Shown: positions 1 to 64,000 of the stretch, piece by piece
How positions within the stretch are numbered: position 1 is the stretch's first letter
Layout of the letters: each line of letters opens with the position of its first letter
Origin: Thermoleophilia bacterium SCSIO 60948
GTDB taxonomy: Bacteria > Actinomycetota > Thermoleophilia > Solirubrobacterales > 70-9
Direction: 5' to 3'
Assembly: GCA_021496505.1 (NCBI GenBank)
Contig: CP053031.1
Span: 496,001 to 560,000 of the forward strand
Length of the DNA stretch: 64,000 bases
Notes under the pieces: generated by a model
What the model saw: only the letters and a program-made list of their open reading frames with translations
Databases searched by the model: none
What the model was told of the DNA's origin: nothing
Program-made: the position numbers and the translations under genes

Positions 1-1188
1 GCCCGGTTCGAGTCGCCCGGTCGCGGTCGGGAGGATCGCCAGCGCGTCGGCGCTGACCATCGAGGTCAGGACGTGCGAGCCCTGCTCGCCCGTCGCGGCG
101 GCGTGCCAGCCGTCGGAATCGAGGCGCAGGGTGCAGCGCACGGCGTGGGCGCGCCCGGGCTGGCCCTCGATCGCAGTGTCGAGGATCGCCGTCGTGCGCA
201 GCCGTGGGTCGGGATCGCCCAGCATCGCGCGGACCGCGGGCCGGACGAAGAGCCCGAAGGTGACCATCGCCGAGACCGGGTTGCCCGGCAGGCCGAAGAC
301 GAGCCCGCCCTCGGGAGCGATGCCGAAGAACGTCGGCTTGCCGGGCCGCAGCGAAACGCCCCAGAAGACCTGCCGCACGCCGAGCGACTCGAGCGCCGGG
401 CGGACGTGGTCGTGCGGCCCGACCGACACGCCGCCGCAGATCACGGCGATGTCGGCGCCGCTGATCGACCTGCCGAGCATCTCGCGGGTCCGCTCGCGAT
501 CGTCGGGGATCGTCGCGGTGCGCGTCACCTCGGCGCCCGCCGCCTCGGCGAGGGCCCGGATCGAGTGGGCGTTCGAGTTGACGACGCCGCCCGGCGGCAA
601 GTCCTCGCCGGGCTCGCGGAGCTCGTCACCGGTCGACAGCAGTTCGACCTGCGGCCGCCGGGCGCACGGGAGCGCGGCTCGGCCGACCGAAGCCGCGACC
701 CCGAGCTCGGCGGCGCCGAGCGTGATCCCGGCCCGCAGCACGACGTCGCCCGGCCGGACGTCGTCGCCGGCCCGGCGGAGGTTCTGGGACGGGCGCGGCG
801 CGACCGAGATGCGGACGGTCTCCTCTTCACGCTCGGTGTCCTCGACGCGGACGACGGCGTCGGCGCCCTCGGGGACCATCGCGCCGGTCGAGATCACGAC
901 GGCCTCGCCCGCGCGGGGGCCCTGGCCCGCCGGGTGGCCCGCCCGCGACTCGTCCACGATCCGCAGCTCGACCGGTCGATCGGCGCTCGCGCCGGTGAGG
1001 TCGGCGAAGCGGACCGCGTAGCCGTCCATCGCCGAGTTGTCGAACCCCGGGACCGCCATCTCGGCGGTGACGTCGGCGGCGAGGACGCGGCCGCGCGCCC
1101 GGTCGAGCTTCACCTCCTGGGCCGGCATCGGCGAGGTCTCGGCCAGGACGAGCTCGCGCGCCGTCTCGATGTCGGTCAGCTCGGCCAT
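1..1188 (-). CDS. moeA: Molybdopterin molybdenumtransferase MoeA (3' end outside window)
   Basis: Inserts molybdate into adenylylated molybdopterin, the last step of basic Moco synthesis, in the cytoplasm. Reading leftwards from ATG at 1188 the frame is open for 396 codons to the window edge, close to the usual 400-410 residues, so only a short tail is missing. The MoeA signature DNSAMDGYA lies near residue 50. A GDE(L) motif, GGVSVGPHD and GLPGNPVSA follow in MoeA order. It is divergent from the mobA-type gene, with only 36 bp between the two starts, so the pair probably shares a promoter region. Confidence 0.93.
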   Translation of the reverse strand, partial: MAELTDIETARELVLAETSPMPAQEVKLDRARGRVLAADVTAEMAVPGFDNSAMDGYAVRFADLTGASADRPVELRIVDESRAGHPAGQGPRAGEAVVISTGAMVPEGADAVVRVEDTEREEETVRISVAPRPSQNLRRAGDDVRPGDVVLRAGITLGAAELGVAASVGRAALPCARRPQVELLSTGDELREPGEDLPPGGVVNSNAHSIRALAEAAGAEVTRTATIPDDRERTREMLGRSISGADIAVICGGVSVGPHDHVRPALESLGVRQVFWGVSLRPGKPTFFGIAPEGGLVFGLPGNPVSAMVTFGLFVRPAVRAMLGDPDPRLRTTAILDTAIEGQPGRAHAVRCTLRLDSDGWHAAATGEQGSHVLTSMVSADALAILPTATGRLEPG

Positions 1189-1224
1189 CCGGGGCGACGA
1201 TAGGTGCTCGCAAGAATCCGTGGC

Positions 1225-1851
1225 ATGGAGACTTCGGAGCCCGTCGCAGCGATCCTGGCCGGTGGCCGAGCCGAGCGGATGGACGGCCGCAAGGCCGTGG
1301 CGCCGCTGGGCGGGCGCCCGTTGGCGTGCTGGGTCGCGGACGCCGCCGCCGAGGCCGGGCTCGAGCGCGTGGTGGTCGCGAAGCCGGGGACGGAGCTCCC
1401 GGACGAGTTCGCCGAGCTGCGCCGGGTCGACGAGCCCGCCGAGCCCTTTCACCCGCTGCTCGGCGTGATCAGCGCGCTGCGCAAGCTCGACACCCCGATC
1501 GTCGCGCTCGCCTGCGATGCGCCGTTCGTTCCTGCGAGCCTGATCGCCGCCCTCGCGGCCGGGGCGCCGCCGAGCGACGCGGGCGCCCCGAAGGCGATCG
1601 TCCCGAATCCGCGCCGCGGGCTGCTGCCGTTCCCAGGGCGCTACGAGCCGGCGGGCGCGGAGCTGCTCGAGACCGCGCTCGCGCACCGGCTGCCGATGCG
1701 AGCCGCCGTGCGCACCCTGGCCCCTCACCCGATCGGCGAAGCGGTGCTCGCGACGCACGCCGACCCGGCCCTGATCAGCCTCAACGTCAACACGCCGTCC
1801 GATCTGCGATCCGCCGAGCTGATCGCGCGACGGGTCGCCCGTCGCGAGTAG
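1225..1851 (+). CDS. mobA: Molybdenum cofactor guanylyltransferase, MobA-like
   Basis: Predicted to transfer a nucleotide from NTP (typically GTP) to Moco, giving the dinucleotide form used by formate dehydrogenase/DMSO reductase-type enzymes. Visible motifs are LAGGRAERM with the nucleotide-binding Lys just downstream, ACDAPF (Mg-binding Asp) and the C-terminal NVNTPSDL, in normal family order over 208 residues. ATG 1225 is chosen because it starts seven residues before the glycine-rich loop. A GTG at 1204 in the same frame is an alternative. A second paralogue of this fold at 33935 sits with XdhC genes and is more likely the cytidylyltransferase. Confidence 0.88.
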   Translation: METSEPVAAILAGGRAERMDGRKAVAPLGGRPLACWVADAAAEAGLERVVVAKPGTELPDEFAELRRVDEPAEPFHPLLGVISALRKLDTPIVALACDAPFVPASLIAALAAGAPPSDAGAPKAIVPNPRRGLLPFPGRYEPAGAELLETALAHRLPMRAAVRTLAPHPIGEAVLATHADPALISLNVNTPSDLRSAELIARRVARRE

Positions 1852-1879
1852 TCGCGCGGCGCGCGGTTAGTTGAGGCCC

Positions 1880-2848
1880 ATGCTCGCCTGTACCTGCGTC
1901 TCACAGTCCGCCGACGATCCGCTCTCCGGCCTCGAGGTCGGCGAGGTGGATGAGCCCGAGGCCCCCGACGGCTGGGTCGCCGTCGACGTCCGCGCGACCG
2001 CGCTCAACCACCACGATCTGTGGTCGCTTCGCGGCGTCGGACTGGCGGAGGACAAGCTTCCGATGATCCTCGGCTGCGACGCCGCCGGGACGCTCTCCGA
2101 CGGCTCGGAGGTAGTCGTCCACGCGGTGATCGGCGACCCGGACGCAGGCAACGGTGACGAGACCCTCGACCCGAAGCGCACGCTGCTCTCCGAGCTGCAC
2201 CCCGGAACGCTCGCCGAGCGGGTCTGGGTGCCGGAGCGAAACGTCGTCCCGAAGCCGGAGGCACTCTCGTGGGAGGAGTCGGCGTGTCTTTCGACCGCCT
2301 GGCTCACCGCCTACCGGATGCTGACCACCCGTTCGGGCCTCGACGGTCCCGGCACGGTCCTGATCCAGGGCGCCGGCGGCGGCGTCGCGACCGCCGCGAT
2401 CCAGCTCGGCAAGGCGCTCGGCCACACCGTCTTCGTCACCTCGCGCGACCCCGAGAAGCGCGCCGACGCCGAGGCGCTCGGGGCCGACGCGGCGATCGAG
2501 TCGGGCGAGCGGACGCCCGCGAAGTGCGACGTCGTGCTCGAGACCGTCGGCAAGGCGACATGGAAGCACTCGCTGCGCTCACTCAAGCCAGGCGGGCGGA
2601 TAGTCGTCGCGGGCGCCACCAGTGGCGGCGACCCGGACCCCGAGCTCAACCGCGTCTTCTTCCTCCAGCTCGAGGTCGTCGGCTCGACGATGGGGACGCG
2701 CGGCGAGCTCGAGTCGATGCTCGAGCTGTTGGCCCAGACCGGAACGAAGCCGACGATCTCGGGCTCCTGGGCGCTCGCCGACGCGCGCGAGGCGTTCGAG
2801 GTGATGGCCAAGGGCGAGCCGTTCGGCAAGCTCGTGCTGACCGTCTAG
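1880..2848 (+). CDS. MDR-family NAD(P)-dependent oxidoreductase (quinone oxidoreductase-like)
   Basis: Medium-chain dehydrogenase/reductase of 322 residues. The N-terminal GroES-like part carries ALNHHDLW and LGCDAAG. The Rossmann half begins with the dinucleotide loop GAGGGVA near residue 155. No catalytic-zinc GHE motif or four-cysteine structural zinc lobe is seen, so it resembles zinc-independent quinone/enoyl reductases rather than true alcohol dehydrogenases. ATG 1880 is preferred over the in-frame TTG at 1871. It lies 28 bp after mobA on the same strand, but no functional link to molybdenum is evident. The substrate is unknown. Confidence 0.82.
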   Translation: MLACTCVSQSADDPLSGLEVGEVDEPEAPDGWVAVDVRATALNHHDLWSLRGVGLAEDKLPMILGCDAAGTLSDGSEVVVHAVIGDPDAGNGDETLDPKRTLLSELHPGTLAERVWVPERNVVPKPEALSWEESACLSTAWLTAYRMLTTRSGLDGPGTVLIQGAGGGVATAAIQLGKALGHTVFVTSRDPEKRADAEALGADAAIESGERTPAKCDVVLETVGKATWKHSLRSLKPGGRIVVAGATSGGDPDPELNRVFFLQLEVVGSTMGTRGELESMLELLAQTGTKPTISGSWALADAREAFEVMAKGEPFGKLVLTV

Positions 2849-2864
2849 GCCTCGGGCGGCGCCC

Positions 2865-3170
2865 CTAGGCCGGCGGGATCCAGCTCGAGGCTCGGCCGCA
2901 GACGCTGCCGCCCGAGCCGCAATCCCTCGTGGGCCCCGGTTCGTAGCGACGGCCCGTCAGCACGGAGCGGGCGACCGCGCCACCGCTGGCGATGCTGACC
3001 GCCGCGGTGCCGTCGCCGATCGCCGACTCGGTGACGATCGGCGGCGCCGGGTCGCCGGAGGGCATCTCGGCCGGTCCGGCGAGGGCGGCGGCGACCGCCA
3101 CCAGCCCTACGACCGCGAGAGCCGCGACGCCGGCGAATGCCTTTTCGATGCTCGTAGCTCCGCGCTCCAT
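2865..3170 (-). CDS. Small single-pass membrane or secreted protein, function unknown
   Basis: A 101-residue protein not recognised as a family. It has a short charged N-terminus (MERGATSIEK), one hydrophobic segment at about residues 12-33, then a polar Pro/Gly-rich domain with two cysteines near the C-terminus that could form an extracellular disulfide. AGGAGG lies 10 bases upstream of ATG 3170, which supports real translation. It converges on the MDR gene with only 16 bp between stops. The topology (short inside, longer outside) is inferred. Confidence 0.6.
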   Translation of the reverse strand: MERGATSIEKAFAGVAALAVVGLVAVAAALAGPAEMPSGDPAPPIVTESAIGDGTAAVSIASGGAVARSVLTGRRYEPGPTRDCGSGGSVCGRASSWIPPA

Positions 3171-3250
3171 CCTGGCGGTGCCTCCTGCGATCGGACTCCT
3201 CGGTGCTACTTCCCGGCACCCGATCCGTCACACGAACCGGTGAGCGAATT

Positions 3251-4477
3251 TCAGGTTGTGCGCAACTCGGCGCGCCGCCGCTCGAGATGGCGCCGCTCGG
3301 TGTCGTTCGCCGCGAGCTCGATCGCGCGGTCGTAGGCGCCGAGCGCGTCGAGGTCGCGGCCGCAGCGCCGCAGCAGCTCGGCGCGGACCGCGAACGGGCG
3401 GTGTCCGCCGAGCTCGATCCTGTCGAGCAGGTCGAGGCCGGCCTCGGGGCCCTCGACCTCCGCCACCGCGACGGCCCGATTCAGCTCCGCGACAGGCCCC
3501 GGCTCGAACGCCAGCAGCTGGTCGTAGAGCCGGACGATCTGCCGCCAGTCGGCGCTCGCGGCGCCCGATGGGTCCGAGTGGACGGCCGCGATGGCGGCCT
3601 GGATCGCGTACGGACCGGCGCTCCCCCCGGCGATCAGCCGGCGGACGATCAACCCTCCCTCGGTGAGCAACTCGCGGTCCCAGAGCGCGCGGTCCTGGTC
3701 GGCGAGCGGCACGAGATCGCCCGATGCGCTCAGCCGCGCCGGGCGGCGCGCCTCGGTCAGCAACATCAGCGCCATCAGGCCGCGGACCTCCGACTCGTCG
3801 GGCATCAGGTCGGCCAGCGTGCGCGCGAGCCGGATCGCCTCGCGACACAGATCGGGACGGATCAGGCGCTCGCCCGAGCTCGCCGCGTAGCCCTCGTTGA
3901 AGATCAGGTAGACGGCGCTCAGCACGCCGCTCAGCCGCTCCGGAAGGTCGGCCTCGCGGGGGATGCGGTAGGGGATCCCGGCGTCGCGGATCTTCGCCTT
4001 GGCGCGGCTCAGCCGCTGGCCCATCGCCTGCTCGGTGCTGAGGAACGCGGCGGCGATCTCGGCCGTGGTGAGGCCGCCGAGGAGGCGCAGCGTCAGCGCC
4101 ACCCTCGAGGCCGGCGCGAGCGCCGGATGACAGCAGGTGAAGATCAGCCGCAGGCGCTCGTCGCCCACCGGGTCGTCCTCGATCTCGGCCTCGGCTTCGG
4201 CGGGCGCGGTGAGCACCGCCGCGGCCGCCTGGCGCTCGGCGCGGCTCGACTCGCGGCGCAGATGGTCGATCGCCCGGTTGCGCGCCGTCGTGACCATCCA
4301 GCCGACCGGATCCGGCGGCACTCCCTCGCGCGGCCAGCGCTCGAGCGCGATCCGGTACGCCTCGCCGACCCCGTCCTCGGCGAGCTCGATCCCGAACCGG
4401 CCCGCGAGCACCGAGACGGCGCGGCCGTGCTCGGCTCGGAAGACCCGCTCGACCTCATCGCGCTCGGCGCCCGCCAC
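3251..4477 (-). CDS. ECF42-type RNA polymerase sigma factor with C-terminal TPR-like extension
   Basis: Sigma-70 family ECF factor of 408 residues. Region 2 (about residues 10-85) includes the DPVGWMVTTARNRAIDHLRR stretch. Region 4 (about 115-170) has LRLLGGLTTAEIAAAF. A long C-terminal helical domain (about 190-400, with FNEGYAASSGE) is typical of ECF42 proteins, which lack a classical anti-sigma and are controlled through this extension. GTG 4477 is chosen because it follows GAGGGAG and gives the usual length. It lies 11 bp after the YCII gene, the classic ECF42 partner, so the two form one transcript. Confidence 0.88.
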   Translation of the reverse strand: MAGAERDEVERVFRAEHGRAVSVLAGRFGIELAEDGVGEAYRIALERWPREGVPPDPVGWMVTTARNRAIDHLRRESSRAERQAAAAVLTAPAEAEAEIEDDPVGDERLRLIFTCCHPALAPASRVALTLRLLGGLTTAEIAAAFLSTEQAMGQRLSRAKAKIRDAGIPYRIPREADLPERLSGVLSAVYLIFNEGYAASSGERLIRPDLCREAIRLARTLADLMPDESEVRGLMALMLLTEARRPARLSASGDLVPLADQDRALWDRELLTEGGLIVRRLIAGGSAGPYAIQAAIAAVHSDPSGAASADWRQIVRLYDQLLAFEPGPVAELNRAVAVAEVEGPEAGLDLLDRIELGGHRPFAVRAELLRRCGRDLDALGAYDRAIELAANDTERRHLERRRAELRTT

Positions 4478-4488
4478 TCGCTCCCTCG

Positions 4489-4839
4489 TCAGCCGCAGTG
4501 CCCGGCGACCGCGCGCACCTCGATCGGGAGCGTCGTCACCTCGACGATCCGATTCGCCCAGTCGAGCGCCGCGTCGAGGTCGGGCACGTCGATGATCCAG
4601 AACCCGCCGAGGTGCTCCGTCGCCTCGACGTACGGACCGTCGGTGACGAGCATCCGCTCGCCCTCGCGCCGAACGACCGTCGCGCTGTCGGCGGGCATCA
4701 GCCCCGCGGTGACAACCCATGCTCCCGCCTCGCGGATCTCGCCGTTGACGCGTGCGAGTCCGTCCATGATCGGGTCGAGAACCTCGGGCTCGGGAGGGGG
4801 TCCGTCCGGCTGTTGCATAGCCAGCATGTAGTGCGCCAT
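4489..4839 (-). CDS. YCII/DGPF-domain protein, partner of the ECF42 sigma factor
   Basis: A 116-residue single-domain ferredoxin-like protein. It starts MAHYMLAMQ and contains the family hallmarks VTDGPYVEATEHLGGFWI and the later Ile/Val-rich strand. Genes of this family almost always adjoin ECF42 sigma genes, and their products are proposed targets or sensors. The biochemical role is not established. It is the first gene of a two-gene operon with the sigma factor. Confidence 0.88.
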   Translation of the reverse strand: MAHYMLAMQQPDGPPPEPEVLDPIMDGLARVNGEIREAGAWVVTAGLMPADSATVVRREGERMLVTDGPYVEATEHLGGFWIIDVPDLDAALDWANRIVEVTTLPIEVRAVAGHCG

Positions 4840-4968
4840 CGTTCGATCCTCTCGCTCACGCGGCCGCTCCGCGCGGTCGCTCTCACCCCTTGCACGAACG
4901 GGGGACGGCCGATTTCGACATCGGCGTGAGAGAAATTCTCCCGCCCGACCGACGCGGGCCGGAGGATC

Positions 4969-6633
4969 TCAGCGCCGCGGACCCACCCGCACGCGCTCGG
5001 ACAGGATCCGCTCGTTGCTGGCGGCGTCGGTCACCGACACCATGACGCGGCTGTCGATCGCCTCCGACCCGCGGCGCAGCAGGCGCCGCCCACGGCTTCC
5101 CGCAGCGGGTCGCAGCACGACCCGAACCGAGCCCTCGCCGCGCTCCACGATCGCCTCGGCGAGGTCGAGGACGATGTTCTCCGGCCGGCGGGTCGAGCCT
5201 CCGCGACCGGGGTTCGACGCGAGGTCGGGGGTGTCGTGGACGATCGCGACCCGCGAGGCCTCGTCGGCGCTCACCCGGACGACGAGCCCGCGGCCGAGCA
5301 GACGCTCGCGCGCGACCCGTCGCTCGACGCGGACGCGCGCGCCGGGCCGGCGCTCGTCGGCGCCGGGATTGAGCGGCCCCTGCGGGCGGCGCTCGCCTGC
5401 CGGCGGCCCGAACACGAGGTGGCCGGGAACTCCGCCGCGCGGGCGGCGGAACGGGCCGGTGATCTCATAGACCGCGCCGAATCCGGGCAGGCCTCCGGTC
5501 GGGAACGCGCGCTGGGAGGTGCAGTACATCCGCCGCCCGCTCGGGTCGAAGACGACCCCGCAGACCTCGGACCCCTCGTGATCGGCGCCGACGAAGCGAA
5601 GCAGCGGCGAGACGGTGCGCTTCGGCGTGATCAGCCCGATCTCCATGTTGCCGCCGTCCTCGCAGACCAGCACGTCCCCCGCGGCGCTCACGGTGACGTT
5701 GTCGACTGCGTCGAGCGAGGAGCGCGTCGCGAGCTCGCGGTCGAAGACGCGCTCGAGACGGCGCCGGCGTGCGTCATAGGCCCAGACGACCTTGTCGGTC
5801 TTCGTCGTGAAGTAGAGGACGCCGTCGGCGTACCAGATGCCCTCGCCGTTCTGGAACTTCGCCATCTCCGGAACCTGCTGGCGAGTCGGGGTCGCGCTCG
5901 TGACGGTCGAGGGGTCCGGCACCTCGGCCCAGCGCACGCGGCCGGAGTCGCCGACGACCGCCACCTCGAGCAGCCCGGCGTCGAGGCTCGGGTAGCTCTC
6001 GGGGGTGAAGCGATAGAAGCCCGCGTCGGCCGAGTCCTCGGTGAGGTAGAGCCGGCCGTCGACCGGGTCGACCGCCGCCGCCTCGTGCTTGAACGCACCG
6101 AGCGCCGGGCGCGGCTCGGCCGCCAGGACGCCGGCCGGATCGGCCTCCCAGACGAGCCCGGTGTCGGACTCCTCGCAGGAGAGCCAGGTCCCCCAAGGAG
6201 TCGGGCCGCCGGCGCAGTTGACGTTCGTGCCGCCGAGGATGCGGTAGGCGCCGATCACCTCACCGTCGGGATCGAAGCGGATCGCCGAGCTGCCGGCGCC
6301 GGCCGCCGAGACCGACTCGGAGTTCGTCACCAGGATCCAGCCGCCGTCCTCCGTGCGGTAGGTCGCCTGACCGTCGGGGAAGACGGGCCACGGATAGGCG
6401 GTGCCCTCGACCGGCTGACCGCCGCGGGCGACGATCCGCGAGCTGAAGCCCTGGGGAAGCTCGAGCGAGTTGGCATCCGCCTCGCCGAGCGGACCGTAGG
6501 GCGAATCGCCGGGGACCGCGGGCCCGGCCGAGGCCAGCGCCTCGCGCAGCCACACCGGTCCGAACGTGAGCGCGGCGGCCCCCGTCGCGCCGGATCGGAT
6601 GAGTGCGCGTCTGGAGAGTCCCGTGTCGGTCAT
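4969..6633 (-). CDS. Tat-exported DUF839 (PhoX-like) protein
   Basis: A 554-residue protein with a twin-arginine signal (SRRALIRSG at residues 7-15, then a hydrophobic stretch), so it is probably exported folded. The body is a predicted beta-propeller of the DUF839/PhoX family, with the hallmark GGTNVNCAGGPTPWGTW, then SCEES, HEAAAVDP and a late EGSEVCG. Family members include Ca/Fe-dependent phosphatases, but many have unknown substrates. The last 100 residues are Arg-rich and not clearly part of the propeller. The start at ATG 6633 is fixed by the Tat motif. The same frame stays open far upstream, but that part lies antisense to the glycosyltransferase. Confidence 0.83.
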   Translation of the reverse strand: MTDTGLSRRALIRSGATGAAALTFGPVWLREALASAGPAVPGDSPYGPLGEADANSLELPQGFSSRIVARGGQPVEGTAYPWPVFPDGQATYRTEDGGWILVTNSESVSAAGAGSSAIRFDPDGEVIGAYRILGGTNVNCAGGPTPWGTWLSCEESDTGLVWEADPAGVLAAEPRPALGAFKHEAAAVDPVDGRLYLTEDSADAGFYRFTPESYPSLDAGLLEVAVVGDSGRVRWAEVPDPSTVTSATPTRQQVPEMAKFQNGEGIWYADGVLYFTTKTDKVVWAYDARRRRLERVFDRELATRSSLDAVDNVTVSAAGDVLVCEDGGNMEIGLITPKRTVSPLLRFVGADHEGSEVCGVVFDPSGRRMYCTSQRAFPTGGLPGFGAVYEITGPFRRPRGGVPGHLVFGPPAGERRPQGPLNPGADERRPGARVRVERRVARERLLGRGLVVRVSADEASRVAIVHDTPDLASNPGRGGSTRRPENIVLDLAEAIVERGEGSVRVVLRPAAGSRGRRLLRRGSEAIDSRVMVSVTDAASNERILSERVRVGPRR

Positions 6634-6711
6634 TCGGGGGTTCTTACCGGGCGCAGTGCCCCCGATGTCACGCTTCCGTGAAATCCACCGCGGAGTAGCC
6701 TCGCCGTCGGC

Positions 6712-8061
6712 GTGGCAGGTGAGGCCAAGACCGTCGTCTTCTTTCCCGAGTCGGCCTACGGGCCGACGAACAACTGCATCGGGATCGGCGACGTCCTGCG
6801 CCGCCGCGGCCACCGAGTCGTGTTCGTCCTCGAGGAGTCGTTCGCCGGGCTCGTCGAGCCGCACGGGTTCGAGGAGCGGCTGATGCGCCTCGCGCCGGCG
6901 CCCGAGGAGCCCGAGGCGCCGGGCCAGTTCTGGAAGGACTTCATCCGCGAGACGGCGCCGGTCTTCCGCAAGCCGACCCTCGATCAGCTCGGCGAGTTCA
7001 TCGTCCCCACCTTCGAGGCGCTCGCCGACGGCGCCCGCTTCGTCGACGATCGCCTCGCCGAGATCTTCGCCGAGGTCGACCCGGACGTCATCGTCGAGGA
7101 CAACGTCGTCTCTTTCCCCGCGATCCTCGCGGGTGCCCGGCCGTGGGTGCGGATCGTCTCCTGCAACGCTCTCGAGGTCCGCGATCCGGCGCTGCCGCCG
7201 ACGTTCTGCGGCCTGCCCGCCGGCGACGACTCCGACTGGGCGACCCACGAGGCCGAGTACGTGCGCCAGATCGAGCGCATCCAGCCGGCGTTCTCGGAGT
7301 TCTGCGTCGAGCGCGGGGCGCCACCGCTGCCGGGGCGCGAGATGGAGCACGAGTCGGCCTGGCTCAACCTGACGGTCGTCCCCGCGGAGGCCGACTACGA
7401 GCGCTCGCGACCGCTCGGGCCGACCTGGCACCGGCTCGAATCGAGCGTCCGGACCACCGACGACCCGTGGGAGATGCCGCCGGAGCTGATCGACGGCGAG
7501 GGCTCCCTGATCTACCTCTCGCTCGGCTCGCTCGGCTCGGGCGACGTCGAGCTGATGCGCCGGCTCGTCGCGATCCTCGGCGAGCTGCCGCATCGCTTCA
7601 TCGTCTCGTCCGGGCCGCAGCACGCCGAGTACGAGCTCGCACCGAACATGGCCGGCGCCGAGTTCCTGCCGCAGACCTCGGTCCTGCCGCACGTCGACCT
7701 CGTGATCACCCACGGCGGCAACAACACCGTGACGGAGTGCTTCCACTTCGGGATCCCGATGCTCGTCCTGCCGATCTTCTGGGACCAGCACGACAACGCG
7801 CAGCGCGTCGAGGAGACCGGCTTCGGCCGCCGCCTCGACACCTACCGAGCGCAACCTGGCGAGTTCCGCGAGGCGATCGACTCGCTGCTCGGCGATGTCG
7901 AGTTGCGCGCGCGAATGGCCGCGATCGCCGCCCGGCTCCAGGCGAATCCCGGGACCCAGCGCGCCGCCGAGTTGATCGAGCGCGTCGCCCTGACCGGTGA
8001 GCCGGTCAGCGGCCGGCCGGTGAGCGACGAGCCGGTCGGCGGCGAGCCGGCGACGGCGTGA
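6712..8061 (+). CDS. UGT-like (GT1 family) glycosyltransferase
   Basis: A 449-residue GT-B glycosyltransferase. The N-terminal acceptor domain starts near FFPESAYGP. The C-terminal donor domain has the UGT signature HGGNNTVTECFHFGIPMLVL around residues 333-352, followed by FWDQHDN, the sugar-contacting position. The acceptor (macrolide-, sterol- or carotenoid-like) cannot be told. GTG 6712 is the only reasonable start. The C-terminal 25 residues are a low-complexity GEPVSGRPVSDEPVGGEP tail. It overlaps fdhD by 4 bp (GTGA), so the two are likely co-transcribed although no functional link is known. Confidence 0.85.
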   Translation: MAGEAKTVVFFPESAYGPTNNCIGIGDVLRRRGHRVVFVLEESFAGLVEPHGFEERLMRLAPAPEEPEAPGQFWKDFIRETAPVFRKPTLDQLGEFIVPTFEALADGARFVDDRLAEIFAEVDPDVIVEDNVVSFPAILAGARPWVRIVSCNALEVRDPALPPTFCGLPAGDDSDWATHEAEYVRQIERIQPAFSEFCVERGAPPLPGREMEHESAWLNLTVVPAEADYERSRPLGPTWHRLESSVRTTDDPWEMPPELIDGEGSLIYLSLGSLGSGDVELMRRLVAILGELPHRFIVSSGPQHAEYELAPNMAGAEFLPQTSVLPHVDLVITHGGNNTVTECFHFGIPMLVLPIFWDQHDNAQRVEETGFGRRLDTYRAQPGEFREAIDSLLGDVELRARMAAIAARLQANPGTQRAAELIERVALTGEPVSGRPVSDEPVGGEPATA

Positions 8062-8828
8062 GCGTCGGCTCCGATCCACGCCTCGGCCGCATGCTTGCGC
8101 GGATCGAGCGCGACGGGGAGGAGGACCTCGTCGCCGTCGAGTCGCCGCTCGAGATCCGCGTCGACGGCAGTCCGCTCGCGGTCACGATGCGAACGCCCGG
8201 AGACGACGAGGAGCTCGCGCTCGGGTTCCTCCACGGCGAGGGCCTGATCGACCGTGCCCACGAGGCCGCGCCTCCCGCCGACCTGCGTGCGAACGCGATC
8301 GACGTGTCTGGTCCTCTGCTCCGTGACCCGGGCTCTCGGAGCTTCTACGCGACCTCCTCCTGCGGCGTCTGCGGCAAGGGGGCGATCGAGGAGGTCACCG
8401 TCGCGGCGGCGCCGGCGCCGCGAGGGCCGGTGGTCGAGCGGGCGCTGCTCGCCGACCTGCCCGAGCGGCTGCGCCAGCCGGCGTTCGAGGCCAGCGGCGG
8501 GATCCACGCGACGGGACTCTTCGATGCGAGCGGCGAGGCGCTCTGCGTGCGTGAGGACGTCGGTCGCCACAACGCGTTCGACAAGGTCGTCGGCTGGGCG
8601 CTGCGCGCCGGCCGGATCCCGCTCGAGGGGAGCGTCGTCTGTGTGTCGGGGCGGCTGTCGTTCGAGCTCGTCCAGAAGGCTGCGGTCGCCGGCGCGCCGA
8701 TCCTCGTCGGCGTCGGAGCTCCGAGCTCGCTGGCGATCGAGCTCGCGGCCGATCGCGGACTGACGCTGTGCGGCTTCGCCCGCCGCGGCCGGCTCAACGT
8801 CTACACGGGCGCGGAGCGGGTGCGGTGA
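8058..8828 (+). CDS. fdhD: Formate dehydrogenase accessory sulfurtransferase FdhD
   Basis: Transfers sulfur from an IscS-type desulfurase to the Mo-bisMGD cofactor, which activates formate dehydrogenases. The protein of 256 residues has the CGVCGKG motif near residues 102-108 (two essential cysteines), VREDVGRHNAFDKV and FARRGRLNVYT at the end, all diagnostic. GTG 8058 overlaps the previous stop. No formate dehydrogenase gene is in the window, so its client enzyme must lie elsewhere. Its presence fits the MobA/MoeA theme. Confidence 0.95.
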   Translation: MSVGSDPRLGRMLARIERDGEEDLVAVESPLEIRVDGSPLAVTMRTPGDDEELALGFLHGEGLIDRAHEAAPPADLRANAIDVSGPLLRDPGSRSFYATSSCGVCGKGAIEEVTVAAAPAPRGPVVERALLADLPERLRQPAFEASGGIHATGLFDASGEALCVREDVGRHNAFDKVVGWALRAGRIPLEGSVVCVSGRLSFELVQKAAVAGAPILVGVGAPSSLAIELAADRGLTLCGFARRGRLNVYTGAERVR

Positions 8829-9610
8829 GCGAGCGCGTCGACGGGCTCGCCTACGACGTCACCGGTGACGGCCCGCCGCTGCTCCTGATCCACGCCGGGA
8901 TCGCGGAGCGCCGGGCCTGGGACCCCGTGCTCGGCCGTCTCTCCGACCGCTTTCGCGTCATCCGCTACGACGGGCGCGGCTTCGGCGAATCCGACGATCC
9001 GACCGCCCCCTGGTACCTGCACGAGGACGCCGCCCGGTTGATCGAGGCGGTGGCGGGGGGGCCGGCGCGCGTGATCGGCAACTCGCTGGGCGGTTCGGTC
9101 GCGATCGACCTGGCGCTCGAGCGCCCCGACCTCGTCGAGCGCTTCGTCACCGTCGGCTCGCGCCCGGACGGGCTCGACGAGGACCCCTGGATGCTCGCCC
9201 GCTTCGAGGAGGTCGACGCGCTGTTCGAAGCCGGAGACGTCGAGGCGGCCAACGAGCGCGAGATGGAGATCTGGATGGACGGGACGCGAGCCCCGGGCGC
9301 CTGCGATGCGGCCGTTCGCGACGTCGTCTCGCGCATCAACGTCGAGCTGCTCAGGCGCCAGGCCGACCTGCCCGAGCCACTCGAGCTCGAGCCGGCCGCC
9401 TTCTTCAGGCTCGCGAACCTCGAGCCGCCGCTACTGGTGTGCGTCGGCGAGTACGACCAGCCGTCCGTCGCCGAGGGCTCGCGCCTGCTGGCCGACCGCA
9501 CCGGTTCGCGCCTCGTCGAGCTCCCGGGCTCGGCGCACGTCCCGGCGCTCGAGACGCCGGACGTCTTCTGCGACGCCGTGCTGCCGTTTCTCGACGGCGC
9601 GATCGCCTAG
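8825..9610 (+). CDS. Alpha/beta-hydrolase
   Basis: A 261-residue alpha/beta-hydrolase fold protein. An oxyanion-region strand (LLLIHAG) near residue 20 is followed by YDGRGFGES, the nucleophile elbow GNSLGG (Ser near 86), VGEYDQ (candidate Asp) and GSAHVP (candidate His near 238), giving a plausible Ser-Asp-His triad. The substrate is unknown. GTG 8825 gives a 4-bp overlap with fdhD. A longer version starting at 8768 would lie inside fdhD and is rejected. Confidence 0.85.
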   Translation: MSERVDGLAYDVTGDGPPLLLIHAGIAERRAWDPVLGRLSDRFRVIRYDGRGFGESDDPTAPWYLHEDAARLIEAVAGGPARVIGNSLGGSVAIDLALERPDLVERFVTVGSRPDGLDEDPWMLARFEEVDALFEAGDVEAANEREMEIWMDGTRAPGACDAAVRDVVSRINVELLRRQADLPEPLELEPAAFFRLANLEPPLLVCVGEYDQPSVAEGSRLLADRTGSRLVELPGSAHVPALETPDVFCDAVLPFLDGAIA

Positions 9611-9757
9611 CCGGCGGCGCAGCTGCATCGACAGGGCACGGCTTCGCATCTGCTCGCGGAAGCGGAGCATCCGGTCCTCGAACGCCGCCTGCTCGCACGC
9701 CTCACATTCCGCGCCCTCGAGACGCGACCCGCAAAGTCCACACCGCGAACGTGACAT
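9431..9757 (-). CDS. Small zinc-ribbon protein A (C-terminal part doubtful)
   Basis: ATG 9757 is preceded by a G-rich ribosome site. The first 50 residues hold a CxxC...CxxC pair (RCGLCGSRLEGAECEACE) and then a basic, helical Arg-rich segment. This part (9611-9757) lies outside other genes and resembles its upstream neighbour at 9892-10182, so the two look like diverged duplicates. After residue 49 the frame runs 180 bp antisense through the alpha/beta-hydrolase, so the true C-terminus may be shorter or disrupted. The role is unknown. A nucleic-acid-binding function is only inferred from fold and charge. Confidence 0.45.
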   Translation of the reverse strand: MSRSRCGLCGSRLEGAECEACEQAAFEDRMLRFREQMRSRALSMQLRRRLGDRAVEKRQHGVAEDVRRLERRDVRRARELDEARTGAVGQQARALGDGRLVVLADAHQ

Positions 9758-9891
9758 CCATGGCCCCCCGGCTTCGAGTTCCCCTCCGTACTTCGACGTC
9801 CCTACCCAGGCTCCTGAGATCGACGCAGGCTGGGCGCGAGCTTGCGAGGCCCGTGCGAGGGCGTCGCCCGGCGGAACCGTCCTGGCGGCCG

Positions 9892-10182
9892 CTACCCGGC
9901 CGAACGCTCGCGCTCGAGGGCGAAGGCTCCTTGGATGCGCGCCCGCAAGGTCGCCTGGCGTCGCGCCTGAGCAGGCGTCACGCGGCCCCGCGGTGGGGCT
10001 GGCTCCTGCGCTCGGACCGCGATCCGCGGGGACCGCGTCGACATCGCGGCTCGTCGATGAGCGCGGTCGATCAGCTCGATGACGCGCGCTTCGTCGGCCA
10101 ATCGGGCGCAGGCGGCGCAGGCGCTCTCGCCGCGCTTCAGCCTCCGCCCACAGACATCACACTTGACCGCGCCGAGCCTCAT
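9892..10182 (-). CDS. Small zinc-ribbon protein B, function unknown
   Basis: A 96-residue protein with an N-terminal treble-clef/zinc-ribbon-like site, CDVCGRR...CAAC, followed by a basic helical tail rich in Arg/Ala/Gln. GGGGGTGG is 8 bases upstream of ATG 10182. It is followed on the same strand by the related gene at 9757. No named family is recognised. The C-terminal part reads as a coiled or DNA-associating helix. Confidence 0.6.
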   Translation of the reverse strand: MRLGAVKCDVCGRRLKRGESACAACARLADEARVIELIDRAHRRAAMSTRSPRIAVRAQEPAPPRGRVTPAQARRQATLRARIQGAFALERERSAG

Positions 10183-10285
10183 CGCAGACCACCCCCGGAG
10201 CGTCCCGCCCCTTTGCCGCGGAGCGCTCCGATTGGCCCTCGAGACCTCCAGCTCGAGCGGAGCGATCCTTCCCCGGCAGACTAAA

Positions 10286-10314
10286 CGATCGGACCAAGGC
10301 CATTGGTTCGATCG
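10286..10314 (-). terminator. Rho-independent terminator of gnd
   Basis: Twelve-base arms CGATCGGACCAA and TTGGTTCGATCG (one G-T/A-type mismatch) enclose a 5-base loop. Read on the minus strand the hairpin is followed by TTTAG. It lies 36 bp beyond the gnd stop, in the right orientation for terminating gnd before the zinc-ribbon genes. Confidence 0.7.
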
Positions 10315-10349
10315 ATTGAGGAGAGGGGCGACTCCGGCGCCCACAGCCG

Positions 10350-11309
10350 CTAGCGCTCGAACCCGCCGATCCGCCCACCGCGGCGCTCGCGCTTGATCCC
10401 CGCGTCCTCGCCGAAAGGGTGGCCTCCGAAGCCGTGTCGCATCATCGCGATCGCGCGTGGGGCGTCGTGGTCGGAGTCGCGCGAGGCGATCAGCTGCATC
10501 ACCGCCTGGGCGATCACCGGCGTCGAGACCTCCATGTGCATCGCGTCGTCGACGAGCCAGTTGACCTCTCCGGTGTCCTCGACGTAGTCGGGCACGTCGG
10601 CGACGCCGCCGCGCTCGGCGTAGCTCGCCTGCATCAGGTCGACGAGCCAGGAGCGGATCACGGACCCGTGGCGCCAGCACTCGAGCACGTCGGCGATCGG
10701 CAGCTCGTCGCGATAGTGCTCGAGCAGGTCGACGCCTTCGCCGATCGCCTGCAGCATCCCGAACTCGATCCCGTTGTGGACGAGCTTCGTGAAGTGCCCG
10801 GCACCCGACGGTCCGGCGTGGACGTAGCCGCCCTCGACGGCGAGGTCGATCAGCATCGGCTCGATCCGCTCGACCGCCGCGCGCTCACCCCCGGCCATGA
10901 AGCAGGCGCCGTGGCGCGCGCCGGAGATCCCGCCGCTCGTCCCGAGGTCGACCAGCGACAGGCCCTTCTCGGCGACCCGCTTCGCGCGCCGGATCGAGTC
11001 ACCCCAGTAGGAGTTGCCTGCATCGACGATCACGTCGCCCGGCTCGAGCTTGTCCGTGAGCTCGTCGATCAGCTCGTCGACGACCGGCCCGGCCGGCACG
11101 TAGAGGAACACCGCGCGCGGTCCCTCGAGGGCGTCGCGGAAGCCGTCGATCGAGTCGACCGCCCGCATCCCCGCCTCGGTCAGCTCGGCCGGCGGGTCGT
11201 GGACGTCGTTGCCCGCGACGTCGATCCCCTTCTCGAGCGCCTGGAGGACGAGCGCCGCGCCCATCTTCCCCAGCCCCACGATCCCGATCTGCCGCTTTAC
11301 GTCTGCCAC
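10350..11309 (-). CDS. gnd: 6-phosphogluconate dehydrogenase, decarboxylating (short NAD-type form)
   Basis: Oxidises 6-phosphogluconate to ribulose 5-phosphate and CO2 in the pentose phosphate pathway. The 319-residue length matches the short GntZ/YqeC-type enzymes rather than the 470-residue NADP form. The Rossmann loop GLGKMGAALV is at residues 9-18. The motif GHFTKLVHNGIEFGM supplies the catalytic Lys and substrate-contacting residues, and SGARHGACFMAGG is the substrate loop. GTG 11309 has GGAGGAG 7 bases upstream. A strong hairpin after the stop ends the transcript. Confidence 0.9.
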   Translation of the reverse strand: MADVKRQIGIVGLGKMGAALVLQALEKGIDVAGNDVHDPPAELTEAGMRAVDSIDGFRDALEGPRAVFLYVPAGPVVDELIDELTDKLEPGDVIVDAGNSYWGDSIRRAKRVAEKGLSLVDLGTSGGISGARHGACFMAGGERAAVERIEPMLIDLAVEGGYVHAGPSGAGHFTKLVHNGIEFGMLQAIGEGVDLLEHYRDELPIADVLECWRHGSVIRSWLVDLMQASYAERGGVADVPDYVEDTGEVNWLVDDAMHMEVSTPVIAQAVMQLIASRDSDHDAPRAIAMMRHGFGGHPFGEDAGIKRERRGGRIGGFER

Positions 11310-11598
11310 GCTGTCTCCTCCATTGGGGTCCGGTGGAGTATCGGCCGGTTCGGCCGGCTCGTGAAGGGTCGGCGGGTCGGCGGTCTGGTGCAAACCGTGT
11401 GGCCGAATCAGGTAGGCGGTGGAGGTCGGGATACCGCGGGCGCCCGTGGTCTCCCGCGGGCGCCGCCGTCGGGGTCTGCAGGCGTATCGACGGTCAACCC
11501 CGACGGCGACCTCGCTACGCCTCCATTGCAGGCCCCTCGCCGCGACCGACCCGGTCGCGGCCCGCCGACCCGCCGAAGAGCGGAACTCCGCGGCCCGC
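11310..11598. other. Intergenic region with repeats between gnd and the cyclase gene
   Basis: This 289-bp gap has no credible gene. An 11-bp direct repeat (CCGCGGGCGCC) occurs at 11434-11444 and 11454-11464. An inverted repeat with perfect 10-base arms (CCGTCGGGGT at 11466-11475, its complement at 11497-11506) probably ends the SDR-cyclase transcript. The side near 11309 should hold the gnd promoter, but no clear hexamers were found. Confidence 0.5.
11466..11506 (-). terminator. Terminator-like inverted repeat downstream of the cyclase gene
   Basis: Perfect 10-base arms with a 21-base loop that can itself fold, 93 bp beyond the cyclase stop on the minus strand. There is no U-run, so it may be a Rho-aided or processing hairpin. 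Confidence 0.4.
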
Positions 11599-12264
11599 CT
11601 ATACCGCCCGAAGCAAGGCCCGACAGCTCGACCCATCACGCCCGACCAGCCGCAGCGGCAGCGCCAGCAGCTCGTACTCACCCGCGTCGAGGCCGGCGAG
11701 CGCCAGCCCCTCGATGATCCAGATCCCCGCGCCGAGCAGCGTCAGGTGGGTCTCGGCGCCCGTGTCGCCGCCGCCGACCGACAGGTAATCGACGCCGACC
11801 GTCATCACCCCGCGCTCGGCGAGCAGGGTCGCGGCGTCGGGCTCGATGTGGGCGAAGCCGGGGTCGAACGGCTCCTCCCACCAGCGGCGCTCCGAGTTCT
11901 TCGTCTTGAAGGCGATCCGCTCACCGGGGCGCGGGTCGTAGGGCCCGAGCTCGGCCGCTGTGATCGTCTCGCCGCTGATCTCGATCAGGCGGAGCGGTCC
12001 CATCACCGCCTCGAGCGGGAGGATGTCGATCCCCGACCCGTCGTCGATGAAGTGGTGCGGCGCGTCCATGTGCGTGCCGGTGTGCGCGCTCATCGACAGC
12101 TTGGTGACGTTGGCGGGTCCACCGTCGGAGATCGCCATCGAGTACGTGATCTCGACATCCGGGTCGTCGGGCCACGAGAGCATTCCGTCGGAGACCGGGA
12201 CCGTCGCGTCGATCCAGCCGTGATGGAGCGGCCGCGGCGCGGCCTGCGGGTCGAGGCCGGCCAT
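11599..12264 (-). CDS. Cyclase-family metal hydrolase (kynurenine formamidase-like)
   Basis: A 221-residue member of the cyclase/KynB family of metal-dependent amidohydrolases. The diagnostic metal site HTGTHMDAPHHF is at residues 61-72, and a second conserved Gly/Asp-rich loop (VGVDYLSVGG) lies near residue 165. The substrate could be formylkynurenine or another cyclic or N-formyl compound. No other kynurenine genes are nearby. ATG 12264 overlaps the SDR stop (TGATG), so the two proteins are translationally coupled and likely act on the same pathway. Confidence 0.85.
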   Translation of the reverse strand: MAGLDPQAAPRPLHHGWIDATVPVSDGMLSWPDDPDVEITYSMAISDGGPANVTKLSMSAHTGTHMDAPHHFIDDGSGIDILPLEAVMGPLRLIEISGETITAAELGPYDPRPGERIAFKTKNSERRWWEEPFDPGFAHIEPDAATLLAERGVMTVGVDYLSVGGGDTGAETHLTLLGAGIWIIEGLALAGLDAGEYELLALPLRLVGRDGSSCRALLRAV

Positions 12265-13073
12265 CAGATGAACTTCGGGTAGAGCGTCATGCCGCCGTCG
12301 ACGAACAGCGTCGAGCCGACGACGTACTCGGCCTGGTCGGAGGCGACCCAGGCGATCGCGCGCGCGACGTCTGCGACCTCCCCCCAGCGCCCGTAGGGGA
12401 TCTCGTCGAGCACCGCCTTGGACTGCGCCTCGTCGGCGAGGACGTCGGCGTTGATCGGCGTCGCGATCGCTCCCGGCGCGACGCTGACGACACGGATGCC
12501 GTGCGGCGCCAGCTCCCGCGCGATCGACTGGGCGAACAGCTTCTCGCCGCCCTTCGAGGCGCAGTAGTGGCTGAACTTCTCCCACGGGATCTGCTCGTGG
12601 ACGCTCGTGACGTTGACGATCGCTCCGCGCTCGCCGGCGTTGCGCAGCCCGCGAGCCGCCTCGCGCGCGCACAGGAAGGCACCGGTCAGGTTCACGTCGA
12701 TGACCCGCTGCCACTCCGACAGCGGCATGTCGATCAACGCATACGGCTTCTCGACGCCCGCGTTGTTGACGAGCAGGTCGACGCAACCGCCGAACTCGTC
12801 GGCCGCCGTGGCGAAGTTCGCCTCGACGTCGGCCTCGGAGGTCACGTCGCCCTTCACCGCGATCGCCGAGCCGCCCGCCGCGCGGATCGTCGCGGCCATA
12901 TCCTCGGCGACCGTGGAGTCGGTGATGTGGTTGATCGCGACCGCGGCCCCGTGCGCCGCGAGCTCGAAGCTCGCGCCCTGGCCGAGCCCGGAGTCGGCGC
13001 CGGTAACCAGCGCCCGACGGCCCTCGAGCAGGCGCGCGTCCGGGGGCTTGGGTTCGAACTCGAAATCGCCCAT
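12264..13073 (-). CDS. Short-chain dehydrogenase/reductase (glucose dehydrogenase-like)
   Basis: A classical SDR of 269 residues. The cofactor loop TGADSGLGQG is at residues 24-33, NNAG follows, the catalytic Ser is in NVTSVHE and the YCASK active site (Tyr and Lys) comes later. The tail GSTLFVDGGMTLYPKF is typical of SDRs annotated as glucose 1-dehydrogenases. ATG 13073 is used, with AGGTGG 11 bases upstream. GTG 13088 is an alternative. The gene diverges from the GH15 gene with 36 bp between starts and is coupled to the downstream cyclase. Confidence 0.88.
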   Translation of the reverse strand: MGDFEFEPKPPDARLLEGRRALVTGADSGLGQGASFELAAHGAAVAINHITDSTVAEDMAATIRAAGGSAIAVKGDVTSEADVEANFATAADEFGGCVDLLVNNAGVEKPYALIDMPLSEWQRVIDVNLTGAFLCAREAARGLRNAGERGAIVNVTSVHEQIPWEKFSHYCASKGGEKLFAQSIARELAPHGIRVVSVAPGAIATPINADVLADEAQSKAVLDEIPYGRWGEVADVARAIAWVASDQAEYVVGSTLFVDGGMTLYPKFI

Positions 13074-13109
13074 CTCGGTCTCGTCCACCTCTCGCTCGAC
13101 GGTCGTCGC

Positions 13110-15056
13110 GTGAGCGGGGCATCCTCGCAGGCGCCGCGGGGGGCGGCGAGCCCGGTCCACGGCGACTTTCCGCGGATCGGCGAGCTCGCGTTCCTGTCGG
13201 ACTGCCACACGGGCGCGCTCGTCGCGCCCGACGGTGGCGTCGAGTGGCTCTGCCTGCCGCGCTTCGACTCGCCGAGCGTCTGCGGCGCGCTGCTCGACCG
13301 CGACGCGGGCCGGCTGCGCTTCGCGCCGCGCGCCGAGCAGGTGCCTGTCGCGCGCCGCTACCTGCCCGGCACGAACATTCTCGAGACCACCTGGTCGACC
13401 GGTCGCGGCTGGGTGGTGGTGCTCGACGCGCTCACGGTCGGCCCATGGCGCGAGCGCGCCGACGACCCGCACGTCCGGCCGCCGGGCGACGAGGACGCCG
13501 AGCAGATCCTCGTCCGCGTCGCGACCTGCGTCCAGGGTGAGGTCGAGCTCGAGCTGTTCTGCGACCTGCGGCCCGGCTACGGCGCCGAACAGCTCGACTG
13601 GGAGCTCTCGGAGGACTTCTCGGGCGCGACCGCGACGCTGCCCGACGGTACGCCGCTCGCGCTCGGCGGCGACATGCGCCTGAGCGCCCAGCGCCACGGC
13701 GGATTGATCGAGGCTCGGCGCAGGCTTCGCGACGGCGACGCCTGCTGCGTATGTCTCGCCTGGGGATCAGATCCCGACATGCCCAGGGACGCGGCCGAGG
13801 CCCAGCGCCGGCTCGAGCACACCGGCGACTTCTGGCGCGACTGGCTCGGCAACGGCCACTTCCCCGACCACCCCTGGCGCGTCCACCTGCAGCGCTCGGC
13901 CGTGACGCTCAAGGGCCTCAGCCACGCGCCGACCGGCGCGCTCCTGGCCGCCGCGACGACGTCGCTGCCCGAGACCCCGGGCGGCTCGCGCAACTGGGAC
14001 TACCGCTTCACCTGGATCCGCGACGCGACCTTCGCGCTCTGGGGTCTGCATACGCTCGGCTTCGACGCCGAGGCGCGCGACTTCACCGAGTTCGTCGGCG
14101 ACGTCTGCCGCGACGTCTCCGAGCTTCAGATCATGTACGGCATCGACGGGCGCAAGGACCTCGCCGAGTCGACCCTCGATGCCCTCTCGGGCTACGAGAA
14201 CGCGAAGCCCGTGCGGATCGGCAACGGCGCCGCGAGCCAGCGCCAGAACGACGTCTATGGCGCGCTGCTCGACTCGCTCTACATCCACACGAAGACGCAG
14301 GACCGCGTGCCCCACGGCGTCTGGCAGATCGCCGACCAGATGGTCGACGCGGCGGCACGGATCTGGTCCGAGCCCGACCAGGGCATCTGGGAGGCGCGCG
14401 GCGAACCGCGCCACTACGTCTCCTCGAAGCTGATGTGCTGGGTCGCGCTCGACCGCGGCACCCGCCTCGCCGAGTCGCGCGGCGAGAGCGAGCAGGCGGA
14501 GCGCTGGGGGCGGATCGCCGACGAGATCAAGGCGGAGATCCTCGAGAAGGGCGTCACGGCCGAGGGCGTGCTGCGCCAGCACTACGACACCGACGCCCTC
14601 GACGCCTCGAACCTGCTCGCCCCGCTCGTCCGCTTCCTGCCGCCGAGCCACGAGGTGATCCGGAACACCGTGCTGGCGACGCAGCGCGACCTGACCGAGC
14701 ACGGTCTCGTCCTGCGCTACCGCACCGATGAGACCGACGACGGCCAGTCCGGGGTCGAGGGCACGTTCACGATCTGCTCGTTCTGGCTGGCCTCGGCGCT
14801 GAGCGAGATCGGCGAGACCGAGGCGGCTCGGGCGCTGTGCGAGAAGCTGCTCTCGATGTCGGGCGACCTCGACCTCTACGCCGAGGAGATCGAACCGGTC
14901 AGCGGGCTCCAGCTCGGCAACTTCCCGCAGGCCTTCACCCACCTCGCGCTGATCAACGCCGTCTCGCACGTGATCGCCGACGAGCTCTCGCCCGCGACCG
15001 GCGATGGCGGGATGACCGCAGGCTTCTCGCAGATCCGCGGCATGGGGGCCGGTTGA
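13110..15056 (+). CDS. Glycoside hydrolase family 15 protein (glucoamylase/trehalase-type)
   Basis: A 648-residue GH15 enzyme. The N-terminal beta-sandwich domain opens with IGELAFLSDCHTGALVA. The (alpha/alpha)6 catalytic domain carries the signature NWDYRFTWIRDATF near residue 295. The C-terminal EGTFTICSFWLA and GNFPQAFTHLALINA blocks surround the expected catalytic Glu. Actinobacterial members of this layout act on trehalose or alpha-glucans. It is cytoplasmic, with no signal peptide. GTG 13110 is the best start. It is followed with overlap by a DUF4126-like membrane protein. Confidence 0.92.
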   Translation: MSGASSQAPRGAASPVHGDFPRIGELAFLSDCHTGALVAPDGGVEWLCLPRFDSPSVCGALLDRDAGRLRFAPRAEQVPVARRYLPGTNILETTWSTGRGWVVVLDALTVGPWRERADDPHVRPPGDEDAEQILVRVATCVQGEVELELFCDLRPGYGAEQLDWELSEDFSGATATLPDGTPLALGGDMRLSAQRHGGLIEARRRLRDGDACCVCLAWGSDPDMPRDAAEAQRRLEHTGDFWRDWLGNGHFPDHPWRVHLQRSAVTLKGLSHAPTGALLAAATTSLPETPGGSRNWDYRFTWIRDATFALWGLHTLGFDAEARDFTEFVGDVCRDVSELQIMYGIDGRKDLAESTLDALSGYENAKPVRIGNGAASQRQNDVYGALLDSLYIHTKTQDRVPHGVWQIADQMVDAAARIWSEPDQGIWEARGEPRHYVSSKLMCWVALDRGTRLAESRGESEQAERWGRIADEIKAEILEKGVTAEGVLRQHYDTDALDASNLLAPLVRFLPPSHEVIRNTVLATQRDLTEHGLVLRYRTDETDDGQSGVEGTFTICSFWLASALSEIGETEAARALCEKLLSMSGDLDLYAEEIEPVSGLQLGNFPQAFTHLALINAVSHVIADELSPATGDGGMTAGFSQIRGMGAG

Positions 15057-15472
15057 GCGCCGAACCGCTGGCGCGGGCGGCCGTCCTCGGGCTCGCGGGC
15101 GGGATGCGATCGCAGGTTCCTTGGGCGGCGATGGCGATCCGCGACCGAGGCTTCAGACGGCCTGGCGGGCTGATCCCGATCGGCGCCTTCGCCGGCGAGC
15201 TGATCGCCGACAAGAGCCCGAGGATGCCGAGCCGGCTGCGTGCGCGCGGGCTCGCCTTCCGGCTCGCCGGCTCGGGCAGCGTCGGCTTCGCTCTCGCCGG
15301 CCCGCGGGGCGCAGCGGTCGCGGCCTCGACGGCGATGGCGAGCGCCCAGGTCATGAGTCGTGGCCGCGTCGCTCTCGGTGAGCGGACCGGGATTCCGGAT
15401 CCGGTGCTGGCGGCGATCGAGGACGGCCTCGCGCTCGGTCTCGCGCTGTGGGCGACGGCGGGGGGCGGATAG
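15053..15472 (+). CDS. DUF4126-like small membrane protein
   Basis: A 139-residue protein with hydrophobic segments separated by Gly/Arg-rich turns. The GGMRSQVPWAAMAI motif near the N-terminus and Gly/Ala helices at the C-terminus resemble DUF4126 proteins, whose function is unknown. The TTG start at 15053 overlaps the GH15 stop (TTGA), which suggests translational coupling. No catalytic residues are evident. Confidence 0.62.
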   Translation: MSAEPLARAAVLGLAGGMRSQVPWAAMAIRDRGFRRPGGLIPIGAFAGELIADKSPRMPSRLRARGLAFRLAGSGSVGFALAGPRGAAVAASTAMASAQVMSRGRVALGERTGIPDPVLAAIEDGLALGLALWATAGGG

Positions 15473-15543
15473 CCGGCGCAAAGGCTTTCGTACCGCCGCC
15501 CGAATTCTCAAGCCGCCGCGGACGGCGACCGAGAAGAGGTGGA

Positions 15544-17112
15544 GTGAGCTCTCAGAACGCAGTGGGCGGCGCCAAGCGCCTGACCCTGATCGCGATGATC
15601 TTCGCGGTCTCCATGACCTTCATCGACCAGACGATCGTCTCGATCGCGGTCCCCGACCTCCAGAACGATCTCGGGCTCTCCGAGAGCGGCGTCCAGTGGG
15701 TCGTCAACGGATACCTGCTGGCGCTCGCCGCGCTGTTCGCGTTCGGCGGGCGGATCGCCGACATCGCCGGCCACAGGCGGATGGTGATGATCGGCATCGC
15801 GATATTCGCCACGGCCTCGGCCCTCTGCGGCGCCACACCCTCGGGCTCGTTCGCCGAGCCGTGGCTGATCGTCTTCCGCGTCATCCAGGGCGCCGGCGCG
15901 GCGATCATGTTCCCCGCCGCGCTCGCGATCGTCGTCTCGGCCTACCCCCAGGGTGAGCGCGGCAAGGCGCTCGCGATCTTCTTCGGCGTCGCGGGCGGGC
16001 TGACCGCCGTCGGACCGCTCGCCGGCGGTTACCTGATCGAGGTCTCGTGGCGGCTGATCTTCCTGATCAACGTCCCGATCGCACTCGCGGCCATCGGCCT
16101 GACTCTGCGCGCCAAGCCCGACGACACGCGTCGCCCGGCACGCCTCGACGTCCGCGGCGCGGTCCTGTTCGCGCTCGGCATGGGACTGCTCGTCCTCGGT
16201 CTGCAGCAGTCGGCAGCCTGGGGTTGGGACAGCCCGGCGACCATCGCCTCGATCATCGTCGGCGCGCTCGCGCTGGTCGCGTTCGTTCGCGCCCAGCTCG
16301 TCACGCCCGAGCCGCTGATGCAGGTGCGGATCTTCAGAGGCCGCGGCTTCGCGGCCGACGCCGCGATCCTGTTCTTCATCTCGATCGCGTTCGTCCCGAT
16401 GTTCCTGTTCGCGTCGATGTACTCGCAGATCTCGCTCGGCGAGGACGCCTCGAACGCGGGCCTCTACATCGGCACCTTCTTCTTCGGCTTCGTGATCGCG
16501 GCCCAGTGGGGCGGGCGGATCCTCGACGCCCGCGGAGCCAAGCCCGCGGCGATCCTCGGGACGGCCGTCGGGGCCGTCGGCTTCTACCTATGGGCGAAGT
16601 CGATGCCTGCCGCCGACTACGACGACCAGTGGTGGCGGCTGATCGTCGCCGGTGCGGGGACCGGGCTCGTGTTCGGCCCGATCTCGACGGACGCGCTCAA
16701 CCGGGCGCCCGGCACGAGCTACGGCGAGGTCACCGGGATCACCCAGACCGTCCGCAACCTCGCGGCCAGCCTCGGCCTCGCGGTTCTCGGCACGCTGCTG
16801 ATCAGCCAGAACCGATCGAACATCGAGTCGACGCTCGCGTCCGAGGGGATCCCGAAGTCGACCGCCGACGAGGTCGCGCAATCGCTCAGCCAGGGATCGG
16901 GTGGTGACTCGAGCGGCTTCAGCCACGGGGGCGAGAAGGCGAAGGAGATCTTCGCCGCGGTCCAGCACGACTTCGGCGTCTCGATGGAGACGGTGTTCCT
17001 CGTGATGGCGGGGGCGATGGTGCTGGCGTTCATCGTCGCGCTCGTCTTCCTGCCGGCGGGCAAGGTGCCCGAAGCGGAGATCGACGACGACGCTCCGGCG
17101 CCGGCGCTCTAG
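15544..17112 (+). CDS. MFS drug exporter, DHA2 (EmrB/QacA) family, 14 TM
   Basis: A 522-residue major facilitator protein with 14 predicted membrane helices. Motif A-like GGRIADIAGHRRMV lies between TM2 and TM3. The TM1 signature DQTIVSIAVPDLQ and GAGAAIMFPAALAIV (motif C region) mark the DHA2 family of proton-driven drug efflux pumps. GTG 15544 has AGAGGTGG at ideal spacing. A polar Ser/Gly-rich loop precedes the last helix. The exported compound is unknown. No regulator gene is adjacent. Confidence 0.92.
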   Translation: MSSQNAVGGAKRLTLIAMIFAVSMTFIDQTIVSIAVPDLQNDLGLSESGVQWVVNGYLLALAALFAFGGRIADIAGHRRMVMIGIAIFATASALCGATPSGSFAEPWLIVFRVIQGAGAAIMFPAALAIVVSAYPQGERGKALAIFFGVAGGLTAVGPLAGGYLIEVSWRLIFLINVPIALAAIGLTLRAKPDDTRRPARLDVRGAVLFALGMGLLVLGLQQSAAWGWDSPATIASIIVGALALVAFVRAQLVTPEPLMQVRIFRGRGFAADAAILFFISIAFVPMFLFASMYSQISLGEDASNAGLYIGTFFFGFVIAAQWGGRILDARGAKPAAILGTAVGAVGFYLWAKSMPAADYDDQWWRLIVAGAGTGLVFGPISTDALNRAPGTSYGEVTGITQTVRNLAASLGLAVLGTLLISQNRSNIESTLASEGIPKSTADEVAQSLSQGSGGDSSGFSHGGEKAKEIFAAVQHDFGVSMETVFLVMAGAMVLAFIVALVFLPAGKVPEAEIDDDAPAPAL

Positions 17113-17134
17113 ACGCTCTCGGCGCGGGCCGAGC

Positions 17135-17785
17135 TCAGAGGACCTCGACGCGGTCGCCGACGGCGAGCGGGCCGGGGGAGACGACGGTCGCGCAGAGCCC
17201 GAGGTCGCCGCCGAAATCGCGGTTGATCCGCCGCAGCACGTCCGGGTCGATCTCGAGCGAGTCCGGCTCGGGATCGATCGTCGTGATCTTGCAGCGCTCG
17301 CAGGTCCAGGCGATGCGGACGACGGCCTCGTCGCCGATCCGCAGGTCGCGACCGACCCAGTCACGCTCGCCGAGGCCATCGACGCCTTCGACGTGGATGT
17401 TGGCTCGAAAGCGCAGCGGGTCGAGGCCGTCGCGGACCGCCGCGACGGCGCCGTCGGTGGTCAGCAGGAGAGGGGTGTCGTCCCAGAGGTGACCGCCGTC
17501 CGCCGCCTCGAAGTTGGCACCCTCGCCGGCCAGGTCCTCGGCGATCGCGGCTGCGTCGGCCGAGTCCCAGGCATGACCGTCGACGAGGACGTCGCCGTCC
17601 GTGGTGAGGCTCGTCTGCACGCCGAGCATCCGCTCACGGACCCGGGCCGTGACCAGCTTGCCGGTCGGAGTTCGCAGCGTGACCGAGCGGTCACCCGCGA
17701 ATCCGTCCTGGCGCAGGTCGACCCGGTCGAGGTCCTCGCCGCGCATCGACTTGACGGGGAAGCGCCGCAGCGCCGCGACCCTCAT
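17135..17785 (-). CDS. MOSC-domain protein (YcbX/mARC-like)
   Basis: A 216-residue protein with an N-terminal MOSC_N barrel (RRFPVKSMRGE) and a C-terminal MOSC domain with WTCERCKITTIDPE, containing the conserved cysteine that can ligate Mo through the cofactor. Family members reduce N-hydroxylated bases with a sulfurated Moco. It sits among Moco genes and next to a DUF6457-like gene, which supports a molybdenum enzyme role. ATG 17785 is chosen. GTG 17797 would add four residues. Confidence 0.85.
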   Translation of the reverse strand: MRVAALRRFPVKSMRGEDLDRVDLRQDGFAGDRSVTLRTPTGKLVTARVRERMLGVQTSLTTDGDVLVDGHAWDSADAAAIAEDLAGEGANFEAADGGHLWDDTPLLLTTDGAVAAVRDGLDPLRFRANIHVEGVDGLGERDWVGRDLRIGDEAVVRIAWTCERCKITTIDPEPDSLEIDPDVLRRINRDFGGDLGLCATVVSPGPLAVGDRVEVL

Positions 17786-17802
17786 CGTGCCCGACACGTC
17801 GC

Positions 17803-18024
17803 TCAGACCGGAGGCTCGGTACCGATCCGCTCGGCGGCGGCGCGCAGCTCGTCGAGCGGGCGCGAGCTCATCCCGGCGAGGTAGCACGCGATCGGCGCGG
17901 CGACTCGCTCGGAGGAGTGCGCCGCCGTGGCGGCGAGCTCGAGCAGCTCGGCGAAGCGCTCGTCATCCGGCGCCGGCACCTGCGCGCTGCGCGCGAACTC
18001 GTCGATCCACTCCTGCGCGCGCAT
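17803..18024 (-). CDS. DUF6457-like small protein associated with molybdenum genes
   Basis: A 73-residue helical protein with WIDEFARSAQV, LLELAATAAHSSERVAAPIACYLAG, a pattern I associate with DUF6457 proteins found beside actinobacterial Moco genes. The function is unknown. It is 17 bp upstream of the MOSC gene on the same strand. The start is uncertain because no purine-rich site precedes ATG 18024. Confidence 0.6.
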   Translation of the reverse strand: MRAQEWIDEFARSAQVPAPDDERFAELLELAATAAHSSERVAAPIACYLAGMSSRPLDELRAAAERIGTEPPV

Positions 18025-18118
18025 CGGGAGGTGTTCTAGCGTGCCCCACGGCGACTCGCGGGCGATCTCGACCCGATCGCGTAACGGCGTGGCGATGATC
18101 GGTTGCGCGCATCCAACT

Positions 18119-18139
18119 TGCCTATGTAACACTTAGGCA
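18119..18139. promoter_or_regulatory. Dyad operator abutting the HTH-TOBE start codon
   Basis: Nine-base arms TGCCTATGT and ACTTAGGCA with one mismatch and a 3-base AAC centre. The dyad ends one base before ATG 18141, and no Shine-Dalgarno sequence is visible, which suggests a leaderless or very short-leader mRNA. A TAACACT/TATGTA -10-like string lies inside the dyad. It is a good candidate for autoregulation of the mod operon by the HTH-TOBE protein. Confidence 0.55.
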
Positions 18140-18140
18140 G

Positions 18141-18542
18141 ATGTCTGATGACCTCAGCCTCGGGGAGGCGGCGAAGGAGATCGGTGTAAGCGTGGACACG
18201 CTGCGCCGCTGGGATTCGAGCGGGCGGCTCCAGACGAAGCGCGACGGCCAGAATCGCCGCCGCGTCCCGCGCTCGGAGGTCGAGCGGCTGCGCGAGCGGC
18301 CAGATCGCCACGCGACAGGCGACACGCTCTCGGCACGGAACCGCTTCCCGGGGGTGATCACCTCGGTCGAGGTCGACGGGGTGATGGCGCTGGTCGAGAT
18401 CGACGCCGGCCCGCACCGGGTCACCGCGGCGATCACGCGTGACTCCGTCGAGGAGCTCGGGCTCGCGGAGGGGGTCGAGGTCACGGCCGCGGTCAAGGCG
18501 ACGTCGGTGATGGTGAACCGCGGCCGCGAGGATCGGGGTTGA
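18141..18542 (+). CDS. HTH-TOBE molybdate-responsive regulator
   Basis: A 133-residue fusion of an excisionase/MerR-type winged helix (residues 5-52, LSLGEAAKEIGVSVDTLRRW) and one TOBE/Mop domain (about 66-130, SARNRFPGVITSVEVDG... VTAAITRDSVEELGL). TOBE domains bind molybdate or tungstate, so this protein is predicted to sense Mo and control modABC directly downstream. It takes the place of ModE. Its stop overlaps the TTG start of modA. A dyad sits exactly at its own start. Confidence 0.85.
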   Translation: MSDDLSLGEAAKEIGVSVDTLRRWDSSGRLQTKRDGQNRRRVPRSEVERLRERPDRHATGDTLSARNRFPGVITSVEVDGVMALVEIDAGPHRVTAAITRDSVEELGLAEGVEVTAAVKATSVMVNRGREDRG

Positions 18543-19333
18543 GCTTTCGATCGGTCGCGGGGAGGCACGCGAAGGCGCTCGTGGCAGCGATCGCGATGGG
18601 TCTCGCGATCGGTCTGACCGGGTGCGGCGAGGATTCGAGTTCGGGCGCTGAGGCGAGCGGGGAGCTCCGAGTCTCCGCCGCCGCCTCACTCACCGACGCA
18701 TTCGAGACCTATGGCGACCAGGACTTCCCCGACGCGTCCTTCTCCTTCGCCGGTTCCGATGAGCTTGCGGCGCAGATTCGGCAGGGCGCTCCGGTCGACG
18801 TCTTCGCCTCGGCCAACACGACCTACCCGGACGAGCTCTACGACGAGGGCCTGGTCGAGAGGCCGGTGGAGTTCGTGACGAACGAGATGGTGATCGGCGT
18901 TCCAACGGGATCGGAGATCGATTCGATCGACGACCTCGCCGAACCGGGCGTCGACGTCGTCCTCGGCACGCCTGACGTCCCCTTCGGCGCCTACGCGCGC
19001 GAGGTCCTCGGACGCCTGCCGCAGGCCGAGGAGGATGCGATCCTCGCCAACGTGCGCTCGGAGGAGTCCGACGTCACCGCGGCGGTCGGCAAGCTCGCGC
19101 AGGGCGCCGCCGACGCCTCGCTCGTCTACAGCTCCGACGTCGCGGGCGCCTCGGGTGAGATCGAGGGCGCCGAGCTTCCGGAGGACCTGCAACCGGTGGT
19201 CACCTACGGCGTCGCGGTCGTCTCCGAGACCGAGAACGCCGAAGGCGCCCAGGCGTTCGTCGCCGGCCTGACCGAGCCGGAGGGGCAGCGGATCCTCACC
19301 GAGGCCGGCTTCGGACCGGCGCCGGGCAGGTGA
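18539..19333 (+). CDS. modA: Molybdate ABC transporter substrate-binding lipoprotein ModA
   Basis: Extracellular molybdate/tungstate-binding protein of 264 residues. The lipobox GLTGC places the lipidated Cys at 29. The mature protein opens with ELRVSAAASLTDAF, followed by DVFASAN and the FVTNEMVIGVP hinge region, all standard for ModA. TTG 18539 overlaps the regulator stop by 4 bp and gives a proper basic n-region. First transporter gene in regulator-modA-modB-modC. Confidence 0.93.
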   Translation: MSFRSVAGRHAKALVAAIAMGLAIGLTGCGEDSSSGAEASGELRVSAAASLTDAFETYGDQDFPDASFSFAGSDELAAQIRQGAPVDVFASANTTYPDELYDEGLVERPVEFVTNEMVIGVPTGSEIDSIDDLAEPGVDVVLGTPDVPFGAYAREVLGRLPQAEEDAILANVRSEESDVTAAVGKLAQGAADASLVYSSDVAGASGEIEGAELPEDLQPVVTYGVAVVSETENAEGAQAFVAGLTEPEGQRILTEAGFGPAPGR

Positions 19334-20130
19334 GGCGCGGGCGGCTCTTCGCCGCCGCTGCCGGGCTCGCCCTCGGCGCGCTCGTCCTGTTCCTGGCGCT
19401 GCCGGTCGTCTCGATATTCACCGACGTCGCGCCGTCCGAGCTCTTCGCCGCGCTCGGCGACGAGGGCTCGCTCGAGGCGCTTCGCCTCAGCCTGGTCGCG
19501 AGCGGGATCGCGCTCGCCGTGATTCTCCTCCTCGGCACACCGGCCGCCTACCTGCTCGGCACGCGGCGGTTCCGCGGGCGGAACGTCCTCGTGACGCTCG
19601 TCGAGCTTCCGCTCGTGCTGCCGCCCGCGGTCGCCGGCATCGGGCTGCTCGCGGCGCTCGGTCCGGGCGGACCCGTCGGGGCGGCGCTCGAGGACGCCGG
19701 GATCGAGCTCGTCTTCCAGACCGCCGGCGTCGTCATCGCGCTGGTGTTCGTCGCGAGCCCGTTCTACGTCCGCCAGGCGCAGGCGGCGTTCGCGTCGCTC
19801 GATCGCGATCTCGTCGCCGCGGCGCGCACTCTCGGCGCCGGCGAGGGCCGCGCGTTCGCCGCCGTCGCGGTGCCGGCCGCCGCGCCGGGGCTCGCCTCGG
19901 GTGCCGTTCTCGCCTGGGGCCGGGCGCTCGGCGAGTTCGGCGCCACGCTCGTGTTCGCCGGCTCGTTCCAGGGCATCACCCAGACCGCGCCGCTGGCGAT
20001 CGTCGCGCAGTTCGGCACCGACTTCACGGGGGCGCTCGCGCTCTCGGCGGTCCTCGTCGCGATGTCGGCCGCACTGCTGCTCGCGGTCAAGCTGCTCCCC
20101 TCATCGCAGAGCGTGATCGGTCGTGCTTGA
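19330..20130 (+). CDS. modB: Molybdate ABC transporter permease ModB
   Basis: A 266-residue inner-membrane permease with six predicted helices. The EAA-loop region (AARTLGAGEGRAFAAVAVPAAAPG, then SGAVLAWGRALGEFGA) contacts ModC. GTG 19330 overlaps the modA stop (GTGA), and the modC start lies inside its last codons. Confidence 0.93.
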   Translation: MRRGRLFAAAAGLALGALVLFLALPVVSIFTDVAPSELFAALGDEGSLEALRLSLVASGIALAVILLLGTPAAYLLGTRRFRGRNVLVTLVELPLVLPPAVAGIGLLAALGPGGPVGAALEDAGIELVFQTAGVVIALVFVASPFYVRQAQAAFASLDRDLVAAARTLGAGEGRAFAAVAVPAAAPGLASGAVLAWGRALGEFGATLVFAGSFQGITQTAPLAIVAQFGTDFTGALALSAVLVAMSAALLLAVKLLPSSQSVIGRA

Positions 20131-21217
20131 AGCTCGGATCGCGACGCGGGTCGGAGAGGACTTCGACCTCGACACCGACCTCGCGGTCGAGCCCGGCCGC
20201 TGCCTCGCGCTCGTCGGTCGCTCGGGCGCCGGCAAGACGAGCGTGCTGCGCGCGCTCGCCGGGCTTCGTCGTCCCGACTCCGGGCGGATCGCCTGCGAGG
20301 GCGAGACATGGTTCGACGCCGAAGCGGGCGTATGGGTCGATCCGGAGGAGCGGCGGTGTGGCTACGTCTTCCAGGACTACGCCCTCTTCCCGCACCTCAG
20401 CGCGCGCGCCAACGTCTGCTTCGGGATCCGCGGCCTCCCACGATCAGAGCGCCGCGAGCGCGCGGACTCGATCCTGGCCGAGCTCGGGCTCGCTGACCGG
20501 CTCGAGGCGAAGCCCGCCACGCTCTCGGGCGGCGAGCGCCAGCGGGTCGCGCTGGCGCGGGCGATTGCCTCCGAGCCGCGCGCGTTATTGCTCGACGAGC
20601 CGCTGTCGGCGCTCGACGCGTCGAGTCGCGCCGCCGCGAGTCGGACATTGGCCGCGGTCCTCGCGCGGCTCGGCGTGCCGACGGTGATGGTGAGCCACGA
20701 CTTCGCCGAGGCGGCGACGTTCGGCGACGAGGTCGCGGTCATCGAAGCCGGTCGCATCGTCCAGCGCGGTGCGGCGGGCGAGCTGGCCGCGGCGCCCGGC
20801 TCCGCGTTCGTCGCCGAGATCGCCGGCGCGTCCGTCCTCAGTGGCGAGGCGTCCGCCGCCGACGGGATGACGGCGGTGCTGCTCGGCGACGGCTCGCGCG
20901 TGTTCTCGACCGACGAGCTCACCGGCCCGGTGACGGCCAGCGTTTTCCCGTGGGAGATCGAGCTTGCGGACCCCGGCGCGCGCCACGACGGCTCGGCGCG
21001 CAACCGGATCGAGGCGTCGGTGACGACGGTGACCGACCTCGGCAACCGCGTCCGGGTGGGGATGCTGATCGGCGCCGGCCTCGAGTCCGCCGTCCGCGAC
21101 GGTCAGCCGCTCGCCGCCGAGGTCACGCGCGACTCCCTCGGTCGTCTCGGCCTCGAGCCGGGGGTCCGCGTCATCGCTACGTGGAAGGCGACTGCGACGC
21201 GGCTGTCACGCCGCTAA
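20123..21217 (+). CDS. modC: Molybdate ABC transporter ATPase ModC with C-terminal TOBE
   Basis: A 364-residue ATPase powering molybdate uptake. Walker A is GRSGAGKTS (about residues 33-41), the signature is LSGGERQRVALARA, Walker B is LLLDEPLSALD and the H-loop is VMVSHDF. The C-terminal 130 residues form TOBE repeats (ASVTTVTDLGNRVRV), which bind molybdate for feedback regulation. GTG 20123 overlaps modB by 8 bp. Its stop overlaps the convergent APH-like gene by 4 bp. Confidence 0.93.
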   Translation: MLEARIATRVGEDFDLDTDLAVEPGRCLALVGRSGAGKTSVLRALAGLRRPDSGRIACEGETWFDAEAGVWVDPEERRCGYVFQDYALFPHLSARANVCFGIRGLPRSERRERADSILAELGLADRLEAKPATLSGGERQRVALARAIASEPRALLLDEPLSALDASSRAAASRTLAAVLARLGVPTVMVSHDFAEAATFGDEVAVIEAGRIVQRGAAGELAAAPGSAFVAEIAGASVLSGEASAADGMTAVLLGDGSRVFSTDELTGPVTASVFPWEIELADPGARHDGSARNRIEASVTTVTDLGNRVRVGMLIGAGLESAVRDGQPLAAEVTRDSLGRLGLEPGVRVIATWKATATRLSRR

Positions 21218-22140
21218 GCCGAAGCCGCGACGGCGTCGGCCCAGGCGTGGAGGCGACGGCCCCAATCGCGCTCGCCGGCGGTCGGGGCCTCGGAGAGATC
21301 GAAGCGCCGCGCCTCGGCCCGCGCGCGAACCCGCGACCATGCCGCGACCCGTTCCGGATCGAGGTCGGCGGCCGCCGCGTAGACCGCTATCCGCCGCTCG
21401 GACTCGGCCGCCGATGCCCCTGGGTCCTCGGGCAGCAGCGGCGCCCTGGGGTCGATCAGCGCCCAGCAGTCGAGGTTCGGATCGCCGGCGACCCCATGCG
21501 GGTCGATCGCCCGCCAGCCCTCGCCGTCGCGCAGAGCGTTGCCGCCGTGCAGGTCCGCGTGGAGCGGGCGGCGAGCCGGCGAGTCGGCGAGCAGCTCCTC
21601 AAGCATCACGAGCTCCTCGAGCCCGGCGAGCGAGATCCTCCAGTCGGCTACGTACTCCTCGGCCGGCGTATGGGATCCGTTCGGCTCGGCCGCGTCGTGC
21701 AGCGCTCGCGCGAGACGGCCCAGGACCTCGAGGTGCGCATCCGTTTCGAGCTCTTCCACGTCGAGCGGATGTCCCGGATCGATCCGCTCCATCAGCAGCG
21801 TCAGCCCGTCGTCGGCGACGTCGTGAAGGCGCGGGACGTGACCGCCGGGCTCCCAGTCGCGCAGCGCGAGCGCCTCGCGACGCAGCTCGTCGACCTCCGG
21901 GTTGTCACCCGGGATCAACTTCACGACCACACCACGACCGTCCGACCGGGCGGCGGCCACGAGCGCGACCTGCCCGCCGGTCAGCAACTCGAAGCGCTCG
22001 AGCCGCCAGCGCGCCACGCTCGCTTCGAGGCGCCGCTCGACGCCGCGCCGCAGCTCTCGGGCGTCGACCGCCGGCCAGTGCTCGCGCCACGCCTCGCAGA
22101 GCCGGTCGAGCTCCGCGCCGAGGGAGTCCCGGTCGATCAT
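21214..22140 (-). CDS. APH(6)/hydroxyurea phosphotransferase-like kinase
   Basis: A 308-residue small-molecule kinase of the aminoglycoside/hydroxyurea resistance family (PF04655 type). It has an N-lobe with VVVKL (candidate ATP-binding Lys), a hinge at LLMERIDPG, the catalytic loop LHADLHGGN and the metal-binding Asp in AIDPHGVAGDPNLD. It could inactivate an antibiotic or phosphorylate a metabolite; the sequence does not say which. ATG 22140 overlaps the glycerate kinase stop by 4 bp (ATGA), so it is the last gene of the pabBC-glycerate kinase operon. Confidence 0.82.
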   Translation of the reverse strand: MIDRDSLGAELDRLCEAWREHWPAVDARELRRGVERRLEASVARWRLERFELLTGGQVALVAAARSDGRGVVVKLIPGDNPEVDELRREALALRDWEPGGHVPRLHDVADDGLTLLMERIDPGHPLDVEELETDAHLEVLGRLARALHDAAEPNGSHTPAEEYVADWRISLAGLEELVMLEELLADSPARRPLHADLHGGNALRDGEGWRAIDPHGVAGDPNLDCWALIDPRAPLLPEDPGASAAESERRIAVYAAAADLDPERVAAWSRVRARAEARRFDLSEAPTAGERDWGRRLHAWADAVAASA

Positions 22141-23105
22141 CCCCCGGCGAGCTCGCGGCCGGCGGCCTCGACCTCGTCGAGCGTCGAGGCCTCGACGACA
22201 CGCTCGATCCCGAGCTCGTCCGCGTGCTGGGCCGAGAGCTCGTTGCGCCCGACGACCGCGACGCATCGCACGCCCGCGTCACGGGCACGGCCCGCGACCT
22301 GGGCGATCAGCTTGCCGGTCTCGTGCGTCTGCGAGTCGAGCGCACCCTCGCCGGTGATGACGAGATCAGCGTCGCCGATCCGCTCGTCGAAGCCGACGCT
22401 GTCGAGGACGAATGACGCGCCGTCGACGAGCTCGGCATCGAGTTCGGACCACAGCGCGCCGGAGATCCCGCCCGCCGCGCCGGTTCGCTCGACGCCCCGC
22501 GGGTCGCGCCGCATGCCGCCGGCGAGCTCGTCCAGCCGCGCCGCGAGCCGCTCGACCATCGCCTCGTCGGCGCCCTTCTGTGGCCCGAAGATCGCAGCGG
22601 CGTCCTCCCAGGGCGTCGTCACGTCGCAGAGCGCGACGATGCGCGCGCCGCGGTGACCCCCGGCGTCGGCGAGTGCGGCGAGCAGCGGGGCACCGCCATC
22701 GACCGTCGCGCTGCCGCCGACCGCGACGAGGATCTCGCGGGCGCCGTCCGCGGCCGCCGCCGCGATCAGCTCTCCCGTGCCGGCCGAGGTCGTGCGCTCA
22801 GGATCGCGATCGGACTCCTCGATCAGCGCCAGTCCGCTCGCGGCTGCGACCTCGACGAGAGCGCGGTCGCCGAACCGGGCGAAGCGCGCCTCGATCCGGC
22901 GCCCGAGCGGATCGGTCGCTCTCGCGCTCGCGACCCGGGCGTCGAGCGCCTCGGCGACGGCCTCCATCGTCCCCTCGCCGCCGTCGCCGACCGGGCACTC
23001 GTCGCACTCGGCGCCCGCTGCCCGGAGTCCGGCCGCAAGCGCCGCGGCGACCTCGCTCGCGGCGTGGGTGCCCTTGAAGGAGTCGGGCGAGATCACCGCC
23101 TTCAC
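22137..23105 (-). CDS. Glycerate 2-kinase (GarK/GlxK family)
   Basis: Phosphorylates D-glycerate in glyoxylate/serine metabolism. The 322-residue protein shows the type-1 glycerate kinase motifs ISPDSFKGTHAASEVAAAL at the start, VGDGGEGTMEA, AVGGSATVDGG and VITGEGALDSQT. GTG 23105 has GGAGG 5 bases upstream and overlaps the pabBC stop by 4 bp. About 60 residues shorter than the enterobacterial enzyme, but all core motifs are present. Confidence 0.88.
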   Translation of the reverse strand: MKAVISPDSFKGTHAASEVAAALAAGLRAAGAECDECPVGDGGEGTMEAVAEALDARVASARATDPLGRRIEARFARFGDRALVEVAAASGLALIEESDRDPERTTSAGTGELIAAAAADGAREILVAVGGSATVDGGAPLLAALADAGGHRGARIVALCDVTTPWEDAAAIFGPQKGADEAMVERLAARLDELAGGMRRDPRGVERTGAAGGISGALWSELDAELVDGASFVLDSVGFDERIGDADLVITGEGALDSQTHETGKLIAQVAGRARDAGVRCVAVVGRNELSAQHADELGIERVVEASTLDEVEAAGRELAGG

Positions 23106-25222
23106 GACGACCTCCCGGCGTGTCGCCCGCTCGTCGCCTGTCCCCGCGCGAGCGCCCGGAAATGAGTCGCGAGCTCGCGGGCCGCCTCCGTCGGAGGCCC
23201 TCCGATCGCCGCCGCCCGGGCGAGCCGGACTGCGGAGGTCAGCACGACGGCTTCGGCCGCGCGAAGCCTGCGGAGGTCGAACGGCTCGATCCGCACGTCG
23301 AGCTCGCCGGCGGCGAGCAGCGACCCGCGCGTTACGCCGGGAAGGATGCGCCCGTCGGCGGGCGGTGTCACCAGCCGGCCGCGCTCGAGGATCCAGACGT
23401 TCGCCGAGCCGGCCTCGAGCACGGCGCCGTCGAGGTCGAGCCACACCGGCTCGGTGCCGGCGGCGACGAACGGCTCGAGGAAGCGCCGGTCGGCCCACTT
23501 GTGCGGACCCAGTCCGCCCGGCAGCAGGCACGGCTCGAGGATCGCGTCCGCCGGCGCGGGGCCGCCGCTGGCGTGCGGGTGGACCTCGAGCGCGACGTCG
23601 CCGTCGTGGGGCCGCGCGATCAGCCGGATCCGCCCGCGCCCGTCCGGGACCTCGCGCGCGGCCGCCCGCACACGGTCGGCGAGTCCGCCGGCGAGCGGGG
23701 CGGCGCGGAGCTCTCGGAGCGAACGCTCGAGCCGGCCGAGATGCTGACCCAGCCGCACCGGCTCGGAGCTCTCGACCGAGATCGTCTCGAGCAGCCCGAG
23801 GTCCGGGTCGGGGCGCGGAACGCGGCCGGGGCGTAGGGGGCTCGCCCGGCGCCCGGCGGCGCCCGAGGCCGCCGTTTCGTCGCGAGACGCGATCCGCGAG
23901 CCGAGCGCCGCGACGAGCGGCCGCGCCTTGTCGAGCGCCTCGGCGAGCTCGGCGACGGGCTCGGAGTCGGCCACGATCCCGCCGCCGCATCCGATCCAGG
24001 TTCGGTCCCCACGGCGTTCGAAGGTACGGATCGCGACCGAGAGCTCGAGCCCGCGCGGGGTCGCGAAGCCGATCGCTCCCGTGTAGGCCTCGCGACCCAC
24101 CGGCTCGAGCCGCGCGATCACCTCGATCGCCTGCAGCTTCGGCGCCCCGGTGACCGAGCCGGGCGGGAAGCTCGCCGCGACGAGCTCGTGGTCGCCGACG
24201 TCCGGTCGCAGCCGGCCTCTGACCCGCGAGACGAGATGCCAGACGCCGGGATGCGGCTCGGCGACGGGCGGCAGCTCGGCCGAGATCGACCCGGTCTCGC
24301 AGACGCGGCCGAGATCGTTTCGCATCAGGTCGACGATCATCACGTTCTCGGCGTTCGCCTTCGACGAGCCCGTCAGCGAGTCGCGCGCCGCGATCTCGGA
24401 GGCGAGGGTCGGCGGTCCGTCGCGGCGCACCGTGCCCTTGATCGGCGCGGTCTCGACGTCGCGGCCGGTGCGCCTGAGGAAGAGCTCGGGCGAGAGTGAG
24501 AGCAGAGTCGCCTCGCCCCGGGCGACGAAAGCCGCGCGCGGCGGCTCGAGCCGTTCGGCGGCGGTCGCGAACGCCTCGGCGGAGGATCCGCGGGCATCGG
24601 CCTCGAGGCGCATGCAGATGTTCGCCTGGAAGATCTCGCCGGCGCGGATCGATTCGAGCGCCGCCTCGACCGCGGCGACGTGGCCGCGGGTGCCCGGCGC
24701 ACGGGCCGCGAACTCCCCGACGTGCCACGGGCGGCGAGGCGCGGCTTTCGAGAGCCGCGACTCGAGCTCGTGGCGCCGGCGCCTGAGCACCTCCCGGCGC
24801 GGAGCGGTGACGAGCGCCTCGAACCACCACGCCCCGTCGGCGTCGAGTCGCAGCACGTGGTCGTAGAAGGACATCCCGAGCGTGTCGAGCGGCTTGGGCC
24901 TCGGCGGCTGGACCGGGAAGCGATCGACGAGTGCTCCGGCGCCGTAGCCGAGCCAGCCGAACCACCCGCCGCCGAGGCCCGAACCCGAACCCGAGCCCGC
25001 ACGCGTGATGCTCGCGAGCCGGCCGCCGCCGAGCGCATCCGGCAGGCGATCGAGCTCGTCGAGGCTCGTCATCCGCGCGATCGGCTCGGATCCGAGGATC
25101 GCGCCGCCTCCGGCCCAATCGCCGATCAGCGCGAACGGATCGCGATCCTCCGCGAGGTGGCGCAGCGCGTCGTGGGCGCTCGCCGCCACCCGAAGCCGCA
25201 CGCGCTCGACGCGAACCTCCAT
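23102..25222 (-). CDS. pabBC: Aminodeoxychorismate synthase component I / 4-amino-4-deoxychorismate lyase fusion (PabBC)
   Basis: Bifunctional folate-pathway protein of 706 residues. The PabB half (about 1-430) converts chorismate to aminodeoxychorismate, with LSPELFLRR, ETAPIKGTVRRDG (the PIKGT lysine specific for PabB), NVMIVDLMRNDLGR and SVTGAPKLQA. The C-terminal class-IV PLP aminotransferase-fold half (about 470-700) would release p-aminobenzoate. HKWADRRF supplies the PLP lysine, and GVTRGSLL is conserved. The linker is Arg/Pro-rich. No pabA glutaminase is in the window. Confidence 0.9.
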   Translation of the reverse strand: MEVRVERVRLRVAASAHDALRHLAEDRDPFALIGDWAGGGAILGSEPIARMTSLDELDRLPDALGGGRLASITRAGSGSGSGLGGGWFGWLGYGAGALVDRFPVQPPRPKPLDTLGMSFYDHVLRLDADGAWWFEALVTAPRREVLRRRRHELESRLSKAAPRRPWHVGEFAARAPGTRGHVAAVEAALESIRAGEIFQANICMRLEADARGSSAEAFATAAERLEPPRAAFVARGEATLLSLSPELFLRRTGRDVETAPIKGTVRRDGPPTLASEIAARDSLTGSSKANAENVMIVDLMRNDLGRVCETGSISAELPPVAEPHPGVWHLVSRVRGRLRPDVGDHELVAASFPPGSVTGAPKLQAIEVIARLEPVGREAYTGAIGFATPRGLELSVAIRTFERRGDRTWIGCGGGIVADSEPVAELAEALDKARPLVAALGSRIASRDETAASGAAGRRASPLRPGRVPRPDPDLGLLETISVESSEPVRLGQHLGRLERSLRELRAAPLAGGLADRVRAAAREVPDGRGRIRLIARPHDGDVALEVHPHASGGPAPADAILEPCLLPGGLGPHKWADRRFLEPFVAAGTEPVWLDLDGAVLEAGSANVWILERGRLVTPPADGRILPGVTRGSLLAAGELDVRIEPFDLRRLRAAEAVVLTSAVRLARAAAIGGPPTEAARELATHFRALARGQATSGRHAGRSS

Positions 25223-25313
25223 CGCCCGAGCCTACGCCGCCGCGGGGGCCTTCCGATGGAATCTCAAGCCGGTCCTGGCCGGTCTGAGACTCCACCAGAC
25301 TGGGGGCGCCCGC

Positions 25314-26342
25314 CTAGCCGCCGATCGCGCTCATCGTCCGCGGCGGGGCGATGAAGCCCGGCTCGTTGACGCGGTGCTTGAGCTCCTTGCGCCAGACGGC
25401 GTCGCGGATCAGCTCGCCGAGCTCCGCGTCGCTCGCACCGGCGCGCAGCGGGTCACGAAGGTCGGTCTCGTTGACCGAGAACAGACACGTCCGGAGCTTG
25501 CCGTCGGCGGTCAACCGGATCCGGTTGCAATCAGCGCAGAACGGCTCGGACACCGGGTTGATGAAGCCGATCTCACCGGGAGCGCCGTCGGCGAAGCGGA
25601 AGACCCGTGCCGTCGCGTGCGGCTCGCGCCCGATCGGCTCGAGCGCGAATCGGCTCTCGACGATCGCCCGCGTCTCGGCGCCGCTCAGCACGGAGTCCGC
25701 CGACCAGTTGCGATCGCCGTCGAGCGGCATGAACTCGATGAAGCGCACCTCGTGGCCGGTCTCGCGCGCGAACTCGCAGAAGCGCAGCACCTCGGCCTCG
25801 GTGTAATCGCGCATCGCGATCGCGTTCACCTTGACCGGAGAGAGCGAGGGCTGGGCGGCGACGGCGTCGAGCCCGCGCAGGACCTTCGGCAGGGCGTCGC
25901 GCCGGGTGATCTGGAAGAAGCGGTCGCGCTCGAGCGAGTCGATCGAGATGTTGACGCGGTTGATGCCCGCGTCGGCCAGCGCCGCGGCGTCGCGCTCGAG
26001 GAACCAGCCGTTGGTCGTCAGCGAAAGGTCCTCGATCGCGTCGATCCGGGCGAGCATCGCCGCGAGCCGCGGGAAGTCGCGCCGGGCAAGCGGCTCACCG
26101 CCGGTCAGCCTCACCGTGCGCACGCCGAGGCCGGCGAACACGCGAGCCAGGCGTTCGATCTCCTCGAACGAGAGGATCGCCGAGCGCTCGAGCCAGTCCA
26201 TTCCCTCGGCCGGCATGCAGTACTGACAGCGGAAGTTGCAGCGGTCGGTGACCGAGATCCGCAGGTCGGAGATCGCGCGGCCGTGCGCGTCGACCAGCGG
26301 CTCCTCCGGGGTCTTGGCGCTCCTCTCCACGACCCCAACCAT
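25314..26342 (-). CDS. moaA: GTP 3',8-cyclase MoaA
   Basis: Radical-SAM enzyme for the first step of Moco synthesis. The 342-residue protein has the N-terminal SAM cluster CNFRCQYC, TGGEPLARRD, the second [4Fe-4S] motif CADCNRIRLTADGKLRTCLF, and ends in the double glycine (SAIGG) needed for catalysis. ATG 26342 has GAAGG upstream. An in-frame ATG at 26402 would add 20 residues. It diverges from the Mo-hydroxylase operon across a 245-bp regulatory region. Confidence 0.95.
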   Translation of the reverse strand: MVGVVERSAKTPEEPLVDAHGRAISDLRISVTDRCNFRCQYCMPAEGMDWLERSAILSFEEIERLARVFAGLGVRTVRLTGGEPLARRDFPRLAAMLARIDAIEDLSLTTNGWFLERDAAALADAGINRVNISIDSLERDRFFQITRRDALPKVLRGLDAVAAQPSLSPVKVNAIAMRDYTEAEVLRFCEFARETGHEVRFIEFMPLDGDRNWSADSVLSGAETRAIVESRFALEPIGREPHATARVFRFADGAPGEIGFINPVSEPFCADCNRIRLTADGKLRTCLFSVNETDLRDPLRAGASDAELGELIRDAVWRKELKHRVNEPGFIAPPRTMSAIGG

Positions 26343-26468
26343 TGCAGCCTTCGCGCCCGAGTCCGGCCGAACCCGCTCTCGCTCGCTGAATTCGCACGCC
26401 ATATGGCCGCGAGTCCGCCTAGGCGATCCCTGGGCCGCGGACGGGTCGAAAGGTCGTGCGCAACGGGC

Positions 26469-26488
26469 GCGCCTATGTGGCGCCTATG
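26469..26488 (+). promoter_or_regulatory. Two 9-bp direct repeats one helical turn apart upstream of coxS
   Basis: GCGCCTATG occurs at 26469-26477 and 26480-26488, with start points 11 bp apart, about 100 bp before coxS. Repeats on one face of the helix upstream of a promoter resemble activator half-sites. The regulator is unknown. Confidence 0.35.
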
Positions 26489-26540
26489 CCGCGAGTGGGC
26501 GGATCGCGTGAAACCCGCGTAAAGGCCTCATGCGGCCACG

Positions 26541-26562
26541 GACCGTTAGTGCTAGAACGGTC
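26541..26562. promoter_or_regulatory. Operator-like inverted repeat upstream of coxS
   Basis: Perfect 7-base arms GACCGTT and AACGGTC with an 8-base centre, ending 25 bp before the coxS start. The position, just ahead of the AAGGAGAGGT ribosome site, suits a repressor site or a 5' hairpin controlling the whole Mo-hydroxylase operon. Confidence 0.45.
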
Positions 26563-26587
26563 GGTGGGGAGCAACCGAAGGAGAGGT

Positions 26588-27094
26588 ATGAGCACGGTGA
26601 GAATCCGCGCCACCGTCAATGGTCAGGTCCGCGAGTCGGAGGTCGACGCGCGCAGGCTCCTGATCCATTGGCTGCGCGACGACCTTGGCCTGACCGGCTC
26701 GCACGTCGGGTGCGACACGTCGAACTGCGGCGCCTGCACCTGCCTGCTCGGCGACGAGGCGATCAAGAGCTGCACCGTGCTCGCGGCCCAGGCCGACGGG
26801 CTCGAGATCACGACGATCGAAGGCATGAGCCAGGACGGTGAACTGCATCCGCTCCAGGCCGCCTTCCGCGACGAGCATGGGCTCCAGTGCGGCTACTGCA
26901 CCCCCGGCATGATCATGGCCGCCGAGGGTCTGCTCCGCCGCAACCCGAACCCGTCCGAGGAGGAGGTCCGCCACGGTCTCGAGGGCAACCTCTGCCGCTG
27001 CACGGGCTACCAGAACATCGTCAAGGCGGTGATCACGGCCTCCCAGCACGGGCCGGGCGCCGGGACTCGCGAGCCGGAAGGGGCGCAGGTCTGA
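26588..27094 (+). CDS. Mo-hydroxylase small subunit, 2x[2Fe-2S] (CoxS-like)
   Basis: A 168-residue electron-transfer subunit of a xanthine/CO dehydrogenase-type molybdenum hydroxylase. The plant-type ferredoxin site (CDTSNCGAC...C, residues about 41-60) and the C-terminal all-helical site (CGYCTPGM and CRCTGYQNI) give two [2Fe-2S] clusters linking Moco to FAD. ATG 26588 is preceded by AAGGAGAGGT. First gene of a nine-gene operon. Its stop overlaps the large-subunit start (TGATG). Confidence 0.93.
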
Positions 27095-29601
27095 TGGAGG
27101 CCGGTACCGCACCAGAGCAGACGAACGGCAACGCCAACGGCGACGGCGCCGAGAAGTGGGTCGGCCAGGCGATCAAGCGCCTCGAGGACCCGCGCTTCAT
27201 CACCGGCACCGGCCGCTATACCGACGACATGACGATCCCCGGCCTCGTCTACATGGCCGTGGTGCGCTCCCCCGAGGCACATGCGGAGATCGTCTCGATC
27301 GACAAGTCCGAGGCCGAGGCGATGGAGGGCGTCGTCGCCGTCTACACCGCCGAGGACCTCAACCTCCAGTCCGGTATCCCGATGGTCTGGGACCCGCCCG
27401 GGGTCGACATCAACACGCCCGCCAACATGCCGCTGAAGTCGGGCGAGGTGAAGGCCGTCGGCGACCCCGTCGCCGTCGTCCTCGGTACGGACAAGTACGG
27501 CGTCGTCGACGCGGCCGAGATGGTCATCGTCGAGTACGAGCCCAAGCCTGCCGTCGTCGATCCCGAGAAGGCGCTCGAGGAGGGCTCGGACCTCGTCTGG
27601 GACGAGTTCGGGACGAACAAGACCCACGAGTGGGCGCTCGCCGGTGGCGAGGACATCGAGCAGGCGATCCAGAACGCCGACGTCGTCGTCGAGCAGCGGA
27701 TCGTCAATCACCGCACGGCCGGCGCACCGATCGAGCCACGCTCGGCGATCGCGGAGGCGCGTGGCGACCAGATCACGCTGTGGTCATCGACGCAGATTCC
27801 GCACATCACCCGGTTCTTGCTCTCGGGGATCCTCGGCATGTCCGAGGACAACTTGCGCGTCGTCGCCCCGGACGTCGGCGGCGGCTTCGGCGGCAAGCTG
27901 AACACGATCCACGAGGAGGTCCTGGCCTGCGCGGTCGCGCGCAAGCTGCAGCGGCCCGTCAAGTGGACCGAGACGCGCTCGGAGAACATGTCGAACGCGC
28001 ACCACGGCCGCGATCAGATCGCCTACGTGACGCTCGCCGCGAAGTCCGACGGTGAGATCACCGGGGTCAAGCTGCGCGCGATCAACGACCTCGGGGCCTA
28101 CTTCCAGATCCTGACCCCGTTCATCGCCGAGCTCGGGTTCCCGGTCGCCGGTGGCTGTTACAAGATCCCGGCCATCGACCTGCACTTCACGGGCGTGTTC
28201 ACGAACAAGTTCCCGACCGATGCGATCCGCGGTGCGGGCCGGCCCGAGATGACGCACTGGATCGAGGTGATGATGGATCAGCTCGCGATGCGCCTGGACA
28301 TGGACCGGCTCGAGGTGCGCCGCAAGAACTTCATCCCCGCAGATCAGTTCCCGTTCACCACGGCGCTCGACATCACCTACGACTCGGGCAACTACGAGGG
28401 CACTCTCGACAAGCTGCTCGAGCACTTCGACGTCGAGGAGTTCGAGCGCGAGCAGGCCGAGGCGCGCGAGCAGGGCAAGTACCGCGGGCTCGGCTTCTCG
28501 ACCTACGTCGAGGTCTGCGGCCTCGCCCCGTCGCGGGCGGTCGGCCCGCAGGGCGTCGGGCTCCAGGCAGCGTTCTGGGAGTCGGCGGCGGTCCGCGTCC
28601 ACCCGTCGGGCTCGGCGACCGTCTACTCCGGCTCTTCGCCGCACGGTCAGGGGCTCGACACCGCGTTCGCGCAGATCGCGGCCGACCGGCTCGGCATCGA
28701 CCCGCACAAGGTCGACGTCCTGCACGGCGACACGAACCAGGGCCCGTTCGGATGGGGCACCTACGGGTCGCGCTCGCTCTCGGTCGGTGGCGAGGCGATC
28801 GCGAGGGCGTCCGAGCGCGTCGCCGACAAGGCGAAGAAGATCTGCGCCGCGATGCTCGAGGCCGCGCCCGAGGACATCGAGCTCCACGGCTCGGAGTTCC
28901 GCGTCAAGGGCCAGCCCGACAAGTCGATGACGATGGCCGATATCTCGCTCGCGGCGCACCTGCCGCCGAACGAGCTGCCGACCGACATCGAGCCCGGTCT
29001 CGAGGAGACGGCGTTCTACGACCCGGAGAACTTCGTCTTCCCGTTCGGCGCCCACGCCTGCGTCGTCGACGTGGACGTCGAGACCGGCAAGGTCGAGGTC
29101 GTGCGCTGGGTCGCCGTCGACGACTGCGGCCCGGCGATCAACCCGATGCTGATCGACGGCCAGGTCCACGGCGGGATAACCCACGGGATCGGCCAGGCGC
29201 TGTATGAGCAGATCGTCTACGACGAGGACGGCCAGCTCGTGACCGGCTCGTTCGTCGACTACGCGCTGCCGACGGCGGCCGAGGTCCCGATGTTCGAGAC
29301 CGACCGCCAGGAGACGCCGTCGCCGGTCAACTCGCTCGGCGTCAAGGGCGTCGGCGAGGCGGGGACGATCGCCGCCACGCCGGCGGTCGTCAACGCCGTG
29401 ATCGACGCGCTACGACCGCTCGGCGTCGACTACATCGACATGCCGATGACGCCGATGCGCGTCTGGCAGGCGCTCGAGGAGGCGAAGGGCAAGGGCTCGG
29501 GTCCGCGCGCGACCGAGCAGGGCCGCGAGCTCGGCGAGCACGGCCAGGGCGCCGCGGGCTCAGGGCCTACGAGCCCCGATGAGGCAGGAGGTGCGCTGTG
29601 A
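27094..29601 (+). CDS. Mo-hydroxylase large, molybdopterin-binding subunit (form II CoxL-like)
   Basis: An 835-residue catalytic subunit. Family motifs include GIGQALYEQ late in the protein, GGGFGGKLN near residue 265, AIRGAGRPE near residue 380 and GVKGVGEAG (the base-catalyst Glu) near 750. The active-site loop reads IRGAGR, matching form II/other hydroxylases rather than the AYxCSFR loop of genuine form I CO dehydrogenase. CO oxidation is therefore uncertain, and a purine, aldehyde or nicotinate-type substrate is equally possible. It is co-translated with the S and M subunits. Confidence 0.9.
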   Translation: MEAGTAPEQTNGNANGDGAEKWVGQAIKRLEDPRFITGTGRYTDDMTIPGLVYMAVVRSPEAHAEIVSIDKSEAEAMEGVVAVYTAEDLNLQSGIPMVWDPPGVDINTPANMPLKSGEVKAVGDPVAVVLGTDKYGVVDAAEMVIVEYEPKPAVVDPEKALEEGSDLVWDEFGTNKTHEWALAGGEDIEQAIQNADVVVEQRIVNHRTAGAPIEPRSAIAEARGDQITLWSSTQIPHITRFLLSGILGMSEDNLRVVAPDVGGGFGGKLNTIHEEVLACAVARKLQRPVKWTETRSENMSNAHHGRDQIAYVTLAAKSDGEITGVKLRAINDLGAYFQILTPFIAELGFPVAGGCYKIPAIDLHFTGVFTNKFPTDAIRGAGRPEMTHWIEVMMDQLAMRLDMDRLEVRRKNFIPADQFPFTTALDITYDSGNYEGTLDKLLEHFDVEEFEREQAEAREQGKYRGLGFSTYVEVCGLAPSRAVGPQGVGLQAAFWESAAVRVHPSGSATVYSGSSPHGQGLDTAFAQIAADRLGIDPHKVDVLHGDTNQGPFGWGTYGSRSLSVGGEAIARASERVADKAKKICAAMLEAAPEDIELHGSEFRVKGQPDKSMTMADISLAAHLPPNELPTDIEPGLEETAFYDPENFVFPFGAHACVVDVDVETGKVEVVRWVAVDDCGPAINPMLIDGQVHGGITHGIGQALYEQIVYDEDGQLVTGSFVDYALPTAAEVPMFETDRQETPSPVNSLGVKGVGEAGTIAATPAVVNAVIDALRPLGVDYIDMPMTPMRVWQALEEAKGKGSGPRATEQGRELGEHGQGAAGSGPTSPDEAGGAL

Positions 29602-30440
29602 TCCCGACGAACTTCGACTATCGACGGGCGGAGTCGGTGGACGACGCGATCGACGCGATCGCGGGCGGCGGCTACGACACGAAGCTGATCGCCGGCGGGC
29701 ACTCGTTGCTGCCGCTGATGAAGCTCCGGCTGGCCGCCCCCGCCGAGCTCGTCGACATCTCGCAGCTCGCCGAGCTGCAGGGTGCCGAGCGCTCGAACGG
29801 GTCGTGGACGATCCGTGGCGGTACCCGCCACCGCGAGCTGCAGGACACGCCGGACATGGGCCTGATCTCGGTCGCGGCGGCGCAGATCGCCGACCAGCAG
29901 GTTCGAAACCGCGGCACGATCGGCGGCTCGCTCGCGCACGGAGACCCGGCCTCCGACCTGCCGGCGGTGCTGCTCGCGACCGAGTCCGAGATCAAGGCCA
30001 AGGGCCCGAACGGCGAGCGCTCGATCCCGGCGCTCGAGATGTTCCAGGACTACCTGACGACGGCACTCGGCGACGACGAGCTGATCACCGAGATCTCGAT
30101 GCCGGCGATGGACGGCTACGGCTATGGCTACGAGAAGTTCATTCGCCGGGCCGAGGACTGGGCGATGGTCGGCGTCTGCGCGCTGGTCAAGAAGGGCTCG
30201 GACGGCTCTTGCGAGGACGTCCGCGTCGGGCTCACGCACATGAGCTCGACACCGCTTCGCGCCCGAGCCGTCGAGGACGCGCTGCGAGGCGGTGGCCTCG
30301 ACGCGGATTCGATCGCCTCGGCCGCCGAGCACGCCGCCGACGACACGAACCCACCCGGTGACCTCAACGCGACGCCGGACTACAAGCGGCACCTGGCGGC
30401 GGTGTTGTGCAAGCGGGCGCTCGAGCAGGCGGCGGCCTGA
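29598..30440 (+). CDS. Mo-hydroxylase FAD-binding subunit (CoxM-like)
   Basis: A 280-residue FAD subunit that passes electrons from the Fe-S clusters to quinone or another acceptor. The two FAD-binding signatures AGGHSLLPLMKLRLA (residues about 33-47) and TIGGSLAHGDPASDLP are intact, followed by the CoxM C-terminal domain. GTG 29598 overlaps the L-subunit stop by 4 bp. The gene order S-L-M differs from the M-S-L order of classical cox operons. A hairpin repeat follows its stop. Confidence 0.92.
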   Translation: MIPTNFDYRRAESVDDAIDAIAGGGYDTKLIAGGHSLLPLMKLRLAAPAELVDISQLAELQGAERSNGSWTIRGGTRHRELQDTPDMGLISVAAAQIADQQVRNRGTIGGSLAHGDPASDLPAVLLATESEIKAKGPNGERSIPALEMFQDYLTTALGDDELITEISMPAMDGYGYGYEKFIRRAEDWAMVGVCALVKKGSDGSCEDVRVGLTHMSSTPLRARAVEDALRGGGLDADSIASAAEHAADDTNPPGDLNATPDYKRHLAAVLCKRALEQAAA

Positions 30441-30473
30441 GTCGAGGAGCGTCCGCCGGGGCCTGGGTGCTCC

Positions 30474-30552
30474 GAGATAACTCCGGTGAGATGCTCCGCT
30501 TCGCGTCCGCTCTCACCGGGTTTGGGTGCGTTTCCGCGATGCAGGTCGTAGA
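30474..30552 (+). repeat. 79-bp hairpin repeat (copy R0) immediately before moxR
   Basis: Identical over 79 bp to 31624-31702. The core is a perfect stem, CCGGTGAGA at 30483-30491 pairing with TCTCACCGG at 30511-30519, with a 19-base loop. It ends 3 bp before the moxR GTG. A small frame from GTG 30467 (or ATG 30491) reads through it and ends in MQVVDE with its TGA overlapping the moxR start (GTGA, 30556-30559). Confidence 0.85.
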
Positions 30553-30555
30553 CGA

Positions 30556-31455
30556 GTGACAACGTTCTCGGGTCCAGCCAACCCCGCTGCGGTCGCGGCG
30601 CTTCTCGCCGGGGAGGGCTATCTCGCCGGTGAGGAGCTCGCGACCGCGATCTATCTCGGGCTCGCCCTCGAGTCGCCGTTGCTGCTCGAGGGCGAGGCGG
30701 GGGTGGGGAAGACCGAGGTCGCCAAGGCGCTCGCGAGCGCCTACGGGTCGCGGCTGATCCGTCTCCAATGCCACGAGGGCATCGACCTCGCCAGCGCCCT
30801 CTATGACTGGGACTATCCGCGCCAGCTGCTGTCGATCCGGGCCGCCGAGTCTGGTGGTGCCGGAGCGGGGGCCGGCCTCGACCCGTTCGGGCGCCCCGGC
30901 TCGGAGCCCGTCTCCGACCTCTACCGGCGCGAGTTCCTGCTCCGCCGCCCGCTCCTCGAGGCGATCGAGTCGCCCGAGCCGGTGGTGTTGCTGATCGACG
31001 AGCTCGACCGCGCCGACGAGGAGTTCGAGGCGTTCCTGCTCGAGCTGCTGTCGGAGTTCCAGGTGACGATCCCCGAGCTCGGGACGATCCGGGCCGCGCA
31101 GCGACCGATCGTCGTCATCACCTCGAACCGCACCCGCGAGCTCCACGACGCGCTCAAGCGCCGCTGCCTCTACCACTGGATCGACTACCCGAGTCCGGAA
31201 CGCGAGGCGCGGATCGTCCGCGAGCGGCTCCCGGGTGTCTCGGATGAGATCGCTCTGCGGGTCTGCGGAGCCGTTGCGCGGTTGCGCGGCGAGGACCTCT
31301 ACAAGCTGCCGGGTGTCGGCGAGACGATCGCGTGGGCGCAGGCTCTGCTCGCGCTCGGCCCGGAGGCGGGCCTCGAGCGCGGCCTCGGCGCCGTGCTCAA
31401 GGTCCGCGAGGACATCGACCGCGTCCGCGAGCGCGGGATCCTCGAAGGGGCATGA
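30556..31455 (+). CDS. MoxR-family AAA+ ATPase (CoxD-like)
   Basis: A 299-residue AAA+ ATPase predicted to help mature the Mo-hydroxylase, as CoxD does when it sulfurates the CO dehydrogenase active site. Walker A is GEAGVGKTE near residue 45, Walker B is VVLLIDELDRA near 150, sensor 1 is VITSN, and an arginine finger candidate lies in LKRRCLYHW. GTG 30556 starts 3 bp after a 79-bp repeat. Its stop overlaps an ATG that opens the repeat array. It pairs with the vWA gene downstream, the usual MoxR partner. Confidence 0.9.
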   Translation: MTTFSGPANPAAVAALLAGEGYLAGEELATAIYLGLALESPLLLEGEAGVGKTEVAKALASAYGSRLIRLQCHEGIDLASALYDWDYPRQLLSIRAAESGGAGAGAGLDPFGRPGSEPVSDLYRREFLLRRPLLEAIESPEPVVLLIDELDRADEEFEAFLLELLSEFQVTIPELGTIRAAQRPIVVITSNRTRELHDALKRRCLYHWIDYPSPEREARIVRERLPGVSDEIALRVCGAVARLRGEDLYKLPGVGETIAWAQALLALGPEAGLERGLGAVLKVREDIDRVRERGILEGA

Positions 31456-31709
31456 ACAACTCCGGTGAGATGCTCCGCTTCGCGTCCGCTCCCACCGGGT
31501 TCCGAGATACCTCCGGGGAAATGCTCCGCTTCGCGTCCGCTCTCACCGGGTTCGGGTGCGTTGGAGATAACTCCGGTGAGATGCTCCGCTTCGCGTCCGC
31601 TCTCACCGGGTTCGGGTGCGTTGGAGATAACTCCGGTGAGATGCTCCGCTTCGCGTCCGCTCTCACCGGGTTTGGGTGCGTTTCCGCGATGCAGGTCGTA
31701 GAGGCGTGA
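31452..31709 (+). CDS. Possible repeat peptide encoded by the hairpin array
   Basis: An 85-codon frame that begins at an ATG overlapping the moxR stop (ATGA) and ends at a TGA overlapping the coxE-like GTG (GTGA). It consists of copies of a 20-residue unit (SGEMLRFASALTGFGCVGDN-like) and ends MQVVEA. Spacings of 51, 60 and 60 bp keep the frame open. The antisense frames are also open, so this may be non-coding repeat DNA with a fortuitous frame. I cannot decide from sequence alone. Confidence 0.3.
   Translation: MNNSGEMLRFASAPTGFRDTSGEMLRFASALTGFGCVGDNSGEMLRFASALTGFGCVGDNSGEMLRFASALTGFGCVSAMQVVEA
31458..31702 (+). repeat. Tandem hairpin-repeat array (copies R1-R4) between moxR and coxE
   Basis: Four tandem copies of the unit in R0, starting near 31458, 31506, 31566 and 31626. 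R3 and R4 keep the perfect 9-bp stem. R1 has one stem change, and R2 has three changes in its left arm. The last 79 bp repeat R0 exactly and end 3 bp before the coxE-like GTG. The only other copy seen in the window is R0. Confidence 0.9.
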
Positions 31710-32818
31710 GCTTGGCGGTGACTGGGCCGCTCGTTCGGTTGGGCTCGGAGCTTCGGGCTCGGGGGGTTCGGGTTGGGACCGGGGAGCTCGTCACCGCGCA
31801 CCGGGCGCTTCTCGCGCTGCCCGAGCCGGACCGCCGCGCCTCGCGCCTGGCCCTGCGCGCGGTGCTCTGCGCGAAGCGCGAGGACATGCCGGCCTTCGAA
31901 GCCGCATTCGAGGCGGCGTTCGACGTCCGGGGCGACGTGCCGGCGCCGAACATCGACCCGGTCGCTACCGCGGTCCTGCCGCGTACCGCGATCCCTTCGG
32001 ATGCGCCGCCCGAGATCGGTGGAGTCGAGGAGATCGAGATCCGGCCGGCCGCCTTCTCCGAGCAGGAGCTGCTGGGCGCCAAGGACTTCGCCGAGTACTC
32101 GGACTCCGAGCGCCGCGTCGCGCGCTCGGTCCTGCGCGAGCTCGCACGCCACGGCCCGCAGCGGATCGGGCGCCGGCTGCGCGCCGACCGTCGCCACGGC
32201 GAGCGTCCCGACCTGCGCGCGACGCTGCGGCGATCGCTGCGCCACGGCGGCGAGCCGATCGAGCGCCGGCGCTCGGCGCGCCGTCCGCAACAACGCCCGC
32301 TCGTCCTCGTCCTCGACGTCTCGGGCTCGATGGACTCCTACGCGAGGATGCTGCTCCAGTACGCGCAGGCCTGCGCCGCCTCGCGCCGTCGCACGGAGGT
32401 CTTCGCGTTCTCGACCCGCCTCACCCGCATCACGCAGGAGCTCCGCGGCCGCGATCCGGACGCCGCGATAGCTCGCGCCGCGGCGCTCGGCGAGGACTGG
32501 TCCGGCGGGACGCGGATCGGCGAGTCGATCGCCGAGCTCAATCGGGTCCACGGACGGCGGATCGGTCGCGGCGCCGTCGTCGTGATCCTGTCCGACGGCT
32601 GGGAGCGCGGCGACCCGGACGATCTCGGTCGCGAGCTGGCCCGGCTCGGTCGTTGCTCGCATCGCCTGATCTGGCTCAATCCGCTCAAGGCCGCGCCCGG
32701 CTACGAACCGCTCGCGCGCGGGATGGCGGCGGCTCTTCCGCACCTCGACGCGTTTCTCGCCGGCAACTCGCTCGATTCGCTGGCCGAGCTCGCGGCGCTG
32801 ATGCGAACGGAGATGTGA
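31706..32818 (+). CDS. vWA-domain protein, CoxE-like
   Basis: A 370-residue protein with an Arg-rich N-terminal half and a C-terminal von Willebrand A domain. The MIDAS motif DVSGSMDS lies near residue 204, and the other metal-site residues are in GGTRIGES and LSDGWERGD. CoxE-type proteins work with the MoxR ATPase in maturing Mo-hydroxylases. GTG 31706 follows a copy of the same 79-bp sequence that precedes moxR. The stop lies 32 bp before the XdhC N-domain gene. Confidence 0.88.
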   Translation: MSLAVTGPLVRLGSELRARGVRVGTGELVTAHRALLALPEPDRRASRLALRAVLCAKREDMPAFEAAFEAAFDVRGDVPAPNIDPVATAVLPRTAIPSDAPPEIGGVEEIEIRPAAFSEQELLGAKDFAEYSDSERRVARSVLRELARHGPQRIGRRLRADRRHGERPDLRATLRRSLRHGGEPIERRRSARRPQQRPLVLVLDVSGSMDSYARMLLQYAQACAASRRRTEVFAFSTRLTRITQELRGRDPDAAIARAAALGEDWSGGTRIGESIAELNRVHGRRIGRGAVVVILSDGWERGDPDDLGRELARLGRCSHRLIWLNPLKAAPGYEPLARGMAAALPHLDAFLAGNSLDSLAELAALMRTEM

Positions 32819-32850
32819 GTGTCGGCACCCGATCGGAAAGGGAGAGCTCG

Positions 32851-33168
32851 ATGAGGGAGATCCTCGACGAGGTCGAGCACTGGCAGCTGCAGGGCAAGCG
32901 CGTGGCGATGGCCACCGTCGTCGCGACTCGTCGTTCGGCGCCGCGCCCGCCCGGGGCGAAGATGGCGATCGCCGAGTCGGGTGAGGTCGCAGGCGCGGTA
33001 TCGGGTGGTTGTGTCGAGGGTGCCGTCGCATCGGCCGGCTACGAGGTCCTGCGGACGGGTCGTCCCCGACTGCTCAAGTTCGGGATCGCCGACGATCAGG
33101 CATGGGACGTCGGGCTGCCGTGCGGCGGCGAGATCGACGTCTTCGTCGAGGAGCTGCCGCGACCGTGA
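32851..33168 (+). CDS. XdhC N-terminal-domain protein (XdhC/CoxI half 1)
   Basis: A 105-residue protein matching only the N-terminal XdhC_CoxI domain, with ATVVATRRSAPRPPGAKMAI and the VSGGCVEGAV loop carrying the conserved Cys. XdhC binds and sulfurates Moco before insertion into xanthine dehydrogenase. ATG 32851 has AAAGGGAGAG upstream. A GTG at 32815, overlapping the previous stop, is an alternative. The second half is a separate overlapping gene. Confidence 0.87.
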   Translation: MREILDEVEHWQLQGKRVAMATVVATRRSAPRPPGAKMAIAESGEVAGAVSGGCVEGAVASAGYEVLRTGRPRLLKFGIADDQAWDVGLPCGGEIDVFVEELPRP

Positions 33169-33938
33169 GTCCCGGGCCGCAGGCCGAGTTCGCGCGGATC
33201 GTCGCGGCGGGAGGGCGCGGCGCGGTCGCGACTGTCGTCGGCCCGGAGGAGTCCGAGCTGATCGGGCGCAAGATGCTCGTCCGCGACGACGGGCGCACCG
33301 AGGGATCGATCGAGTCCGAAGCCGACCTCGACATCGCGGCGCTAGCCGCCGAGCAGATGTGGGTCGAGCGCTCGGAGCTCCACAACCTCGGCGGCCTCGA
33401 GGTCTTCATCGACGTCACCCATCCGGCACCGAGGCTGCTCATCCTCGGGGCCGTCGACTACGCGGCCGCGCTCTGCAAGCTCGCTCGTGCCTGCGAGTGG
33501 CGCCCGTTCATCTGCGATCCGCGAACCGCGTTCGCGACCGAAGCGCGCTTCCCCGAGGCTGAGCGGATCGTCGTCGCCTGGCCGGACGCCGCCTTCGCCG
33601 AGCTCGGCATCGACCGCGCCACCTACATCGCCGTCCTCACCCACGATCCGAAGCTCGACGACGCCGCACTGCAGATCGCGCTCCGCTCCGAGGCCGCCTA
33701 CATCGGCGCGATGGGGTCCCGCCGTGCCCAGGAGGCGCGTCACGAGCGACTCGTCGAGGCGGGGATGTCCGAGGTCGAGATCGGTCGGATGGCGGCGCCG
33801 ATCGGGCTCGACCTCGGTGCGACATCGCCCGAGGAGACCGCGCTCTCGATCATGGCTCAGGCGGTCGCCGTGCGAAACGGGCGACGCGGCGGCCCGCTCT
33901 CCGAGGCAGAGGGCCGGATCCACGAGATCGGCTCGTGA
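33165..33938 (+). CDS. XdhC C-terminal Rossmann-domain protein (half 2)
   Basis: A 257-residue protein with a divergent N-terminal XdhC-like part and the C-terminal XdhC Rossmann domain. LLILGAVDYAAALCKLA is the nucleotide-binding strand-loop, ILTHDP-like VLTHDPKLD follows, and IGAMGSRRAQ with GLDLGATSPEE are diagnostic. With the upstream half-gene it probably forms the complete Moco chaperone. GTG 33165 overlaps by 4 bp, and its own stop overlaps the mocA-like start. Confidence 0.88.
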   Translation: MSPGPQAEFARIVAAGGRGAVATVVGPEESELIGRKMLVRDDGRTEGSIESEADLDIAALAAEQMWVERSELHNLGGLEVFIDVTHPAPRLLILGAVDYAAALCKLARACEWRPFICDPRTAFATEARFPEAERIVVAWPDAAFAELGIDRATYIAVLTHDPKLDDAALQIALRSEAAYIGAMGSRRAQEARHERLVEAGMSEVEIGRMAAPIGLDLGATSPEETALSIMAQAVAVRNGRRGGPLSEAEGRIHEIGS

Positions 33939-34579
33939 GCGTCTGCGGCGCAGTTCTCGCGGCGGGAGCCGGCTCGCGATTCGAGCCGGGTCCGAAGCAG
34001 CTCGCTCGGCTCGACGGCCGGCCGCTGATCGATCACTCCCTCGACGCGCTTCGCGGCGCGCCGAGCCTGTCGCGCCGGCTCGTCGTACTCGGCAGCGGTG
34101 CCGAGGAGATCGAAGCGCGCGCGGATCTCGAGGGCTTCGAGCTCGCCCGCTGCGGGTCGTGGAGCGCCGGCCTGTCCGAGTCGCTGCGGGTCGCGGTCCG
34201 GGTCGCCGAACAGGACTCCTCCTGCGAGGCGCTCCTGATCTTGCTCGCCGACCAGCCGCTCGTCTCGGCGCGGGCAGTCGAGCGCCTCGCGGCCCGAGCT
34301 CGCGAGCTGGGCCCGCAGGCGGCGCTTCGCGCCGGCTACCACGGGCGTGCGGGGCATCCGAGCGTCATCGGCCGCGCTCTCTTCGCCGCCGTCGGGCGAA
34401 TCGAGGGCGATCGTGGCGCCGGGGGGATACTGGAGGAGGCGGGCGCCGCGCTCGTCGACGTATCGGGCCTCGGCTCGGACATCGACGTCGACACGCGCGC
34501 GGACCTCGAGGCGATCGACCGCGAGGCGGCCGATGGGGAGATTCAGACACCGGCCGCGAGCCGGGGAGGTGCGAGATGA
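33935..34579 (+). CDS. mocA: Molybdenum cofactor cytidylyltransferase-like protein (MocA family)
   Basis: A 214-residue NTP-transferase-3 protein with LAAGAGSRF, Lys in GPKQLARLDG, LLADQPLV (metal Asp) and HPSVIGRALF. Together with XdhC it fits MocA, which makes the molybdopterin cytosine dinucleotide used by xanthine/CO dehydrogenase-type enzymes. It is distinct from the MobA-type gene at 1225. GTG 33935 and stop 34579 overlap both neighbours by 4 bp. Confidence 0.87.
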   Translation: MSVCGAVLAAGAGSRFEPGPKQLARLDGRPLIDHSLDALRGAPSLSRRLVVLGSGAEEIEARADLEGFELARCGSWSAGLSESLRVAVRVAEQDSSCEALLILLADQPLVSARAVERLAARARELGPQAALRAGYHGRAGHPSVIGRALFAAVGRIEGDRGAGGILEEAGAALVDVSGLGSDIDVDTRADLEAIDREAADGEIQTPAASRGGAR

Positions 34580-35340
34580 AGCTCGAGCATTCGTTCGACG
34601 TCGAGGCGCCGATCGATCGCGTCTGGCAGACGCTGATCGACGTCGAGCGCGTGGCACCGTGCCTGCCGGGCGCCGAGATCACCGACCACGACGACGAGGG
34701 CAACTACTCCGGGAACTTCCAGGTCCGCCTCGGACCGACGACCGCGTCCTATGCGGGCAAGCTGCGAATGGAGGAGCTCGACGAGGAGTCCCACCGCGTG
34801 GTGATGAACGCGAACGGCCGCGACAAGCGCGGCCAGGGCTCGGCGAAGGCGACGATCGTCTCGACGATGTCGGAGTCGGGTGGCATCACGCACGTCGACG
34901 TGGTCACCGACTTCAGCCTGACCGGCAAGCTCGCGCGCTTCGGCCGTGGCGGGATGATCCAGGACATCTCCGATCGGCTCGTCGGCGATTTCGTGGATTG
35001 CCTCAAGGCGACCGTCACAGCAGAGCCCGATCCGGCGCCCGCCGCCGATCCGGCCAGCCCCGAGGCACCGACCGGCGCACCATCCGCGGGCGCCAGCGGG
35101 ACCGCCGAGGGCGCGGTCGAAGGTGCCCCGGCTAGCGCGACGTCGGTGGCGCCGAGCGACGGCCTCCCGTCCCAGGGCCCGGCCAGCGCCTCGCTGGCAG
35201 CCCCGGGCGCACCCTCGCCGCCACGCCCTGCGCCGCGACCGGCCGCGCCCCCGCCCGCCAAGCCGGTGAAGGGGCTCTCGCTGCTCCTGTCCGTCCTCTG
35301 GGGACGCGTGAAGCGGCTGCTCGCGCACCGAAGGACATGA
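34576..35340 (+). CDS. CoxG-like SRPBCC protein with membrane-anchor tail
   Basis: A 254-residue protein. The first 150 residues are a CoxG/SRPBCC lipid-binding fold (FDVEAPIDRVWQTLIDVERVAPCLPGAEI). A Pro/Ala/Ser-rich linker of about 75 residues follows, then a hydrophobic-basic tail (KGLSLLLSVLWGRVKRLL). CoxG is proposed to recruit CO dehydrogenase to the membrane, which this tail would serve. Last gene of the operon. ATG 34576 overlaps the mocA stop by 4 bp. Confidence 0.87.
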   Translation: MKLEHSFDVEAPIDRVWQTLIDVERVAPCLPGAEITDHDDEGNYSGNFQVRLGPTTASYAGKLRMEELDEESHRVVMNANGRDKRGQGSAKATIVSTMSESGGITHVDVVTDFSLTGKLARFGRGGMIQDISDRLVGDFVDCLKATVTAEPDPAPAADPASPEAPTGAPSAGASGTAEGAVEGAPASATSVAPSDGLPSQGPASASLAAPGAPSPPRPAPRPAAPPPAKPVKGLSLLLSVLWGRVKRLLAHRRT

Positions 35341-35620
35341 CCGCAATCGGCCGGTCAAGCCAAATGTGATGCGGACGATCTCCCCTTGCCCGGCGACCCG
35401 GCGAGCACCGCGCCTCGCCGCGGCGCGCGCGTCTGCTCGGGCTCGAGTGCGGCAGCGCGGCAACCCAGCTTCGAGCGGTGGCCGCAACGCCAACGCCGAA
35501 AAGAGCCACCGGATGTGACGTCGATTCTGAGATCCCATCGCGGGCCTGGCGACGTGCGCATCACCGATCACGAAATGATGTGCAAGCCGGGAGATCCAAC
35601 TGATCCGCGACAACCGCACG
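35341..35620. other. Non-coding boundary between the Mo-hydroxylase operon and the copper island
   Basis: The 335-bp gap up to the oxidase start has no convincing gene. Short frames on both strands lack ribosome sites and recognisable motifs. Composition becomes less G+C-rich here than in the operon before it, which marks the start of the metal-resistance region. I saw no att-like repeat or integrase. Confidence 0.5.
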
Positions 35621-35671
35621 GCCGTACCTCCTACGATTGGTAAGAGGCCCGATCACAGGAAGAGGTACGGC
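35621..35671 (+). promoter_or_regulatory. Leader hairpin able to sequester the ribosome site of the multicopper oxidase
   Basis: Perfect 10-base arms GCCGTACCTC (35621-35630) and GAGGTACGGC (35662-35671). The right arm contains the AGAGG ribosome site of the TTG start at 35676. A TACGAT -10-like string lies just inside the left arm, so whether the full hairpin is transcribed depends on the true start point. Confidence 0.45.
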
Positions 35672-35675
35672 ACCT

Positions 35676-37214
35676 TTGAGTCCGTCCGTCAGATCAGATA
35701 GTCACACCCCCGCGAGCCGTCGTTACACGCGCCGCCAGGCTCTTATGGCGGGGGCCTCAGGAGCCGGCGCGATCGCGATCGGCGCCTACGGGATCACCCG
35801 GGCGGCCTCGGACGAGAGCTTCGCGGCCGGCAGCTTCGCCGGCGAGGACAGCAGCTTCGCCGGCGCGCGAGGCGGGCCGGTCAACTACGTCCTGCGACCG
35901 GCGCCGGCATCCGTAGATCTGGGCGCTCGGAGCGTCGAGACCTGGTCCTACGGGAATGGCCCGGTTGGTCCCGAACTGCGTCTCAAGCAAGGCCGCCGGG
36001 CTCGGATCCGCGTCGAGAACCGACTGCCCGAGCCAACCTCGGTTCATTGGCACGGAATCAGGCTCCAAAACCGAATGGACGGCGTTCCCGAGCTGACTCA
36101 GGCGGCGATCGAGCCCGGCGAGTCGTTCATCTACGAGTTCACGCCGCCCGACGCCGGAACGTACTTCTACCACTCGCACGTCGGCACTCAGCTGGATCGC
36201 GGCCTATTGGGACCGCTGGTGGTCGAGCCCGCTGACGAGAGGCTCGGTTATGACCGCGAAGCGATCCTGATGCTTGACGACTGGCTCGACGGGGTCGATG
36301 GAGCTTCGCCGGATGCCGTGCTCTCCGGCTTGCGCGAGAGCGGCATGACCATGGACATGGGTGACGTCAAGGCTCCGATGTCGACCAGCGGCGGGCTGGC
36401 ACGTCGATTGGCCGCCGGGCGGATCGACTCCGGCGACGTGCCGCATCCGTTGTTCCTCATCAACGGCCGTACGGCGTCGTTCGCGCCGTCGGTCGAGGCG
36501 AAGCCGGGAGACCGGGTCAGGCTGCGGCTCGTCAACGGCGCCGCTGACACGATCTTCGCGGTCTATGTCGAGGAGCACGACATGACTGTCACCCACGCCG
36601 ACGCGCTCGAGGTCGAACCGCAGCGAACCGAGGCCCTGCTGTTAGGCATGGGGGAGCGATACGACGTGCTGGTCGACGTCCGCCGATCGACGCGTATCGT
36701 CGCCGTGCCGCTGGGCAAGCAGGGGCAACCGGGCGTCGCTTCGCTGGGCCCCCGAAGATCGGCGCGAGGCGCAAGATGGGTCGAGATGACCAAGGGTTGG
36801 ACGCTTCCCGCGAGGGTGCTCGACCCTCGCATGCTGATCCCGGCGGAGGACTACCGTGGCGGAGCCTCCTCGGATTTGCCGGTCAAGCTCGGTATGGCGG
36901 CGGAGGGCTACGCATGGACGTTGAACGACGAGTCAGCACCCGGAATTCCGCCACTCGAGGCGGAGCGCAACGAGAAGCTGCGAGTCACCTTCGAGAACAC
37001 GACGATGATGCCGCACCCTATGCACCTTCACGGGCACTCGTTCAAGCTTCTCGGGCCGAACCGACGCGGCGCGATCAAGGACACCGTCTTGGTGGCGCCG
37101 ATGGAGACCGTCAGCGTCGAGTTCCTCGCCGACAACCCGGGACGCTGGGCGATGCACTGCCACAACGTCTACCACATGGAGGCCGGGATGATGGCCGAAC
37201 TGCGGGTCAGCTGA
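35676..37214 (+). CDS. Tat-exported multicopper oxidase
   Basis: A 512-residue three-domain cupredoxin oxidase, probably oxidising Cu(I) or phenolics outside the membrane. The Tat signal is RRYTRRQALMAG (residues 15-26). Copper sites are HWHG near 123, HSHVG near 167, HPMHLHGHSF near 448 and HCHNVYHMEAGM near 492, giving the trinuclear centre and a type-1 Met ligand. TTG 35676 is chosen from AGAGG 10 bases upstream and the Tat n-region. First gene of the copper region, monocistronic by spacing. Confidence 0.92.
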   Translation: MSPSVRSDSHTPASRRYTRRQALMAGASGAGAIAIGAYGITRAASDESFAAGSFAGEDSSFAGARGGPVNYVLRPAPASVDLGARSVETWSYGNGPVGPELRLKQGRRARIRVENRLPEPTSVHWHGIRLQNRMDGVPELTQAAIEPGESFIYEFTPPDAGTYFYHSHVGTQLDRGLLGPLVVEPADERLGYDREAILMLDDWLDGVDGASPDAVLSGLRESGMTMDMGDVKAPMSTSGGLARRLAAGRIDSGDVPHPLFLINGRTASFAPSVEAKPGDRVRLRLVNGAADTIFAVYVEEHDMTVTHADALEVEPQRTEALLLGMGERYDVLVDVRRSTRIVAVPLGKQGQPGVASLGPRRSARGARWVEMTKGWTLPARVLDPRMLIPAEDYRGGASSDLPVKLGMAAEGYAWTLNDESAPGIPPLEAERNEKLRVTFENTTMMPHPMHLHGHSFKLLGPNRRGAIKDTVLVAPMETVSVEFLADNPGRWAMHCHNVYHMEAGMMAELRVS

Positions 37215-37258
37215 CCAACATCACGACCGGTCCGTGTGTCCGCACGGTAAGTAGCTAC

Positions 37259-37279
37259 TACAGGTCGTAGGATAAGGGC
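37259..37279 (+). promoter_or_regulatory. Promoter with TACA-N3-CGTA dyad and TAGGAT -10
   Basis: TACA-ggt-CGTA followed by GGATAAGGGC. The TAGGAT at 37268-37273 serves as -10 and lies 8 bases before an ATG at 37282. One of five similar sites in the island. No -35 is evident. Confidence 0.5.
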
Positions 37280-37281
37280 GG

Positions 37282-37329
37282 ATGGCCCCTCGCTTCCTCA
37301 GCCCTATCGTCGCGCCCCCGAACGCATGA
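37282..37329 (+). CDS. Possible leaderless 15-residue leader peptide before the GNAT gene
   Basis: ATG 37282 lies 8 bases after a TAGGAT -10, so a transcript would begin at or near it. It encodes MAPRFLSPIVAPPNA, and its TGA overlaps the ATG of the next gene (ATGA). No ribosome site precedes the downstream ATG, so coupling from this leader could drive its translation. Confidence 0.35.
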   Translation: MAPRFLSPIVAPPNA

Positions 37330-38228
37330 GCTTCGCTCTCGATCGAAGCGAGCGCCGGCGTGTTCGTGGTGAGCTCCCGGCACGCGCGGTCGTCGTCGGA
37401 ACAGCTCTCGGCGCGGCAACCTTGACTTTCGCGCTGCATCATCTTCCTCCGCTGGCCGGGCACGCGATTGAGGCGCTTGGCGTGGCGTTGAGCTTCGTCG
37501 CGCTATGTGCCGCGGTCTCAGCCAGGATGTGGGCGCCTTCCAGCGCCGTGGTCGAGGAAGTAGTCCTGGTTGAAAGCATCGCGACGAAAGAGTTGCGGCG
37601 CGCGACGCTGGTCGATGTTGACTTCATGGCCCGAACGCACGCCGAGACTCTGCCGCGAGCGTTTTTTGTGTCCCTTGGGCAGAGGTTCATGCGCCGCTAC
37701 TACGCGACCTTCATCGATTCGCCATACGCCGAAGCCCTCGTCGCCGCAATCGCGGACCACCGCGCCGGAATGGTTGTCGGCGTGCTGGATCCGCCCCTCC
37801 ACGCCCGGTGGGTTGCGCGCAACCGCGGGATGTCGCTAGCGCTCTCGGCCCTCGCTGCCCTCGCAGTTCGGCCCTCGGCGGTGTCGACCTTCCTCAGAAC
37901 CCGCGCGCGGCGCTACGCGGGCGCATGGCGACGTTACCGAGACAGCGCCCAGACCCAAGCGACGGACGATGCGACACGCCCGGCGGTCCTGAGCCATGTA
38001 GCGGTGTCCACGGGCGCGAGGCATCGTGGGGTCGGGCAAAGCTTGGTGTCCGGATTCGAGGCGAGCGCGTGGCACTACGGAGCTGACTGGATCACGCTGA
38101 CCACCCTCTCGGGATCCGATGGCGCAAGCGACTTCTACGACCTGCTGGGTTGGCGCTGCCGCGGTCCCGTCCGGACGTTCGACGGTGCCGATGTCGTGGA
38201 GTGGTCGATCGCACGGAGCGCGCGGTGA
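37326..38228 (+). CDS. Membrane-anchored GNAT-family acetyltransferase
   Basis: A 300-residue protein with one or two N-terminal membrane segments (about residues 20-66) followed by a GNAT domain. The acetyl-CoA loop RHRGVGQSLV lies near residue 237, and the C-terminal strand DFYDLLGWRCRGP is typical. The acceptor is unknown, and a membrane-anchored GNAT is uncommon. ATG 37326 is supported by overlap with a 15-codon leader frame. The stop overlaps the next GTG by 4 bp. Confidence 0.72.
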   Translation: MSFALDRSERRRVRGELPARAVVVGTALGAATLTFALHHLPPLAGHAIEALGVALSFVALCAAVSARMWAPSSAVVEEVVLVESIATKELRRATLVDVDFMARTHAETLPRAFFVSLGQRFMRRYYATFIDSPYAEALVAAIADHRAGMVVGVLDPPLHARWVARNRGMSLALSALAALAVRPSAVSTFLRTRARRYAGAWRRYRDSAQTQATDDATRPAVLSHVAVSTGARHRGVGQSLVSGFEASAWHYGADWITLTTLSGSDGASDFYDLLGWRCRGPVRTFDGADVVEWSIARSAR

Positions 38229-39199
38229 GGCCCCGCGTTGCGCTTCTCGCCCTGTCTCTCGTCGCTGTGTTGGCGGGTTTTGTCGGTGCTCTCGCTAGCG
38301 AGAGTCCGGACCGACTGTCCCCCCGATGGGTCCCCGAAGAGGTTGAGCGAATCGCGGAGGTGCCTGACCGCAGGCCATCGCCCGCTCCCTACATGGCGCC
38401 TGGCTTCGAGCCCTACGCGGACGGGAAGGAGGTCGCCGCCCGCGCCGCCCAGCGCGCACTCACCTACGGTCGAAACGAGACGCCGGCGGCGATAGCTGAG
38501 CGCGTTCAAGCCGGGGCCGACGACGGTCTCGCTCGAGTGCTCGCGCCTGCGGTCGAGCGTGACATGCGCTCGGCCGGGACAGTGGTCTACCCGCAACTTT
38601 CCGGCCTGACCGCGAGCTCGATGGGCGTGATGGTCGTCGCCCGCCAGCGGTTGCAGGATGAGGCCGGTCGCTGGACCTCGGTGACGCGAACCCTCGATGT
38701 CCGCTTGGCGGGTGCCGACGGCGCCTGGCAAGTCGACTCGATCGCCTCTGTTGGCGGGTCGGCTGTAGAGCGCCCCGAGGAGCTTTCTCCCGCCGCGACG
38801 GCGGTCGTCGATAACCCGGCTATCGAGCTCCCCGACACCGCGCGATGGGACATCTACCGCGGCGGGGTCGATCCGTCGCTGCTCGGGGCGATCGCCTCAG
38901 CGGCCGACCGGACGCCGATCTCGATCGCGGTTCTGGACTCAGGGCACCCGGCGAACGTCTGGGACACGCCGACGCCGAGTGCTCATTCGAGTGGAGCGGC
39001 GGTCGACATCTGGGCCGTCGGCGGGGCGCCCGTCGCGACGCAGGCCGAGACCGGCAGCAAAGCCTACGAGATGGCTTCGACCTTCGTCTCCGGCGGGGCG
39101 GCGCAAGTCGGAAGCCCCTGGATTCTCGGACCCGGAGGGACGACATCGTTCACGGACGAAGTCCACCGCGATCACGTCCATCTGCAGCAGTCGGGCTGA
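38225..39199 (+). CDS. Secreted M15-like peptidase domain protein
   Basis: A 324-residue exported protein with an N-terminal signal or anchor (VALLALSLVAVLAGFVGAL). The middle region resembles an NTF2-like adaptor. The C-terminal 100 residues carry an HSSGAAVD motif (His-x6-Asp) near residue 255 and DHVHL (His-x-His) near 317. This is the zinc-ligand pattern of D,D-carboxypeptidases of family M15. A role in peptidoglycan trimming is inferred. It is coupled to the upstream GNAT by a GTGA overlap. Confidence 0.65.
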   Translation: MRPRVALLALSLVAVLAGFVGALASESPDRLSPRWVPEEVERIAEVPDRRPSPAPYMAPGFEPYADGKEVAARAAQRALTYGRNETPAAIAERVQAGADDGLARVLAPAVERDMRSAGTVVYPQLSGLTASSMGVMVVARQRLQDEAGRWTSVTRTLDVRLAGADGAWQVDSIASVGGSAVERPEELSPAATAVVDNPAIELPDTARWDIYRGGVDPSLLGAIASAADRTPISIAVLDSGHPANVWDTPTPSAHSSGAAVDIWAVGGAPVATQAETGSKAYEMASTFVSGGAAQVGSPWILGPGGTTSFTDEVHRDHVHLQQSG

Positions 39200-39237
39200 G
39201 TTCGGGTGCCGCGGTCGCGTCGAGGCTGAGAGGCCAG

Positions 39238-39880
39238 CTAGATCCGGAATCGGGCGAAGTAGCCGAGGGAGGTACCGAGGCGGAGGTCGAAGCTAAGTCC
39301 GCTGGCATCCGCGCGCTCCATCAACCGTCTTGGCCGCACCCAGTGCGGGTCACCGAAGAGCTCTCCGACGACCAGCCTCCCATCGGGACGGATAACGCGA
39401 GCGAGCTCGCGAAGCGCCCGCCCTTGATCAGGGATCTCACCGAGTACCGCCACCAGGAAGGCGGCGTCGAAGCGATTCGGCTCGAACGGCAGCTCGAGAG
39501 CATCGCCGACCGTGGCGGCGACGTTCTCGATCCCGGCCGAAGCCAGGCGCGCCAACGCGGCTGCAGCATCTCGTTCTGCAGATCTAGGAGCTCCAGGCGC
39601 CGAGGGGCTCAAGTGCTTCGGCGACTCCGCCCGAGTAGTGGCCCGTACCGGGTCCAACTTCGAGGATCTGCTCCCCGTGCCTCGGCTCGAGAACTCTGTG
39701 AAGTCGCTTGCGAGTGATCAAGGGATGGGGCGGCCGCAGCCAGAAGCGCTGCCCGTAGGGGCAGGCCGAGGGGTGGCGTCGCCACCAAAGCGCGGCGAAC
39801 ATGATGCCGAGCGCCGCGGCGGCGGCCAGTCGCCGGGAGGCTGGCGTGAAGGCGCTCGGTCGGATGAACGGAACCTTCAC
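39238..39880 (-). pseudogene. SAM-dependent methyltransferase, two frameshifts
   Basis: Conceptual protein: an N-terminal hydrophobic helix, RFWLRPPHPLITRKRL, motif I LEVGPGTGHYS, then DLQNEMLQ, then GIENVAATVGDALELPF and FDAAFLVAVLGEIPD in three different frames. One base appears missing near 39598 and another near 39560. Without them the gene would give about 210 residues of a membrane-associated methyltransferase. It is the first of several broken genes in this stretch, which argues for decay, although local assembly indels are possible. Confidence 0.75.
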
Positions 39881-39925
39881 GCCAGGCTCGCCTCCGGCAG
39901 CTTCGATTCGCTCGGTCCCAGCGTT

Positions 39926-40463
39926 TCAGGCGAGGCGTCGGGTCGATCGCACGCCCGCCCTTGTACCAGCCGGACCCGGACCAGAGTTCGAAGTGCAGGT
40001 GCAGGCGGTCGAGCGCCCGCTCGAACCGGCGAGCCCGATCGGCTCTCCCGCGCGTACGCGATCGCCCTCGCGAACCTCCAGCCGTTTGCGCATGTGCATG
40101 TAGACGGACTCGAGACGCGTTCCTTGCCGCCGATCACCACGAAGTTCCCAGCCCCCCGGCTTCGTAGTCGATGACCCTGACCCGCCCGCTCTGCGCTGCG
40201 ACGACCTTCTTCCGGCAGCCCGCGAGCAAACCCTGCCCCTTGTGGTCGCGACCGGCGCCGAACCCATCTCCGTAGGTGTGCTTACCACGCACCGGGAAAC
40301 TGTTGTCACCCCCGTTCGATCCGCCCCCGTCGGTACCGACCCCTCCGCCACCCGCTACAGCGGTCGCCCCCGGGATCAGTAGGGACCCGACCAGCAGCAG
40401 GCCCGCTAGCTTCCTAGCTCCGATCCGTCGGCTACGGATCGCAAGCACCCAAGATTTGGACAT
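39926..40463 (-). pseudogene. M23 (LytM) peptidase, three frameshifts and lost catalytic Asp
   Basis: An N-terminal signal (KLAGLLLVGSLLIPG) and Gly-rich linker lead to an M23 domain. The pieces VVAAQSGRVRVIDYEAGG, GNFVVIGGK, TRLESVYMHMRKRLEVREG and LHLHFELW are spread over three frames, with shifts near 40157, 40125 and 40010. The first zinc motif HxGxD reads HKGQG, so an essential Asp is replaced. This supports genuine inactivation rather than sequencing error. Confidence 0.75.
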
Positions 40464-40623
40464 CGACCCCGCCTCTCTTCTCGAGCCTGCGGAGTTAGCT
40501 GACGGGCTCGCGCATGTCGAAGAGCTCGCGCTAGGGATACGTCCGTATCCCATTCGCCCAGGAACGATTGGTTCCCCGGCTCCGCCGTCTCGAACAGCGG
40601 ATTCGGCTATGGCGCTGCGCAGC

Positions 40624-41095
40624 TTAGCGCGTAGTCCGACGGAGCGTAGGACCGTGCTCGCCGTTGACGACGTCTCCGACGCGGCCGATCGCCATACCGA
40701 GGGGAAGGCCGAGCGCGGCGGCGCCAAGGTAGCCGAGGCTCAGACGCCGGCGTCTGAGCGTTAGCGCGATTGCGGCGGCTCCGGCGATCAGCCCCCCGTA
40801 GACCGAGAACCCGTTGGTGCCGAACCAGTCGGTCGGGCTGCATAGCGCCTCGGGATCGTTGTCGAGCAGGTAGAGGAGCCGTGCACCGACAAGCCCGGCC
40901 ACCGCGGCCGGAACGGCGAGTCCAGGATCTCTTCGGGATCGAGCCCGACGCGCCTGGCCTACCGGGCCGCGAAGAGGCCGCCGACGATCAGTCCGAGCGA
41001 AGTGGTGAGCCCATGCACAGAGAGCGAGACGGGCCCGAGGTCGATGAACGGATCCACATCGATCGTGATTTGGGCGAGCGTAAGGCGGATGCAGC
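40624..41095 (-). pseudogene. Truncated, frameshifted prolipoprotein diacylglyceryl transferase (Lgt)
   Basis: Lgt pieces appear in order: ITIDVDPFIDLGPVSLSVHGL, GLDPEEILD, AVPAAVAGLVGARLLYLLDN, FGTNGFSVYGGLIAG and GMAIGRVGDVVNGEHGPT. Two frame changes occur near 40960 and 40930. The protein stops right after the NGEH motif, so the last third of Lgt (about 100 residues) is absent. A functional lgt must exist elsewhere, because intact lipoproteins such as ModA are encoded. Confidence 0.75.
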
Positions 41096-41197
41096 CGAGT
41101 TTAGGACAAGTCCGACGTGTCGCAGGAAAATCCGGCTTGGTCCCTCCCCGGAAGCTGGGTCGAGCAACGTTCCTGACGATGGAAACGCTTCTGAACC

Positions 41198-41216
41198 GAC
41201 AAGCTGTAGGACTAGG
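41198..41216 (+). promoter_or_regulatory. Promoter with GACA-N3-TGTA dyad and TAGGAC -10
   Basis: GACA-agc-TGTA followed by GGACTAGG, 22 bases before the cyclase-YHS start. Very close in sequence to the site at 44140 (both CCGACAA-N2-TGTAGGA). Confidence 0.5.
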
Positions 41217-41238
41217 CTCTCGAACTTGTGACGCCCGG

Positions 41239-41943
41239 ATGAACGAACACGCGTACCGCGACGTGCGCACGACTTCGCTGAGCTCGAGTCGCAGCACGTT
41301 CGTCTTCGCCGACCTCGTCGGCTTTAGCGCCCTGACCGAGGCGCACGGTGACCAATTCGCCGCGGACGTCGTCGAGCAGTTCGCGAGTCGAGTCGCGACA
41401 TGGCTGCCGGCGTTTGGTGATGGTTCTCTGAAACCGGTCGGCGACGCGGTCATGATCCGCTGCATCGAGCCGCGCGGCGCCGTTGAGCTCTCGCTGGCGC
41501 TGATCGCCCGTTCGGCCGAAGTAGCCCGTTTCCCATCGATCCGTATCGGGATGCATTCGGGAACCGCGGTCGAACGGGGTGGGGACTGGTACGGCTTCTC
41601 CGTCAATCTCGCGGCCCGCGTCTCACGCTTGGCCAGCGCGAGCGAGGTCCTGCTCACGGAGCAGACGGTGCTGGATGCTGGGGCACTCCCACGGGTTCGG
41701 TTGACGACGCTGGGGGCTCAGCGGTTTCACAATCTCGCGACACGAGTCGAGGTGTACCGCGCCGAGCGTCCAGACCCCCCGGCCGGCAAGCGCATCGACC
41801 CCGTATGCCGGATGCCGCTCTCGGAGGGCGAGGCGCTACGCCGCCAGGAGCAAGACGGCGTCGAGTACGCGTTCTGCTCGCGGCGGTGTGAGCGCGCCTT
41901 CCTTGCCGATCCGGACGATTTCGTCAATCCGGTCAACATTTGA
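41239..41943 (+). CDS. Class III nucleotide cyclase fused to a YHS metal-binding domain
   Basis: A 234-residue soluble protein. Residues about 18-180 form an adenylate/guanylate cyclase homology domain with FVFADLVGFS (first metal Asp), KPVGDAVMI (Lys and second Asp) and DWYGFSVNLAARVS (Asn/Arg transition-state residues), so it should be active. Residues about 185-232 are a YHS domain, DPVCRMPL...YAFCSRRCERAFLADP, found in copper ATPases and predicted to bind Cu or Zn. A metal-responsive cyclase is inferred. ATG 41239 follows a GTAGGA-type promoter. Confidence 0.82.
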   Translation: MNEHAYRDVRTTSLSSSRSTFVFADLVGFSALTEAHGDQFAADVVEQFASRVATWLPAFGDGSLKPVGDAVMIRCIEPRGAVELSLALIARSAEVARFPSIRIGMHSGTAVERGGDWYGFSVNLAARVSRLASASEVLLTEQTVLDAGALPRVRLTTLGAQRFHNLATRVEVYRAERPDPPAGKRIDPVCRMPLSEGEALRRQEQDGVEYAFCSRRCERAFLADPDDFVNPVNI

Positions 41944-41949
41944 GGTCGC

Positions 41950-42250
41950 TTTAGAGGTATTGCTTGGGTTGGCGGGCCTTCCGTTCATCCGAACCTCGAA
42001 AAGCAGATGATCACCGAACGACGCCCCCGAGTTGCCGACCGTTCCGATCACGTCGCCCTGAGACGGACTGACCCGTCGCGACGCCGATCGAATTCTGGTG
42101 GGCGTAGCAGGTCGAGATCCCGTCACCGTGGTCGATGCAGGTGTAGTTGCCGTAGCCACCGGATACGCCGGCCTGAATTACGGTGCCCGAGGCGGCGGCC
42201 TCGATCGGCGCGCCGTTGGGCGCGGCGATGTCGATGGGTACCCTAGGAAG
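41950..42250 (-). pseudogene. Second M23 peptidase remnant
   Basis: Fragments IDIAAPNGAPIEAAASGTV, GYGNYTCIDHGDGISTCYAHQ and, after a frame change near 42060, QGDVIGTVGNSGASFGDHLLFEVRMNGRPANP. No signal peptide, start or stop fits. The catalytic HLHFEV motif reads HLLFEV and the first-motif His is absent, so it cannot be an active zinc peptidase. Confidence 0.72.
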
Positions 42251-42256
42251 AACTCT

Positions 42257-42277
42257 TACGCTTCGTAGGATTAGGGC
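42257..42277 (+). promoter_or_regulatory. Promoter with TACG-N3-CGTA dyad and TAGGAT -10
   Basis: TACG-ctt-CGTA followed by GGATTAGGGC, nearly the same as the site at 37259. It points toward the membrane gene at 42461, 183 bp away. The intervening 42278-42460 contains only weak short frames (for example ATG 42307, 47 codons) with no supporting evidence. Confidence 0.45.
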
Positions 42278-42460
42278 ACGTGTCGCATTTGGAGTTGTAG
42301 TCGCGTATGACGGGGCGGCGGCGGGTGCGGATGCTGCTCTCCGGATGCTCGCACGTCCCGCGAGTCCCAGGGCGCTGGCCCGTATCCCTTCGCGCGATGC
42401 GAACGAGCACGGAGCTCCCGAAGGTCGAGCTGAGGTCCGCGATCTCCTAACCTCCATCTT

Positions 42461-42808
42461 GTGCTGACGATCAGATCGTGGCTGAAGCGCGAGGGGCGAC
42501 CGGCATGGTGCGCACTCGCCGTTCTCGCCTTGGCGATCGTCCTCTGGTGGGCACACAGCACGCCGCAGGCCCATGAGATGCACGAAGGGTCGATGGAGGA
42601 ATCGCTGCGCACCGCGATCTCGATCTGCCTGGCGATCGGCATCGCCTACGCCGGCGTCAAGCGGATGGGCGGGAGCCTCCCCGGCCGGCGCTGGTTCGAA
42701 GCGCGCGGCCTTTATCGCTTGACCGCGGGCGATTGCCCGTCCGCCAGTGGTCCCGATCGGGCGACGGCGCGCGCGGGTCCGGTCTCGCTGGGGGTCCTGC
42801 GGCTCTGA
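42461..42808 (+). CDS. Small membrane protein upstream of DUF305, function unknown
   Basis: A 115-residue protein with two hydrophobic segments (about residues 16-31 and 48-64) separated by an external His/Met/Glu-rich loop, HEMHEGSMEE, which could bind copper. The C-terminal 40 residues are polar and Arg/Ser-rich. GTG 42461 is the likely start. No family is recognised. Position before the DUF305 gene and the metal-type loop suggest a copper-handling role, by inference only. Confidence 0.55.
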   Translation: MLTIRSWLKREGRPAWCALAVLALAIVLWWAHSTPQAHEMHEGSMEESLRTAISICLAIGIAYAGVKRMGGSLPGRRWFEARGLYRLTAGDCPSASGPDRATARAGPVSLGVLRL

Positions 42809-42881
42809 TCCCGGAGCCGTGACTCAGGCGCTTCGGCGCCACTGACACACGCACATTCTCAGCGAGAGAAAGGACTCCGGC

Positions 42882-43484
42882 TTGTCTAACAAGAGGCTTG
42901 CAGCTGCGGCCGTCGCAGCGGTCGTCGTGATCGCTGGACTCGTTTTCGTGCTCGGAGGCGGAGAGGACGAGGCGTCGCCTACCGAGAGCGTCGACGGCGC
43001 CTTCGCCACGGAAATGATCCCGCACCATGAAATGGCCATCCAGATGGCCGAGATGGCCCAAGAACAGGGCCAACACCCCGAGATCACACGACTCGCGGAC
43101 GCGATCGTCGAAGCGCAGGAGGGTGAGATCTCAGAGCTCGAAGACATCCACGAGCGACTGTTCGGCGAGCCCGCCGGCTCGATCGACTTCGTCTCGTTGC
43201 CGCTCTCGGACGAGGACTCCGGGATGGACATGGACATGGCGATGCTCGCCGGCGCGCAGCCGTTCGACCGCGCGTTCATCGACATGATGATTCCGCACCA
43301 CCAGGGTGCGATTCGGATGGCGCGGATCGAGCTCGAGGACGGATCCGATCCGGAGGCCAAGCGTCTCGCCGAGCAGATCATCGCCGAGCAATCCGATGAG
43401 ATCGTCGAGATGAACGAGTGGCGATCGGACTGGTATGGCGCGCCTTCGCCGGCTGGAGGCGTGCCGCCCGCTGGCACCGACTGA
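42882..43484 (+). CDS. DUF305 copper-region protein
   Basis: A 200-residue exported or anchored protein with an N-terminal hydrophobic helix (AAAAVAAVVVIAGLVFVLGG) and a ferritin-like four-helix DUF305 domain. The two diagnostic motifs are EMIPHHEMAIQMA and MMIPHHQGAIRMA, with a Met-rich stretch (DSGMDMDMAM) between them. DUF305 proteins are frequent in copper-resistance loci and are thought to bind Cu. TTG 42882 has AAAGGA at proper spacing. Confidence 0.9.
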   Translation: MSNKRLAAAAVAAVVVIAGLVFVLGGGEDEASPTESVDGAFATEMIPHHEMAIQMAEMAQEQGQHPEITRLADAIVEAQEGEISELEDIHERLFGEPAGSIDFVSLPLSDEDSGMDMDMAMLAGAQPFDRAFIDMMIPHHQGAIRMARIELEDGSDPEAKRLAEQIIAEQSDEIVEMNEWRSDWYGAPSPAGGVPPAGTD

Positions 43485-43536
43485 GGTGCTCGTCCGAACG
43501 GTCGGGCGTTAACCTCGACCGGTCTGTGGTCCCTGC

Positions 43537-43572
43537 CCGACTCGGTCCCGGAGTTTCCCGGGACCGAGTCGG
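43537..43572. terminator. Bidirectional terminator between DUF305 and csoR
   Basis: A perfect 15-bp stem (CCGACTCGGTCCCGG and its complement) with a 6-base loop, midway between two convergent genes. No long U-run, but it is stable and correctly placed to end both transcripts. Confidence 0.75.
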
Positions 43573-43645
43573 TTGCGGGCTCGGGAGCACCCCGTACCTC
43601 TCGCCACGCCGACCCAGGCGGCAGCGACGGCCGGGCGTGGGAGGT

Positions 43646-43969
43646 TCAGCCGCGACGCATGAGGCGGCCCACGGCCGCCATCAGCTCCTCGGTCTTGTCG
43701 ATCTGATCGTCGCCCTCCGCGCCGATCACGCATTTCTGGGCGTGGTCGTCCAGTAGACCGAGTGCGACCTTGTCGAGGGCGGCCTGAATCGCAGAAATCT
43801 GCGTCAGGACGTCGATGCAGTAGCGATCTTCCTCGACCATCCGGCCGACTCCGCGCACTTGGCCTTCAATGCGAGCCAGACGTGACTGCAATTGATCCTT
43901 GGTGGCCGTGTATCCGCGTGTCGGGGTCGAGCTTGGTGCGGGGCGGGGAGAGGTGCTGGCGCTAGGCAT
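43646..43969 (-). CDS. csoR: CsoR-family copper-sensing repressor
   Basis: A 107-residue all-helical repressor with the CsoR Cu(I) ligand set, YCIDVLTQISA (Cys) and DDHAQKCV (His-x3-Cys), and the DNA-facing basic helix LQSRLARIEGQVRGVGRMV. Apo-CsoR binds GC-tract operators, and Cu(I) releases it. ATG 43969 lies 6 bases after a TAGGAT -10 on the minus strand, so its mRNA is probably leaderless. Candidate operators are at 44789-44807 and 48766-48780. Confidence 0.92.
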   Translation of the reverse strand: MPSASTSPRPAPSSTPTRGYTATKDQLQSRLARIEGQVRGVGRMVEEDRYCIDVLTQISAIQAALDKVALGLLDDHAQKCVIGAEGDDQIDKTEELMAAVGRLMRRG

Positions 43970-43974
43970 GCTCG

Positions 43975-43983
43975 GATCCTACT
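43975..43983 (-). promoter_or_regulatory. Leaderless-type -10 of csoR
   Basis: On the minus strand GTAGGATCCGAGC ends directly at the csoR ATG. It matches the layout of the divergent promoter at 44148 (GTAGGATCAGCGC then ATG), though it lacks the dyad. Confidence 0.5.
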
Positions 43984-44139
43984 GGTTACCTATGCGGGGT
44001 TCCCGTTCCATTCCTCCGGCATCGAACCCACGACGCTGACACAGCGAGACGGGGGTAGGGCTTGACTGTCGCGGGGGTCGAGCGCCCCACTTCCGTGACC
44101 CTCCGCAGCTCGCGTCGCGAGGGCTGAGAAACGCGGTCC

Positions 44140-44154
44140 GACAACATGTAGGAT
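44140..44154 (+). promoter_or_regulatory. Promoter with GACA-N3-TGTA dyad and TAGGAT -10, leaderless gene
   Basis: GACA-aca-TGTA followed by GGATCAGCGC and then ATG 44161, so the -10 ends 6 bases before the start codon. Leaderless initiation is common in actinobacteria. Shares its dyad with 37259, 41198, 42257 and 58712. Confidence 0.55.
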
Positions 44155-44160
44155 CAGCGC

Positions 44161-44661
44161 ATGACCTCGGTGACTGCGCCAGCCAGCCCCGGATGGGGCG
44201 TCACGCTGGGCAGCTTGGCCCGTTGGCCCCTGCGTCGGTGGGGCGTCGCGCTGTCGGCTGCGGCCGCTGCGGCGCTGGCGATCGGGATCCCGACGGGGAT
44301 CGTGGAGACCGGCCTTTACACACGCATGTTGCCCGTCGTGTGGTGGAACTACCCAATCTGGGTAGCGTCGGCGGTGCTCATCGGCCTCACGGTCGCGACG
44401 TACGTCAGGATCGGCGAAGCGCCGCCCGTCGGGCCTGACCGTGCGCGCCGCACGCTCGGGGGCTCAGCGCTGTCGCTCTTCGCGGTCGGGTGCCCGATCT
44501 GCAACAAGCTCGTGGTGGGCGCGATGGGGACGAGTGGCGCGTTGAGCTACTGGGCGCCCATCCAGCCGGCGCTCGGCATCGCCAGCGTCGCGCTACTCGT
44601 CGCCTGCCTCGTCGTCCGGCTGCGTGGCCAGGCGGCGTGCTCGGCTGCGCAGGGTCGCTGA
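44161..44661 (+). CDS. Integral membrane protein with a CPICN motif, divergent from csoR
   Basis: A 166-residue protein with four predicted membrane helices. The third begins SLFAVGCPICNKLVVGAMG, placing two cysteines (Cys-Pro-Ile-Cys) at the membrane, where they could bind Cu(I) or act in thiol exchange. The family is not recognised with confidence; topology recalls small metal-transport or thiol-relay membrane proteins. Leaderless ATG 44161. Position between csoR and copZ points to copper handling, by inference. Confidence 0.65.
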   Translation: MTSVTAPASPGWGVTLGSLARWPLRRWGVALSAAAAAALAIGIPTGIVETGLYTRMLPVVWWNYPIWVASAVLIGLTVATYVRIGEAPPVGPDRARRTLGGSALSLFAVGCPICNKLVVGAMGTSGALSYWAPIQPALGIASVALLVACLVVRLRGQAACSAAQGR

Positions 44662-44788
44662 TACGGCGTCAGCCGCGCCGGTCACCGCGGTGCCGGGTCG
44701 CTCAAGTGGACCGGGGCGAGCGCTCGACCCCGACGACGTCTTCGTAATGGGTAATCCGGAAGCTACCGGATGACCTGCTACCTTCTCG

Positions 44789-44807
44789 GGTACCCCCACC
44801 CCGTACC
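44789..44807 (+). promoter_or_regulatory. CsoR-family-like operator before copZ
   Basis: Inverted arms GGTAC and GTACC flank a C-tract (CCCC-A-CCCC), the GC-tract layout bound by CsoR/RcnR-family repressors. It lies 22 bp before the copZ ATG, next to AAGGAGG. A role in copper control of copZ-copA is inferred. Confidence 0.6.
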
Positions 44808-44828
44808 TGTAAGGAGGAAGTTGTTCCA

Positions 44829-45035
44829 ATGAGCGCCATCGAAACGATCTACACCGTCGAGGGAATGACCTGCGGGCACTGCGAGCTGTCCGTGCGCGAG
44901 GAGGTCGAGGAACTCGACGGCGTCGAGTCCGCCCAGGCTGACCGCACCACCGGAAAGCTGACCGTCCGCGGGGATGTCGGGGACGCCGACATCCGCAAGG
45001 CCGTTGAGGCAGCCGGGTATCAGGTGGCGGCGTAA
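44829..45035 (+). CDS. copZ: Copper chaperone CopZ (HMA domain)
   Basis: A 68-residue ferredoxin-like heavy-metal-associated domain with the Cu(I) motif GMTCGHC near residues 12-18. It delivers Cu(I) to the P-type ATPase encoded two genes downstream. A strong AAGGAGG ribosome site and a CsoR-like operator precede ATG 44829. Confidence 0.95.
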   Translation: MSAIETIYTVEGMTCGHCELSVREEVEELDGVESAQADRTTGKLTVRGDVGDADIRKAVEAAGYQVAA

Positions 45036-45074
45036 CCGCCGCCCGCACCGCCCGAACAGTTCGACCGAGAGCCC

Positions 45075-46031
45075 ATGAGCGTTCCCACCCGACTGGTCGC
45101 CTTCGCCGCAGTGCTCGGCCTTGTCTTCGGCGGAGCCGCGCTGGCCGGCGCGGCGCTCGACCCGACCGACGACTCCGTGACGGCCGACGCGGGCCACGGC
45201 GACGAGACGGCGGGTGGCCGTGGCGGCGAGAACCCGGCAGCGGCGCGCGGAGAGCACGGCGGCGGCTACGGACAGATCGCCGTCGCGCCGGTCGCCAGCG
45301 GCGTCGCCGCTAGCCAGGACGGCCTGACGCTCGTCTCCGACGATACGTTCTTCCGTCGCGGGCAGCAGGAGACCTTCAGCTTCCAGATCACCGACGAGCG
45401 CGGGCGGGTCTTGCGCGACGAGTTCGAGATCGAGTCCGAGCGCGAGATGCACCTGATCGTCGTGCGCGCCGACACCGCTACCTACCAGCACCTGCACCCG
45501 CGCAAGGACGCCGACGGGACGTGGTCGGTGGAACTCGAGCTGCCCGAGCCCGGGGTCTACCGCGCCTACGCGGACTTCATGATCGGCGGGCGCCAGCGCG
45601 CACTGACCACGACGCTTCTCGCGCCGGGCGCCTTCGAGCCCAACGAACTGCCCGCGCCGACGCGCAGCGACAGCGACGGTGGCCTTGACGTCGAGCTCAA
45701 GGCGGACGGCCTGAACGCCGGCCGCGAGTGCCGGCTGACGTTCGCCGTGACTCGCGACGGCCAGCCGTTCGACGGGCTCGAGCGCTACCTCGGTGCCAAA
45801 GGTCACCTCGTCGCGCTGCGCGAGGGCGACCTGGCCTACCTGCACGTGCACCCGACCGAGGGCGGCTCCGAGCACGCCCACGAGGGCGGCGGGACGAGCA
45901 GCGAGGCGCACCCCAACGAGGTGCCATTCGCGGCGACGTTTCCGACCGCCGGGCGCTACCGGCTGTTCCTGCAGATCCAGGCCGGCGGCGAGATCCGCAC
46001 GGTCGCCTACACCTTGGAGGTGCCGCGATGA
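45075..46031 (+). CDS. Secreted His-rich copper-region protein
   Basis: A 318-residue exported protein with an N-terminal hydrophobic signal ([19 protein letters not shown]), a His/Gly-rich linker and two beta-rich cupredoxin-like modules. Repeated His motifs, YQHLHP near residue 137 and LAYLHVHP near 256, plus EHAHEGG, are candidate copper ligands. It resembles proteins beside copA in actinobacteria whose function is not established. The stop overlaps the copA ATG by 4 bp, so export and ATPase are co-translated. Confidence 0.72.
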
Positions 46032-48364
46032 GCGCCCCTGAGACGACCAGCGGCGAGCGGCTCGAGCTGCCGCTGGAGGGCATGACGTGCTCGTCGTGCG
46101 CGAACCGCATCGAGCGCAAGCTCAACAAGCTCGACGGCGTCGAGGCGACGGTCAACTACGCGACTGAGAAGGCGGCAGTGCAGTTCGATCCCTCGCGGGT
46201 AGGCCCCGACGATCTCGTCGAGGCGGTCGAGGCGGCCGGCTACGGAGCACGGCTGCCGCAGGCCGGCGGTTCGGACGACCCGGGCTCGATCGACGTCGAG
46301 GATCGTCACGTGCGCGAGTTGCGCACGCGGCTGATCGGCGCCGCCGTTCTGTCGGTGCCGCTGCTGCTGATCTCGATGATCCCGGCGCTCCAGTTCGAGT
46401 ATTGGCAGTGGCTGGCGCTTCAGCTCGCCACCCCGGTCGTGTTCTGGGCGGGCTGGCCGTTCCACAAGGCGGCGTGGCAGAACCTGCGCCACGGCGCGGC
46501 GACGATGGACACGCTGATCTCGGTCGGCACGCTGGCCGCCTGGGGCTGGTCGGTGGTCGCGCTGTTCTTCCTCGGCGCCGGTGCGCCGGGCATGCAGATG
46601 CCGATGGAGCTCGTGCTCGACCGCGACGCGTCGAGCTCGCACATCTACCTTGAGGCCGCCGGCGTGGTGACGACGCTCATCATCGCCGGGCGCTACTTCG
46701 AGGCGCGCGCCAAGCGCCGCGCCGGCGCGGCGCTGTCGGCGCTGCTCGAGCTCGGGGCCAAGGACGTCGCGGTCCTTGACCCCAGCGGCGAGGAGCGGCG
46801 CGTGCCGGTCGACCAGCTCGAGGTCGGCGACCGGTTCGTCGTGCGGCCGGGCGAGAAGGTCGCGACCGACGGTGTCGTCGAGGAGGGTTCCTCGGCGGTC
46901 GATCAGTCGCTGCTGACGGGCGAGTCGGTGCCGGTCGAGAAGGGGCCGGGCGACGAGGTCGCGGGCGCGACGGTCAACGCCGGCGGGCGGTTGGTCGTGC
47001 GCGCGGCGAAGGTCGGCGCCGACACCGCGCTGGCGCAGATCGCCCGCCTGGTCGAGGACGCGCAGACCGGCAAGGCGCCGGTCCAGCGCCTCGCAGACCG
47101 GATCTCCGGCGTGTTCGTGCCGATCGTCATCGCGCTGTCGGCCGCGACGCTCGGGTTCTGGCTCGGCGATGGCGCCGGCGCGACGTTCGCGTTCAGCGCA
47201 GCGGTCGCGGCGCTGATCATCGCCTGCCCGTGCGCGCTAGGCCTTGCGACCCCAACCGCGCTGCTGGTCGGCACCGGCCGCGGTGCCCAGCTCGGGCTGC
47301 TGATCAAGGGGCCGGAGGTGCTGGAGTCCACCCGGCGCGTCGACACGATCGTGCTCGACAAGACCGGCACGGTCACCAACGGGCAGATGAGCCTCGTCGA
47401 CGTCAGCGTCGCCGAGGGCACCTCGCGTCAGGAGGGGCTGCGACTCGTCGGGGCGCTCGAGGACGCCTCCGAGCACCCGATCGCCCAGGCGATCGCCGCC
47501 GCGGCCGAGGCTGAGGCGGGTCCTTTACCGGCGGTCGAGGGCTTCGTCAACCGCGAAGGCCTGGGCGTGGAGGGCGTCGTCGAAGGCCGCGCGCTTGTCG
47601 TCGGCCGGCCGGCGCTGCTCGCCGATTGGGCGATGCATCTGACGCCCGAGCTCGAGACCGCCCGCGAGGCGGCGCAGGCGCTCGGCCAGACGGCGATTGC
47701 CGCCGGTTGGGACGGTCAGGTCCGGGCGATCTTCGCGGTCGCCGACACCGTCAAGCCGACGTCGACCGAGGCGGTCACGCGGCTGACCGCGCTCGGCTTG
47801 CGGCCGGTGCTGCTGACCGGCGACAACGAGGTCACCGCCCAAGCGGTGGCCGCCGAAGTAGGGATCGAGGAGGTCATCTCGGACGTCCTGCCCGCCGAGA
47901 AGGCGCAGGTCATCGAGCGCCTGCAGGCGAAAGGGCGCGTCGTGGCGATGGTCGGCGACGGCGTCAACGACGCCCCGGCCTTGGCTCAGGCCGACCTCGG
48001 GCTGGCGATCGGCACCGGCACCGACGTGGCGATAGAGGCTTCGGACCTTACGCTGATCTCGGGCGACCTGCGCGCCGCGGGCGACGCGATACGCCTGTCG
48101 CGACGGACGCTTGGCACGATCAAGGGCAACCTGTTCTGGGCCTTCGCCTACAACGTCGTCCTGATCCCGGTGGCAATGCTGGGGTTCCTCAACCCCCTGT
48201 TCGCCGGGGCGGCGATGGCGCTGAGCTCGGTGTTCGTCGTGACGAACTCGCTGCGGCTGCGCAGCTTCAAGGCCGAGAGGTCGTCCGGCGATGCGCGGGC
48301 CAGCGCCGGCGCCCGGTCCGCAAAGCCCCAGCAGCCCAGGGAGGACGCGATGACGGCGCCCTGA
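46028..48364 (+). CDS. copA: Cu(I)-exporting P1B-type ATPase CopA
   Basis: A 778-residue copper pump. One N-terminal HMA domain has GMTCSSCA (residues 18-25). Eight membrane helices include [14 protein letters not shown] in TM6, the phosphorylation site DKTGT follows, then [20 protein letters not shown] and [11 protein letters not shown] short Met-rich external loop (GMQMPMEL) lies between early helices. The CPC motif and neighbouring copZ/csoR point to Cu(I). ATG 46028 overlaps the previous gene. The last 35 residues are a polar, disordered tail. Confidence 0.96.
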
Positions 48365-48509
48365 CCCCGATCGACGAGCCGCCCTTGCCCGAGGCGGCGA
48401 GCCGGCCGTCACAGGGCACGGGCCCTGACCGCGAACCAGATGGGGCCGGCTGTGAACCTGCCGCCGGCCCACCCCGTCCCGAAACCACCAGAGGAAGGAC
48501 CACGCAGCA

Positions 48510-48758
48510 ATGGCGCCAGAGCAGGTCAAGATCACCGTCACCGAGAACGGCCCGTACAGCGTCATGGGGCCGTTCACGCTGGTTGATCAGGACGGCAACA
48601 CCTACGACGTCGCCGAGCGCAGGCGGGTGGCGCTGTGCCGCTGCGGCGCGTCGTCCACCAAGCCCTTCTGTGACGGCACCCACTCGCGGATCGGGTTCGA
48701 GGCAGCTGAGCGCGCTACCCGCGACTTCGACGTGGGCGGCGCGCAGTCTGCCGGCTGA
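48510..48758 (+). CDS. CDGSH iron-sulfur domain protein
   Basis: An 82-residue protein with the CDGSH [2Fe-2S] signature CRCGASSTKPFCDGTH (3 Cys, 1 His) near residues 43-58. Such small proteins serve as redox or cluster-transfer partners. ATG 48510 has AGAGGAAGG upstream. It sits between copA and a CsoR-type operator that starts one base after its stop, so it ends the copZ-copA transcript. Confidence 0.9.
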   Translation: MAPEQVKITVTENGPYSVMGPFTLVDQDGNTYDVAERRRVALCRCGASSTKPFCDGTHSRIGFEAAERATRDFDVGGAQSAG

Positions 48759-48780
48759 CCCCTAATACCCTTAGGGGGTA
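48759..48780 (+). promoter_or_regulatory. CsoR-type operator of the AhpD/Nuo-like operon
   Basis: TACCC-ttagg-GGGTA at 48766-48780, nested with CCCCTAA/TTAGGGG arms at 48759-48777. This closely resembles the TACCC-N5-GGGTA palindrome described for Bacillus CsoR at copZA. A CTGACC -35-like and a TAAGCT -10-like string flank it with 18-bp spacing, so binding would block the promoter. Confidence 0.72.
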
Positions 48781-48802
48781 AGCTAAATCCGAGGAGAACG
48801 CC

Positions 48803-49339
48803 ATGACCCGACTGCCCGACATCGACCCGAGCACCGCCACCGGCGCGGTCCGCAAGACGCTCGACGAGCTCGCCGAGCGCTCCGGGCCCCCGGGCCCGAT
48901 GGTCCGAGCGATGGCGAACTCGTCCGCGCTGCTGCGCGGCTACGTCGACCTCAACCGGGCCATGAAGCGCAGCCACCTCGACCGCCAAGTCGGCGAGCGG
49001 GTCTCACTCGCCGTCCAGGCCTGGATCGGCTGCGACTACTGCCTCGCCGCCCACACCAAGGCCGCCCAGCGCCTCGGCTTGCATGAAACCGACATCGACC
49101 TGGCCAGGCAGGGCACCGCGATCGACCCCAAGATCGCGGCGCTTGTCGCGTTCGGGCAGCAACTGATCGCCGCTCCCGCCGAGATCGCCGACGCCGACAT
49201 CGAAGCCCTCCACGATCACGGCTGGCGCGACGAGCAGCTCGCCGACGTCGTCGGTCTGGTTGCGCTGAACCTGATGACCGGTGCGTTCAACCTCGCCGCG
49301 GGGATCCACAGCGGCGTCGAGACGGCGGCAATCGCCTGA
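48803..49339 (+). CDS. AhpD/carboxymuconolactone decarboxylase-family protein
   Basis: A 178-residue all-helical protein with the AhpD redox site CDYCLAAH (Cys-x2-Cys-x3-His) near residues 74-81, predicted to act as a thiol peroxidase or disulfide reductase. GAGGAG precedes ATG 48803. It is the first gene after the CsoR-type operator and lies 25 bp before nuoA, so it probably heads the complex-I-like operon. The electron donor is unknown. Confidence 0.85.
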   Translation: MTRLPDIDPSTATGAVRKTLDELAERSGPPGPMVRAMANSSALLRGYVDLNRAMKRSHLDRQVGERVSLAVQAWIGCDYCLAAHTKAAQRLGLHETDIDLARQGTAIDPKIAALVAFGQQLIAAPAEIADADIEALHDHGWRDEQLADVVGLVALNLMTGAFNLAAGIHSGVETAAIA

Positions 49340-49364
49340 CAACGGACCCCCGCCGAGAGTCGAC

Positions 49365-49688
49365 ATGGCCGCGATCACTCTGTTCTTCGTCTTGCTTGCG
49401 CTTGTCCTCGGACTGGTGGTGCTCGCCTACGCGGTCGTACTCGCTACGCGGGGGACGCGAACCACGGATCGCGGTGCGGCGCCGGCGTGGCCGCGGTTTC
49501 ACGTCCGGTATTACACGTTCGCGCTGTTATTTATCGCCTTCGATATGGAGATGGCCTACATGTATCCGTGGGCGGTCGTCTTCCGTGACCTGGGGCTCTT
49601 CGCCTACGCCGAGATCGGCTTCTTCCTGACTGTGCTCGGCGTCGGGGTGCTCTACGCGTGGCGCGAGGGCGCGCTGGAGTACTCGTGA
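49365..49688 (+). CDS. nuoA: Complex-I-like subunit NuoA
   Basis: A 107-residue three-helix membrane protein. The conserved NuoA core FHVRYYTFALLFIAFDMEMAYMYPW is present (the acidic FDxE pair after TM2), followed by the third helix and a short tail. ATG 49365. The stop overlaps the next start (TGATG). First Nuo subunit of an operon that contains no NuoB, C, E, F, G or I. Confidence 0.92.
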   Translation: MAAITLFFVLLALVLGLVVLAYAVVLATRGTRTTDRGAAPAWPRFHVRYYTFALLFIAFDMEMAYMYPWAVVFRDLGLFAYAEIGFFLTVLGVGVLYAWREGALEYS

Positions 49689-51061
49689 TGTTGCGCCCAG
49701 CGCTGATCGTTCCGGACGAAGCGACCTGGACGATGGCCGGCGCGGATCCTGCCGGGCGGCGGTTGAGGCCGGTGGCCGGCGTTGAATCCGCGCAGGTGCT
49801 GCTGGCGCCGACGCGAGTGCCCGAGCCGCTGACCAGCGCGCTGGCGGCTGAGCTCGGACGCGCATCTCGCCAGCTGACCGTCGAATCGAACGGTCCCCTC
49901 GAGCTGGGCGGCCGCCCGCTGCGGGCGCTGTTCGGGGCCGACGATGCCGGCGACCGCGCCGACCACGCGGTGCACGCGGTCGACGTAGCCGGCAACGGCG
50001 CGCCGGAGGGCGGAGCGCACGGTCAGCCTGGCGGCCACGGGCCCCACGACACGCCGGGCGAGGGTGCCGGCAACGGTCATGACGACCACGATATGATGGC
50101 GATTGTCGGAGAGCCGAGCGCCGACGGACTCGTCATGGAGCCGATCGACCTGCGCTTCGGGCCGTTGAGCGGGGTGTTACCGGGCGGGCTTGCGGTCGAG
50201 GTCTCGCTTGACGGTGATCTTGTCGCTTCCGCGCGCGTCAGCGCGCGGCTTCGCGCCGGGGTCGACAGCGCCGACGACGTCGTCGATCCGCTGGCGCCGG
50301 TGGCGTGGCGCTTGGCTGGGTTGGTGGCCGACGAGCTGAGGAGCGGCACGTCGGCGCCGCTGCGCGTGCAGTGGCAGCGTCTGGCGGCCGTCGAGATCGA
50401 GCGGGCGCTGAGCCATGCCGCTTGGCTGCGATCGCTGGGCCGCCTGTTGGGCTGGCCGCAGCTCGTCACTACAGCGCACGCGGCGGTAAGCGCGCTCGCG
50501 CCGCTGCACGGCCTCCCTGTGCCGGCCGGAGATCTGCGCGAGGCCAGGGGTCGGGTGGCGGCAACGCAGCGGCTCGTCGCGAGCCGGCGCTTTTCGGCCC
50601 GCACCCGCGGCCGCGGCCGAGTCGACGATGAGCTGTTGGTGGGGCCGAATGCGCGCGGCGCCGGCGGCCGCGCCGACGCGCGAACTGACGACGTCCTTTA
50701 CGCGCAGCTCGGCTTCGCAGCGGTGCAGGAGGATGCCGGTGACGCGCGCGCTCGCGCCAGCGCCCGCGTCCGCGAGGCGCAGGCGTCGCTGACCCTGGCC
50801 GCCGCAGCGCTCGAGCGTGCGGCGGCGGCCGACGGGGCCGGCGTCCCGGGCGCGTTCGCCAGCGCGGCGGGGGCACGGGTCGAGGGGCCACGCGGTCCGC
50901 TGGTCGTCGGCGCCGGCGAAGCGTCGACGACGCGCCGGGTCGTACCCGGAGCGGCGGTGACGCTCGACGCGGCGAGCGGCGCGATGGTCGGGCTCGAGTG
51001 GACGGCGGCGCTGGTGGTGCTGGCGTCTTTCGACCTCAGTCCTTGGGCGGTCGACGGGTGA
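49688..51061 (+). CDS. Divergent NuoD/HycE-like large-subunit protein
   Basis: A 457-residue protein recognisable as NuoD-related through the helix AAVEIERALSHAAWLRSLGRL near residue 235 and the C-terminal VEGPRGPL...LASFDLSPWAVDG block, which matches the end of NuoD. The N-terminal third is poorly conserved and carries a Gly/His/Asp-rich insertion (HGPHDTPGEG, GHDDHDMM). The quinone-site HPSTHG motif of NuoD is absent. It may be a structural or altered catalytic subunit docking on the membrane arm. ATG 49688 overlaps the nuoA stop. Confidence 0.7.
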   Translation: MLRPALIVPDEATWTMAGADPAGRRLRPVAGVESAQVLLAPTRVPEPLTSALAAELGRASRQLTVESNGPLELGGRPLRALFGADDAGDRADHAVHAVDVAGNGAPEGGAHGQPGGHGPHDTPGEGAGNGHDDHDMMAIVGEPSADGLVMEPIDLRFGPLSGVLPGGLAVEVSLDGDLVASARVSARLRAGVDSADDVVDPLAPVAWRLAGLVADELRSGTSAPLRVQWQRLAAVEIERALSHAAWLRSLGRLLGWPQLVTTAHAAVSALAPLHGLPVPAGDLREARGRVAATQRLVASRRFSARTRGRGRVDDELLVGPNARGAGGRADARTDDVLYAQLGFAAVQEDAGDARARASARVREAQASLTLAAAALERAAAADGAGVPGAFASAAGARVEGPRGPLVVGAGEASTTRRVVPGAAVTLDAASGAMVGLEWTAALVVLASFDLSPWAVDG

Positions 51062-51969
51062 GCGACGCAACGCCGTTTGCGATCATCGCTCTCGCGCTTG
51101 TCGGCGCGCTGGCGCTGACGTGTGTGGAGCAGGTCGTCGCCGGCGGCCGCCCGTCACTGGCGCCGATCGCGCGCGGGGCGCTAGCGCGAATGCGCGAGCC
51201 GGTTGCGCGTCCGGAGACCTACGACGGCTGGCTGTTTCACCTCGCGCCGGTGCTGCTGCTCGCGAGCGCCGTGGCGGCGCTTGCGATGGTGCCCTGGACG
51301 CCTGGGTTCCGCGGCATCGAGCTCGAGTCCGGCGCGATTCTCTTCGCTGCCGCCTTGGCGTATGTGACGCCCGCGGTGTTCATGGCCGGCTGGGGCGCCG
51401 GGCGCCCGCTGGCGGTGGTCGGCGCGTTTCGTTTCGTGGCGCTGATGCTCGCCTACGCGATGCCGATCGCGATGGTGATCACGGCCGTCGCGGCCCCGGC
51501 GGCCTCGCTCACACCGTCCGCGATCGTCGACGTCCAGCACACGGTCCCGATGGCGGTCGTGCAGCCCTACTCGCTGCTGCTCTGGCTGCCAGCGGTGATG
51601 GCGGTCGCGCTGCTGCCGCCGTTCGACGTCGCCACGGCGCCGGGGGAGCTCGGCGGCGCCGGGGCGTTCGACCGCTACAGCGGCCTCGAAGCCGCGATCA
51701 TCGCGCTGGCTCGACGGGTCCTGCTGCTCGCCGTCTCGGGGATGACGGCGGCGCTGTTTCTCGCCGGCTGGCACGGGCCGCTGCTGCCCGACGCGATCTG
51801 GATGGCGATCAAGACCTTGGCGGTCGCGGCGCTGCTGCTGTGGGCGGGGCGGGTGCTGCCACGGATCGAGATCGACCGGCTGGTCTCGCTGGCCTGGAAG
51901 GTCGCGATCCCAGGCTCGATCGGCGCGATCGTGCTCGCCGGCCTGACGACCCTGTTGTTCTACCGATGA
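51058..51969 (+). CDS. nuoH: Complex-I-like subunit NuoH
   Basis: A 303-residue protein with eight predicted helices. The quinone-cavity loop is recognisable as LPPFDVATAPGELGGAGAFDRYSG, corresponding to the PFDxxEAExELVxGYxxEYSG element. The N-terminal RxGPNxxGPxGxxQP loop is replaced by a diverged GRPSLAPIARGALARMREP. GTG 51058 overlaps the previous stop by 4 bp. In complex I this subunit forms the quinone entry channel. Confidence 0.87.
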   Translation: MSDATPFAIIALALVGALALTCVEQVVAGGRPSLAPIARGALARMREPVARPETYDGWLFHLAPVLLLASAVAALAMVPWTPGFRGIELESGAILFAAALAYVTPAVFMAGWGAGRPLAVVGAFRFVALMLAYAMPIAMVITAVAAPAASLTPSAIVDVQHTVPMAVVQPYSLLLWLPAVMAVALLPPFDVATAPGELGGAGAFDRYSGLEAAIIALARRVLLLAVSGMTAALFLAGWHGPLLPDAIWMAIKTLAVAALLLWAGRVLPRIEIDRLVSLAWKVAIPGSIGAIVLAGLTTLLFYR

Positions 51970-52505
51970 GCGACCTGGCCACGGCGCTGGTGTTCTGGCC
52001 GGTCGCGGCGCTGATGCTGGCGAGCGCCCTCTACGTCTTCATCACCAGCTCGATGGCCCGCGCCGGGCTACTGCTGCTCGCCGCACTGGCCCTCGAGGGG
52101 TTGCTGTTCCTCGCGCTCGCCTCGGAGTTCCTCGGCGTCCTGATGCTGCTGATGATGAGCGCGGAGATGGTGATCATGGTCTTCTTCATGGTCATGTTCA
52201 TGCCCGACCCGGGCGGGCTGATGGGCATGGACATGATTCATGACAAGCGCCGCTCGATCGCCGCGGCCGCCGCCCTCGGCCTCGCCTTGGCGCTCGTCGC
52301 GGTGCTGACCGATTGGCCGGCCCGGGTGCTCCCCCCCGACGCGCCCGACGTACGGGCGATCGGCTTCGAGGTCATGGGACGCTCGATGTTCTCGTTCCTG
52401 TTCGCGGCGATGGCGATCCTGTTCACGATGGTCGGCGGAATCCTCGTCGCCAAGCAGGGCGGCCGCTACGCCACCGCAGGCTCGAATCGGGAGGCGGGGG
52501 CGTGA
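51966..52505 (+). CDS. nuoJ: Complex-I-like subunit NuoJ
   Basis: A 179-residue five-helix subunit. The TM3 region ASEFLGVLMLLMMSAEMVIMVFF resembles the NuoJ helix that forms a pi-bulge in complex I. A Met-rich loop (PDPGGLMGMDMIHD) follows. ATG 51966 overlaps the nuoH stop by 4 bp, and its own stop overlaps nuoK. Confidence 0.87.
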   Translation: MSDLATALVFWPVAALMLASALYVFITSSMARAGLLLLAALALEGLLFLALASEFLGVLMLLMMSAEMVIMVFFMVMFMPDPGGLMGMDMIHDKRRSIAAAAALGLALALVAVLTDWPARVLPPDAPDVRAIGFEVMGRSMFSFLFAAMAILFTMVGGILVAKQGGRYATAGSNREAGA

Positions 52506-52810
52506 TCTCGCTGCCGGTGATCCTCGTCGTCGCGGCGCTGCTGTTCGCGGTTGGCGTCTACGGCGTGCTGGGTCAGACCAACGCGGTGATGGTGATCATG
52601 GGCGTCGAGCTGATGCTCGGCGCCGCGATGCTCAACGTCGTGGGATTCATGCGCTACGCGTATCCGGAAGCCACCGGCGGCGCGTTCTTCGTACTGATCC
52701 TGATGACACTGATGGCGCTGGAGGCGGCGATCGGGTTCGGGCTGGTGATCGCCACGTTTCGCAACCGTCGCACGGCCGAGATCGACGACCTCGCCGATCT
52801 GAAGGGTTGA
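52502..52810 (+). CDS. nuoK: Complex-I-like subunit NuoK
   Basis: A 102-residue three-helix subunit homologous to MrpC. Both proton-path glutamates are kept: MGVELMLGAAMLN in TM2 and ALEAAIGFGLVIA in TM3. GTG 52502 overlaps nuoJ. nuoL begins one base after its stop. Confidence 0.92.
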   Translation: MISLPVILVVAALLFAVGVYGVLGQTNAVMVIMGVELMLGAAMLNVVGFMRYAYPEATGGAFFVLILMTLMALEAAIGFGLVIATFRNRRTAEIDDLADLKG

Positions 52811-52811
52811 C

Positions 52812-54623
52812 GTGCAGGTCCTGCTCTGGCTCACCGTGCTCGTGCCCGCCGCCGCGGCGCTGACGGTCGCGCTCGCCCGGCCCGCCGCGCGCTCGATCGC
52901 CGTCGCCGGGGCGCTGGCCGCCGCGGTGCCCGCCTGGGTGCTCGTGATCGCCGCCGCCGGAGGGGAGGAGGCCCGCTCGGCTGTGACGTGGCTGCCCGCC
53001 GGCGACCTCGAGGCGGGGCTGATGCTCGACGGGCTGGCGGCGGCGATGAGCGCGATCGTGGCCAGCGTCGGGCTCGTGGTCGTCGTCTACGCGACGGGCT
53101 ACTTCCGCGATCGAGCCGCCTCGGCTCTCACCGGGCTACTGGCGTTCCTCGCCGCGATGCAGGGTCTCGTCCTCGCCGAGGGGTTCCTGACGCTGCTCGT
53201 CTTCTGGGAGCTGGTCGGAGCGCTGTCGGCGCGGCTGATCGCGTTCAGTCGCGACGACTCGGCCGCGGCGCCAGGCGCTGTGCGCGCGTTCTTGACGACG
53301 CGGGCGGCCGACGTCGGCCTCTACGCGGCCGTCCTGGCGTTGCTGGCGGGCAGCGGCACGCTGGCCTTCGGGGCCGGGCGCCCCGATGGCGCGCTCGGCG
53401 CTCTGGTCGGCGTCGGGCTGGTGCTCGCGGCGATGGGAAAGAGCGCCCAAGCCCCGCTTCACACGTGGCTCGCGGGCGCGATGGCGGGCCCGACGCCGGT
53501 CTCGGCGCTGCTGCATTCCGCGACGATGGTCGCGGCCGGCGTGTTTCTGCTCGTGCGGTCGGGCGAGACGCTGGCGGGATGGCCGCTGGCTCTCGCCGGC
53601 TGGGTCGGGGCGCTGACCGCGGTGGCCGGGGCGGCGATCGCACTCGCCCAGACCGATCTGAAGCGCGTCCTCGCGGGCTCGACCACCAGCCAGCTCGGCC
53701 TGATGTTCGTCGGCGTGGCCGCCGGCGGGCCCGCCGTCGCGATCTTCCACCTCGTCTGTCACGCCGCCGGCAAGGCGGCGCTGTTCCTGTCGGCGGGGAT
53801 CTTCCAGCACGACCGCCACAGCACTTCCCTGACCGCGCTGGCCGGCGCCGGGCGCGGGGACCGAACGACGTTCGCGTTGTTCGCCGTCGGGGCGGCGTCG
53901 ATCGCGGCGGTTCCGCCGCTGGCCGCGTTCTGGAGCAAGGACGCGATCGTCGTCGCGGCGGAGTCGAACCCGGTCTGGCTCGTGCTCGTCCTCCTCGCCG
54001 CGGCGGGCAGCGCCGCCTACCTGCTGCGGCCGGCGCTGGTGCTGTGGCGTCGCGTTGACCACGACGGCACCCGCAGCAGGTCGGGGCGCCGGACGATGCT
54101 CGCGGCGACCGGCGTGCTGGCGGTGGCCTCGCTAGGGCTCGGGGTCCTCGGCGGCCCGATCGCGGAGTTGCTCGGCGCGCCGGCGCCCGAGACTTCGACG
54201 CTGAGCGTTGCCCTCTCGCTCGCGGCGCTCGTGCTCGGCGCCGCTGCCGTGCTCGCCGCGCCGCGGCTGCCGGCGGCGGCGGTCGCCGCCGCGCGAGAGC
54301 AGCTCTATGCGAATCAGTTGCTGCGCGGCGCCGTGCAGCGGCCGGCGCTCGCCCTGGCGCGCGCGCTCGACGTCGCCGACCGCCGCGTCGTCAACGCCGC
54401 CGTCGATGGCGTCGCCCGCGGCGGGCTGGCGCTGGCGCGCGCCGAGGACCGCGTCGAGCGTCGCGGGATCGACGCCGCGGTCGACGGTCTCGCGCGGCTT
54501 GTCGGCCGCGGCGGCCACGAGTCGACCCGGGTGCAGACGGGCCGCCTGCACGAGTATCTGCGCGACACGCTGCTCGGCGTCGGTGCGCTGGCCTTCATCC
54601 TCCTGCTCACGGCGGTGGTCTGA
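52812..54623 (+). CDS. nuoL: Complex-I-like antiporter-type subunit NuoL
   Basis: A 603-residue Mrp-type antiporter homologue with about 16 helices. Kept residues are the TM5 glutamate (LLVFWELVGALS), the TM7 lysine region (GKSAQAPLHTWLAGAMAGPTPVSALLHSATMV) and the TM8 region. The C-terminal part has an Ala/Arg-rich amphipathic stretch, which may be the lateral helix HL, and a final helix. GTG 52812 starts one base after nuoK. Retains the residues expected for proton movement. Confidence 0.9.
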   Translation: MQVLLWLTVLVPAAAALTVALARPAARSIAVAGALAAAVPAWVLVIAAAGGEEARSAVTWLPAGDLEAGLMLDGLAAAMSAIVASVGLVVVVYATGYFRDRAASALTGLLAFLAAMQGLVLAEGFLTLLVFWELVGALSARLIAFSRDDSAAAPGAVRAFLTTRAADVGLYAAVLALLAGSGTLAFGAGRPDGALGALVGVGLVLAAMGKSAQAPLHTWLAGAMAGPTPVSALLHSATMVAAGVFLLVRSGETLAGWPLALAGWVGALTAVAGAAIALAQTDLKRVLAGSTTSQLGLMFVGVAAGGPAVAIFHLVCHAAGKAALFLSAGIFQHDRHSTSLTALAGAGRGDRTTFALFAVGAASIAAVPPLAAFWSKDAIVVAAESNPVWLVLVLLAAAGSAAYLLRPALVLWRRVDHDGTRSRSGRRTMLAATGVLAVASLGLGVLGGPIAELLGAPAPETSTLSVALSLAALVLGAAAVLAAPRLPAAAVAAAREQLYANQLLRGAVQRPALALARALDVADRRVVNAAVDGVARGGLALARAEDRVERRGIDAAVDGLARLVGRGGHESTRVQTGRLHEYLRDTLLGVGALAFILLLTAVV

Positions 54624-56092
54624 TGCCGCTGCTGACGACCGCGGTCGCTCTGCCGCTCCTCGCCGCGGTCGTGGTGGGGCTCGTGCCGGCCCGGGCCGCC
54701 CGGGCGCCCCGCGCCCTGGCCCTCGTGACGAGCGCGCTGGTGCTCGGCGCGCTGATCGCCACGTGGGCGCGCTTCGACGCGGGAGCGGGAATGCAGCTCG
54801 TCGAGGAGGCGACGTGGATCCCGTCGATCGACGTCGCCTGGCGACTCGGCGTCGACGGCATGTCGCTCGCCCTGTCGCTGATGACCGCCGTGGTCTTCTT
54901 GCCGGCGATTCTCTACGGCGTCGGCCGGCGGCCGTTGTCGCGCGCTGCCGCGGCGCTGCTGCTGCTACTCGAGGGCGCGACGCTTGCCTTCTTCCTCGCC
55001 CAGGACTTCTTCCTGTTCTACGTCGCGTTCGACGTCACGCTGGTGGCGATGTACTTCCTGATCGCGCTGTGGGGCGAGGAGCAGCGCCGCTACGCCGCGC
55101 TCAAGTTCTTCCTCTACACGCTGATCGGGTCGCTGCCGGTGCTGATCGGGATCATCGTCCTGTTCCTTCAGGCCGAGCCGAACACGTTCGACATGATCCG
55201 GCTCGCTTCCGAGCAGCCCCTGGCCGGGGCGGGCGTCGGGGCGTCGCTGACGTTCCTGGCCTTCTTCGTCGGCTTCGCGATCAAGACCCCGATCGTCCCG
55301 TTTCACACCTGGCTGCCGGCCGCGCACGTCCAGGCGCCGACGGCCGGGTCGGTGCTGCTGGCGGGGGTGCTGCTGAAGATGGGCACCTACGGGCTGGTGC
55401 GGGTCAACCTGCAGATGCTGCCCGACGCGTTCGCGCAGTACGCGTTGCCGATCGCGATCCTCGGGCTCTTCAGCGCCCTCTACGGGGCACTGGTGGCGCT
55501 CGCCCAATCGGACTTCAAGCGCTTGGTCGCCTACACGTCGGTCAACCACATGGGCTACGTCGTGATCGGCGTCGCCGCCGCCGCCGCGCCCGGAATCAGC
55601 GCCTCCGCCCGCGATCTCGCCATCGACGGCGCCGTGCTGCAGATGATCGCCCACGGCCTCGTCACTGCGGCCTTGTTCTTCGCCGCCGGGTTCATCCTGA
55701 CCCGCGCCAAGACCCGCAACTTGGACGAGCTGTCAGGACTGATGCGCCCGATGCCGGTCTACGGGACCCTGACCGCGGTGGCGATGTTCGCCTCGCTCGG
55801 CCTGCCCGGGCTGGCCCAGTTCCCCGCCGAGCTGCAGATCTTCCTCGGGACATTCGACGTCTATCCGGCGATCGCGGTGACCGCGCTCCTCGGTCTCGTG
55901 GTGACCGCGGCGCTGTTCCTGCTCGCCCTCCAGCGGGCGTTCCTCGGTGAGACGAGCGATCGCTGGGCGGGACTGCGGGATCTCGGGGCGCGTGAGCTGG
56001 GGGCGCTCGTCCCGCTGATCGCTTTGACGGTGATCCTCGGCGTCTACCCGCGGCTCGCGCTCGACCTGATCTCCGCCGGAAGCTGGCTCTAG
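54623..56092 (+). CDS. nuoM: Complex-I-like antiporter-type subunit NuoM
   Basis: A 489-residue, roughly 14-helix subunit. The TM7 lysine segment IKTPIVPFHTWLPAAHVQAPT and TM8 are well kept. The TM5 key glutamate is replaced by Asp, VAFDVTLVAMYFLIALWG, where E. coli NuoM has a Glu (FFWEMML). The charge is preserved, but the side chain is shorter. ATG 54623 overlaps the nuoL stop (TGATG). Confidence 0.9.
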   Translation: MPLLTTAVALPLLAAVVVGLVPARAARAPRALALVTSALVLGALIATWARFDAGAGMQLVEEATWIPSIDVAWRLGVDGMSLALSLMTAVVFLPAILYGVGRRPLSRAAAALLLLLEGATLAFFLAQDFFLFYVAFDVTLVAMYFLIALWGEEQRRYAALKFFLYTLIGSLPVLIGIIVLFLQAEPNTFDMIRLASEQPLAGAGVGASLTFLAFFVGFAIKTPIVPFHTWLPAAHVQAPTAGSVLLAGVLLKMGTYGLVRVNLQMLPDAFAQYALPIAILGLFSALYGALVALAQSDFKRLVAYTSVNHMGYVVIGVAAAAAPGISASARDLAIDGAVLQMIAHGLVTAALFFAAGFILTRAKTRNLDELSGLMRPMPVYGTLTAVAMFASLGLPGLAQFPAELQIFLGTFDVYPAIAVTALLGLVVTAALFLLALQRAFLGETSDRWAGLRDLGARELGALVPLIALTVILGVYPRLALDLISAGSWL

Positions 56093-56099
56093 GTAGCCG

Positions 56100-57575
56100 A
56101 TGGACATGCTCGAGGAAACGCTGGCGATGGAGGACCGCATGCTCGCCGAGCTGGTCTGGCTGGCGCCGATCGGCGCCCTCGTCCTCGGCGCGATCGTCGC
56201 CATCTTGATGGCGCTGTTCGTCGCCCGCGGGCGCCAGGGCCTGGTCGGTGCCTGGGTTGCGCTCGCCCATCTGGCCGCCGCCGGCCTGGTCGTGGCGATC
56301 TGGCTGACCCGTGGCCCCGCGCGCGTCATGGAGGGCACGGTCAGCATGGACGGGCTCGCGCTGGCCGTCATCGGGCTGATCGCTGTCGCTGGCGCCGTCG
56401 TCGTCGCGCTCGCCCGGCCCGTCGTGGCCGGCACCGACCGCGAGGGCGAGTTCTATGCCGTCCTGACTGCCGCCAACCTCGGTGCCGCCGTCCTCGTAGC
56501 CGCCGCCGACATCGCCCTGGTCGCGATCGCGCTTGGGATGCTGTCGCTGACCTCGTTCGTCCTCACCGGGTACCTGCGCTCCTCGGCGGCGGGCAACGAG
56601 GCGTCTATCAAGTACTACATCTACGGCACGGTCGCCGGCGGCTCGATGATGTTCGGCTTCTCGTGGTGGTTCGGTCTGACCGGGGAGACCGGGCTCGACG
56701 CGATCGGCCAGAGCTTGCCGCAGGCGCCGACAGCGGCGCTGATCGCCTCCACCGCGCTCGTAGTGCTCGGGCTCGGCTACAAGGCCGCGCTCGTGCCCTT
56801 CCATTTCTGGACGCCCGACGTCTACGCCGGCGCCCCGCTGCCGGTCGCCGCCTACCTGTCGGTCCTCCCCAAGATCGCTGGGCTCGTCGCGCTCGCCCGT
56901 GTGCTGCCGCTGGCCCTGCCGGGAGACGCCGCCGGGTGGTCGACCGCGCTCGCCGTGATCGCCGCCGCGACGATGACGCTCGGCAACCTGGCCGCATTGT
57001 GGCAACGCGACGTCGTGCGCCTGCTCGCCTATTCCTCGATCGCTCAATCGGGCTACCTGCTGATGGGCGTCGCCGCCCTGTCGGCATCCGCGGAGGGGCT
57101 GCCCGCGCTCGTCTACTACGCGATCGCCTACACCGCCAGCAACCTCGCCGCCTTCGCCGTCGTGCTCGCAGTCCAGCGCGAGCGCGGCTCGGTCGACCTC
57201 GCCGCGTTCGCAGGCCTCGGCCGCGCCCACCCGTGGTGGACCGCAGCGCTCATCCTCGCCTTCCTCTCGCTGCTCGGCCTACCGCCGCTGAGCGGCTTCG
57301 TCGGCAAGCTCGGGGTGTTCACAGCGGCGATCGACTCCGGCCTGGCCTGGCTTGCGGTCGTCGCCGTGATCAACACGGTGATCTCGCTGTTCCCCTACCT
57401 GCGCGTGATCGCCCCGACGGTCCTCGACAGCGGCGAGGAGCAGCCGGCCGCGCGACCCGCGGGGGCGCCGCTCGCCGCGGCGCTTGCTATCGCAGCCATC
57501 GCCACCGTGGCGATCGGCCTCGTTGCCGAGCCGCTGCTGACGCTGGCCGAGAGTGCTACCATGCTCGCCAGCTGA
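56100..57575 (+). CDS. nuoN: Complex-I-like antiporter-type subunit NuoN
   Basis: A 491-residue subunit with about 14 helices. The TM7 lysine block GLGYKAALVPFHFWTPDVYAGAP and EASIKYYIYG are conserved. The TM5 segment reads IALGMLSLTSFVLTGY, where E. coli NuoN has FIGIELISLPLFGLVGY, so the key Glu is replaced by Gly. Proton coupling by this subunit is therefore doubtful. ATG 56100, 7 bp after nuoM. Last gene of the operon. Confidence 0.9.
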   Translation: MDMLEETLAMEDRMLAELVWLAPIGALVLGAIVAILMALFVARGRQGLVGAWVALAHLAAAGLVVAIWLTRGPARVMEGTVSMDGLALAVIGLIAVAGAVVVALARPVVAGTDREGEFYAVLTAANLGAAVLVAAADIALVAIALGMLSLTSFVLTGYLRSSAAGNEASIKYYIYGTVAGGSMMFGFSWWFGLTGETGLDAIGQSLPQAPTAALIASTALVVLGLGYKAALVPFHFWTPDVYAGAPLPVAAYLSVLPKIAGLVALARVLPLALPGDAAGWSTALAVIAAATMTLGNLAALWQRDVVRLLAYSSIAQSGYLLMGVAALSASAEGLPALVYYAIAYTASNLAAFAVVLAVQRERGSVDLAAFAGLGRAHPWWTAALILAFLSLLGLPPLSGFVGKLGVFTAAIDSGLAWLAVVAVINTVISLFPYLRVIAPTVLDSGEEQPAARPAGAPLAAALAIAAIATVAIGLVAEPLLTLAESATMLAS

Positions 57576-57638
57576 CGTTGCGGTGCCGAGCCGTAGGGCC
57601 GGTCGCCGGATCGCTTCGACGAGTACGCACGGCCGCGG

Positions 57639-58268
57639 CTATCCGTGCCTTACCGTGGCCAGCGACTGCCAGGTGATGCGCAAGATCACGGCAGTGATGG
57701 CTAGGCCGATCACCGGGTCGAGCCACTCGAGCCCCAAGGCGACCCCAGCCGCGCTCGCGACGACCGCCAGCGAGACATAGCCATCGGCGCGCGCGTGCGC
57801 GCCATCGGCAATCAGCGCCGGGCTATCGAGCCGCCGCCCGGCGCGCGTGCGGATGCGCGCCGCGACCTCGTTGCTCAGAAATCCCACCCCGCCGGCCGCT
57901 GCCAGCGCCCCGAGGTTGTCAAGGCGCTCGGGGTCGATCAGGCGCTCGACCGCGCTGACGCCAGCGACGACTGCGCTGATAAAGATCGTCGCTACGACTA
58001 CGTAGCCGGCCCAATGCTCGACGCGCCGGGAGCGCAGGAGGAAGGCCAGCCCGACCGGGATCGCGGTCGAGGCGTCGCCGAAGTTGTGGATCAAGTCGGC
58101 GAGCAGAGCGACGCTGCCCGTAGCCGTGAAGATGAGGAGCTGTGCGACGGCGCCGATTGCAAGCACCAGCAGCGAGATGCCTACGGCCCGCAGCCCCTCT
58201 CGCGAGCGCCGGATCGACGGGTCGACGCCACCGTGCGTGTGGCCATGGCTGTGCTCGCGGGCGCTCAC
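57639..58268 (-). CDS. Cation diffusion facilitator lacking the cytoplasmic C-terminal domain
   Basis: A 209-residue CDF transporter with a His-rich N-terminus (EHSHGHTHGG) and six helices. The transport site is intact: HNFGD in TM2 and HARAD in TM5 (two His-x3-Asp pairs), predicting Zn, Cd or similar export. The usual 80-90-residue dimerising C-terminal domain is missing, as the protein stops right after TM6. GTG 58268 overlaps the ArsR stop by 4 bp, so regulator and transporter form an operon. Confidence 0.85.
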   Translation of the reverse strand: MSAREHSHGHTHGGVDPSIRRSREGLRAVGISLLVLAIGAVAQLLIFTATGSVALLADLIHNFGDASTAIPVGLAFLLRSRRVEHWAGYVVVATIFISAVVAGVSAVERLIDPERLDNLGALAAAGGVGFLSNEVAARIRTRAGRRLDSPALIADGAHARADGYVSLAVVASAAGVALGLEWLDPVIGLAITAVILRITWQSLATVRHG

Positions 58269-58636
58269 CCGACGAGCTCGGCGGTCGGCGGAACCGGGTC
58301 CGGGCGCTGCAGCCGGAGGTGCTCGACGTGCGAGACGGCCTGGTCGAGCAATTCGGCAACGTGGCTGTCGTGCAAGCCGTAGACGACGTGCCGTCCGCGG
58401 CGTTCCCCGATCACGAGCCGCAGGTGGCGCAGTACCCGGAGCTGATGCGAGACCGCCGACTGTTCCATACCCACAGCCTCGGCGAGCTCGCCGACCGAGC
58501 AACCGCTGTCACGAAGTCGCCCGAGGATCAGAACGCGACTCGGAGTCGCCAGCGCCTGCATGACGTCGGCCACCTCGCGCGCGGTCGGCGCGTCGAGTGG
58601 GGCATCGGATAGGTGCGCCGTAGGTACGTGGCTCAC
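58265..58636 (-). CDS. ArsR/SmtB-family metal-sensing repressor (alpha-5 type)
   Basis: A 123-residue winged-helix repressor. The recognition helix lies in GMEQSAVSHQLRVLRHL. The last helix carries DSH-x10-HVEH, the Asp-x-His...His-x2-His/Glu alpha-5 site of SmtB/CzrA sensors for Zn, Co or Ni. It has no alpha-3 Cys-x-Cys. GTG 58636 is the start. It controls the CDF transporter next to it, probably through the TGAA/TTCA dyad at 58651. Confidence 0.9.
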   Translation of the reverse strand: MSHVPTAHLSDAPLDAPTAREVADVMQALATPSRVLILGRLRDSGCSVGELAEAVGMEQSAVSHQLRVLRHLRLVIGERRGRHVVYGLHDSHVAELLDQAVSHVEHLRLQRPDPVPPTAELVG

Positions 58637-58650
58637 AACACCAGCTTACA

Positions 58651-58672
58651 TGAACGTAGATTCAGATATTCA
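58651..58672. promoter_or_regulatory. ArsR-type operator/promoter
   Basis: An A+T-rich island in high-GC DNA with TGAA-N6-TTCA (58651-58664) and a further TTCA at 58669-58672, 15-36 bp upstream of the arsR start. The layout resembles SmtB/CzrA operators, imperfect dyads with TGAA/TTCA cores. Confidence 0.5.
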
Positions 58673-58711
58673 AGTGTTGCGGGGAACCACCCCGCGCGCC
58701 CAGTGCTGCCC

Positions 58712-58725
58712 TACGCTACGTAGGA
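58712..58725 (+). promoter_or_regulatory. Promoter-like TACG-N3-CGTA-GGA site
   Basis: TACG-cta-CGTA followed by GGA, fifth example of the island motif. It points toward the small membrane frame at 58772, whose start lies 47 bases downstream. Confidence 0.4.
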
Positions 58726-58771
58726 AACGAATCGCCGCGCGAACGGGAAGAGCGTTCCGGCGGCAGAAACG

Positions 58772-58930
58772 GTGCGGAGTTGGGTTCCCGCCGATTTGAG
58801 CGACCTGCGCCTACAGCCGCTGACCTGTTGCTCAGAGTTCGACTCGCTCGCCCGAATTACCTACTGGCGCTCTTACCTCGGCCTTCTCGTCGCGGCGGTC
58901 GTCGTCGCCGTCCTGCTGCTGACCCGCTGA
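58772..58930 (+). CDS. Possible tail-anchored small membrane protein
   Basis: A 52-residue frame from GTG 58772 (a TTG at 58796 is an alternative). The C-terminal 25 residues form one clear membrane helix, YWRSYLGLLVAAVVVAVLLL, preceded by a short polar part with two adjacent cysteines. No strong ribosome site. A promoter-like GTAGGA site lies upstream. It converges with the M56 gene, 25 bp apart. Unrecognised. Confidence 0.35.
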   Translation: MRSWVPADLSDLRLQPLTCCSEFDSLARITYWRSYLGLLVAAVVVAVLLLTR

Positions 58931-58955
58931 ACCGCTGGGCCGTCGACGCTCAGGC

Positions 58956-59921
58956 TTACGCGCAGACTGGCGCGGGTGTCGCGGTGCCGGCGCGCACCTC
59001 CTGGAGCCCGGACGAGCCGAGTGTGGGGATCGCAACAGCGAGCGTCAGCGTCAGACTGGCCGCAGTTACAGTAAGCGCCATACCGAGGGCCGGCAGAGGC
59101 CGTCGCCGACGCGGCACCGCCGGCCGTTCATCCATCAAAATCGACAGCCGCTCAGAGACCCCACTCCCGGCGAGTCCGAGACCGGCAACCGGCCTCGCGC
59201 CGGCCGCCTTGCAGATAGCGCTCGCAAGGGCCAGCGGGTTGCCGGTCGCCTGCACCGCGTACTCATCAGCGCTTCGTTCCAAGTGAAACCGAAGCATGGC
59301 AAGCGCCCGGCGCCCGCCCGGTAGGAGCCGAGAGGCGCCGAGGCAGAGCTGGCCGAAGACCACTGCGACCGCGTGCCGGCGAGCGGCGTGGCCCCACTCG
59401 TGGTGCAGGCTAGCGTCGAGCTCGGCCCTGTCGAGGACCACGAGCGCGCCGAGCGACACCACGACCTTCGGCCGCCGCACCCCGGCACAAGCGACCATCA
59501 CTTCGGATCCGTCGATCAGCAGGCTGCTCCGCGGGCCGGGTCCCAACGAACTGCGGCGGACCCATCCGGCGACCAGGCGGGCGCCCCTCCAGGCGGCGAA
59601 CAGCGCGGTGAACGAGGAGACGACGAGCAGCGCGACGGGCACGGTCAGGGCAATCCCGCCCAACCGGTGCCCGTCGAATCCCAGGTGGGACTCGAGCAAC
59701 GGGATAACGGCATGGATGCACCAGTGGGTGAGGAGAGTGAAAGCGTCCGTCGGCGCGACGATCAGGACGACGGTCAGAACCAGGGAGATGGCGAGTACCG
59801 CGCGCAGCGAGAGCACCGCAAGCCAGAGACAGGCGCCGGTCGTCGACGACAAGCGAGACTGGTTTATCGCGTGCGGGAGGACTACGAGGGCCGCCGCGAG
59901 CAGCGCCAGCGAAATCGTCAT
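58956..59921 (-). CDS. M56-family membrane metallopeptidase (BlaR1/MecR1-like sensor)
   Basis: A 321-residue protein with about four N-terminal helices and a cytoplasmic M56 zinc-peptidase domain with HHEWGHAARRH (HExxH motif) and ERSADEYA as third-ligand segment. One late hydrophobic helix ends the protein. No penicillin-sensor domain is present, so the signal is unknown. ATG 59921 overlaps the BlaI stop (ATGA). M56 proteins cleave their cognate BlaI repressors. Confidence 0.85.
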   Translation of the reverse strand: MTISLALLAAALVVLPHAINQSRLSSTTGACLWLAVLSLRAVLAISLVLTVVLIVAPTDAFTLLTHWCIHAVIPLLESHLGFDGHRLGGIALTVPVALLVVSSFTALFAAWRGARLVAGWVRRSSLGPGPRSSLLIDGSEVMVACAGVRRPKVVVSLGALVVLDRAELDASLHHEWGHAARRHAVAVVFGQLCLGASRLLPGGRRALAMLRFHLERSADEYAVQATGNPLALASAICKAAGARPVAGLGLAGSGVSERLSILMDERPAVPRRRRPLPALGMALTVTAASLTLTLAVAIPTLGSSGLQEVRAGTATPAPVCA

Positions 59922-60373
59922 CTTGGATGCTCAGCGCGCATCCGGGCAATTCGATCGGCCGTCGCTCGGATCTTGTCGACCTCCCCCGGCTCAAGCTCCC
60001 CGACGAGTCGAGCAAGGGCGCTTAGGCGGGCGCTGTCGGAGGCCGTGGCGAGCGTCCGATCGATCGAGCGCGAAAGGTAGTCGGCCTCCGAGATGGCGGG
60101 TTCGTAGAAGAACGCCTTGCCCGCCTTTTCGCGACTTAGCAGTTCCCGATCCACAAGACGGTTAAGCACGGTCTGGATCGTCGTGTAGGCGCCCCGGTGC
60201 TGCCTGGGAAGAGCCGAGCGGACATCCTCGACGGAGCCCCTTCCCAGCGTCCAGAGCGCGCGCATCACCTGCAACTGCAGGTCACCCCGTACCACTTCTC
60301 CGCCGGTCAACCCGACCAGCCTATAAGGCAAGTCAGACGCCCGGTGGGCCGAAAACATTCGCGAGCGAACCAT
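59918..60373 (-). CDS. BlaI/MecI/CopY-family repressor
   Basis: Winged-helix repressor with LQLQVMRALWTLGRGSVEDVR, AYTTIQTVLNRLVDRELLSRE (recognition helix) and a C-terminal dimerisation part with the peptidase-sensitive region. The family core begins near VRGDLQLQVM. The listed ATG 60373 therefore gives about 30 extra residues, and a start at ATG 60358 or an internal TTG near 60312 just after a TATAGG -10-like string may be the true one. Operon with M56 downstream. Confidence 0.82.
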   Translation of the reverse strand: MVRSRMFSAHRASDLPYRLVGLTGGEVVRGDLQLQVMRALWTLGRGSVEDVRSALPRQHRGAYTTIQTVLNRLVDRELLSREKAGKAFFYEPAISEADYLSRSIDRTLATASDSARLSALARLVGELEPGEVDKIRATADRIARMRAEHPR

Positions 60374-60472
60374 CGCGGCGATCGGCGTCGGCGCGACTGC
60401 GCGTTGGCTCGCGCGGCGGCGAACGACGAATCGGCGCCGCCGGTTGACCCTGAATCGCGGCTCGACCGAAGC

Positions 60473-60503
60473 TTGACCTCAAGTCGGCTTGAAGCCCTAC
60501 GGT
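60473..60503 (+). promoter_or_regulatory. SoxR/MerR-type promoter upstream of sodA
   Basis: TTGACC (-35, 60473-60478) and TACGGT (-10, 60498-60503) are separated by 19 bp. The dyad CCTCAAG-tcgg-CTTGAAG (one mismatch) fills the spacer. The long spacer and CTCAAG/CTTGAG dyad match SoxR boxes. A transcript would reach the SOD start about 95 bases later. Confidence 0.6.
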
Positions 60504-60603
60504 GAGCTTCCTCCTCGCTTTCGGCCGAGTGTGAATGCGCTTCGGGCGGGGGTAGGTGAAACGCTAGACCACGAACTTGCCAACGACCCGAAGGGAGCCT
60601 GCG

Positions 60604-61203
60604 ATGGCCTACGAAGTTCCCGATCTTCCCTACGACCCCGACGCTCTAGAGCCGCACATCGACGAGGCGACGATGCGCGTCCACCATGACAAGCACCATC
60701 AGGCCTACGTCGACAAGGCCAACGCCGCGCTCGAAGGCACCGATTACGAGGGCAAGGACGTCGAGGAGGTCCTCCAGAACCTCGACTCGCTGCCGTCCGA
60801 CAAGCAGACCGCCTTCCGCAACAACGGCGGCGGCCATGCGAACCACAGCTTCTTCTGGCAGATCATGAGCCCGGATGGCGGCGGCGAGCCGAGCGGCTCG
60901 CTGGGCGACGCGATCAACGACAAGTTCGGCTCGTTCGACGAATTCAAGGAGAAGTTCAAGGCCGCCGGCGTCGGGCAGTTCGGCTCCGGCTGGGTCTGGC
61001 TCGTCAAGGACGGCGACGGAGTCGACATCACCTCGACCCCGAACCAGGACACGCCGGTGTCAGAGGGCAAGACCCCGCTCGTCGGCGCCGACGTCTGGGA
61101 GCACGCCTACTACCTCAAGTACCAGAACAAGCGCCCGGATTACCTCGACGCGTTCTTTAACGTGATCGACTGGGACGAGGCCCAGCGGCGCTTCGAAGCC
61201 TGA
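60604..61203 (+). CDS. sodA: Manganese/iron superoxide dismutase
   Basis: A 199-residue cytoplasmic enzyme removing superoxide. Metal ligands are seen as [10 protein letters not shown] (His 27 region), NHSFFW, and [19 protein letters not shown] (Asp and His). [11 protein letters not shown] and FGSGWVWLV are typical of Mn/Fe SODs. ATG 60604 has AAGGGAG upstream. A SoxR-type promoter about 100 bp upstream suggests redox induction. It closes the metal-stress region. Confidence 0.96.
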
Positions 61204-61381
61204 GCTCGGCGTTCAGACGATCAACCCGAGCCAGGGGACGACCCGGGCCGGCCACTCCCCCGAGACGGCGGCGCCCGCGACCATGCGGGCGGGCGTCGCC
61301 GTCGGATCGAGCGCTGAGCGCCCGAGGCCGTGGAGGCAGACCATTCCATCGTTCTCGGGGTCGCGCCGGCGGCGCCGACGC

Positions 61382-61672
61382 TCAGTCGGCCGCCTGTATC
61401 ACGATCAGGACGAACACGGTGATCGTCGACAGTCCGATCAATCCGATCACGATTCCCGCGATCGCAAGGGACCGCCCGCCGATCTCGCCCTGCGAGCTGT
61501 CGATCTCCCTGATCGCGCGGATCCCGAGCACTATGCCGGCGACCGAACCGAACCAGAACCCCCAGATGATCGAGAGGAACAACGAGGCGATGGCCAGGCC
61601 GCTCGTCTGCCGAGCGTCGTCGAGCTCTCGCTCCGAAGGACGGTGGGGCTCCGGTCGGCCGTTGGGGCTCAC
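61382..61672 (-). CDS. DUF4190-type small membrane protein
   Basis: A 96-residue protein with a polar N-terminus and two membrane helices, SGLAIASLFLSIIWGFWFGSVAGIVLG and LAIAGIVIGLIGLSTITVFVLI, the DUF4190 hairpin. Function unknown. Start GTG 61672. The 178-bp gap to sodA holds no gene. Confidence 0.78.
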   Translation of the reverse strand: MSPNGRPEPHRPSERELDDARQTSGLAIASLFLSIIWGFWFGSVAGIVLGIRAIREIDSSQGEIGGRSLAIAGIVIGLIGLSTITVFVLIVIQAAD

Positions 61673-61729
61673 CGCCGCGACGCTACCCGTCCGCGCCGTG
61701 CGGGCGTCGCGGAGTCGGGTCGAGCGGGG

Positions 61730-62176
61730 TCAGGCGCGGCCGGTGCACGTCGCGCACAGCCCCATCACCGGGAAGTGCGCGAAGCTGGCCTCGAAGCCCG
61801 TCGCCTCGCGCAGCGCCGCCCGCGCCGGCGCGAGTTGCGCATCACCGACTCCTTCGCGCTCGCCGCACCGCTCGCAGACGGTGTAGGCGGGCGCGATGCG
61901 GTCGGCGAGTGCCCACACTCGCGGCCCGTCGCCGAAGAACACCTGGCGCAGGAGACCGATCCGTTCGAGACGCTCGAGGTTGCGGTAGACCGACGCGGTG
62001 TCGGCCTCGGGTGCACGGCCGTCGAGTCCCGCCGCGATCTGCTCCGCGCTGACCGGGCCCGGTGCGCGGAAGAGCGCCTCGATCAGCGCGCGCCGCGCCC
62101 GCGTGAGCCGAAGGCCGCCGGCACGGATCGCCTCGCAGGCCCGCTCCGGATCAGCCGTCCAAACGATTGCCCTCAC
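61730..62176 (-). CDS. Fur-family regulator (Zur-like)
   Basis: A 148-residue Fur-superfamily protein. The winged helix ends in TASVYRNLERLERIGLL. The regulatory site lies in HFPVMG, and two Cys-x2-Cys pairs (VCERCG and LCATC) bind structural zinc. Zur is more likely than Fur because of the short linker and Cys set, but Fur, PerR or Nur cannot be excluded. GTG 62176 is taken as start. A perfect dyad lies just upstream, which suggests autoregulation. Confidence 0.83.
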   Translation of the reverse strand: MRAIVWTADPERACEAIRAGGLRLTRARRALIEALFRAPGPVSAEQIAAGLDGRAPEADTASVYRNLERLERIGLLRQVFFGDGPRVWALADRIAPAYTVCERCGEREGVGDAQLAPARAALREATGFEASFAHFPVMGLCATCTGRA

Positions 62177-62185
62177 CCCTCGTCC

Positions 62186-62200
62186 TGCGATGAGATCGCA
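62186..62200. promoter_or_regulatory. Operator dyad upstream of the Fur-type gene
   Basis: Perfect arms TGCGAT and ATCGCA with a 3-base centre, 10 bp before the GTG start and just downstream of an A+T-rich -10-like string (TAACTTAAGG on the minus strand). Fits autoregulatory control. Confidence 0.5.
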
Positions 62201-62238
62201 ACTGCACGACCTTAAGTTAGGCCCGATCGGGCCGGGCG

Positions 62239-62709
62239 TCAACCGAGGTCGGTGTCCGCCAGGGTGCCGTAGGCCTGCATCCGCACGTAGAGCTTGTAGA
62301 GCCGCAGCGACTTCGTGTAGCCCGAGGTGCAGGTCTGTTCGAGGCGCCGGAAGGCGAGGACGTCGTCGAGCGGAGAGACGGGATCCGCCGAGCCCTGGGG
62401 GGTCAGCTGTTCGCGGAGGGCGACCACCGTCGCGACCTTCTCGTCGCGACTCCCCGCGTTCCAGTCGTAGCAGTCGGCGTACTGCTGCATGTCGCCCGGG
62501 GCGTCGGGGCCGACGGGCCGCGCCCCGTCGGGCGCGTAGAGCTGCCGAACCTCAGGCGCCGGCGCGGCCGTGTCGGAGGACCCGGCCGCCGTGGCCTCCG
62601 GCTCACCCTGCTCGCCACCGCAGCCGGCGACCAGGACGGCGGCGGACAGCACCGCGGCGACGAGGCCGCCGCGGTGTTCCCTATGCATCGCGGTGAGCGA
62701 CCGGCCCAT
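62239..62709 (-). CDS. Hypothetical lipoprotein
   Basis: A 156-residue exported lipoprotein. The signal sequence GGLVAAVLSAAVLVAGC gives a lipobox Cys near residue 30. The mature part starts with an Ala/Ser/Pro linker and has a helical domain with two more cysteines (ADCYDW and LEQTCTSGY), possibly disulfide-linked. Not recognised. ATG 62709 overlaps the stop of the upstream beta-helix gene (TGATG), so the two are coupled. Confidence 0.72.
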   Translation of the reverse strand: MGRSLTAMHREHRGGLVAAVLSAAVLVAGCGGEQGEPEATAAGSSDTAAPAPEVRQLYAPDGARPVGPDAPGDMQQYADCYDWNAGSRDEKVATVVALREQLTPQGSADPVSPLDDVLAFRRLEQTCTSGYTKSLRLYKLYVRMQAYGTLADTDLG

Positions 62710-64000
62710 CAGCCGGTGGGGTCACCGTAGGCGTTGATCAGGCCCTTCGCCTCGGGGAGCTTCGCGCTCCGGTTCGCCTTCGCGTCCGGTGCCGAAGCCC
62801 GACCGGCCTCATCGCTGCCCGGCTTCGGGTTCGGGTCGAACCACGGGCAGCCGGGTGAACCCGGGCCATCGGCGCAGCTGATCAGCATTAGCAGCTTGGC
62901 CTGGTCACCGATCCCGACGCTCGAGCTCGGGTCGGTGCCGCCGGCGCAGTCGGGCAGATCGTCGGGCGGCGTGCCCGCGCCGGAGCCGGTCACCGACTCG
63001 GCGGTCCCGTCCGGGCCCGTGTTATCCCACCAGCAGTTCTCGACGATGTTCGTGCTCCAGGCGGTCGACCCACCCTCGTCCCACCAGAAGTCGTTGCCGT
63101 TCGGCTGGCGACGCTGGGTGTTGGGGCTGAACTCGTTGCCGAACATGCCGACCGCGCTCGACTTCTTGAACCCGCTCGGCGGCCGGCCCATGGAGTTGTC
63201 GTAGAACGAGTTCGCACACGAAGTGCGGACGCCGGTCGAATCTTGGTTGAGGCACGGGATCTTCTCCGGCGAGTAGATCTCGCCCTCGGCACCGCCGCCG
63301 CTGGCGAACAGATCGGGGACGCTGAACAGCATGACCCCGTCGCGCCAGTTGTCGAAGATCGCGTTGTCGTGGACCTTGGCGTCGTTCATTCCGGCGTACA
63401 GGACACCCGTACCGATCGGCACCCCGACGAGCGCCGCGACCGGCGAGTTCTCGTCGTAGACGTCGAAGTTGTTCGAGTAGATCCGGTTGTTGTCGATCAG
63501 CGAGCTGTCGGCCGGATAGCCCGGGTGGCCGGAGGCCGACAGGGTGTCGCTGGCGATCCCTGTGGCGTTGCCGTAGATCTCGTTGTCTGTGATCCGGACG
63601 GCGTTGCCCATCGAGCCCGAGTAACCGAGGGCCGAGCCGCGCATGTCGCACTTGCGGACCGTCGTGTTGTAGCGCTCCGGACCCGGATAGTCCTCATCGT
63701 CTTTCTGGGCGCCCGTCTCTGGTGCCGCCCCGGGGTAGAGGACCGCGTCGCCGGCGCCGAGGCCGTCGCAGTTCTTGATCAGCGAGTGGTCGGAGGTGAA
63801 GCTCAGGTGGCCGTAGTCGGCGTTCCAGAAGAACTTCACCTTGTCGAGCAGCGTTCCGTCGGTCTCCTCCGTATAGAAGCCGTGCTCGAGCCCTCCGCGC
63901 ATTAGGAAGTTGCGGCCGACGAAGCCGTCGGCACGGTCGGCGCGCAGGACGACGTGCTTGGCGTAGCACTCACCCTCGTTCTCGGCGCAGAACGAACCCG
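62709..64000 (-). CDS. Right-handed parallel beta-helix repeat protein (5' end outside window)
   Basis: At least 430 residues open to the right edge, so the start and any signal peptide lie beyond it. The protein shows irregular beta-helix rungs with Asn/Asp-rich turns (ITDNEIYGNATGIAS, LIDNNRIYSNNFDVYD, VHDNAIFDNWRDGVML), as in secreted polysaccharide-acting or surface proteins. The C-terminal 80 residues are Gly/Pro/Asp-rich with paired Cys. No catalytic set can be assigned. It overlaps the lipoprotein gene by 1 bp. Confidence 0.8.
   Translation of the reverse strand, partial: GSFCAENEGECYAKHVVLRADRADGFVGRNFLMRGGLEHGFYTEETDGTLLDKVKFFWNADYGHLSFTSDHSLIKNCDGLGAGDAVLYPGAAPETGAQKDDEDYPGPERYNTTVRKCDMRGSALGYSGSMGNAVRITDNEIYGNATGIASDTLSASGHPGYPADSSLIDNNRIYSNNFDVYDENSPVAALVGVPIGTGVLYAGMNDAKVHDNAIFDNWRDGVMLFSVPDLFASGGGAEGEIYSPEKIPCLNQDSTGVRTSCANSFYDNSMGRPPSGFKKSSAVGMFGNEFSPNTQRRQPNGNDFWWDEGGSTAWSTNIVENCWWDNTGPDGTAESVTGSGAGTPPDDLPDCAGGTDPSSSVGIGDQAKLLMLISCADGPGSPGCPWFDPNPKPGSDEAGRASAPDAKANRSAKLPEAKGLINAYGDPTG

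What the first reader, a model, noticed from the sequence alone, without database searches (positions are those of the whole stretch)
30467..31709. 60-bp hairpin repeats that form coupled mini-reading frames before both moxR and coxE
A 79-bp sequence is exactly duplicated, each copy ending 3 bp before the start codon of two successive genes (offset 1150 bp). Between moxR and coxE there are four tandem copies with spacings of 51, 60 and 60 bp, all multiples of three, so an 85-codon frame runs from an ATGA overlap with moxR to a GTGA overlap with coxE. The unit also has a perfect 9-bp stem. It could be a repeated translated leader that couples translation, a small repeat protein, or a REP-like mobile hairpin.
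Basis: seen in the sequence. Interest (0 to 1): 0.75.

Follow-up and report, generated by a model that had tools for sequence, protein, structure and literature searches.

The report
Untagged REP-like hairpin repeat at gene ends
The repeats are copies of a small dispersed DNA hairpin found in one family of actinobacteria; it tends to sit flush against the end of a gene, and in this genome it has landed twice between co-transcribed genes in a way that could pass ribosomes from one gene to the next.

Summary
A 79-bp exact duplication (84/86 bp including the start codon) precedes the moxR-like gene and coxE. Four tandem units fill the moxR-coxE gap, in one frame from ATGA to GTGA.

The unit belongs to a dispersed family: 11 copies at 7 sites in this 3.42-Mb genome, 5-24 in several relatives, none in most. 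Its core is a 9-bp stem, a bulged T, two more pairs and an almost invariant 14-nt loop. The stem co-varies strongly (851 Watson-Crick, 7 G.T and 22 other cells in 80 copies). There is no coding signature; the hairpin is open in two forward frames in nearly every copy.

New here: in 32 of 80 copies the 5' boundary lies within about 7 nt of the stop codon of a co-oriented gene (0.8% expected; 0 of 80 at the mirror boundary). The moxR ATGA junction is one case. Two related operons lack the repeats and have nearly abutting genes, so the window copies are insertions.

Best reading: an untagged REP-like hairpin of a new family. No Y1/RAYT transposase or integron integrase was found in this genome. 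Coupling through the mini-frame, as proposed for mycobacterial MIRUs, remains possible here but untested. It is not the family's rule.

The parts
30474..30559 (+). Element copy 1, before the moxR-like gene; 79 bp identical to copy 5, 84/86 through the GTGA start
30483..30519 (+). Hairpin of copy 1: arms 30483-30491 and 30511-30519, bulged T 30492, loop TCCGCTTCGCGTCC
30467..30559 (+). Possible mini-frame GTG...TGA (30 codons) whose stop overlaps the moxR GTG start (30556) as GTGA; translation not shown
31453..31503 (+). Element copy 2 (51-bp unit); its 5' end abuts the moxR stop codon TGA 31453-31455
31504..31563 (+). Element copy 3 (60-bp unit), imperfect stem
31564..31623 (+). Element copy 4 (60-bp unit)
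31624..31709 (+). Element copy 5, ending in the GTGA start of coxE
31452..31709 (+). Possible 85-codon mini-frame across the array, ATGA overlap with moxR and GTGA overlap with coxE; translation not shown
   Evidence: no Pfam or NCBIfam match
26588..27094 (+). Small Fe-S subunit of a molybdenum hydroxylase (Fer2, Fer2_2)
27094..29601 (+). Large molybdopterin subunit (MoCoBD_1, MoCoBD_2)
29598..30440 (+). FAD subunit (FAD_binding_5, CO_deh_flav_C), coxM-like
30556..31455 (+). MoxR/CoxD-like AAA ATPase
31706..32818 (+). CoxE-like VWA protein (PF05762)

Best explanation
The repeat is a short dispersed imperfect palindrome, an untagged REP-like element. Shown here: a covarying stem, a conserved bulged T, an almost invariant loop TCCGCTTCGCGTCC, sites filled in one genome and empty in another, and a 5' boundary that is often flush with the stop codon of the gene before it. 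Inferred: it spread as a DNA hairpin handled by an unidentified enzyme or by recombination, and insertions flush with a stop codon survive because they cost the host little; as with E. coli REPs such a hairpin may lower expression of the gene before it. In the window it entered two junctions of a molybdenum-hydroxylase operon, and one copy grew into four by tandem duplication. The element stays open in one frame, so a ribosome ending moxR at ATGA could restart, cross the hairpins and reach coxE at GTGA. That coupling step is a possible local consequence, not shown, and not the habit of the family.
For: Dispersed copies: 11 at 7 sites in the own genome, 5-24 in several relatives with zero matches of the reversed control, patchy across 299 genomes. 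Covariation: 76 double-change cells against 27.2 in shuffles and at most 24 in slid controls; 851/880 stem cells Watson-Crick and bulge T in 77/80. Placement: 32/80 flush with a co-oriented stop, control 0.76%, mirror 0/80; 18 convergent against 2 divergent sites. Insertion: syntenic coxM-moxR-coxE operons of G065 and G066 have no copy and nearly abutting or overlapping genes; filled/empty pair L232/L247. Orthologous copy with a changed but still mostly paired stem, L187/L214. No coding signature.
Against: No mobilising enzyme found: no Y1 transposase in the own genome and no OrfB. GTAG/CGTC tags of the main REP superfamilies are absent. Copy number is low for a REP (11). Some sites are shared between related genomes, which would also fit a conserved functional 3' element. 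The relatives used for the window's empty site are only order-level.
Confidence: 0.8

Rival explanations
1. A translational-coupling cassette of MIRU type: the element inserts at a stop/start junction and carries its own frame, so ribosomes pass from moxR through the mini-frame to coxE (and from coxM side to moxR) and keep the proteins in proportion.
For: ATGA and GTGA overlaps and a frame kept through all four units; neither start has a well placed Shine-Dalgarno by eye; syntenic operons have overlapping or nearly abutting genes, so the insertion would need to restore coupling; a third element tail supplies the start of a DUF1152 gene in G019; MIRU precedent (PMC12548453).
Against: Only three such starts among 80 copies. 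The hairpin is open in two frames in nearly all copies whatever their place. The coxM side has no overlap with the mini-frame (26 nt gap). No expression data.
Confidence: 0.3
2. A 3'-end RNA element: a transcription terminator, mRNA stabiliser or ribosome-stalling hairpin selected after stop codons, as shown for E. coli REPs within 15 nt of a stop.
For: Strong polarity and nearness to stops, excess of convergent sites, one array 4 nt after a tRNA gene, literature on REPs within 15 nt of stops (PMC12306157).
Against: No T-run after the hairpin; G.T and A.C cells are equally rare (7 and 6), so no sign of an RNA-strand constraint; the array folds no better than shuffled sequence (z -0.31); inside the operon a terminator would cut off coxE; several copies are antisense to both neighbours or inside genes.
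Confidence: 0.25
3. A small repeat protein encoded by 31452-31709.
For: 85 open codons with a codon-bias score of 18.7, above the caller's threshold of 12.
Against: The score is one motif counted about four times. In the family, variation at codon position 3 (0.35 bits) is lower than at position 2 (0.47). No Pfam or NCBIfam match. Syntenic operons lack it.
Confidence: 0.04
4. A non-autonomous relative of IS200/IS605 or RAYT elements whose transposase is missing from this genome.
For: Hairpin with a conserved extrahelical T, as hairpins read by Y1 transposases have (own knowledge); DNA-level rather than RNA-level covariation; Y1 genes exist in two carrier genomes, G012 and G014.
Against: No Y1 gene in the own genome, G002, G004, G013 or G019, which include the richest carriers; no element next to the Y1 genes of G012 and G014.
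Confidence: 0.12

Closest known systems
REP elements (GTAG/CGTC-tagged repetitive extragenic palindromes) and RAYT transposases; PMC3733652, PMC2817692
   Same: Short dispersed intergenic palindromes, both orientations, near gene 3' ends; GTAG REPs are reported to supply TAG stop codons to flanking ORFs; E. coli REPs within 15 nt of a stop affect translation (PMC12306157).
   Different: No GTAG or CGTC tag beside the stem, no RAYT in the own genome, low copy number, loop almost fixed while the stem varies in pairs, lineage-specific tails with further small hairpins.
MIRU (mycobacterial interspersed repetitive units; Supply 1997, described in PMC12548453 and PMC2734929)
   Same: Tandem intergenic units between co-transcribed genes, mini-frame overlapping the next start by 4 nt, junction of a few bases in relatives turned into hundreds; actinobacteria.
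   Different: No sequence relation was tested or seen; this family is built on a covarying hairpin, and most copies are not at start codons and not in same-direction operon gaps.
Enterobacterial RU/ERIC elements carrying ORFs (PMC2759123)
   Same: Small mobile hairpin sequences that are open in more than one frame and sometimes run into genes.
   Different: Unrelated sequence and size; other phylum.
Untagged REP-like families of M. tuberculosis, D. radiodurans and others (mentioned in PMC3733652)
   Same: REP-like palindromes without a terminal tag, in high-GC genomes.
   Different: Different hosts; those sequences were not compared here.

Membership tests
REP (broad sense: dispersed intergenic palindrome) | Repeated, interspersed, mainly extragenic copies | tested here: met
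   11 copies at 7 sites; about 67 of 83 copies outside predicted genes
REP (broad sense: dispersed intergenic palindrome) | Hairpin conserved by compensatory change | tested here: met
REP (tagged superfamilies) | GTAG or CGTC tetranucleotide unpaired at one end of the stem | tested here: not met
   Flanks are (G)ATAACT/GATCACC on the 5' side and GTTNGGG, ACCG or others on the 3' side; definition from PMC3733652
REP/RAYT system | Y1 (RAYT) transposase in the genome, often flanked by REPs | tested here: not met
   No PF01797 match in the own genome or four other carriers; no element at the Y1 loci of G012 and G014
MIRU | Element ORF coupled to the next gene by a 4-nt overlap | tested here: inconclusive
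   Met by sequence at moxR and coxE and GTGA start in L237; not met by most copies
MIRU | Sequence homology to mycobacterial units | not tested
   No mycobacterial MIRU sequence was fetched for comparison
MIRU | Copies oriented with, and between, genes of one operon | tested here: not met
   18 convergent and 18 opposite-orientation sites against 28 same-direction
Integron attC site | Integron integrase IntI in the genome | tested here: not met
   No carrier over the TIGR02249 cut-off
Intrinsic terminator | GC-rich hairpin followed by a T-run | tested here: not met
   3' flanks have no T-run
Known structured RNA (Rfam 15) | Match above gathering score on the element | tested here: not met

The most novel reading that the evidence does not exclude
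A family of mobile DNA hairpins with its own, still unknown, mobilising enzyme that reads the invariant loop and bulged T and places the element with fixed polarity at translation-termination sites. Its tail can hand the next gene a start codon, so insertions keep neighbouring genes translationally linked.
Probability: 0.2. Interest if true: 0.65.

Novelty: new variant of a known kind. Interest (0 to 1): 0.42.

Why it matters
It adds a structured repeat family in a little-studied actinobacterial order with an unusual conservation pattern: the loop is almost fixed while the stem is free to change in pairs. Its polarity toward stop codons gives a testable handle on how palindromes without RAYT choose sites and survive in dense operons. 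The window site is a natural case of an operon junction opened by an insertion yet left in frame, outside mycobacteria.

Tried and rejected
Integron attC (TAAC...GTTA ends in some copies): no IntI over cut-off in carriers. RAYT/IS200 association: no Y1 gene in the own genome, no element beside the Y1 genes of G012 and G014. Rfam families: none on the element. Plasmid or phage origin: no match in those collections. TAG as the target motif: stop usage not different (p 0.32). Unusually stable mRNA structure: the array folds no better than shuffled sequence (z -0.31) and the copy 1 region z is -0.96. Coding: codon-position entropies argue against it. Multiples of three as proof of translation: distinct tandem spacings seen in the family are 51, 60, 57, 93, 95 and 96; five of six are multiples of three, but the 96-bp pair follows a tRNA gene and the 93-bp array has a stop in each unit in that frame.

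Full report
OBSERVATION. The 79-bp copies at 30474-30552 and 31624-31702 are identical, and the likeness runs on through the GTGA start (84 of 86 bp). Four units lie between the moxR-like gene and coxE with spacings 51, 60 and 60. The core 19-mer occurs five times in the window against 0.15 expected with three mismatches allowed. The 85-codon frame 31452-31709 overlaps the moxR stop as ATGA and the coxE start as GTGA.

SETTING. The genes belong to a molybdenum-hydroxylase operon: Fer2 subunit, MoCoBD large subunit, FAD subunit, AAA ATPase (MoxR/CoxD-like), VWA_CoxE. NCBIfam scores are all below equivalog cut-offs, so the substrate is not settled and 'cox' is used only as a family name.

CENSUS. 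The genome is one contig of 3.42 Mb with 11 copies at 7 sites. Two sites are in the window. The others lie 4 nt after a tRNA-Thr gene (two copies), 23 nt after a gene stop in an acyl-CoA dehydrogenase region, flush with the stop of a gene convergent to an amidase-like gene, 78 nt after the stop of an HMG-CoA-reductase-like gene, and antisense between two co-directional genes (gene names there are by eye). Those copies are not directly ahead of start codons. With a 77-nt query, 9 of 100 relatives match, nearly all in the same family. With a degenerate 21-mer, 10 of 27 selected genomes have copies (24 in G019, 23 in G013), with zero matches to the reversed control. The covariance model finds matches, some weak, in 25 of 299 genomes; counts near 19 per genome are capped by the tool. 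An exact 20-mer scan of 84,980 species genomes gave 24 stretches, mostly Solirubrobacterales and Conexibacter MAGs; the one in Amycolatopsis lacks the stem and is probably chance.

STRUCTURE. The core is (G)ATAACT - 9-bp left arm - T - two bases - TCCGCTTCGCGTCC - two bases - 9-bp right arm. In 42 aligned distinct copies 9 pairs change on both sides; 76 cells show double changes against 27.2 in shuffles and at most 24 in slid controls. In 80 copies taken with their genomic context, 851 of 880 stem cells are Watson-Crick, 7 are G.T and 22 other, 6 of these A.C; the bulge is T in 77 and C in 3; 59 loops are identical and the rest differ at one base. The 80 copies were required to have at least 7 of 9 stem pairs, and the search word itself fixes most of the loop. 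That inflates the paired fraction and the loop's constancy, but not the balance of G.T against A.C. Structured RNAs tolerate G.U on one strand but not A.C; the near-equal numbers suggest that the constraint acts on DNA, or that palindrome-correcting mutation keeps the arms alike. The stable bulge argues that correction is not the whole story. This step is inference. At one orthologous site (L187 in G002, L214 in G013) the loop and upstream flank are kept while the stem has changed on both sides.

PLACEMENT. A home-made codon-bias gene caller, checked against the cox operon, and a caller-free test were used. In the caller-free test 32 of 80 copies have a stop codon that ends a long coding-like frame at -6 to +7 nt from the element's 5' boundary, in the same orientation; random positions in the same loci give 0.76%, and the mirrored 3' boundary gives 0 of 80. 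The range was chosen after seeing the first table, so the exact fold is optimistic, but the mirror control is not affected. The stops are the genes' own: TAG is not enriched (p 0.32). Among copies outside predicted genes, 18 lie between convergent and 2 between divergent genes. The moxR ATGA junction is thus an instance of a family habit, not special to this operon. Copies inside predicted genes (16 of 83) include likely miscalls and one oddity in G016 (L248).

INSERTION. In G065 and G066, order-level relatives with the same three genes in order, coxM, moxR and coxE nearly abut or overlap (moxR-coxE as GTGTCTGA), and neither the core pattern nor the covariance model finds a copy at the junctions. 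The window junctions are 115 and 250 bp. In another case G019 has element sequence after a gene whose orthologue in G014 has none (L232/L247). Other sites are shared within genus g2. The element therefore both moves and is inherited.

CODING. The hairpin is open in the window's frame in 77 of 80 copies and in the +1 frame in 80 of 80, so an open frame follows from its composition. Mean column entropy is 0.25, 0.47 and 0.35 bits at codon positions 1, 2 and 3; a coding sequence would vary most at position 3. The five window units differ by about as many replacing as silent changes, too few to test. No protein family matches.

START CODONS. The tail of copies 1 and 5, GGTCGTA-N3-G-N-GTGA, resembles tails in genus g12 such as GGTCGTACTCGCGTGA, so the GTGA may be part of the element. 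In G019 a DUF1152 gene (L237) has no ATG, GTG or TTG between an element-tail GTGA and its Pfam domain, which begins at residue 23, so its start appears to come from the element or further upstream.

MECHANISM. Shown: dispersal, covariation, polarity to stop codons, absence at the window junctions of order-level relatives. Inferred: spread as a DNA hairpin; survival of stop-flush insertions; local tandem growth. Open: whether the mini-frames are translated. MIRUs offer a precedent for coupling (PMC12548453) and for a few-base junction turned into tandem repeats that affect the next gene (PMC2734929). E. coli REPs offer a precedent for an effect on the upstream gene when within 15 nt of the stop (PMC12306157). 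GTAG REPs are reported to supply TAG stops to neighbouring ORFs (PMC3733652), so stop adjacency itself is not new.

LIMITS. Most relatives are unnamed draft genomes; starts are predicted; the ortholog comparison for the window is at order level; the paper library is partial, and no paper on these repeats was found in the searches made.

Noticed in passing
window 40468-40618 (-): c-di-AMP (ydaO/yuaA) riboswitch, 61.2 bits against a gathering score of 38.
   Followed up: no
L248 1993-2121 (G016 C14): Three 39-bp tandem copies of the loop motif lie inside a predicted gene of about 780 codons, without the usual stem; 39 is a multiple of three, so this may be a repeat within a protein.
   Followed up: no
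L217 around 2008 and 3714 (G013): Two copies lie backwards just before divergent genes; read from the gene's side the element end gives GGGGTGATC(C/G)ATG, so the element may supply the ribosome-binding site.
   Followed up: no
L006 1502-1576 and 1406-1462 (own genome 313199-313370): Two tandem copies begin 4 nt after a tRNA-Thr(CGT) gene on the same strand.
   Followed up: partly
L232, L225, L229, L231 and others (G019), also own-genome L006, L011: A second small hairpin, GCGACTTCGTCGC or GGGACTTCGTCCC (paired changes), follows the core by about 40-60 nt in three genera; the window copies lack it.
   Followed up: partly
L183 and L191 (G002): Two similar 1.2-kb stretches (about 70% identical) of one genome each carry a copy, apparently inside a gene on the other strand.
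   Followed up: no
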